Below, piece by piece: positions 1-32,127 of a stretch of DNA of 32,127 nt. The notes beneath the pieces were generated by a model. It was not told the origin of the DNA. It searched no databases and saw only the letters and a program-made list of their open reading frames with translations. A program made the translations under genes and the position numbers. The stretch comes from a virus. Position 1 is the stretch's first letter; the number at the start of each line of letters is the position of its first letter. The stretch spans positions 1 through 32,127 of the IMG/VR virus record IMGVR_UViG_3300031977_003139. One strand, written 5' to 3'.

Positions 1-1
1 A

Positions 2-2770
2 CCAGTTACCGTAACTAGCTTTGGACAGTTTAAGGAAACTTTCGGTGGGTTGAATGTCGAACAGTACGCTCCATATGCAGCTCGTAGTTATCTACGTAAT
101 GGCGATTCTTTAACATTTGTTAAACTCGCTGGTCGTTCTGCTACTGGAGTAGGAACAGGTGGATTCTTAGCCTTTCCCGACACAAGCGGTGGTGCAGCCA
201 CAGCCTCACTAACAGCTACTAGTAGGGTGCTAGCTGTTGTTAGAAGAAGAGACAATACTACTAATGATATTTCAATGTCTGGTACACCTACAAGTTTCGG
301 TCTATCAGCTGATGGACTATCTGTAACTGGACTGTCACTTGACTCTTCCAGTCCCAGATATATTAAAAAAGTAGTAGGTACAAACCCAAAAAGACACACT
401 TCTGGCGAGCTTTTCCCAAATCTTTATGTTGATGCTGTTTTTGATTTTGGAATTGATGATTTCGGAGGAGAAGTAAGGGGTGCTGGTACTTATGAAACAT
501 TTTTCAGCAGTGTTACATCACAAACTGGTGACACTCAAGTTGCAGTACACGATGAGCTAGGTGGTTTTGATGAGCCTACCTCGCCTACTTTTGTTTCACA
601 GAATTACGGTGGTAATGTCTTTGAAATGTTCAAAGTATATCAGTTAACAAATTCTCCAGCTAGTGTAAAAATTTCTATCACAAATGTTAAGAAGGCAGTT
701 AACTCAACTGACTATCCTACTTTTACTCTTCTTGTAAGAGCATCTGGGGATACAGATGAGCAGCCTCAAATTTTGGAAACTTTTGAAGATACTACAATGG
801 ACCCATCTGCAGCCAAGTACATTGCTAGAATGATTGGTGACAGAAGACCTCAGTATGATTTTTCAACAAATCCTCCAGAGTTGACATTTGATGGTGATTA
901 TCCTAATGTTTCTAAGTTTGTTAGAGTTGAGGTAATCGAAGGTGCACCCAACGATGCACACCCATCTGGATTCAAAGGATATCCTACAGCTAATATTGAA
1001 CCTCAGAACAGAGATGGTGATGCTGGAACAATAAGTGAATCAGTAGTTAACACTGATGTTGTAATTGATGGAACCACAAAAACAATTACAAGCGCTAATG
1101 GTGGTTATGATGTATATGATCCCGGTGATAGCATTACACTAACAATTGCTGATGCAACCATCACAGTTGACAATGCAGCTAACGATAACACAACTGATGT
1201 GTTGGTAGTTCCAGATTCATCCGTTTTGGCTGTGGGGTCTGAAGTTACTGTTGATGCATCAGGAAATGTCGGTGTAGGAACTACGGTTCTGGCTATTGTA
1301 GATCCTACAAGTGTTCAGTTAAGTGTAGCCAAATCAGCACTCGGTGCAGCTGGTACTACTGATTTAGATTTTCAGTCACCAAACGATGACCAAGCTTTGA
1401 CAGTAGTTACATCAACTGATAATGTTATAACAGTTAGTGAAAGCACTTTGGTAGATCATACATTGACCAGCAGATCAACAACTGTTGCTGGTATCAGTGA
1501 TGACGCCGCTCAGGCTCGTGGTTATGTTAAGTACGCTAATGTTGAGTTTAAGTTGAATCAACTAAACAACAGATCTGAACTTTCTGCAAGTACTTTCGTA
1601 GGTGTAGATTTTTCAAAGACTGGTCTTTCAGATAGACTGAAAGCAACAATTGCTCAGCTTAACAACGGTTTACAGTCAATTGACAAAGGTGTTCTAATGG
1701 TAACAGAGTCTGGTGAATCAGGTGATGGTAATCTTGGTTCATTGGCAGAATCTTTTGAAATAGCTGATGCAGTTACTAACAATACCACTTTTAGTTCTTC
1801 TAATAATATCAGACTTACCGCAGCTCTTTATGGTGGTAGTGATGGTTTTGATCCAAGACAGGATCTTAGAAACTCACTAAATGATGGTAGTCTAACAGGT
1901 GATTTCGAAAAAGCTATTCAGATGTTGTCAAACCCACAAGAAGTTGACTTTAATCTTATCGCTCTACCCGGTGTACATTCATCAGAATCTGGTGGCGGTT
2001 CACTGAACAGAATGATTGATATGGTCACAGAAAGAAGTGACGCATTTGCCGTTATTGATTTGGCCGATGCATCTACAAGTGGTGCAGGTTTGGCTCTTTC
2101 TGTTTCAAACGCAATAACAGAGGCTAACAAGTTTGATACAAACTACGCAGCTGCTTATTATCCTTGGGTTAGAATCAACGATCCAGAAAACAATAGACTT
2201 GTTTGGGTTCCACCAAGTGTTGAAGTACTCGGTGCTTACTCATTCAACGATAGAGTATCTCAGCCATGGTTCGCACCAGCTGGTTTCACAAGAGGTGGAT
2301 TGGATAGCGTTTTGGAAGCAAGACGTAGACTAACACAGGCACAGAGAGATTCTCTATACGCCGAAAACATTAACCCAATTGCAACATTCCCCGGACAGGG
2401 TATTGTTATCTTTGGTCAGAAGACACTGCAGAAGAAGCAGTCTGTTCTTGATAGAGTTAATGTTAGAAGAATGTTGTTGGAAGTAAGAAAAACAATTGCT
2501 GGATTCTCCAGACTGTTTGTTTTTGAGCCAAATAACGCCAACACAAGAGGAGCTATACTTTCAAGAGTTAACGCTTATCTTGGTACTGTACAGGCCGCTA
2601 ACGGTTTGACACAGTTTAGAGCTATCTTGGACGAATCAACAACAACACCAGATCTCGTTGACAGAAACATTATCAAAGGTAAGATTCTGTTGCAACCCAC
2701 CCAAGCTGCTGAAATCATTATTTTTGATTTTACAGTTGATGGTACAGGTGCTATTTTCGACGAAGGTTAA
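2..2770 (+). CDS. Tail sheath protein, gp18-like (5' end missing)
   Basis: This is the contractile tail sheath subunit, which polymerises around the tail tube and contracts at infection. The frame is already open at base 2 and reads PVTVTSFGQFKETFGG before the first possible internal start (TTG at 50). That string is the typical N-terminal sheath motif, so the true start lies upstream of the window. The C-terminal part, from about base 2440 (NVRRMLLEVRKTIAGFSR) to the end, matches the conserved T4 gp18 C-terminal domain, including a DRN motif before the final strands. At over 920 residues it is much longer than T4 gp18 (about 660). The extra length includes a beta-rich insertion around bases 1120-1380 that resembles a segment of the wedge protein encoded at 21761-25360. 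A strong terminator follows the stop codon. The family call is very secure; the role of the insertion is not known. Confidence 0.96.
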   Translation, partial: PVTVTSFGQFKETFGGLNVEQYAPYAARSYLRNGDSLTFVKLAGRSATGVGTGGFLAFPDTSGGAATASLTATSRVLAVVRRRDNTTNDISMSGTPTSFGLSADGLSVTGLSLDSSSPRYIKKVVGTNPKRHTSGELFPNLYVDAVFDFGIDDFGGEVRGAGTYETFFSSVTSQTGDTQVAVHDELGGFDEPTSPTFVSQNYGGNVFEMFKVYQLTNSPASVKISITNVKKAVNSTDYPTFTLLVRASGDTDEQPQILETFEDTTMDPSAAKYIARMIGDRRPQYDFSTNPPELTFDGDYPNVSKFVRVEVIEGAPNDAHPSGFKGYPTANIEPQNRDGDAGTISESVVNTDVVIDGTTKTITSANGGYDVYDPGDSITLTIADATITVDNAANDNTTDVLVVPDSSVLAVGSEVTVDASGNVGVGTTVLAIVDPTSVQLSVAKSALGAAGTTDLDFQSPNDDQALTVVTSTDNVITVSESTLVDHTLTSRSTTVAGISDDAAQARGYVKYANVEFKLNQLNNRSELSASTFVGVDFSKTGLSDRLKATIAQLNNGLQSIDKGVLMVTESGESGDGNLGSLAESFEIADAVTNNTTFSSSNNIRLTAALYGGSDGFDPRQDLRNSLNDGSLTGDFEKAIQMLSNPQEVDFNLIALPGVHSSESGGGSLNRMIDMVTERSDAFAVIDLADASTSGAGLALSVSNAITEANKFDTNYAAAYYPWVRINDPENNRLVWVPPSVEVLGAYSFNDRVSQPWFAPAGFTRGGLDSVLEARRRLTQAQRDSLYAENINPIATFPGQGIVIFGQKTLQKKQSVLDRVNVRRMLLEVRKTIAGFSRLFVFEPNNANTRGAILSRVNAYLGTVQAANGLTQFRAILDESTTTPDLVDRNIIKGKILLQPTQAAEIIIFDFTVDGTGAIFDEG
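1120..1380 (+). other. Beta-rich module inserted in the sheath protein
   Basis: Within the sheath reading frame this stretch encodes a segment with the pattern LVVPDSSVLAVGSEV, then GTTVLAIVDPTSVQLSVA, then a final strand. The pattern (VVP, S-x-L-x-VG-x-x-V, TT-x-x-x-I, D-x-T, LS-x-A) recurs in the wedge protein at 24247-24480. It reads as a small surface-exposed beta-domain inserted in the variable part of the sheath. The boundaries are approximate. The repeat is seen in the sequence; a surface or binding role is inference. Confidence 0.6.
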
Positions 2771-2779
2771 TATATTAAT

Positions 2780-2818
2780 AAATTTGCTAGGGATTTTTCC
2801 CTAGCAAATTTGTTGTTG
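2780..2818 (+). terminator. Rho-independent terminator after the sheath gene
   Basis: A perfect 13-bp stem pairs 2780-2792 (AAATTTGCTAGGG) with 2799-2811. The loop is 6 bases (ATTTTT), and a T-rich run interrupted by G follows. It lies 9 bases after the sheath stop codon and isolates sheath transcription from the tube gene. Confidence 0.88.
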
Positions 2819-2824
2819 TTTTAC

Positions 2825-2832
2825 TATTTATA
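2825..2832 (+). promoter_or_regulatory. Octamer TATTTATA upstream of the tube gene, possible promoter element
   Basis: TATTTATA lies between the sheath terminator and the tube start codon, ending 30 bases before the ATG. The same octamer occurs in two other intergenic gaps (4565-4572 and 26154-26161). A promoter must exist here if the terminator works. The octamer is the reverse complement of the T4 late promoter box TATAAATA, so its orientation is wrong for a T4-style late promoter, and the call is tentative. Confidence 0.3.
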
Positions 2833-2862
2833 TCAGAAACAACTTTATTTTGGAGAAATATA

Positions 2863-3360
2863 ATGGCAGTTACACCGTTGAACGCAGATAGACTTTTAGC
2901 GGATACATTTGAGCCAAAAAGACAGAATAGATGGATACTTTTCTTTGGTAACGAAGAGATCCCTGCCTTTACACTTAAGACAGTTTCAAGACCTTCTTTT
3001 ACAATGGAACCAATTGTAATTGACTACATCAACAGTAAAAGATACTTGGCTGGTAAGGGCGAGTGGGGTACAATTGCTATGACACTACACGATCCTATTG
3101 CACCTTCATCTTCACAGAGAGTTATGGAGTGGGTTAGACTTTCTCATGAAACAATCTCTGGTCGTGATGGTTATGCAGCTTTTTACAAGAAGGATTTCTC
3201 ACTTGAAATGCTAGATCCAGTGGGTGCTTCTGTAGAGAAGTGGGATGTTAGAGGTGCTTTTATTTCCGAAGCTACCTTTGGTGATTTATCATACGACTCA
3301 GCTGAACCAGCAGAAATTTCTGTTACTATTCGTATGGATGAATGTATTCTAAGATACTAA
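2863..3360 (+). CDS. Tail tube protein, gp19-like
   Basis: This 165-residue protein is the major tail tube subunit, which forms the inner hollow tube through which DNA passes. Its length and sequence fit T4 gp19 (about 163 residues). It starts with a basic, aromatic N-terminal region (PKRQNRWILFF), has a central stretch ending VMEWVRLSHE, then LEMLDPVGASVEKWDVRGAFI, a typical tube-fold strand pair, and closes with beta-strands. The start is supported by GGAGA 7 bases before the ATG. It follows the sheath gene directly, as in most contractile tails, and sits between two strong terminators, so it is probably transcribed as its own high-level unit. Confidence 0.95.
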   Translation: MAVTPLNADRLLADTFEPKRQNRWILFFGNEEIPAFTLKTVSRPSFTMEPIVIDYINSKRYLAGKGEWGTIAMTLHDPIAPSSSQRVMEWVRLSHETISGRDGYAAFYKKDFSLEMLDPVGASVEKWDVRGAFISEATFGDLSYDSAEPAEISVTIRMDECILRY

Positions 3361-3379
3361 AAGTTATTTTTTAAATAAG

Positions 3380-3408
3380 AATACCTCCTTTCGTGGGAGG
3401 TATTTTTG
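3380..3408 (+). terminator. Rho-independent terminator after the tube gene
   Basis: A 9-bp stem pairs 3380-3388 (AATACCTCC) with 3396-3404 (GGAGGTATT). The loop is TTTCGTG, and the 3' arm runs into TTTTT. It lies 20 bases downstream of the tube stop codon. Confidence 0.88.
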
Positions 3409-3440
3409 TGCCTATTGTTATATGCATTTAATAAATTTTA

Positions 3441-3464
3441 TTATATAATATTATAGCGCGCTAT
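3441..3464 (+). promoter_or_regulatory. AT-rich promoter candidate with GC palindrome upstream of the chaperone gene
   Basis: TTATATAATATTA (3441-3453) contains a TATAAT box at 3444-3449 and is followed at once by the perfect 12-base palindrome ATAGCGCGCTAT (3453-3464). The same 13-mer occurs at 15517-15529 upstream of the sigma-like gene. There is no well-spaced -35 box that I can see. The palindrome could be an operator or could lie at the transcript start. The position after a terminator makes a promoter likely; which bases form it is inference. Confidence 0.35.
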
Positions 3465-3490
3465 TAACAATAATTATGAAAGGTATCAAA

Positions 3491-4351
3491 ATGTCAGATC
3501 CAAAAGTTACTATAGAGGAAGATACACCAAAGGTAGAAGTGATGCCCTCTGTACCTTCCGATGCTCAAAAACAAGCTGATAAAGAAGATAATAGGCCAGG
3601 TTTTACTGTACCAAGAGATTTTGTACTTATTCCTACTTTAGGTAAGTTATATCCACCAAGCCACCCACTGCACAATCAAGAAAATGTTGAAGTAAGACAC
3701 TTGACTGCTGCTGATGAAGATATTTTAACTTCAAGGTCATTACTGAGATCTGGAAAAGCTTTGGATGTTCTTCTACAAAATTGTCTTGTTAATAAGAATA
3801 TAGATATAAAAGATTTAGTTTCTGGTGATAAGAACTCCATAATGACTTTTCTTAGAATAAGTGGTTACGGCCCAGAATACGAGGTTAATTTAGAATGTCC
3901 CAATTGCGAAGAAGAAGTACAATATACATTTGATTTGGGTCAGCTAGCAGTAAGAACTCTTGATCTTACACCTTCAAGACCAGATAGACCATATTTTAAT
4001 CTTGATCTACCATCTGGTACTAATATAGAGTTTAAGTTTCTAACTTCCGAAGAAGAAAATGAAATTAGTGAATTACTTGAAGTAACTAAGAGGAAGACAA
4101 ATTCTCCATTAGAAAGAAACATAACAACACGATATGCACGACAAATTGTTTCTGTTAATGGAGATGAGGATAGAGAACTTATTAATGATTTTGCAAGAAA
4201 CATGATGGTTAATGACTCAAGGTTTATTAGAAAGTTCCTATCTGATAACGAGCCAGATGTGATAATGAAACAAGATTTTCAATGCCCACTTTGCTCTCAT
4301 AAAGAGGAGGTAGATATCCCAATTGGGATAGGTTTCTTTTGGCCTGAATGA
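3491..4351 (+). CDS. gp26-like tail assembly chaperone / baseplate hub assembly factor
   Basis: The product has 286 residues counted from the ATG at 3491. This start has AAAGG 7 bases upstream; an in-frame ATG at 3476 overlaps that site and is less likely. The protein has an acidic N-terminus, then RDFVLIPTLGKLYPP, and two CxxC pairs (C136/C139 in CPNC and C265/C268 in CPLC) that could bind one zinc ion. It ends GIGFFWPE. This is the pattern of the T4 gp26-like baseplate family found in many T4-like phages. Its place between tube and tape measure genes is where contractile and non-contractile phages keep tail assembly chaperones, which normally make a minor frameshifted product. Such an extension is visible here in the +1 frame. 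Function as a tape-measure chaperone is inferred from position and frameshift. Confidence 0.8.
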   Translation: MSDPKVTIEEDTPKVEVMPSVPSDAQKQADKEDNRPGFTVPRDFVLIPTLGKLYPPSHPLHNQENVEVRHLTAADEDILTSRSLLRSGKALDVLLQNCLVNKNIDIKDLVSGDKNSIMTFLRISGYGPEYEVNLECPNCEEEVQYTFDLGQLAVRTLDLTPSRPDRPYFNLDLPSGTNIEFKFLTSEEENEISELLEVTKRKTNSPLERNITTRYARQIVSVNGDEDRELINDFARNMMVNDSRFIRKFLSDNEPDVIMKQDFQCPLCSHKEEVDIPIGIGFFWPE

Positions 4352-4529
4352 AAAACATAAAGAATATATCTATGAAGATCTTTTTGCTTGTGTTTATTAT
4401 GGTAAGATGAGTTTTCAAGACGCATATAATGTACCAATAGCTATTAGAAGATGGTGGATTAAAAGAATAAATAAAGCTATAGAAGACCAAAATAAAGCTC
4501 AAGAAGAAGCTTCAAAAGGTAAAAGATAA
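4332..4529 (+). CDS. Frameshift extension of the gp26-like chaperone (+1 frame)
   Basis: This frame is open from 4332 to the TAA at 4527-4529. Beyond the upstream stop it encodes 59 residues starting at 4350, including FACVYYGKMSF, AYNVPIAIRRWW and a charged lysine/glutamate-rich end. The YYG and N-x-P-x-x-x-RRWW pattern is typical of the downstream part of tail chaperone fusions. There is no start codon before an ATG at 4407, which would drop part of the motif, and no ribosome site for it. Expression is therefore most likely by a +1 shift within 4332-4349. The run TTTT at 4337-4340 would let a phenylalanine tRNA on TTT re-pair perfectly after slipping forward one base. The fusion would have about 345 residues. 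A sequencing indel is the main alternative. Confidence 0.7.
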   Translation, partial: VSFGLNEKHKEYIYEDLFACVYYGKMSFQDAYNVPIAIRRWWIKRINKAIEDQNKAQEEASKGKR

Positions 4530-4530
4530 T

Positions 4531-4570
4531 ATATACCTCTCTAATTTCTTTAGAGAGGTATATTTATTTA
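4531..4570 (+). terminator. Rho-independent terminator after the chaperone gene
   Basis: A perfect 13-bp stem pairs 4531-4543 (ATATACCTCTCTA) with 4551-4563. The loop is 7 bases (AATTTCT), and a T-rich tail (TTATTTA) follows. It begins 2 bases after the stop codon of the frameshift extension, which supports that reading frame as the real gene end. Confidence 0.85.
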
Positions 4571-4572
4571 TA
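4565..4572 (+). promoter_or_regulatory. Octamer TATTTATA upstream of the tape-measure operon, possible promoter element
   Basis: TATTTATA overlaps the tail of the preceding terminator and ends 26 bases before the GTG start at 4599. It is the second of three intergenic copies. A promoter is expected here because the terminator just upstream should stop read-through. Assignment of the octamer itself is tentative. Confidence 0.3.
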
Positions 4573-4598
4573 GTTAAGTATATCTACGGAGATCTATT

Positions 4599-4829
4599 GT
4601 GAAATTAATGGACATTATCAAAAAAGGTGGAGTGTTTGCTACCATAGTACACTTAGCCAAAGAAATAAAAAAAGAGAAGGACAAAAAAGAGCTTAAGAAG
4701 TTGTTAGATAAAAAGAAAGCTTTAGAGAAATCTTTTAAGAAAAGAATGGATTCTCCTGTCGGTGACGGGATGACCTTAAGTGATTTATTGCAGAAAGATT
4801 ACGAAAAATTCAAGAAACAAGGCAAGTAA
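4599..4829 (+). CDS. Small lysine-rich helical protein, unknown function
   Basis: This 76-residue protein is rich in lysine and glutamate (KEIKKEKDKKELKKLL) and likely forms a helix or coiled coil, followed by a less charged C-terminal part with MTLSDLLQKDYEKF. I do not recognise its family. The GTG start has GGAG 7 bases upstream; an ATG at 4608 lacks good spacing. It is the first gene after a terminator and sits 21 bases before the tape measure gene, so the two are probably cotranscribed. A role in tail assembly is possible from position only. Confidence 0.65.
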   Translation: MKLMDIIKKGGVFATIVHLAKEIKKEKDKKELKKLLDKKKALEKSFKKRMDSPVGDGMTLSDLLQKDYEKFKKQGK

Positions 4830-4850
4830 ATTTAACTTAGAAGATTATCA

Positions 4851-7800
4851 ATGGTAGATATAACAGCAACAATAAATTCTATTACAAAACTCACAGAACC
4901 CATAGGTAGATTGAACGACTCTATCGATGCTGTAACTGGTACTTTCCAAAAAGCTGGCCAAATGGCTGAAAGAATGGAAGCTTGGAAAGATAATGCCAAA
5001 ATAATAGAACGTGAGAACGCTATTAGAAAGAAAATGGGTAAGGACTTACAGGGTTCTGCTAAGTTACAATTACAAGCTGCTAAAACCACAACAAAAGAAC
5101 AATTAAAGTACATGAAGCTATCGGCCAAGGCTAGAGAGGCAGAAATACGCCAAATCCGATGGAGACTAATGACAGAAAAGAATTTCACTAAACGTCAATT
5201 AGAAACTGCTTCGAAAAGAATACAGGCTCTAAAATTAGAGAAAGAAGAAATATTAGCTTCAAGGAAAGAACTCAAAGAACTAAGTTCTGTAACCAGAAGT
5301 GTTGGTAAAAAGTTTAAAGAGATATCGGATGGAAAGATAGGAAAAGCTTTTAAAGTATTTTTTGCCAAATTAGCCGCTGTACTAGGTGGTGCATCCATTG
5401 GATCTGCTATAATAACTATATTAAATTCTTCAGACGCAGCATTTAAGTCCATAGCAAAATCTATGGGAACTTCTATCTCTGGTGCGAGAGAAGTAACTGG
5501 TAATTTTGTAAACTCTATACAAGCGTTGGTTAGGTTGGGAGCCTCTATGGAGGACATAGTTGGTTCCACAACTGCTCTCATAGACGCTAGTGGTAGTGTT
5601 AACTTTGCAAACGAAAAAAACATACAAACAGTAACAAAACTAAATAAAGCTTTTGGTTTAAGTAATGAAGAAGCTGCTAGTTTAGTTAAAACTATGCAGT
5701 ACGGTTTTGGTATGACTGCTAAGCAGACAGAAGACTTTGCTAATAACCTTAGAAAGGATGCTTATACTGGAGGTGTTAGTGTAGGTATCGTAATGAGAGA
5801 CATACAAAGAGCCACAGAAAATACCACTTTTGCACTAAACAAAAGCCCCGAAGATCTGAAGAAAATGGCAATCAGAGCCAGACAACTTGGTTCAAATCTA
5901 GAAAATGTTGACAAGTTGGGAGAAACTTTTGGTGATTTTGAAACATCAATAAGTACATCAACGAAATTGGCTGCAGCCTTTGGAGTACAGATGAACGCAT
6001 TTGAGATGACAAGATTAGCTCAAATGGGTGAGGAAGAGAAAATACAAGAAAAATTAACAAACGATCTCAGTAGAAAGTTAGTAAAGAACAATGGGGAGTT
6101 AGTAAAACTAACCAGAGTACAAAAGAATGAGTTACGATCTTTATTGGGTGATGATTATCCAAAGATGTTAAAAACCACTCAGATGATGAATAAACTCGGT
6201 CAAGCTGGGGTTAAGAATGAGGAACAACGAGCAGCTATAGCTGACTATTTAGTTTCTAATAATAAGAAATTCAATAAACAAAATGTTACAGCCGCAAAAG
6301 AAATTATAAGAAAAAGAGAAGAACAGTTAAAGAAAGAAGAAACTTTAGATGATGTTATAAAAGGTCAAATGACGTTCTTTGAGGATATAAAGGGGATGGT
6401 ATCTGGTCCTATAATACAAGCTATATCTGAGCTTAACAAAAGATTTTTCGAAACTGATGGAATTGGTAGTAAGGTAAAGAAAAAATTAGAAGAGTGGTTG
6501 CCATCTGGAAAAGATATGGTTGGTTATTTTGATAAAGCAGTAAATTTCTTATCTGCCATGTATAACAATTATATGGTTCCTATAGGTCAGTGGATCTCTG
6601 GTGTTTGGACACAGTACGGAGATACAATTACTGGTCTTTTTGATAGGTTAGGAACTCTAGCTAAAGAACATCCTTGGCTAGCTGCAATGGCCGCTGGGGC
6701 CGCGGCTGTAGCTATTGATATAGGAGAATCTAGACTAGGTACATCAGAAAATCCGATGTATGTACAGGCAGCTGGGGGTTTCTTTAAAGGTATTATAGGG
6801 ACAATAAGCACTCTTATAAGTGCTATCACAGGTGCTATAGCTATCCAAAAAGCTGCATCATTTGTAACTGGGGGTAGACTTGACTTAGCTAAGTCAGCTA
6901 CATCAGTTGCTGGTAGGGCTGTTGGCGGAGCACAAGGTGAACTTATAAAAAAAGGTGGTACAAGATTCTCTGAGTTTGCAAAAGGTGGTGTCATTAAACA
7001 GAGTAAACAAGCTGTAGGATTCTTAGGCGACTTAGGTAAGGCCGCGGCGAAACTGCCTAAAGTAGGCAAGTTTATAAAAATATTTGGCGCAATAGGAGCT
7101 GCGGGTGCTGGTATAGCAGCAGGTCAAATGACTGGCGGCAACGCCCTTGATGTTGTTAAAGATGGTTTAGGTGGACCAAAAGGCATAGCAGGTTTGATAG
7201 GTGATATAGCTGGTGGTATTGCCGGTGGCGCAGCAGCGGGAGCTGCTCTCGGTACGTTAGGTGCCGGACCCATAGGAGCAGCTGCAGGTACAGTTTTGGG
7301 TGGTATATTAGGTGGTATATTTGGTGAACAATTTGCTCAAGCCATATGGGGATATGTTGACGTAGCTATTGAATGGACAAAAAACACATGGAATAAAATT
7401 TCAACAGCTTTTAGTCCTGCAATAGAAAATATAAAAGAAATTTTTAGATTAATTGGTGTAATATGGGAAAACAGAGTAGTTACACCAGTTTCTAACTTTT
7501 GGAAATCTGTAAAATCTACTTTTGATGAGGAAATAATTAAGCCTGGAAAGGCTTTATGGGGAAGTGTAAAATCTACTTTTGATGATTTATGGGAATCAGC
7601 TAAACCTTTTGTGGGTCAGCTTGTAAATATAATAGCCCAATTCAACCCTGCTGTTATAGCTTTTAAAGCTATGGTTGATTTAGGTAAAAAAGCTTTTGAT
7701 AGTTTTATGAGTTGGTTTGGTGGTAGTGATAAATCTATGTTAGATAGTGCAGGCGAAGCGGCCGCAGAATGGACAGGGGATTTAAAAAATTGGCTAACAG

Positions 7801-9653
7801 ACGCCGCCCAACCCAACGCTCTTGGGGGTGTATACTTAGCTGCTCAGGGATTAAAAGTACCAGAAAAAGGTATTAAAGCTAATAGAGCAACTTTAGCTAT
7901 GGTCGGTGAAGAAAATAGAGATGAAATAGTTATACCAACAGAGAGGTTAAGAAAAGGTTTGCCTGTAGACCCAACGGTGGCCGCTGAATTAGCATCTATA
8001 GGAGTGCCAGGATATTTTGACGGGGCCACATTTGGAAAAGCTGGTGGAGGCGCAAGTTTCGATGCAAGAGGCGTCGCAGCTGCCACAGCATCTGTTGAGG
8101 CTGCCAGTGTTGGTTTGATGAACTCTGCCGGTGATATTTCTATGAGAGAAGAAAGATTAGGTAGAGCTATAGATGAACAAACTGCAGCTTGGAAAAGACA
8201 AAGCAATATACAACTTCAAATAAATAAATTAGAAATTAAGAAAGAACAACAAAACAAAGTACAAGTTGGTAAGATGTTAGAAATGATTGGCAAAGGTTTA
8301 GAAGCCTCAGAGTCTCATATTAAATCTAATGAGCAAGCCTTTAGACAATCTGGGGCTATAGGTAACTTCTTAGCTGATAATGCATCACTTATGGGTGATG
8401 TGGGTCAAATACTTCAAGCTAAAGATAAGAAGGAGGCAGCCACTAATTTTGCATTAGACATATTAGGAAAAAAATTAGAAAATCTATCTCTTAACATAGG
8501 TGGTGGACCAAGTGGCCCAGATACTTCTGGTATTTCTGGGGCTATTTCTCAAGCAATAGCAACCGATCTTGGAAAAGGGTTACAAGAATATGCAAAACTT
8601 GTTAATGCAGGTATGGATAAAAACACAGCAGGTATGGCAGCTTTAGGGAATTCTTTATTAAGTGAAAAAACATCAAGAGAAGCTGGTAACGCAAAGATAC
8701 AAGCTGCGCAAGATAAGTACGCAAAGATGCAAGAAAATCTGATGGCAGTTACAGGACAGTCAGCTGAACAAGCACAAAAAGCACTTGACGAAGAGTTAGC
8801 AAAAACAGATGAAGGCCGTGCATTGCTTGCTGATAAAAATAAAGAAAAACAGGCTGACCCAACAGGGTTGGGTGACAGGTTTAAAGAAGGAGTAGGTGGT
8901 ATAGCTCAATCAGCAGCTTTGATGATGCAATCTGGAGCATCCATGAAAGATGCGGCCCTTTCAGCGTTAAAACAAAAAGCTATGGATATGGCTAAGGAAA
9001 AGGCCACTAAGGTACTACAGGGAGCTGCAGGTGCGGTTCCTGTGATCGGACCTATTCTCCAATCATTAGTTCCAATTATAGTAGAGTTCTTACCACAAGT
9101 TCTGAAATGGTTATCTAAACATTGGAAAGAAATACCAAAAATGATATTCAAATTCTTTGTTAAGATACGACAGTTTATGTTCAAAGCTTTTATGTTCATA
9201 AACAAACTACCTTTTATATTGATTAAAAAAATCATATCAATTATGAAAAAGGTTCCCGGAGCCATATTTAGAGCTATAAAAAATATGGTAAAAAGTATAC
9301 TCCCGTTTGCCGAAGGTGGTATTATAAGACAACCAACCATCGCAGCTATTGGTGAAACGGGTGAAAAAGAAATGGTTGTACCTATAGATAGAATAAGGAA
9401 TGGTGGTACAGTTAATCCAGAAGTAATGTCTGAACTGAGAGGGTTAACTCCTTATTTAGGGCAAACTGGTACAACTAATACCACTACAACAAACAACACA
9501 ACCGCTAGCAATGAAGCTTTAATAGCTGAGATAAGAGCGTTAAGAGGTGAAATAGCAGCTATGGCTAATAGGCCCATAGAAGTTAAAATGGATGGCAGAA
9601 AAGTAGCAAGAGCAGTAGGTCAACAATTTCAAGAAATTTCAAACGGATATTAA
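4851..9653 (+). CDS. Tape measure protein
   Basis: This 1600-residue protein is the tail length ruler, held inside the tube during assembly and released at infection. The evidence is its size, its place after the tube and chaperone genes, a long helical charged N-terminus (residues 10-160), and several hydrophobic segments (about 173-192, 608-623, 646-665, a Gly/Ala-rich stretch at 780-830, and 1394-1430). The C-terminal hydrophobic/basic block around 1394-1487 could insert in a membrane. Two copies of a motif common in tape measures, of the form GG-I-x-x-PT-A-x-x-GE-x-E-x-V-x-P, occur near residues 1003-1050 and 1487-1540. A 19-residue-spaced SVKSTFDD repeat lies near 886-912. No peptidase or lysozyme motif was recognised. 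The ribosome site (AGAAGA) is weak, which suggests coupling to the upstream gene. At about 1.5 angstrom per residue the tail would be near 240 nm. Confidence 0.93.
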   Translation: MVDITATINSITKLTEPIGRLNDSIDAVTGTFQKAGQMAERMEAWKDNAKIIERENAIRKKMGKDLQGSAKLQLQAAKTTTKEQLKYMKLSAKAREAEIRQIRWRLMTEKNFTKRQLETASKRIQALKLEKEEILASRKELKELSSVTRSVGKKFKEISDGKIGKAFKVFFAKLAAVLGGASIGSAIITILNSSDAAFKSIAKSMGTSISGAREVTGNFVNSIQALVRLGASMEDIVGSTTALIDASGSVNFANEKNIQTVTKLNKAFGLSNEEAASLVKTMQYGFGMTAKQTEDFANNLRKDAYTGGVSVGIVMRDIQRATENTTFALNKSPEDLKKMAIRARQLGSNLENVDKLGETFGDFETSISTSTKLAAAFGVQMNAFEMTRLAQMGEEEKIQEKLTNDLSRKLVKNNGELVKLTRVQKNELRSLLGDDYPKMLKTTQMMNKLGQAGVKNEEQRAAIADYLVSNNKKFNKQNVTAAKEIIRKREEQLKKEETLDDVIKGQMTFFEDIKGMVSGPIIQAISELNKRFFETDGIGSKVKKKLEEWLPSGKDMVGYFDKAVNFLSAMYNNYMVPIGQWISGVWTQYGDTITGLFDRLGTLAKEHPWLAAMAAGAAAVAIDIGESRLGTSENPMYVQAAGGFFKGIIGTISTLISAITGAIAIQKAASFVTGGRLDLAKSATSVAGRAVGGAQGELIKKGGTRFSEFAKGGVIKQSKQAVGFLGDLGKAAAKLPKVGKFIKIFGAIGAAGAGIAAGQMTGGNALDVVKDGLGGPKGIAGLIGDIAGGIAGGAAAGAALGTLGAGPIGAAAGTVLGGILGGIFGEQFAQAIWGYVDVAIEWTKNTWNKISTAFSPAIENIKEIFRLIGVIWENRVVTPVSNFWKSVKSTFDEEIIKPGKALWGSVKSTFDDLWESAKPFVGQLVNIIAQFNPAVIAFKAMVDLGKKAFDSFMSWFGGSDKSMLDSAGEAAAEWTGDLKNWLTDAAQPNALGGVYLAAQGLKVPEKGIKANRATLAMVGEENRDEIVIPTERLRKGLPVDPTVAAELASIGVPGYFDGATFGKAGGGASFDARGVAAATASVEAASVGLMNSAGDISMREERLGRAIDEQTAAWKRQSNIQLQINKLEIKKEQQNKVQVGKMLEMIGKGLEASESHIKSNEQAFRQSGAIGNFLADNASLMGDVGQILQAKDKKEAATNFALDILGKKLENLSLNIGGGPSGPDTSGISGAISQAIATDLGKGLQEYAKLVNAGMDKNTAGMAALGNSLLSEKTSREAGNAKIQAAQDKYAKMQENLMAVTGQSAEQAQKALDEELAKTDEGRALLADKNKEKQADPTGLGDRFKEGVGGIAQSAALMMQSGASMKDAALSALKQKAMDMAKEKATKVLQGAAGAVPVIGPILQSLVPIIVEFLPQVLKWLSKHWKEIPKMIFKFFVKIRQFMFKAFMFINKLPFILIKKIISIMKKVPGAIFRAIKNMVKSILPFAEGGIIRQPTIAAIGETGEKEMVVPIDRIRNGGTVNPEVMSELRGLTPYLGQTGTTNTTTTNNTTASNEALIAEIRALRGEIAAMANRPIEVKMDGRKVARAVGQQFQEISNGY
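7508..7585 (+). repeat. Direct 21-base repeat inside the tape measure gene
   Basis: The same 21 bases, starting TGTAAAATCTACTTTTGAT, occur at 7508-7528 and 7565-7585, 57 bases (19 codons) apart. Both copies encode SVKSTFD after a tryptophan. It looks like a recent short in-frame duplication, a change that would lengthen the ruler by one unit. Confidence 0.8.
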
Positions 9654-9663
9654 GAGATAAAAA

Positions 9664-11796
9664 ATGGCAACGTCATATGAAGAATATTCTAAATCGCTCA
9701 ATGGAGGTAGTGGAGTTTCTGTCTCTAACGACAACAATAATAATAGCGTATCTGGCCCATCAGTTGACGATTCTACTTCGGATGTTAGTAGAACTACTTT
9801 ATTGCAACTATGGGATGATAAGTTAAATAGCCTAAAAGACGAAGTCGATACACTTAAAACAATTGGGTTGGCCTATCCTCTGAAAGTTAACCTAAATCAA
9901 GACAATATTGTAGAAAGATGGGAAGATAGAGCACACCTATCTGAACAAAGAGATGAGGTTTTTGACTACGAAGGAGGTAAACCTACACCTAATGAAACAA
10001 GGAATATAGAAACAGATGTCACAAGAGGTGAAGCTAAGTATGACAGGTCGGCCCATAGTAATAAGTACGTAGAAACAACAAATCCATCTGACAGCAAGGG
10101 TAAAGTAAATTACGTTTACGCTTATTTAACTTATAGTCAAAACCATGTAGGTAATCTCGGTAAAGATGAAATTGATTCTGCAGCTGCTGCTGGATTTAAT
10201 GCAGGTCAGGTTTTAGGGTACAAAGGAAACTTTGATGGTAACTTTAACATATTCAAGAATAAAACTGGTTTAAATAGAAGATTAGTTGATGAAACTATTA
10301 GAGAATTGGCTCTAAGAAATAATGTTCTTGGGACAATAGATGAACAGATTGAAGCTAAACAACAAGAACTGTACGAAGTTTTAGAACCAGGTATTACAAG
10401 ATTACCAATACTTTTTAGACATAAAATATCTCTTGAAGATCTTTTAGAACAAAATATGTTATTACCTAAAGATGGGCAATTTACTCCAAACAGAGCTACG
10501 GAGTTTGGAGGTACATATGCTGGTTTTAACACTGGATCAAGCGATATAGATCAAGTATTTAATGATACTTATTTGCAATCAAACACAAATACAAACAATA
10601 GAGGGGCTTCGGAACGGTTTCCTTTTGGGAAAATATCTAACGTTGGCGTTAGAGATATACAAGAACCTCAAATGACAAAACAATCTGATGGTACTTATAA
10701 ACCGGAACCAGGTTCTGACGTTTTTTCTTTTAGACAACATGATAAAAGATATATGACCCACGCTATGAAATTTAGAGGTTTTTATTCTAATATAGCTGGA
10801 AATGTAAGAGTAGGTAATCCAATACAAGACGACGCAGGAACTTTCGAAAATGCGGCAGACTCTGGAGGAAAATTATTACCTGCAGTAAAACACGTAAAAG
10901 ATGATACCGACCAATTTGCTCAATCTGAAGCTAACGCTGATAGTCAATATTTTCCTTTTATGTTTGAAACTGTTAATAGAAGTTTGAATGTTGTTGATGG
11001 TAGTAAAAAACAAGGAGTGTTCGAACAGTTCGCTTTTTTCCAAGCCACTTTAGCTCAATTGCAAGAGACATATACTCCAGATTGGCAATCTACACACTTC
11101 TCTGGTAGAAGCGAAGAAATTCATACTTATTCAAAAACACAAAGAGCTTTTGATCTTAGGTTTATAATATTTGCAAACAGTATGAGAGAGTTGCAAAACG
11201 TCTATGAGAGAGTTAACTGGTTATCCCAACAAGTATACCCTTTATATAACAGAAGACCCGACAAAATGGATAATGGACCCATTATAAGGGTAACTATTGG
11301 AGACATCATAAAAGGTGTGGCTGGTTTTGTAAGAAGTCTTAATTTTAACTGGGATCATTTAGGGGCCAACAAGTGGGAAATGACTCAAGGGTTAAGAATG
11401 CCTATGTCTTGTGAAGTGTCAATGGGATTTCAAGTACTACATGACGCAATGCCAGATAGAGATACTGATTTTTATTCAGGATTGAACAATAGAATGTTGG
11501 TTGGCGGAAGAACTGATCTATCAACCTTTACACCAGAAGAAGGCGCTAACCCAGAAGCCTTCAACTCAGAAACTAATCTAATACCAACAGTACAGAGTAA
11601 GAACAAAATAGGCGAACCCGGTGAAAACTACGTAACCTTGTTAGGTAGAAAAGCTATTAGAGCACAACAAGTTAGTGGTGGATATCTCCCCGGAGAATCA
11701 ATTTCTGCAGAAGACTTGCAGTCTTTGTTGGATAATTATCAAGAACAAACTGGCGAGAGTGAAGAGGCGTCCTATGGCGAAGGACGCGCACAATAA
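9664..11796 (+). CDS. Baseplate tube-initiator/cap-like protein (gp48/gp54 type)
   Basis: This 710-residue protein has a low-complexity Gly/Ser/Asn N-terminus (residues 14-40). Its conserved C-terminal region spans about residues 450-605, with FQATLAQLQETYTPDWQ, then FDLRFIIFANSM, VYERVNWLSQQVYPLYN, PIIRVTIGDIIKGVAGFV, and SCEVSMGFQVLHD. This is the pattern of T4-type gp48/gp54 and related proteins that cap the baseplate and start tube growth. It follows the tape measure gene with 10 bases between stop and start, the place held by similar hub-side proteins in Mu-like tails. The start is preceded by TAAGAGATAAAAA, a leader shared with other genes here. The middle region (residues 100-440) I do not recognise. 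A GC-rich hairpin lies at the very end of the gene. Confidence 0.7.
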   Translation: MATSYEEYSKSLNGGSGVSVSNDNNNNSVSGPSVDDSTSDVSRTTLLQLWDDKLNSLKDEVDTLKTIGLAYPLKVNLNQDNIVERWEDRAHLSEQRDEVFDYEGGKPTPNETRNIETDVTRGEAKYDRSAHSNKYVETTNPSDSKGKVNYVYAYLTYSQNHVGNLGKDEIDSAAAAGFNAGQVLGYKGNFDGNFNIFKNKTGLNRRLVDETIRELALRNNVLGTIDEQIEAKQQELYEVLEPGITRLPILFRHKISLEDLLEQNMLLPKDGQFTPNRATEFGGTYAGFNTGSSDIDQVFNDTYLQSNTNTNNRGASERFPFGKISNVGVRDIQEPQMTKQSDGTYKPEPGSDVFSFRQHDKRYMTHAMKFRGFYSNIAGNVRVGNPIQDDAGTFENAADSGGKLLPAVKHVKDDTDQFAQSEANADSQYFPFMFETVNRSLNVVDGSKKQGVFEQFAFFQATLAQLQETYTPDWQSTHFSGRSEEIHTYSKTQRAFDLRFIIFANSMRELQNVYERVNWLSQQVYPLYNRRPDKMDNGPIIRVTIGDIIKGVAGFVRSLNFNWDHLGANKWEMTQGLRMPMSCEVSMGFQVLHDAMPDRDTDFYSGLNNRMLVGGRTDLSTFTPEEGANPEAFNSETNLIPTVQSKNKIGEPGENYVTLLGRKAIRAQQVSGGYLPGESISAEDLQSLLDNYQEQTGESEEASYGEGRAQ
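11767..11787 (+). other. GC-rich hairpin at the 3' end of the tube-initiator gene
   Basis: GCGTCCT (11767-11773) pairs perfectly with AGGACGC (11781-11787) around a 7-base loop, ATGGCGA. It stands out in AT-rich DNA. No T-run follows, so it is not a standard terminator. It sits 22 bases before the ATG of the next gene and could shape translation or RNA decay. Confidence 0.5.
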
Positions 11797-11809
11797 ATAG
11801 AGAGGTAAT

Positions 11810-12148
11810 ATGGCTACATCAAGATATACATATTCTAAAGTAGTAACTGTTGTTGACGAATACAACCCAAGGGATATTGCAAGAAGGTTGTCTACATGGG
11901 GTAGTATAAAATCATCAGATATATCATCGCCAGATGATATAAGGTACGAATTAAAGGCATCTGATAGATTGGACCATGTTGCTTATAACTATCTTGGCGA
12001 TGGAAGATATTGGTGGATGATATGTGTAGCGAATGATTTAGTGTCACCATTTGATAAGACCTTAAGACCCGGTAGAATTTTAACAATACCTTCAGATCCA
12101 GAAAGAGTTTTAAACGTATTAAAAGCCAAAATAAACAGGAAAAATTAA
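11810..12148 (+). CDS. gp53/LysM-like small baseplate protein
   Basis: This 112-residue protein contains YELKASDRLDHVAYNYLGDG, then RYWWMICVANDL, and ends with a hydrophobic stretch of the form GRILTIPSD. This is the LysM-like pattern (a start of the form x-D-x-L-x-x-I-A, then Y-G-D-x-x-x-W, then PG-x-x-L-x-IP) shared by T4 gp53 and by the gpX-like proteins of P2-type tails. It would link hub and wedges or bind the hub. The ribosome site GAGAGGT is good. It is separated from its neighbours by 13 bases upstream and 1 base downstream, so translation is likely coupled with the hub gene. Confidence 0.75.
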   Translation: MATSRYTYSKVVTVVDEYNPRDIARRLSTWGSIKSSDISSPDDIRYELKASDRLDHVAYNYLGDGRYWWMICVANDLVSPFDKTLRPGRILTIPSDPERVLNVLKAKINRKN

Positions 12149-12149
12149 T

Positions 12150-15100
12150 ATGCCACAGGAAAGATTTGCAAACAAACCAGATCTATCAGTAATAAGAGGG
12201 TGGCGAGAAAGGTTATACAAAAGTTCTGATGATTTATCTTCTCTCGTACCTTTCATATCTTTGATTGCTATTTTTGATGGTGAAGAACAACAAATATACC
12301 AAGAAATAATAAACAATAGCGATACCAATAACTCACTACCTCAAGGGTTCACAGAATCCTTTAATAGAGCGTTCGACATAGAAATACAGGGAGAAAACTC
12401 CAGTAACGTATCAAACATTAATAAGATTCTTCTTGGAGAAGAAAGAGGTGGGCTAAAAGGTATAGAGCTTACCAATATAGAAACACAATCCATACAAAAT
12501 AGATATACTGGTGGTTTTGGAGTAAAGAGTTTAAAAACAGAAAAATCTTCAGCAAATCCATTAGCGGAAACGTTTACCTTAGAATGTACCTTAACAAACC
12601 CTAATTTGTTAAAAGAAAAATTTGAATTCAACAAACTACTTTCTGTAGGAACATTCTTTTTAATAATGTATGGATGGAGCGTATCCGTTCCAGAGAGAAG
12701 TAGAAACTCTCCTTTGGTAATAGACTTAAGCACATCTGGACTAAACAACAGAGGTTACTGGAGGTATTCATTTGTACAACTTCATAAATTTGATTTTTCT
12801 TTTAATCAGTTAGGCCAAATGGATGGGCAACTTTCTTTGATAGCAGCTCAAAATACAGAAATGTTGTTTAATGTCGGAGGTAAAATAAACAATATATCTA
12901 AAGCTGTTTTATATTTCTTAAACTCAAGATTGTTAGGTGGACCAAAAGAAACTGATCGTTTTATTAGGAACTTAGGTGTTTTTAATCCTAACGATCTTGG
13001 AGATGCATCAATTTCCGACGATCCAGATTTTAATAGCGCCAGTTTTATACAAAACGCGCTTCGACAATCCGATATTGAAAATGACAGTAGTGAAGGAGGA
13101 AAAAGAAAAGATAGATTTACTTCTACTTTATTAGCCATGAATGGTTTTTTCGGAAAAGTAAGAATAGTAAGTAATTTTATTCCCGGAGTAAACGTCGCTT
13201 CTAATATAGCAAATAATGCATTATACGAAACTGGAGAATTAGCTACCTCCACCATGGCCATCCTTGGGGATTATTTAGGTCCAGAATTAGGTTTTGTACC
13301 TTCAACTACACCAATAGAGTTTGGTGGCAGGAAGGTGGGGTCTTTTAGTACTTTACCAAAATCTGGAGGTATTGGTAATTCTGATATACTTACTCAAGAA
13401 AAGCTTATGGGTAATTCAAAAATTCGTTTTTTTAAGATAATTGAAGTTACAGGAGAAGATGCGAACAGATCGGTACGTCTTGAAAGAGGAGATGAAGCGT
13501 TTGGTGGTCGTTATTACGCCCAAAGAATAAAATTTGGTGGCAGCCAGAGAGCGTCTGAGGATCTTAGAGAGTATTCTGAAACTATAAGATTAGGAAGCCC
13601 AAGGTTTGATAATCAGTTTTTAGGTAAAAGTTTAGTTGCCAGTGGTGACATTGTTTTAGATAGAGATGTTGCTCCATATTTAGCTAATCTGCCCGAAGGG
13701 ATAATAGTTACTAGTGTAATGTCAAAAAGAGTTTCTGTAAACAATGTACCATTAATAAATAGTAATGGAGTTTTAACAGGTTTCAAGACACAGGATTTCC
13801 CAACAGTGGGGAATGAAGATATAAAGTTTTATTACTTAGGGTGGATTATAGAGGCTTTTAAGTATTATAATACACAATTTGGCGGCAGCTCTTTTGATAT
13901 AAAACATACCGATTTGCCAAATTCGATATCTGAGACATTAACTCCTAAATTTATAAAAGGTTTAAATGCTGGAGTAGATACAGAAGTTGAATCTGGTGAC
14001 AATTTTGATAATAAATACAGATTTGCTATTGATTATGGCGAAACTTTGGTTCAAGGTAAAGAAGTCTACAGGCAGTTGACTGGTTTTGACGTACCAGAAA
14101 ATAACGGCAGTGGCAATAGGTCATGGAATAACAACGAACCCGGATTGTACTATTCCGATTACAAAGAAGAGAGACATAGTTTTGCTTTACCTAAACCTGA
14201 TGTGGATAGTTTTTGGAATGGTGATGTTCTAAGTAGTAATAATATAGGTGATGGTGTAATATTTTTTTCTCGTTACACAGAGGGTATAAAGAGAGGTAAC
14301 AATAACACAGATGTGTTTGTTCCTATAGGTTCGTGGATACCTATACAATCATTAAGAGTAGAAGATGGAGAAAACTCACAACAAAGTGTTGTTCTATACG
14401 GATCTTCTTTCAATCAAGGAAAAATAGAAAACACCTGTCAACTACCTATGGATGCAGATAAGGTTGATGATATATTAAACAACAGTGTCGGTAAAAATTT
14501 CCAAGATATATTGATGGAAATACTTCAAAAAACCTGTATGATAGAGGGATTAGGTTTAACTATGACAGTTGGATCGGATGGTTTTAATAAAATATTGCCA
14601 GCTAATACCTTAGACACAAATAGTCAAAGACTTTCTCTTGATTGGGATTTAGAAGGAGACGGCACTGGTGATAATTTTACTGTTAGTTTTAGAACCAAGA
14701 ATAGTTTAGTTAGAGAAATTGGCGTTTCTTCTAAGTTAGATCCCAACGTATCATTTTTGTACAATGCCAGTTTAAGAAGTATAGGTAGTAAAGTAAGTAT
14801 ATTAGGAAATATAAATGATGCTCGCACTGCAAATCCTAATTTAGGTGGATTGTCAGATTTTGCATCTAAGTGGCTGAGAGAATATGGAGAACAAAATGAC
14901 GAGAATGCTAGTATCATAAACACTCTTCAAACAAACGCAGCTGTTATAGATGGGTTTAATACTAATAATAGTGCACTTCCAGAATCAGCATCTAATGTTA
15001 TAGAAAATCTACCAGAAGATCTTTTGAGTGCATACTTACAACAAGATTATAGATTGTATAAAAAAATAAATATTTTGGCGATGAACGAAAATGATTATGT

Positions 15101-15506
15101 TAATAAGATGTTTACTTATTATCTTAATCAATTAACACTAAATATACACGGTACAGTAGGGTTAGAACCTTTTACATACGTGCAATTAAGAAACGTTTCG
15201 GATTTAATTGATGGGTTTTATGCAATCACAAGTATATCTGATTCTATTGATCAATCTAGTTTTGAAACTGAATTAGGAGTAATGCTAATATTGCCAGGAA
15301 CTCAAGTAATACCAGAACTGGTTCCCATTCAACCACCGCCAGGACCAGGTGGATTGACGGATGAAGAAGAAGCCGCTGCAGCTGCAGCAGAGGCCGGGGG
15401 TGGCGGAGGTATACCAGTAAAAGGCACAGATGGAGAAGATGGGGAACCTCCTCCTCCCCCAGCTCCCGCAACAGGTAACCCAGAATTAAGAGGCCTCGTG
15501 TTCTAG
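12150..15506 (+). CDS. Large baseplate central hub protein (gp27/gpD-like)
   Basis: This 1118-residue protein is the likely central hub that joins the tube to the spike. Near residues 141-176 it has FTLECTLTNPNLLKEKF and a strand of the form TFFLIMYGW, as in hub N-terminal tube-like domains. Residues 995-1050 (LTLNIHGTVGLEPFTYVQL, then GFYAITSISDSIDQSSFETEL) match the second hub domain of the gp27/gpD fold, where a strand pair is followed by a glycine loop and Y-x-I/V-T-S-I-S. It is almost three times as long as T4 gp27 (391 residues). The C-terminus (1065-1118) is disordered, with runs of proline, alanine and glycine. The position between the LysM-like gene and the spike gene supports the call, although a sigma-like gene intervenes. 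The central 600 residues are unassigned. Confidence 0.68.
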   Translation: MPQERFANKPDLSVIRGWRERLYKSSDDLSSLVPFISLIAIFDGEEQQIYQEIINNSDTNNSLPQGFTESFNRAFDIEIQGENSSNVSNINKILLGEERGGLKGIELTNIETQSIQNRYTGGFGVKSLKTEKSSANPLAETFTLECTLTNPNLLKEKFEFNKLLSVGTFFLIMYGWSVSVPERSRNSPLVIDLSTSGLNNRGYWRYSFVQLHKFDFSFNQLGQMDGQLSLIAAQNTEMLFNVGGKINNISKAVLYFLNSRLLGGPKETDRFIRNLGVFNPNDLGDASISDDPDFNSASFIQNALRQSDIENDSSEGGKRKDRFTSTLLAMNGFFGKVRIVSNFIPGVNVASNIANNALYETGELATSTMAILGDYLGPELGFVPSTTPIEFGGRKVGSFSTLPKSGGIGNSDILTQEKLMGNSKIRFFKIIEVTGEDANRSVRLERGDEAFGGRYYAQRIKFGGSQRASEDLREYSETIRLGSPRFDNQFLGKSLVASGDIVLDRDVAPYLANLPEGIIVTSVMSKRVSVNNVPLINSNGVLTGFKTQDFPTVGNEDIKFYYLGWIIEAFKYYNTQFGGSSFDIKHTDLPNSISETLTPKFIKGLNAGVDTEVESGDNFDNKYRFAIDYGETLVQGKEVYRQLTGFDVPENNGSGNRSWNNNEPGLYYSDYKEERHSFALPKPDVDSFWNGDVLSSNNIGDGVIFFSRYTEGIKRGNNNTDVFVPIGSWIPIQSLRVEDGENSQQSVVLYGSSFNQGKIENTCQLPMDADKVDDILNNSVGKNFQDILMEILQKTCMIEGLGLTMTVGSDGFNKILPANTLDTNSQRLSLDWDLEGDGTGDNFTVSFRTKNSLVREIGVSSKLDPNVSFLYNASLRSIGSKVSILGNINDARTANPNLGGLSDFASKWLREYGEQNDENASIINTLQTNAAVIDGFNTNNSALPESASNVIENLPEDLLSAYLQQDYRLYKKINILAMNENDYVNKMFTYYLNQLTLNIHGTVGLEPFTYVQLRNVSDLIDGFYAITSISDSIDQSSFETELGVMLILPGTQVIPELVPIQPPPGPGGLTDEEEAAAAAAEAGGGGGIPVKGTDGEDGEPPPPPAPATGNPELRGLVF

Positions 15507-15516
15507 ACCCGAAAGT

Positions 15517-15561
15517 TTATATAATATTAATTAAATTATTAAAATAATATATGTTATATAA
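15517..15561 (+). promoter_or_regulatory. AT-only inverted repeat and promoter candidate before the sigma-like gene
   Basis: TTATATAA occurs at 15517-15524 and again at 15554-15561. The copies are self-palindromic, and the flanking TATTA and TAATA extend the symmetry. The first copy is part of TTATATAATATTA, identical to the 13-mer at 3441-3453, and contains TATAAT at 15520-15525. This 70-base gap is the longest between 4600 and 26000, which fits a separate promoter for the sigma-like gene. No clear -35 box is seen. Confidence 0.35.
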
Positions 15562-15576
15562 GAAAGGAAAAGTTTT

Positions 15577-16236
15577 ATGAAATATTGGGGTGACATAGAA
15601 GAGAAAGCCATAACTATATTTAACACAAGTGAGGATATAGAGGAGCAACATCAAGTTTATGTAAAGATTATAGAACCAGCTTTTAAAAAACTTGTAGAAA
15701 ACATATATTATACATACAATTTTAACAAAATACTTAACGATTTTGACCAGATAGAGCATGAATTAGTTACTCATTTGTACGAAAAAATAAATAGATTTGA
15801 TGTTACAAAGGGTAAAAAATCTTACAGTTTTTTTGGTACTATTAGTAAAAATTGGTTAATACAAAAAAGTAATAGCGTTAAGAAAATATATTTTATAGAT
15901 AGTGACGAGAAAGAAAACTTAATACATGATATTAGTATCAACCAAGACAAAGAAAAAAATAACAGAAATAACTTAATAGAGTTTTTAAAACAACTACCTG
16001 TCTTCTTGAATGACAAGAGTTTTAAAGATAAACTCAACAAGGAAGATAAAATGGTACTTGGGGTCGTTTCTGACATATTAGAAAATTACGATATGGTTGA
16101 TATTTATAACAAAAAACAACTATATCTTTATATAAGAGAAGCTACTGATTTACCATCTAGAAAGATTACTAAAACTATTTCCAAGATAAAGGGTAGATAT
16201 ATCGAAGCCAAAAAACAAATTATGGAGGTTTATTAA
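15577..16236 (+). CDS. Putative late-transcription sigma factor, gp55-like
   Basis: This 219-residue protein resembles T4 gp55, the sigma subunit that directs host RNA polymerase to late promoters. Residues about 27-105 fit sigma region 2: a helix IEPAFKKLVENIYYTYNF, then IEHELVTHLYEKINRFDVTK, then SFFGTISKNWLIQKSNSVKK. The order (F/NF, E-L/M, I-x-x-FD-x-x-K, Y-x-x-x-I-x-x-N, IQ/VQ-x-x-x, K) parallels gp55 closely. The C-terminal part (LYLYIREATDLPSRKITKTI) looks like a helix-turn-helix or winged helix, absent in that form from T4 gp55, which is shorter (185 residues). The start has AAAGGA 8 bases upstream. It sits between hub and spike genes with its own AT-rich leader. Another DNA-binding protein is possible. 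Confidence 0.68.
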   Translation: MKYWGDIEEKAITIFNTSEDIEEQHQVYVKIIEPAFKKLVENIYYTYNFNKILNDFDQIEHELVTHLYEKINRFDVTKGKKSYSFFGTISKNWLIQKSNSVKKIYFIDSDEKENLIHDISINQDKEKNNRNNLIEFLKQLPVFLNDKSFKDKLNKEDKMVLGVVSDILENYDMVDIYNKKQLYLYIREATDLPSRKITKTISKIKGRYIEAKKQIMEVY

Positions 16237-16237
16237 T

Positions 16238-16423
16238 TTGGATGGCAACGACAAAGAATTGTTAGATAGGTACGAAGAACTAATGCAGTCTTATAGAGGT
16301 TATATGGATATTGTGGATATAGTGGTTGAAAAACTAAAACACATGAAGAAAGAAATAGTTTTTTTAGAAGAAGAAATTTCTAAAAAAGGGTATAAATTAA
16401 AAGAGATAAAAAATGCCGATTAA
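16238..16423 (+). CDS. Small coiled-coil protein, unknown function
   Basis: This 61-residue protein starts with TTG. GGAGG lies 9 bases upstream, one of the best ribosome sites in the window, which decides this start; the nearby ATG at 16242 is in another frame. The stop of the sigma-like gene is 1 base upstream, and the last 11 bases overlap the spike gene, so translation is coupled on both sides. The sequence is heptad-like (LLDRYEELMQSY, then VVEKLKHMKKEIVFLEEEI). I do not recognise a family. A partner of the sigma factor (as gp33 is for gp55 in T4) or a spike chaperone are guesses from position only. Confidence 0.6.
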   Translation: MDGNDKELLDRYEELMQSYRGYMDIVDIVVEKLKHMKKEIVFLEEEISKKGYKLKEIKNAD

Positions 16424-17663
16424 CGACATATCTTCAGCGATAAACACTAGTGATAGATTTGTTAAAGAAACAAGAAGGTCTAATGTTGGTTTTGAGCAAC
16501 AAAAAGAATTTCTTCTAAGAAGAGCTGTTGTTACTGATATAAATAGAGAATCTAAAATTATTGGAGCTTTGGCTCAAGTCATGCCAGCTTATTCTGTTGC
16601 GGCAGTAATATTGGATGAAGACATATATAGCTCCAGACCAGATTTGCAAAAAAATAAAAGATGGTACGCTCCTTTGCTTCCAATTAACAACATTGCGATG
16701 CCCGAAGTAGGAGAGGAAATATTTGTAATAAAAGAACAAAATATAAAATCTTCTTTTGGCTTTTGGGTGGGTAGGGTTAACAATAACTATAATTTAAATT
16801 TTTATCCAGCAAAAGATTGGAACAAGAATACTGAAATTAAATTCAAAAACGGCCCAATAAAAGTAAATGAAATGAATAATGACGTATTCATTACTCCAAG
16901 AAAGCAAGTATACCAAAGTGTATTACCTTTTTTAGATGGTGATGTCATACAACAAGGTCGTAGCGGTACATTTATAAGACATTCTTTTAATCCTACAAAT
17001 AAAAATGCTGTCTTAGAGTTAGGTATAAACATAAAGCAACCAAGAGTTATATCTAAGACAAACAGCTCTTTAGGATATACAAAAACAAAAACTTTACATC
17101 TTGAAAACTCATCAATATCTGATTTAACAGGTCAGTTTAATATATTTCAAAATAATTTTGACCCCTATATTAGTTTAAAAGATATAAAAAATAATGCTGA
17201 TTTTGGTACTCCGTTGTTTTCTTTTGATAACACTCCACAAAATATAATTTTGAATATATCTCAATCTCATTATAACATAAGTACAGACGCTGCAGGAACA
17301 CCTGTTACTAACTATTTATATAGACAAGTTTTAGGAGATCGTAATAAAGAGGTCATAGAGGAACTAATAGATACCGTAAGAGATCTTAAGGATTTCGTTG
17401 GGGAGGTTTATGAGGAATATAAAAACCATGTACACGAAATGGAAGGTCAAACTTTTAGATACGGTAAAAAAATAGGTAAAAAACTTGTTAGAATCTTGTT
17501 TAAAGTGAATGGTGGAAAAGGTAAAACCGCACCAACTGAGAAAGTGGCCATAAATGATAACACATATGGTTTAGACAGAAAGTTTCCGGATTTTGAAGAA
17601 GATTTGGAAAAAATTAGTGACAAATTAGATAGTACTTTAAGCAAAACGCAGTTTATTCAATAG
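16413..17663 (+). CDS. Baseplate spike/hub OB-fold protein, gp5-like without lysozyme
   Basis: This 416-residue protein has an OB-fold-like region at about residues 32-121 (FLLRRAVVTDI, then RWYAPLLPINN, MPEVGEEIFVI, FGFWVGRV). It is followed near 175-192 by DGDVIQQGRSGTFIRHSF, a signature of gp5-type spike proteins in T4-like phages. The C-terminal part carries NHVHEMEG near residue 342 and then a strongly basic stretch RYGKKIGKKLVR. T4 gp5 also has a lysozyme domain and a long beta-helix with VxG repeats; neither is visible here. The protein would attach to the hub and form the puncturing tip, perhaps with a separate tip protein. The start has AAGAGAT 6 bases upstream, in the same leader that precedes two other baseplate genes. 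Confidence 0.78.
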   Translation: MPINDISSAINTSDRFVKETRRSNVGFEQQKEFLLRRAVVTDINRESKIIGALAQVMPAYSVAAVILDEDIYSSRPDLQKNKRWYAPLLPINNIAMPEVGEEIFVIKEQNIKSSFGFWVGRVNNNYNLNFYPAKDWNKNTEIKFKNGPIKVNEMNNDVFITPRKQVYQSVLPFLDGDVIQQGRSGTFIRHSFNPTNKNAVLELGINIKQPRVISKTNSSLGYTKTKTLHLENSSISDLTGQFNIFQNNFDPYISLKDIKNNADFGTPLFSFDNTPQNIILNISQSHYNISTDAAGTPVTNYLYRQVLGDRNKEVIEELIDTVRDLKDFVGEVYEEYKNHVHEMEGQTFRYGKKIGKKLVRILFKVNGGKGKTAPTEKVAINDNTYGLDRKFPDFEEDLEKISDKLDSTLSKTQFIQ

Positions 17664-17674
17664 AGAGAATTGGT

Positions 17675-18079
17675 ATGCCAGGAGATATAAATTTTAAATT
17701 TCCTTTAAAGAAAGTTACCCGCGGTTTTCCAGAAGGTCACAGAACCACAGAGGCTGCCATTAAAGAGGATTTGAAATTACTTATATTAACTAAAAAAGGT
17801 GAAAGGGTTATGGACCCAGATCTTGGAACTAATATATCTAATATATACGGCGAATTATTTAATAACACTGATAAAGTCGGTATGCAAAAAGTTTTTGAAA
17901 GAGAAATAACTTCGGCTGCGGAAAAGTATATGCCTTCTATAAAAATAACCGCGGTTACTGTTAAAGACTTTGAAGATGACCCAAGTATTGATTTTAATCA
18001 AATCGTTGTGGGTGTTAATTATTCTCATGTATCTAATCAAGGATTGAATGATACGTTAACTTTTAGAATTGGTCAGTAA
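17675..18079 (+). CDS. Baseplate wedge protein, gp25-like (gpW family)
   Basis: This 134-residue protein starts the sheath at the baseplate in T4. The core signature of the family is present: AAIKEDLKLLILTKKGERVMDPDLGT, given here by key residues I, L, T, the GER turn, and P-x-x-G-T near residues 40-60, followed by a helical segment and the paired strands of ITAVTVKDF and IVVGVNYSH. Its length matches T4 gp25 (132 residues). It sits between the spike and the gp6-like gene, the usual place of this gene in Mu-, P2- and secretion-system-like clusters. AGAGAG lies upstream of the ATG. Confidence 0.93.
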   Translation: MPGDINFKFPLKKVTRGFPEGHRTTEAAIKEDLKLLILTKKGERVMDPDLGTNISNIYGELFNNTDKVGMQKVFEREITSAAEKYMPSIKITAVTVKDFEDDPSIDFNQIVVGVNYSHVSNQGLNDTLTFRIGQ

Positions 18080-18089
18080 GAGATAAAAA

Positions 18090-19904
18090 ATGGCGTTAAG
18101 GAAACAAACTAATAGTAGGGATATTAATTACTTAAGTAAAGATTTTGATGCTATCAAAGAAGACTTGATTAAGTACCTAAAAAGATATTTCCCAGATAAT
18201 TGGCAAGACTTCAACGAATCTTCGGGTGGTATAGCTATAATGGAACTTATGGCGTACATCGGAGATACTATGAGTTTTCAAATTGACAGACAAATAAATG
18301 AAGCCTTCTTGGCTCGTGCTGTTGAAAGAAAGAATATAATATCTTTAGCAGAATCCAATGGATATAAAGTTAAAACAGTAACTCCAGCCTTAGCTGACAT
18401 AACTGTGTCAGCAACATTTCTAAACTCCATTTCAGCTGAAACGATGATGACACTGAAGAAAGGGTCGAGAATAGTATCTACTGCTGAACCTGCAAACTTT
18501 GAAATTGTCCAAGATGTTGATTTTTCATCTGATGTTAATAGAACTACTATATTTAATGAATCTGGAGTAGACACAACGTACTCTGTCTCTGGTGTTAAAT
18601 CAATTGCTGGTAGATCAAAAACATTTAAGTACTCTGTTGATGCTAATCCAAAAAGCTTTTTGAGTATAACATTGCCAGATAGGTTAGTAACAGAAATAAC
18701 CTCTCTTTCTGCTTCTAATGGTGATCAATATTTTGAGGTGGACAATTTAGCAAGAGATTTTGTTTTTGCTGGTACACCTAATAACACATCAACTTCTGGC
18801 GATGTATCTTATTCTATGGTACTAAAAAGAGTACCTAATAGATTTGTTACAGAAAGGGAGTCTGACGGAAGAATCACTATTAGATTCGGTTCTGGAACAT
18901 CAAGTAAAGAGGATTTTGACATAATACCAAGCCCAGATGAATATGTACTCTCACCCTCTTTGAGAGGTTCTGCTTCGGGCTTTACTCCAGAAGCTATAGA
19001 CTCTACATCTTTCTTGACTACAAATAGTTTGGGTAATGTGCCAAACGGAGTTGTTTTGGATATATCTTATAGAGTAGGTGGAGGTTTAGACACGAATGTT
19101 GGGTCAAATCTTCTTAAGAATTTTGTTGAAAAGAGATTTGCTTTTAATGACCCTGCAGCTACAGAAATATATCCAGATGAAACACAAGATATAATAGACA
19201 GTCTCTCCATAACTAATGAAGAAGCTGCTTATGGTGGAGAAGCTGCGGAAACAAATGACAGTATTAAAGAGAATGCTATAAATTTTGTTGGTTCACAAAA
19301 AAGATGTGTAACCTTACAAGATTATAAAGCCAGGGTAATGTCAATACCTTCTGATTTTGGTTCTGTATTTAGAGTTAATGCAAGAAAAGATACTACTAGA
19401 CCCAGTGGAATAGAAATTATTCTAATATCAAGAAATTCTTCTGGCATTCTTTATAAATCTCCAGATATTATGAAAAACAATATTGAGACATACATAAAGA
19501 ATTTTAGAAGTATAACAGACAGTGTTAGATTTAGTGATGGTAATATAGTTAACTTGGGTGTTAACTTTTCTATTGTACCTACGTTTGGCGTGAATAGTAA
19601 CGAAGCTTTGATTAAGGCCATATATATCATACAAGAATTCTTCAACATTAAAAGAATGGATTTTGGAAAGCCAATTTATAAGAGTGAGCTTATGAGATCT
19701 TTGTTAAGTCAACCAGAGGTTGCGACTGTACCTATTTTAAAGGTTGTTAACATAACCAACAGTGTGGATAATAGAGAATACTCTCCATACTCATATGATA
19801 TCATAGCTAATACAAAAAATGATATCATATATTTTAAAGGTGATACTATTCCCGAACTGAAATACCCCAACTTTGATATTCAAGGAAGTGTTGAAAATGG
19901 ATAA
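18090..19904 (+). CDS. Baseplate wedge protein, gp6/gpJ-like
   Basis: This 604-residue protein forms the inner ring of the baseplate with gp7- and gp53-type partners. The N-terminus (INYLSKDFDAIKEDLIKYL, then ESSGGIAIMELMAYIGDTM, then INEAFLARAVERKNIISLA and GYKVKTVTPALADI) is the clear gp6/gpJ signature. The C-terminal half contains TLQDYKARVMSIPSDFG and later the fold-typical block ending with a strand before the stop. Length is close to T4 gp6 (660). The gene starts 10 bases after the gp25-like stop, with the shared leader TAAGAGATAAAAA. Its last 8 bases overlap the next gene. Confidence 0.93.
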   Translation: MALRKQTNSRDINYLSKDFDAIKEDLIKYLKRYFPDNWQDFNESSGGIAIMELMAYIGDTMSFQIDRQINEAFLARAVERKNIISLAESNGYKVKTVTPALADITVSATFLNSISAETMMTLKKGSRIVSTAEPANFEIVQDVDFSSDVNRTTIFNESGVDTTYSVSGVKSIAGRSKTFKYSVDANPKSFLSITLPDRLVTEITSLSASNGDQYFEVDNLARDFVFAGTPNNTSTSGDVSYSMVLKRVPNRFVTERESDGRITIRFGSGTSSKEDFDIIPSPDEYVLSPSLRGSASGFTPEAIDSTSFLTTNSLGNVPNGVVLDISYRVGGGLDTNVGSNLLKNFVEKRFAFNDPAATEIYPDETQDIIDSLSITNEEAAYGGEAAETNDSIKENAINFVGSQKRCVTLQDYKARVMSIPSDFGSVFRVNARKDTTRPSGIEIILISRNSSGILYKSPDIMKNNIETYIKNFRSITDSVRFSDGNIVNLGVNFSIVPTFGVNSNEALIKAIYIIQEFFNIKRMDFGKPIYKSELMRSLLSQPEVATVPILKVVNITNSVDNREYSPYSYDIIANTKNDIIYFKGDTIPELKYPNFDIQGSVENG

Positions 19905-20289
19905 AAAAAGCAAACTTCTTATATTTGAAATATCTGTAAAAAATATATTAGGGATGCAGAAAAGTCTTAATAGATTATTCTCTCTATTTGGGTATAAAGT
20001 TTGTTTTTCTAACAAATCGATAAAATCCATTGGTAATACAGATAATTATCCTTCACTAAATGTGGGTGATGTTAAAGATGCCATAGTTGATTTTCATAGA
20101 AAACATAGCAAACAATTTCTATCGTTAAAAAACGATAGCATAATATCTTACATTAATAAAGATAATGGGTTTAAAATAAATTTCAAAATAATAAAAAGAG
20201 AAAACTCTCCTTTTACCAAACTTTTAGTTAGGGATGTGCAAAGACAGAGTAATGAATTTACAATAGAGAATAAAAATGGGACAATCTAG
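19897..20289 (+). CDS. Small baseplate-region protein, unknown function
   Basis: This is a 130-residue protein from the ATG at 19897, which has AAGGAAG 8 bases upstream. An in-frame ATG at 19873 lies deeper in the gp6-like gene without such a site. It overlaps the gp6-like gene by 8 bases and the next gene by 14. The sequence is basic (KKSKLLIFEISVKNILGMQK, then FHRKHSKQF, INFKIIKRENS) and mixed alpha/beta. I recognise no family. Coupled translation between two baseplate genes suggests a structural or assembly role in the wedge. An 8-bp hairpin (20119-20138) inside the gene has no clear role. Confidence 0.7.
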   Translation: MDKKSKLLIFEISVKNILGMQKSLNRLFSLFGYKVCFSNKSIKSIGNTDNYPSLNVGDVKDAIVDFHRKHSKQFLSLKNDSIISYINKDNGFKINFKIIKRENSPFTKLLVRDVQRQSNEFTIENKNGTI

Positions 20290-21742
20290 AGCATATGCAG
20301 AAAAAGATACTTTTATAGTAGACTCTACCCTTACCGCCAATAATGGACTGAATCCTGTTTTAGAAACGTGGTCAAAGTACAATGAAGATAAAGGGATAAA
20401 AGAGTGGTCAAGGATACTTATAAAATTCGCCTTATCATCTTTTACAGATCAGATATTAAATAAGGGAACTCTTCCAGATCCCCGTATAGATAGTAGTGTA
20501 TCTGCCTTTATAAACATGACTAATGTTTATCATGGAGAAACAAAAGCTTCTAATTTTGATATTTGGGCCTTACCTTTAACTGCTTTTTGGTCTGAAGGTA
20601 GAGGGCTAGATTCTGATAATTTTACTAACAGAGATTTTGCAGATGCGTTGTCAGCTACGAACAGCACTCCTTGGGATGCTAATGGGGGTACAAGTGGTGG
20701 ACATGCCGTAATAGGTGCACATGATTTAGGCTGGGACAGTAACTCTGGTAGTCAATATTTTTCTCATGGAGAAGAAAATTTAAAAATTGACATAACTCCT
20801 TTCTTCAAAGAAGTTCTTAATGGAAGTAGTTCAGATTACGGTTTTATGATTAGGATGTCTGATGGGGTAGAAGCAAAATCTGAAGCTGATGCAACCGCTG
20901 CCGGTTATGATTTGTCAACTGTTTCTTCCTCTTGGTACACAAAGAAGCTTTACGGAAGAGAGACAAATACAACTAATAGACCATTTGCTTCTTTAGAGTG
21001 GGATTCAAGCGTAAAAGATGATAGATCTTATATAACATTTTCAAAAACAGGTAGTCTTTTCTACTATAACTTTGAAAATGGGCAATTAGTAGATATAGAT
21101 GGTTTCAGAAAATTTCCTGGCTATGTAGATTTAAGTGCTAATGGAATATCTATAACAGAAAATGGACTTACCGCCTCCAGATTTTCAAAAGGTGTTTATA
21201 AGTTAGAAATTGGTACAGCTCAAGACGATTTAGGAAATGCCTTAACAGGTGTTAACATAGGTTTGTCAAGTTCTACATCATTCATAGATAGTTGGACAGT
21301 TACTGCAGCTGATATTGTTTCTAAGAGAGATTTCTCTTTTAATATGAAACTACCAAATTTCGAATCTACCTATTCTTATGATATAAGCAGGTATCCTGTT
21401 AAGCTTATTAATTTAAGAAATCATTATGAAGGTGGTTCCAAGTCTTATATAAAGATGTATATTAAAGATACATCAGCTAAATTGAAAGCCCTGACTGGAA
21501 CCACCACCTTAATGAATAATTTTATATGTACAGATGGTACTTTTGAAATAAGAGAAAAAACAACAGACAAAATAGAAACTGGACCTTTTGATTTATCATA
21601 TGGAGAAGATGGTAATTATTTCTATTTAGACACAAACAACCTGTACAGAGGTGTTGAGTATAAAGTAGTAGTTAAGATTAATGTTAGAGGTGAAACTTTC
21701 TGGTATGATTATCCAGATACATGGAGTTTCACTGTTAATTAA
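20276..21742 (+). CDS. Structural protein with DNRLRE-like beta-sandwich, baseplate periphery
   Basis: This 488-residue protein starts AYAEKDTFIVDSTLTANNG, then PVLETWSKYN and EWSRILIKFALSSF. It continues with ALPLTAFWSEGRGLDSDNF, LKIDITPFFKEVLNG and a following GFMIRM strand. This order (A-x-x-D-T-x-I, N-x-G-x-N-x-x-L, SR-x-LIKF, W-x-E-G, D-IT-x-F, YGFMI) resembles carbohydrate-binding beta-sandwich modules of the DNRLRE type. The C-terminal half (from about residue 240) is all-beta and ends like an Ig-like domain (GVEYKVVVKINVRG). It lies between the gp6-like and gp7/gpI-like genes. A virion surface or wedge role follows from position. The carbohydrate-binding call is tentative. Confidence 0.6.
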   Translation: MGQSRAYAEKDTFIVDSTLTANNGLNPVLETWSKYNEDKGIKEWSRILIKFALSSFTDQILNKGTLPDPRIDSSVSAFINMTNVYHGETKASNFDIWALPLTAFWSEGRGLDSDNFTNRDFADALSATNSTPWDANGGTSGGHAVIGAHDLGWDSNSGSQYFSHGEENLKIDITPFFKEVLNGSSSDYGFMIRMSDGVEAKSEADATAAGYDLSTVSSSWYTKKLYGRETNTTNRPFASLEWDSSVKDDRSYITFSKTGSLFYYNFENGQLVDIDGFRKFPGYVDLSANGISITENGLTASRFSKGVYKLEIGTAQDDLGNALTGVNIGLSSSTSFIDSWTVTAADIVSKRDFSFNMKLPNFESTYSYDISRYPVKLINLRNHYEGGSKSYIKMYIKDTSAKLKALTGTTTLMNNFICTDGTFEIREKTTDKIETGPFDLSYGEDGNYFYLDTNNLYRGVEYKVVVKINVRGETFWYDYPDTWSFTVN

Positions 21743-21760
21743 ACACCATAGGAAAATAAT

Positions 21761-24700
21761 ATGGCTTTTGGATTATCCCTAAATGATTTAACAAAATCTC
21801 TTGAAACAGCAGGGTCTGCTAGTGGAGACTTAGTTACTCTATCGATGTTTGGTAGAGATAGTGAGTCTATACCTTTAGTAGATTATGGTGATTTTTCTAA
21901 TCATATGATTTTTGGTGATGCCAAGAGAAGATCAAGAATAGCTATACAAAGAATGGTAGATGATTACCCAATTGGTAAAAAGGGTGGTTTTTACTCAAAC
22001 ACAGCATCTCTATCTTCTTTTAACATATATGAAGTAGATAAATACATAAAAGAATCTAATGGTTTTGATCTATGGATACTTGATCAATTCGGTAAATCAA
22101 GCACTGCTTATGGAGCCGCTGAAAAAGCCCTAACAGCTGCAGCGACGAACGAGTATGGAGAAACTGTACCTCTCATAATAGTGCATAGAGATCAGAACAA
22201 TCTTTTGCATAACACATCACAAACAGCTATGGAAGAATACATAACTATTCTGGCTGAGAAATATGAAGATGAATCAACAGTTTTAATAGATAGAACTCCA
22301 GGTACAGGTACTAGCATATTTGTAACTGCAGATGGTGGGGTCGAATCAATAAACTTAGAGTACGGTAATCAAGAAGAAGTTTCTGTAAATAGAAACAACG
22401 CTATGAAAAATATGTTACCAGAAATAATGTTTCTTGGTGATGATGAAGAAAATATAGAAAACTTATTAGCTATTGTTGCTGAGCAATTTGATGAATTGCA
22501 AACTTATATAGATCAAATAGAACACATCAAAACCATAAGTTACGACGATAAAAATAGAATACCAGATAAAATGCTTCCATTGTTGGCCAACGAATATGGT
22601 ATTGAACTCTTTGAATCGGCTGGAGCTAAATCAATTGATCGTTGGTTGTCTAATTCTTCTTCGGGAGCTACTTCAAGGGAAATAAACTATCAAGTTTGGA
22701 AGAGAATTCTTAACTCAGTAGTTTCATTACTTAAAACAAAAGGCACCAAAGATAATCTGAACTTGATAAAAAATGCATACGGTGTCAACAACAAATTCTT
22801 AAAGAGTGATGAGTATAGTATATTCAATAAGCAATACTTAGTTAGTGAAGTAGATGAAGTAGATGTGCCTGCTTTTTATGGGGATGGTACTGCCTATGTG
22901 AGAACAGTTGCTGGTAATAACAAATCTTCAAGAGTTTTTGACTTTGTTACTAATCAAGATTTCACCATAGAAATGAGAGTTGCAGCATCAGCAAAACAAA
23001 CTCATATGCTGATGAAGAACCCATCGTTTGAAATAACACTAAATGACCAAGGCAGAGTAAGATTCTTGCACCTAATAGATGGAAGTGTTGACGTACAAAC
23101 ACCTCAAGGTAGCTTATCAAGTCTAATACAATCACAAGACACTTTCTTTAATGTTGCAGTGACAAGACAGGATGATGATCTTACAGTTTACACAATGGCT
23201 CTTTCAGCATCACCAACTGGCGGAACAGATCAAGTTTTTGTAGAGAAAAATAGTTTAAATCTGGCTCAGATTTCTGATCTATCTTTTGACACTGCAGGCG
23301 CTACTGTCAACCCGCCCGGTGGGTCTTCTACTTTTGAAACATATTTTCCTGGTCGAGATGGAGACTTTAATGGTTTTATGCAGGAGGTTAGGGTTTGGAG
23401 TGCGGCCCTATCTGAAGAAGACCTTAAACAACATACAAGAAACTTTGAATCTATAACTTTTCAATCATCAACAGGTACACCTTATTTCGCCGATTGGTAC
23501 AGTTTATCAGCTCAGTGGAAATTAAAAGAGAATGTAGTCTTAGCCGATCCATTTAATTATATACAGAACTCAGCAACAGCTGAAGCATCCTTGTACAATA
23601 GTAATACTGCGGAGCCGGTTAATTTTGGAGTAGATAAAAGATACAAAACATTTACCAACTTAAAGAAAATAAATGAGTGGTATCCAGCTGGCTTCAATAG
23701 AGATAATGATAAGGTTATTTACGAGGATGGTATAGAGGATGAATTAGAAGACTCTAGCTATGTCTCTATGCACTTTACACCTATAGAAACTCTTAATAGT
23801 TTTATAAAGAACAGTACAACAAAGTTAAACTTACCTAGATTGTTAGGTAACGCAGATCAACTATATGATAAAAAATACAGTGGCGAATTCAGTGATCTTT
23901 GGCACGATATCATAAAAAGACACAGTACATCTGGAGAAAGTGTCTTTGCAGATATATATGTTAATGATGTTCTGACACAAACAGAATTGGAAAACATAAA
24001 GAGGGGAAATAGCTCCAGACCTTTAGTTGATATAAACACTTTTATAAAAGCTATGGGCAATTTTAATGATGTACTTGGTGGGATATTTAACTTCTCTGAG
24101 CAATTCTTACCAGCCAAGTCTAGCTTACTATCAAAAGGGGTTTTGGTTGAGCCTCATATACTTGAAAGAAGCAAGATGGAAAGAAGAATCGGTTTTAGAA
24201 AAGGCACTGATGATGGATATATTGGAGAACCAGATTCTAACCCAACAAACATAGATGTTGTTTTAACCGTTGAGGCCGCCTCAAACGGTACAGAATCAAC
24301 GACCTTGGTTGTACCTAATACATCGGCCTTGGAAGTTGGAGCTACGGTCTCTGGAACTAATATAGAACCAGACACCACTATAGATTCTATAACCGATGGA
24401 ACAACTATAGAATTAAGTATAGCTCACGCCGTATTCTCATCAGATGAAGATATAACATTTACTCTACCCTTAAAATCATTTCCTTATTCTTCGCCGGGAG
24501 AAAAAACTTTTTCAAGAGAGTATAGGTCTTCAGATTCTAACATTATACCTAATGTAACTGTGCACAGAGATTCGCAGTTTAACATAGTTAACAAATATAT
24601 ACCTAGTGCTTTAGAGTTTCAAGATAGTAGTAGTACTAACATAGTGGCTCTTCACCCTACAGCTTCTACTACAGCTCATTTCCAAGGTTATAAATACCAA

Positions 24701-25360
24701 GGGATACAACCATTTCTAAATAGGTCGTTAACATCTGAGAGGTCTTTGCCATCTGTGACTAAGTTTAGTACTACTAATTCTCCAAGAATATCTGATGCTA
24801 GAGTAGCTAAACTGTTACCTGTTAATAGAACTCCTGCTAACCCAGAAGAAACAGAAATAGATGTTACTTTGGATAACTTAATCATAAACCCAACGGTTTC
24901 TCCCACAGCAGCTGCTGGTTTTATCAGTGGTCGGGTTAGATTATTATCAAAAGGTCTTCCTTTTAATAGTGAAACTCCTACTTTTAGATTTGAATTCCCC
25001 ACCTCTGCAGATGGAACTAATCTTTTTATAGCTGAGATGGGAGATTTAGATGCAGGTTTAGGCAGAATAATTGAAAATATCGACAACACTTTTGTTACAA
25101 ATGTTAACAAAAACGATGTACAAATGCGTTTAACATTAAACTCAGTTGTAACATCCCTTTCAGCTGTAGGGCCGGGAGTTACGGAGAATATGGTAAACGA
25201 CTCTAAACAAGGTTCTTTGGGTGTTTTACCTATAAGAATAACAAATTTGTTTAATGATAACACTCAGATAGTAAGAGTGGCTATAAATGCCATAGAAAAT
25301 GATAATGCTGACATATTAACGCAGTTAGCAGATCAAGGTGGCGTCACACTAGAAAGCTAA
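21761..25360 (+). CDS. Baseplate wedge protein, gp7/gpI-like, with LamG-like insertion
   Basis: This 1199-residue protein has DYGDFSNHMIFGDAKRRS near residue 42. Residues 214-342 carry the gpI-type pattern (LPEIMFLGDDEENIENLL, FDELQTYIDQI, IPDKMLPLLANEYGIELF, WKRILNSVVSLLKTKGTKD). Residues 368-570 form a LamG/concanavalin-like domain (start AFYGDGTAYVRT, end GFMQEVRVWSAALSEEDL). A region near 650-800 (HFTPIETLNSFI, then FSEQFLPAKSSLLSKGVLVE and ILERSKMERR) is typical of large T4-like marine phage wedge proteins. Residues 829-907 contain a beta-module also found in the sheath. It follows the gp6-like set, as gp7/gpI does elsewhere. It probably bridges wedge and fibres. The overall call is firm; the lectin role is inferred from fold pattern. 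Confidence 0.8.
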   Translation: MAFGLSLNDLTKSLETAGSASGDLVTLSMFGRDSESIPLVDYGDFSNHMIFGDAKRRSRIAIQRMVDDYPIGKKGGFYSNTASLSSFNIYEVDKYIKESNGFDLWILDQFGKSSTAYGAAEKALTAAATNEYGETVPLIIVHRDQNNLLHNTSQTAMEEYITILAEKYEDESTVLIDRTPGTGTSIFVTADGGVESINLEYGNQEEVSVNRNNAMKNMLPEIMFLGDDEENIENLLAIVAEQFDELQTYIDQIEHIKTISYDDKNRIPDKMLPLLANEYGIELFESAGAKSIDRWLSNSSSGATSREINYQVWKRILNSVVSLLKTKGTKDNLNLIKNAYGVNNKFLKSDEYSIFNKQYLVSEVDEVDVPAFYGDGTAYVRTVAGNNKSSRVFDFVTNQDFTIEMRVAASAKQTHMLMKNPSFEITLNDQGRVRFLHLIDGSVDVQTPQGSLSSLIQSQDTFFNVAVTRQDDDLTVYTMALSASPTGGTDQVFVEKNSLNLAQISDLSFDTAGATVNPPGGSSTFETYFPGRDGDFNGFMQEVRVWSAALSEEDLKQHTRNFESITFQSSTGTPYFADWYSLSAQWKLKENVVLADPFNYIQNSATAEASLYNSNTAEPVNFGVDKRYKTFTNLKKINEWYPAGFNRDNDKVIYEDGIEDELEDSSYVSMHFTPIETLNSFIKNSTTKLNLPRLLGNADQLYDKKYSGEFSDLWHDIIKRHSTSGESVFADIYVNDVLTQTELENIKRGNSSRPLVDINTFIKAMGNFNDVLGGIFNFSEQFLPAKSSLLSKGVLVEPHILERSKMERRIGFRKGTDDGYIGEPDSNPTNIDVVLTVEAASNGTESTTLVVPNTSALEVGATVSGTNIEPDTTIDSITDGTTIELSIAHAVFSSDEDITFTLPLKSFPYSSPGEKTFSREYRSSDSNIIPNVTVHRDSQFNIVNKYIPSALEFQDSSSTNIVALHPTASTTAHFQGYKYQGIQPFLNRSLTSERSLPSVTKFSTTNSPRISDARVAKLLPVNRTPANPEETEIDVTLDNLIINPTVSPTAAAGFISGRVRLLSKGLPFNSETPTFRFEFPTSADGTNLFIAEMGDLDAGLGRIIENIDNTFVTNVNKNDVQMRLTLNSVVTSLSAVGPGVTENMVNDSKQGSLGVLPIRITNLFNDNTQIVRVAINAIENDNADILTQLADQGGVTLES
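24247..24480 (+). other. Beta-rich module in the wedge protein, shared with the sheath
   Basis: This part of the wedge frame encodes TTLVVPNTSALEVGATV, then DTTIDSITDGTTIELSIA and a final strand, matching in order and spacing the module at 1120-1380 in the sheath gene. The nucleotide sequences have diverged, so this is not a recent copy. It reads as a mobile surface domain used in two unrelated structural proteins. Confidence 0.6.
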
Positions 25361-25372
25361 AAGGAGTAAAAA

Positions 25373-26137
25373 ATGGAGTATCTAAATAAAGAAACCTTTC
25401 TATCAGAAAAGGGCGCGGATTATTTTAGTAAAAACAAAAGTAATATTATAGCCAACATAATAACCGCAGCTATAAAAAATGGTAAAAAGCCAAGAGAAGC
25501 CGTGGTATTGGATATTGGTTCAGCAGCGGGGTTTGTAGCTATTAATCTTTCTGAGTCATGTGAAAAGATAATATGCGTTGATAAAACAAGATATTACCAA
25601 CCAAGTTTAAGAGAAAATGTTTTACATAACAAAATAAGAAATATACAACACAATACTGTGGATTCTGTAGAAGAAATAGAAAAAATTATAAGAAATCTTA
25701 ATGAGTCTTATGAGATCGATGCTGTTTTTATAAATAGGGATTATCTTCCTTTGAAAGATGTTGCAAAGATGAGTGTTGTACCCGGTAGGTATCTTTCCAT
25801 ATTCTGTGATAACGGTACAGAAATAGAACATATCCCTGTGGGTTTGGCAGATAAGAGAAATTATATTTACAAACCAAAGCTTGACGAACCTGTAGAACCT
25901 GTAGTAGAAACAAAAGAGGAACCTGTTGTAACCACACCACCTCCTATTAAAGAAGCTTCTGTTGTTGTTAACAAAGAGGAGGCTGTTCCAGAGTACGCCG
26001 CTATTAAAGAGGAAACTTTCAAAGAGGAAGTCAAAGAGGATATTAAACCTAAGTCTAAATCTAAACCCAAAGCTAAACCAAAAGCTAAGAGGAAGAGAAC
26101 ACCAAAGAAAAAAATACAGGATGACAAAAAGGAATAA
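25373..26137 (+). CDS. Rossmann-fold methyltransferase-like protein with basic tail
   Basis: This 254-residue protein has a class I methyltransferase motif I at residues 44-53 (VVLDIGSAAG) and an acidic residue after the second strand (ICVDK, D70), as in SAM-binding proteins. A later strand reads IDAVFINRDYLPL (near 120); it lacks a clear NPPY or DPPY motif, so the substrate is unknown and activity may be lost. From about residue 168 the protein is disordered, first proline/glutamate/valine-rich (EPVEPVVETKEEPVV), then strongly basic in the last 30 residues (KPKSKSKPKAKPKAKRKR), like a histone H1 tail. GGAG lies upstream of the ATG. It is placed between the wedge and fibre-region genes, which is unusual. 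A virion or DNA-binding role is inference. Confidence 0.6.
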   Translation: MEYLNKETFLSEKGADYFSKNKSNIIANIITAAIKNGKKPREAVVLDIGSAAGFVAINLSESCEKIICVDKTRYYQPSLRENVLHNKIRNIQHNTVDSVEEIEKIIRNLNESYEIDAVFINRDYLPLKDVAKMSVVPGRYLSIFCDNGTEIEHIPVGLADKRNYIYKPKLDEPVEPVVETKEEPVVTTPPPIKEASVVVNKEEAVPEYAAIKEETFKEEVKEDIKPKSKSKPKAKPKAKRKRTPKKKIQDDKKE

Positions 26138-26153
26138 AAAAATAGTTTTGTGA

Positions 26154-26161
26154 TATTTATA
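26154..26161 (+). promoter_or_regulatory. Octamer TATTTATA upstream of the fibre-region genes, possible promoter element
   Basis: This is the third intergenic copy of TATTTATA, in a 91-base gap that also holds a 15-base near-palindrome (TATTAAAATTTAATA, 26172-26186). The octamer ends 67 bases before the GTG start. The gap has no convincing terminator. The size of the gap, in a region where others are under 20 bases, suggests a new transcript start. Confidence 0.28.
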
Positions 26162-26228
26162 GTGCAATTATTATTAAAATTTAATATGAAGTTAATCTTA
26201 AGAAAAAGAAAAAATAGGAGGTATCAAA

Positions 26229-26798
26229 GTGGCCTTTCTTGAATCTGGAAGTGGAGTTATAGACGCTATATTGACGCAAGCCGGGAGGGCAGCGCTAGCA
26301 AGAAATGATGGCTCCTTTAAAATAACCAAATTTTCATTTGGCGATGACGAAATAAACTATCAATTATACGATAGTAACAAATCTTTCGACCAAGATGGAG
26401 ATATATTAAATCTACCAGTTTTGGAACCTATCTCTGATGAAAACTATGCTCAGTTATACAGACTGATTAGTTTACCAAAAGGTACTCAGAGGATATCAAC
26501 ATTGAATCTAAAACCCACAGAAGCCACTGCTTCTTATGGAGATGATGTCATCATATCTGTAGAGACAATTAACGGTGATGACTCTCAAGGGTACTACGCA
26601 ACAATTAGAGATACAGGTATCGGTGTCTTACAAGAATCAAGAGTACCAAGAGATGAAGATAATATCGGTAGATTTGTGGTTAGAACTGGCGCAAACGCTG
26701 ATGGAAAAGTGGGTACAACTAAGGTTGACATTTTTGGTGTCAACTCTGGTGCACGAAGAGAGTTTACCTTAACCGTATCTTCCAGCGGTACAACCTAA
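26229..26798 (+). CDS. Conserved virion protein of marine T4-like phages
   Basis: This 189-residue protein opens with the pattern GVIDAILTQAGRAALARNDG, then FKITKFSFGDDEINYQLYD. I recognise this as a conserved N-terminal block of unnamed structural proteins of T4-like marine phages (form: ILDAVLTDxGRxRLAxGDGSFKIxKFALGDDEI). The C-terminal part (DVIISVETINGD to TLTVSSSG) is all-beta, possibly Ig-like. The GTG start has AGGAGG 8 bases upstream, the strongest ribosome site here, suggesting high expression. Its exact location in the virion is unknown; neighbours suggest the fibre or baseplate periphery. Confidence 0.72.
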   Translation: MAFLESGSGVIDAILTQAGRAALARNDGSFKITKFSFGDDEINYQLYDSNKSFDQDGDILNLPVLEPISDENYAQLYRLISLPKGTQRISTLNLKPTEATASYGDDVIISVETINGDDSQGYYATIRDTGIGVLQESRVPRDEDNIGRFVVRTGANADGKVGTTKVDIFGVNSGARREFTLTVSSSGTT

Positions 26799-26813
26799 TA
26801 AAGAGAACGCGAT

Positions 26814-27683
26814 ATGAGTTTAACAAATTTAGAACCAGATAGAGACATAGCCGAAGGTGAAGTTAATGTTGTGTCTAATTTTGAAATATTATCACCTACA
26901 GCCGCTGGTGCGAGAAATATAGTATCTTTCGTACCCTTTGCTGCAGCTACTGATTATATGTCAAACGCACAAAATGTGGCTACCAACACACCTCTTAGTG
27001 CGGCTTTTAGACAAATAACTAATTACTTCTTTTCTTCAAGTGCTGCAGCCCAAGTTCCTTTGTCTAATGACACAAACTCAACAACAAGTTTGTGTAGAGT
27101 TATTCAAGTGGGAAGAACAACGACAGATGATTCTCTTGTCTCTGGTTCAGTGACGGCAACAATGTCTTTCGGTCCTACTCAAAATTTGGTTTTCGTAGAT
27201 CAACCAGAGGAAAACATAACTTCAGCTATAGGTAGAAAAGGATCTATTGTTGAAAAGAACGATCCTACAAATATAGTTGGCACAATATTTTACGATTCTG
27301 GGACTATGATTTTTCATGGCGGTGAATCGGATACTGATTTCATTGGAGATCCTACTTCTGGTTTCGTTTTCGGTACAGGTGCTACAGCAGGTAAAATAGC
27401 TATTAACAATTTATCTTTTCAATCTCAAACAAAGATAAAAAGATCATTGTTTTTCTGTAGAGCTTTTAATCAAGAATTCAACTACACCAACAACCCAACT
27501 TCAATAGCTGATGCATCTTTGGGTACTATTACAGGATCTCTTACTTCTGCTCCTACTACATTTATTACTTCTATAGCTCTCTACAATGAAGAAGGGGAAA
27601 TGATGGCCATAGCAAAGGTTTCGCCACCAGCCAAAAAAGATTTTGAAACAGAACAATCCTTCTCTGTAAGATTGCAGTATTAA
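26814..27683 (+). CDS. Fibre-region structural protein A, with shared C-terminal module
   Basis: This 289-residue protein has GTIFYDSGTMIFHGG near residue 155. It ends with a module from about 205: LFFCRAFNQEFNYTNNP, then TFITSIALYNEEGEMMAIAKVS and PAKKD. The same two elements occur in the next two proteins, so the three form a paralogous set. The N-terminal part (FEILSPTAAGARNIVSF and following) has no partner that I recognise. It begins 15 bases after the previous stop, with AAAGAGA upstream. The family is a structural protein type seen in T4-like marine phages; the function is unknown. Confidence 0.68.
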   Translation: MSLTNLEPDRDIAEGEVNVVSNFEILSPTAAGARNIVSFVPFAAATDYMSNAQNVATNTPLSAAFRQITNYFFSSSAAAQVPLSNDTNSTTSLCRVIQVGRTTTDDSLVSGSVTATMSFGPTQNLVFVDQPEENITSAIGRKGSIVEKNDPTNIVGTIFYDSGTMIFHGGESDTDFIGDPTSGFVFGTGATAGKIAINNLSFQSQTKIKRSLFFCRAFNQEFNYTNNPTSIADASLGTITGSLTSAPTTFITSIALYNEEGEMMAIAKVSPPAKKDFETEQSFSVRLQY

Positions 27684-27698
27684 TATATAGATAATGAA

Positions 27699-29951
27699 AT
27701 GTTTAAAGAATTCGAAGATCAAGAAAAGAGAACAATTGCAAATTCATCAGAGTCTAGTATATCTTTAATAAAAGATAGCATAAACTCTACAGATGTTAAT
27801 TTCTTTACCGCTATAAGAACGCAGGGGTTAATAGATACATTTTCTATAGATAGCCCCGTAGCTTTTCCTTCTGGCTCAACGAAAACAAAAAAATATAAAT
27901 GGGACTTTAAGAGTAATAAGTTATTAGGTCAAACTTACGAAGATAGAGTAACAACAGGTATATATCTTAGTGATGCTGATTTAGAATATGATCCAGCTAT
28001 TACTGACAATATATCTCTGATATCGCATCAAGATTTGTTCAATTATCAAAAAGGTTTTTTGTACAGAGTTAATGATATTACGAAATTATCTATAACTTCT
28101 ATGTTTTCTTCTACCAACTCTGATACTTCAATTGATGTTTCAAGATTTATATCTATAAGAAGAAGCCTTTTCAAGGACTCTGTTAAGAAGAACAGTATAA
28201 AAATGTTTGCCACCAATGGTTCTGATAGCCTATCTGGGTTCTTAGACGGAGCTTCTGCTGGCACATTGGATTTAACTAACGCATCAGCCTTTACCTCAGC
28301 TCTTGATATAGCTAACCCATTTGCTGGTGATGGCTTTGTCAAGAACTCTTTCTTCTTTGTGAGAGGTGCACAAGACCAAGACGCTATAGATAACGTACAA
28401 GATGCCATAAATCACCCAGCTGCAGAATACAATATAGACAGCGCGTCTGGTTCTATAACTATTGAGGCCATAATAAGACCTATAAAAGACACTGGTTGCT
28501 TGTTTTTTAGAAGAATATCTAAAGTAGGAGATGACAGCAATACAAAAAACAATTTCATGAAATTAGAGTTGACCAGATCCCCTAGTAATACAGATGCGGC
28601 GATAAGGTTTTATATAAGAAACCCAGATAACTCTGGTGAGTTTAGTGAATCTTTTGCGGCTAGGAACGTACAAACTTCGGGTCTTTTTGTTCCTTCAGAT
28701 GTGGGTATTAATATATTTGACGGCAGTTTTCATCACGTAGTAGTTTCTTGGTCTATATCTGGTTACGATCAAAATACCTCGACCAGATCTGGAGCTGGAG
28801 CAGTAATGGGGTACGTTGACGGATATAAACTTCTGAATAGAGAACAGGTAAACCCAAGACTGCAAGGATCAGATTCAGCTGCAGGTCCAACAATACAGGC
28901 AAATATGTTAAACCAGAGAATACCGTTGAAAACAACTCCTTTCAATTGGCCATTTACTGGAAGCAATATATATATTGGGGCTTCTAATTTTAATAGAGAT
29001 AATGGAGATTACACTGGAGATAGATTTTCCCCAGCTCTAGAAGATGATTACAGAGTGGAAGGTAAATATGATGGCCAAATATCTCATATGAGAGTTTGGA
29101 ATTTAAGATTTAATGATGGTACTACGGGTTATTTTGATAATACAAATTTAGCGGTAAGTGATAACTCAGATGTATACAAAAGTTATTTTAATTTTAGAGA
29201 TGACTCTTTAACTGGAGGAGTGTCTGGACAAAATTTAGTCGCTTGGTGGAATTTTAACGAGTTATCTTCTGCTACAGCTACTGATGTTGCCAACCAAGAT
29301 GAATATGCACCTTTTTCAAACACTGGTACAGCTTATGGTAATTCATCAATAAAACTTTTTGATCACAAAGATATAACAACAAGAAATGTTTCTAACATAA
29401 TAGACCCATCTCTAAGTAGTGTTAATTCTATTCCAAGAACATTTTTAATGTATGATCAGATACCCATAAATAAACCTATAAATAATTCATATGATCAAGG
29501 AGCTATATCTATAAAAAACATTAACGATAATGTTAGAAGACTTGGGACTATTTTTTACGATATGGGTATTATAACATTAGATGGCCAAGATGAACAAAGT
29601 GGTTTTGACTTTATTGATCCAAACAGTGGTACAACAGGAAATTTTGGATTCTCTTCTACAGGTTTGGGTGGCGCCTTTAATGTGGAAAGATTTTATTTTA
29701 CTTCAGTTAATAAAAATTCTAGACTAATATTAGATTCGACAGCCTTGGGTGAAGAGTATAACTTCACATTTAACCCAACAGGATCTGATGATGAAACTAG
29801 TGAACCAATAACTGATACACCCATAACTTTTATAACATCTGTTGGGTTGTTCAATGACGAAAATGAACTACTAGCCGTTGCTAAACTATCAGAACCTGTT
29901 AAGAAAGATCAATCTTCTTCTATAAAAGCACAAATAAATATGGATTTTTAG
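27699..29951 (+). CDS. Fibre-region structural protein B, with LamG-like lectin domain
   Basis: In this 750-residue protein, residues about 243-470 form a LamG/concanavalin-like domain: SGSITIEAIIRP, then MKLEL and AAIRFYIRN strands, FDGSFHHVVVSWSISGYD, GYVDGYKLL, and GQISHMRVWN. LVAWWNFNEL follows at 514. The C-terminus has GTIFYDMGIITLDGQ and the shared module ending ITSVGLFNDENELLAVAKL, as in its two neighbours. The LamG domain may bind host-surface glycans, which would make this a receptor-binding or adhesive decoration protein. The ribosome site is weak. The start at 27699 is preferred because the ATG at 27694 is in another frame and ends quickly. Confidence 0.7.
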   Translation: MFKEFEDQEKRTIANSSESSISLIKDSINSTDVNFFTAIRTQGLIDTFSIDSPVAFPSGSTKTKKYKWDFKSNKLLGQTYEDRVTTGIYLSDADLEYDPAITDNISLISHQDLFNYQKGFLYRVNDITKLSITSMFSSTNSDTSIDVSRFISIRRSLFKDSVKKNSIKMFATNGSDSLSGFLDGASAGTLDLTNASAFTSALDIANPFAGDGFVKNSFFFVRGAQDQDAIDNVQDAINHPAAEYNIDSASGSITIEAIIRPIKDTGCLFFRRISKVGDDSNTKNNFMKLELTRSPSNTDAAIRFYIRNPDNSGEFSESFAARNVQTSGLFVPSDVGINIFDGSFHHVVVSWSISGYDQNTSTRSGAGAVMGYVDGYKLLNREQVNPRLQGSDSAAGPTIQANMLNQRIPLKTTPFNWPFTGSNIYIGASNFNRDNGDYTGDRFSPALEDDYRVEGKYDGQISHMRVWNLRFNDGTTGYFDNTNLAVSDNSDVYKSYFNFRDDSLTGGVSGQNLVAWWNFNELSSATATDVANQDEYAPFSNTGTAYGNSSIKLFDHKDITTRNVSNIIDPSLSSVNSIPRTFLMYDQIPINKPINNSYDQGAISIKNINDNVRRLGTIFYDMGIITLDGQDEQSGFDFIDPNSGTTGNFGFSSTGLGGAFNVERFYFTSVNKNSRLILDSTALGEEYNFTFNPTGSDDETSEPITDTPITFITSVGLFNDENELLAVAKLSEPVKKDQSSSIKAQINMDF

Positions 29952-29960
29952 AGATAATAT

Positions 29961-30884
29961 ATGACAGCTTTAACACCTATAATAACAAATAAAAATATTG
30001 AAAACTCTTATGTTAAGCTTAATCCAGAAGATACTGTCATAAGTAGTTTTGAAACATCAAGAACGGTAGAGTTTAATGGAACAACAGGGAGCACTGTTCC
30101 TTACGACCCTAGAGTAAATAGGTTTAACACCTCTATACCCGGTGTTTCTGCTTTTATAACAAGCATAACTGGATCTACTTCTTCTCATTATAACTCAGTA
30201 GCTCTATCTCTTTTTAATAAAGATTTAGATAGATCTTTAACATCTAACGATGTTCTTTTATGTAGAGATTTAGGAGTTGTTATTTTAAAGAAGATTCTTT
30301 TTGACTCTAAGATAAAAAAGGGTACTTTTACAATGACAGCTACCGGCACTAATGCAGCTGCTTTAGGTTCTCTTGACATAGAAAGTGATTATTATGATGA
30401 TGGGTACAGTAATATTGTTCAGAGATCTTCTGGTGATAATGTAGGTGTTATAGATTATGATCTTGGAATGATTGTGGTAACTTCATCCATAATAAGAGAG
30501 GTAGCTGTTTCCTTGACATCTGTTAAGTACGACACATCAGTAAAAAATACAAACATAAGTGTTTTTTGTAAATGTGATCCACTTGAATTAAACTATACTC
30601 TAAACAATACTTTTTTAGCTACTGCATCTTTGAGTAGTTTAGTTCCCGGTATAACAAAACAAGGCCCAGATAATATATATACTGGTGAACCATTAACTGC
30701 TTCTACTACGGCTTCAGTGTTTGATCAAAGATTTTATGAATCAAATTCTGACTTTATGCCATATATAACATCTGTTGGTCTATATGATGATGATAATAAT
30801 TGTTTGGCTGTGGCCAAATTAACTAGACCTTTGCAAAAACCAAGTGATTTACCAATAACTTTTAGAGTTTCTGTAGACATATAA
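29961..30884 (+). CDS. Fibre-region structural protein C, with shared C-terminal module
   Basis: This 307-residue protein has GVIDYDLGMIVVTSS near residue 160. Its final module reads ISVFCKCDPLELNYTLNN, then YITSVGLYDDDNNCLAVAKLTRPLQKP, which aligns with proteins A and B. Compared with them this module carries a 30-residue insertion between its two blocks. The N-terminal part (YVKLNPEDTVISSFETSRTV) seems unique. It starts 9 bases after the previous stop, with TAGAGATAA upstream. It is probably a trimeric or attached component of the outer baseplate or fibres. The function is otherwise unknown. Confidence 0.68.
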   Translation: MTALTPIITNKNIENSYVKLNPEDTVISSFETSRTVEFNGTTGSTVPYDPRVNRFNTSIPGVSAFITSITGSTSSHYNSVALSLFNKDLDRSLTSNDVLLCRDLGVVILKKILFDSKIKKGTFTMTATGTNAAALGSLDIESDYYDDGYSNIVQRSSGDNVGVIDYDLGMIVVTSSIIREVAVSLTSVKYDTSVKNTNISVFCKCDPLELNYTLNNTFLATASLSSLVPGITKQGPDNIYTGEPLTASTTASVFDQRFYESNSDFMPYITSVGLYDDDNNCLAVAKLTRPLQKPSDLPITFRVSVDI

Positions 30885-30894
30885 GGGATAAACT

Positions 30895-32127
30895 ATGGCT
30901 TTCAAATTAATACCTCTTGAGGCAACTGGATCTTTTCAATCTTTGTTTGTTAGAAACATTGAAGATCCTTTGACAATAGATCTGACTGATACACCTACAT
31001 TTAATATGCCAAATGGAGTACCTCAGACAGGAGAAGCTATAGGTGGGTATTTAACAGGGTCTTTAAAGTCAATAGTTTTTGACTCAGTAGACGACTGGAT
31101 TTATTTACCAGCTCAAGGAGGTTACGACCCAGAACAAAGTAACTTAATATTAGATAATATTGGTCAATCTACAGTAAATCCTGGAAAGAGTGCACATGGA
31201 GTCTCAGCTACGAACATAAGTGTTGACTTGTGGATAAAAATGACGGTAACAGGACTCAACATATCTGTCGATGATCTAAAAACAACTAAGATGTGGGAAT
31301 TTACCGTACAGAGAGATTCACAAATAGAAAAAACAGAAGGTATTGACGGCGTATATACTGGAAGAATAATTTATACTCAAGACCCAGCTGCCGGTGCAGG
31401 CACTAGTGCACACTTTGTAGAGTTTTTATATGCATCAGCTGATACATTAGCGTGGTCGTTAACTAGTAATAGTTCATTAGAATCAACTGAAGGTGATTGG
31501 TTAGGTACTCCGAGTGGTGGTTCCACTGGCTGGAACCATATATGTTGTGTTTATGAAGCTGGCGCAGCTCCAGATAATGGAGGTGATCCTACATTGACTC
31601 CTAACGATAATATAATGAAGATATATATCAATGGAGATAAAGACAAAGAATCTACTGTTTATGATTTAGAGAACACCCAATACGACGCTAACGCACCGTA
31701 CCCATCGTATATATTACCTGCAACTTATTACGATGATTTTACATGGGCTGGTAGATTAGACGAACTAAGATTCATTACAGCAACCGGCGCCGACTCTGCT
31801 TATAGAAAACTATCTTTGAGAGATAACATAGGAAGATCTTTTGACACTTATGATCCTATAATAGACCCAGATATGCAAGTGTATTCACCAACAGGTGATC
31901 ACATAGTGGCTTGGTGGGGTTTCGATTCTGTTTCAGCTATTGATCTTTTTGCTGGTACACCTAACGCTATATTAGACCAATCAAGATATGAACATCATGG
32001 AACAGCTAAAAACTTTGAAGGTAGTATATCTTTTAATACCGATTTGTCTATATTTATGGGTTTATCGGCCTCTGGTGATTTAATTTATTACAAAGGAGGA
32101 ACAGTTGATCATGGTGGACAATTTTTA
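30895..32127 (+). CDS. LamG-like lectin domain structural protein (3' end missing)
   Basis: The frame runs from ATG at 30895 to the window end (411 codons) with no stop. AGGGAT lies 7 bases upstream of the start. Residues about 60-345 fit a LamG/concanavalin-like domain: IVFDSVDDWIYLP, then NISVDLWIKM, GWNHICCVYEA, MKIYINGDKD, WAGRLDELRF and HIVAWWGFDSV. The AWWxF element also appears in protein B. The last visible stretch (DLIYYKGGTVDHGGQ) may be the beginning of the YDxG element of its neighbours, but the frame is cut. This is a candidate adhesin or fibre component. Confidence 0.7.
   Translation, partial: MAFKLIPLEATGSFQSLFVRNIEDPLTIDLTDTPTFNMPNGVPQTGEAIGGYLTGSLKSIVFDSVDDWIYLPAQGGYDPEQSNLILDNIGQSTVNPGKSAHGVSATNISVDLWIKMTVTGLNISVDDLKTTKMWEFTVQRDSQIEKTEGIDGVYTGRIIYTQDPAAGAGTSAHFVEFLYASADTLAWSLTSNSSLESTEGDWLGTPSGGSTGWNHICCVYEAGAAPDNGGDPTLTPNDNIMKIYINGDKDKESTVYDLENTQYDANAPYPSYILPATYYDDFTWAGRLDELRFITATGADSAYRKLSLRDNIGRSFDTYDPIIDPDMQVYSPTGDHIVAWWGFDSVSAIDLFAGTPNAILDQSRYEHHGTAKNFEGSISFNTDLSIFMGLSASGDLIYYKGGTVDHGGQFL

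Follow-up and report, generated by a model that had tools for sequence, protein, structure and literature searches.

The window analyzed here is a 32,127-bp virus record, a fragment of its phage's genome. The gene under study is a 254-aa ORF with an ATG start, which begins 12 nt past the stop codon of the gene for a 1199-aa tail protein (Table 1). Its product consists of a methyltransferase-like domain, a Pro/Glu/Val-rich linker (approximately residues 171 to 224), and a basic end (residues 225 to 254). The sheath, the tube, a hub-like protein, gp53, gp25, and a gp6-like baseplate protein were identified among the products of the surrounding genes. The setting is thus a contractile-tail cluster, and the location that a first-pass annotation of this DNA had given for the gene is right. 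A motif I-type pattern arose in 47 of 20,000 shuffles of the domain. A recent foreign origin of the gene was considered, and no sign of it was found, since the GC3 of the domain (0.24) is like that of the neighboring genes; in the tail, GC3 is high, probably owing to the Lys, Pro, and Glu codons there.

Table 1. Features of the gene, its neighbors, and the exchanged domain of two homologous loci
Feature	Position	Strand	Basis
Trimmed class I methyltransferase-like protein, 254 aa, with charged C-terminal tail	25373..26137	+	
Ribosome-binding site region (AAAGGAG), directly past the stop of the upstream tail gene	25357..25372	+	sequence
SAM motif I, VVLDIGSAAG, residues 44-53	25502..25531	+	family alignment
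Asp70 in ICVDK, acidic residue ending beta-2	25580..25582	+	family alignment
beta-4 motif AVFINRDYLP, residues 117-126	25721..25750	+	family alignment
beta-5, RYLSIFCDNGTEIE, residues 139-152; Asp-Asn pair present, hairpin strand directly after	25787..25828	+	window model and alignment
Disordered Pro/Glu/Val-rich linker containing EEAVPEYAA	25883..26044	+	model and comparison
Basic C-terminal tail, KPKSKSKPKAKPKAKRKRTPKKKIQDDKKE	26045..26134	+	
Upstream neighbor, 1199-aa tail protein, adjoins the gene in homologous loci	21761..25360	+	
Downstream neighbor, 189-aa tail-cluster protein (MAFLESGSGVIDAILTQ...)	26229..26798	+	bait for homologous loci
Exchanged N-terminal methyltransferase-like domain	L016:7273-7690, L021:7279-7690		

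Elsewhere in the tail cluster, a 219-aa protein (15577-16236) resembles a T4 gp55-type late sigma factor on visual inspection and had no match in Pfam or PHROGs. The sheath protein (2-2770) and the 1199-aa tail protein (21761-25360) contain a similar inserted segment (LVVPDSSVLAVGSEV... and LVVPNTSALEVGATV..., respectively). Three successive tail proteins (26814-30884) have in common the C-terminal motif ITSV.L(Y/F)...(L/M)A(V/I)AK..., which suggests gene duplication. The sequence TATTTATA (TATAAATA on the minus strand) is repeated in intergenic gaps (26154-26161, 2825-2832, and 4565-4572), with nine matches in the window versus 4.7 expected, and a similar motif is found 3′ of the gene in most homologous loci.

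Taken as a single sequence, the protein scores slightly below curated thresholds for a methyltransferase. It matched the Pfam family MTS at E 8.7e-5 with 22.7 bits, the curated cut-off being 23, and Methyltransf_24 (PF13578) was not listed for it in the Pfam search at E 10. In PHROGs it matched PHROG 11826, annotated "methyltransferase" (1.4e-3), plus one family of unknown function, and no tail or baseplate family was matched in either collection. DUF4041 and other sub-threshold Pfam matches were put down to chance. Its syntenic family gave stronger signals: 12 of 20 members matched Methyltransf_24 at E 0.1 or better (best, 7e-11), and a profile built from 18 homologues matched solved O-methyltransferases at E 9e-12.

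The AlphaFold model of the window protein has a confident core at residues 21 to 130 (block pLDDT of 71 to 93) and an unstructured tail of low confidence. Comparison with the PDB gave Z scores of 11 to 13 to class I methyltransferases, and Foldseek returned 167 PDB matches at E 0.001 or better. The model of a homologue, L003, was better (pLDDT of 78.7, pTM of 0.73), with Z scores of 15.2 to a Desulfuromonas O-methyltransferase and 14 to 15 to catechol O-methyltransferases. The TrmR tRNA methyltransferase was the top Foldseek match of both models, and the Z scores of the TrmR and COMT matches were tied. Foldseek also returned a Paracoccus complex I subunit, i.e., a methyltransferase fold inside a large complex. 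In the models, a Rossmann-like alternating alpha/beta core runs from beta-1 to beta-5, and the sequence has both motif I (D/E-x-G-x-x-x-G) and the acidic residue ending beta-2, Asp70, which would be expected to hold the SAM ribose. Motif IV of amino-type DNA methyltransferases (D/N/S-PP-Y/F) is absent, the window protein having VFINRD as its beta-4 motif, and the protein contains no recognized RNA-binding domain. A class I methyltransferase fold of the COMT/TrmR/Methyltransf_24 type is therefore well supported by profile, fold, and family evidence. This bears out the first-pass annotation, which had called the protein methyltransferase-like and proposed structure comparison and an HMM search: the fold is of the SAM type, and no plain structural family was matched. 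The three roles that it had suggested, namely, a modifier, an injected virion protein, or a dead structural part, all fit the sequence data. Its description of the tail as histone-like holds for the Lys/Arg-rich composition but not for ancestry, as far as the profile searches go, in which no histone family was listed.

When the window protein itself served as the query, no relative was found in IMG/VR or in 50,697 phage records, and two homologues used as queries likewise matched none of the phage records. Homologues were reached only via the downstream neighbor, which matched 126 IMG/VR stretches, 80 of which were kept. In the closest group (neighbor identity of about 54 to 65%), every contig with enough upstream DNA (26 of 26) has an ORF of 159 to 252 aa at this site, located between a tail protein of about 1,100 aa and a 189-aa tail protein. 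We read 19 distinct homologues, all of which have a motif I region and a charged C terminus; the remaining seven, present in near-copies, are ORFs that agree with these in length and place. The ORF with its motif and tail, first noticed in one sequence, is thereby confirmed, since 26 further viral contigs have a homologue in this position. Matches to the window protein were obtained by phmmer for ten of the upstream ORFs (best E, 1.4e-10). Further scans found the gene or its tail beside a contig end or gap in L004 and L020.

No searched record has more than one copy, which lies in the tail cluster. Neither the next relative, L028, nor any of the phages further away that carry the same flanking gene, Flavobacterium phage immuto among them, has the gene, which indicates that this tail type does not need it. 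The 189-aa neighbor found no relative in bacterial genome contigs, and the literature searches yielded no paper describing a methyltransferase within a baseplate cluster. In L018, an additional 163-aa ORF (L018:7499-7990) lies between the methyltransferase-like gene and the following tail gene, and the site may thus accept insertions.

Besides Met1, the most conserved columns of the 20-member alignment are Gly53, Asn86, Gly49, Val45, and Asp/Glu47, and the position of Asp70 is occupied by D or E in 17 of the 20 members. Residues of the SAM site are lost in the remaining three, namely, the beta-2 acid in L016 and L021 and both the beta-2 acid and Gly49 in L026. No trimmed member has a complete COMT/PF01596 site, composed of a beta-4 Asp and a beta-5 Asp-Asn pair: the window protein has Asn121 where most homologues have the beta-4 metal-binding Asp, and it is the only trimmed member with the beta-5 pair (Asp146-Asn147). 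As the SAM site is conserved and the metal site is incomplete, most members are likely to bind SAM and not likely to perform ordinary metal-assisted O-methylation.

Four homologues (L015, L018, L023, and L025) are long forms with the full C-terminal half, and L015 and L025 also keep the Asp...His and His-Asp motifs of Methyltransf_24, which are missing from the window protein. In the window protein and the other 15 of the 19 homologues, beta-5 leads straight into one further strand, so that alpha-E and beta-6 appear to be missing. In a complete class I fold, the C-terminal part would comprise alpha-E, beta-6, and an antiparallel beta-7. The L003 model has one strand directly after beta-5; in the window model, residues 148 to 185 have a pLDDT below 50. 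Long and trimmed forms are split in the gene's own tree (100/99), and the long forms make up one clade in the trees of both flanking genes. As the full fold is the one generally seen, we infer that trimming is the derived state.

All members carry a basic cluster within their last 60 residues, which ranks at the 93rd to 100th percentile relative to other ORFs. The highest value is that of the window protein, with 12 K/R in its best 20-residue window; among other ORFs of these loci, the 95th percentile is 6 and the highest count is 8. In L025 (L025:7026-7784), a C-terminal ROS/MUCR zinc finger (6.2e-7) replaces the plain basic tail. The linker motif EEAVPEYAA is common to the window protein, L016, and L021 despite a protein identity of about 29%.

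The gene evolves far faster than its neighbors, as judged by a median pairwise identity of 26%, the upstream and downstream neighbors having 48% and 67%, respectively. The omega values of the domain, 0.06 to 0.21 in eight of nine pairs tested, nevertheless indicate purifying selection in those pairs. The ninth pair, L016 and L021, belongs to a lineage with a damaged SAM site. These two contigs are about 100% identical over roughly 14 kb in which only the N-terminal domain of this protein differs (64% amino-acid identity, omega of 0.66), its tail being 95% identical. The domain was likely exchanged by recombination. Beyond this stretch, the pair also differs in parts of two genes, the gp6-like gene and the one two before it, so the exchange may be ordinary mosaic recombination; we therefore dropped it as proof of an arms race, and selection behind it is only suggested.

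Glycan-synthesis genes are present in two sister contigs but not in the window, itself a fragment. The first, G007 (109 kb), codes for GT1 and GT2 glycosyltransferases, a cytidylyltransferase, a PfkB kinase, and a carbamoyltransferase; the second, G005 (69 kb), codes for RmlD, a GHMP kinase, and a SIS-domain protein; and both have a heptosyltransferase-Methyltransf_23 fusion. Proteins of 806 and 835 aa with GT9 heptosyltransferase and Methyltransf_23 domains are encoded near the tail cluster in L120 (L120:17237-19654) and L125 (L125:7680-10184), on contigs that also carry sugar-nucleotide genes and, in L121, a carbamoyltransferase gene.

We tentatively favor an accessory, late-expressed factor derived from a methyltransferase, which would modify the virion or help assemble it inside the cell. 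According to this model, an O-methyltransferase of the COMT/Methyltransf_24 type would have given rise to an accessory SAM-binding protein, probably through a single acquisition at the tail site in one contractile-tail phage group, followed by trimming in most lineages. The protein would be produced together with the late tail genes and act in the infected cell during virion assembly. Its Rossmann core would bind SAM, and its charged tail would dock it on an acidic partner, i.e., a tail protein, a glycan-bearing intermediate, or a nucleic acid. That partner would be methylated or, in lineages without a SAM site, only held or chaperoned. Late expression, SAM binding, methyl transfer, and action on the virion are steps that we infer. 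A virion-directed factor is supported by the fold and family matches and the fixed site in all 26 complete contigs, together with the conserved SAM columns, the basic tail, and the omega values, and by analogy the glycan genes of the sister contigs and the Corndog gp35 precedent may support it as well. Against it stand the incomplete metal site of the trimmed members, the apparent absence of alpha-E and beta-6 from them, and the loss of SAM-site residues in 3 of 20 members. A domain that differs by 36% between L016 and L021 beside tail genes about 100% identical is also odd for a protein fitted to its neighbors, and the sugar clusters belong to sister phages, not to the window.

The protein might instead be a pseudoenzyme, that is, an assembly factor or a minor component of the baseplate that has no catalytic activity and binds tail proteins through its charged tail, a possibility to which we give less credence. 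The trimmed C-terminal half, the metal site incomplete in all trimmed members, the SAM-site residues gone from L016, L021, and L026, the position between two tail genes at every locus, and the complex I subunit among the fold-search matches would all fit. However, the SAM-site residues remain among the most conserved columns of the family, which speaks against most members being purely structural; phages at a greater distance that share the flanking gene do without this one, and it diverges far faster than the genes next to it. It is unlikely that the trimmed family consists of SAM-binding pseudoenzymes turned into a dedicated tail-assembly or injected factor of uncultured phages, in which the N-terminal domain can be swapped, the charged tail is conserved, and SAM serves as a ligand rather than donating methyl groups. 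At the other extreme, an ordinary cation-dependent O-methyltransferase of small molecules or sugars, present in the tail cluster by chance, is quite improbable. The full-length domains of L015 and L025 with their Methyltransf_24 pattern are what it would predict, but in the window protein the first metal Asp is absent and the alpha-E/beta-6 region appears to be so as well, the operon position is constant over deep divergence, and the tail is charged; trimming and metal-site loss likewise argue against such an enzyme.

A factor directed at nucleic acids or at the host is also conceivable, though we consider it somewhat doubtful and less likely than a non-catalytic part. Its basic tail would bind DNA or RNA, and it would modify or shield nucleic acid or a target of host defense, being made late or injected with the DNA. 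A virion-borne methyltransferase has a precedent in P1 DarB (PMC5512222). The basic tail of all members, the zinc finger of L025, the top rank of TrmR for both models, and the domain exchange in L016 and L021 beside unchanged adjacent genes point in the same direction. Nonetheless, motif IV (DPPY/NPPY type) and a recognized RNA-binding domain are missing, TrmR scores no higher than COMT, and basic tails can bind acidic proteins and membranes too.

Methyltransferase genes within virion structural operons are known but poorly understood. The family described here is distinguished from them by its trimming, its conserved charged tail, and the fast divergence of its domain. With about 20 divergent natural variants at one fixed site, the SAM site intact or lost, and a full-length sister group, it can be tested directly whether such a protein acts as an enzyme, a chaperone, or a component of the virion, and the swapped domain in a pair of near-identical phages hints at selection acting on some target.

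The window protein has in common with COMT (PF01596, Methyltransf_3) and the tRNA 5-hydroxyuridine methyltransferase TrmR the Rossmann core from beta-1 to beta-5, motif I, and the acid after beta-2, but it has Asn in place of the first metal Asp, appears to lack alpha-E/beta-6, and has an additional long charged tail. With Methyltransf_24 (PF13578), the likeness resides in the 12 matching family members and the motifs kept by L015 and L025, whereas the window protein has neither match nor motifs. DarB of phage P1 is a methylase-helicase carried in the virion (PMC5512222). Like our protein, it is a methyltransferase domain encoded by a contractile-tail phage; unlike it, it is an EcoKI/TaqI-like DNA adenine methylase fused to a helicase, neither of which is present in the window protein. 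A parallel in position is offered by mycobacteriophage Corndog (Cluster O), whose virion structural operon contains the O-methyltransferase gene of gp35 along with glycosyltransferases, which in the group of the window occur in sister phages. In the portions of the Corndog report consulted, the gp35 product was found in infected cells, the main analysis did not identify it in virions, capsid modification was proposed, and neither a trimmed form nor a charged tail is described (PMC4351075). There, the gene lies by the portal and capsid protease genes; in the phages described here, an O-methyltransferase-type gene likewise sits among structural genes, but at the baseplate.
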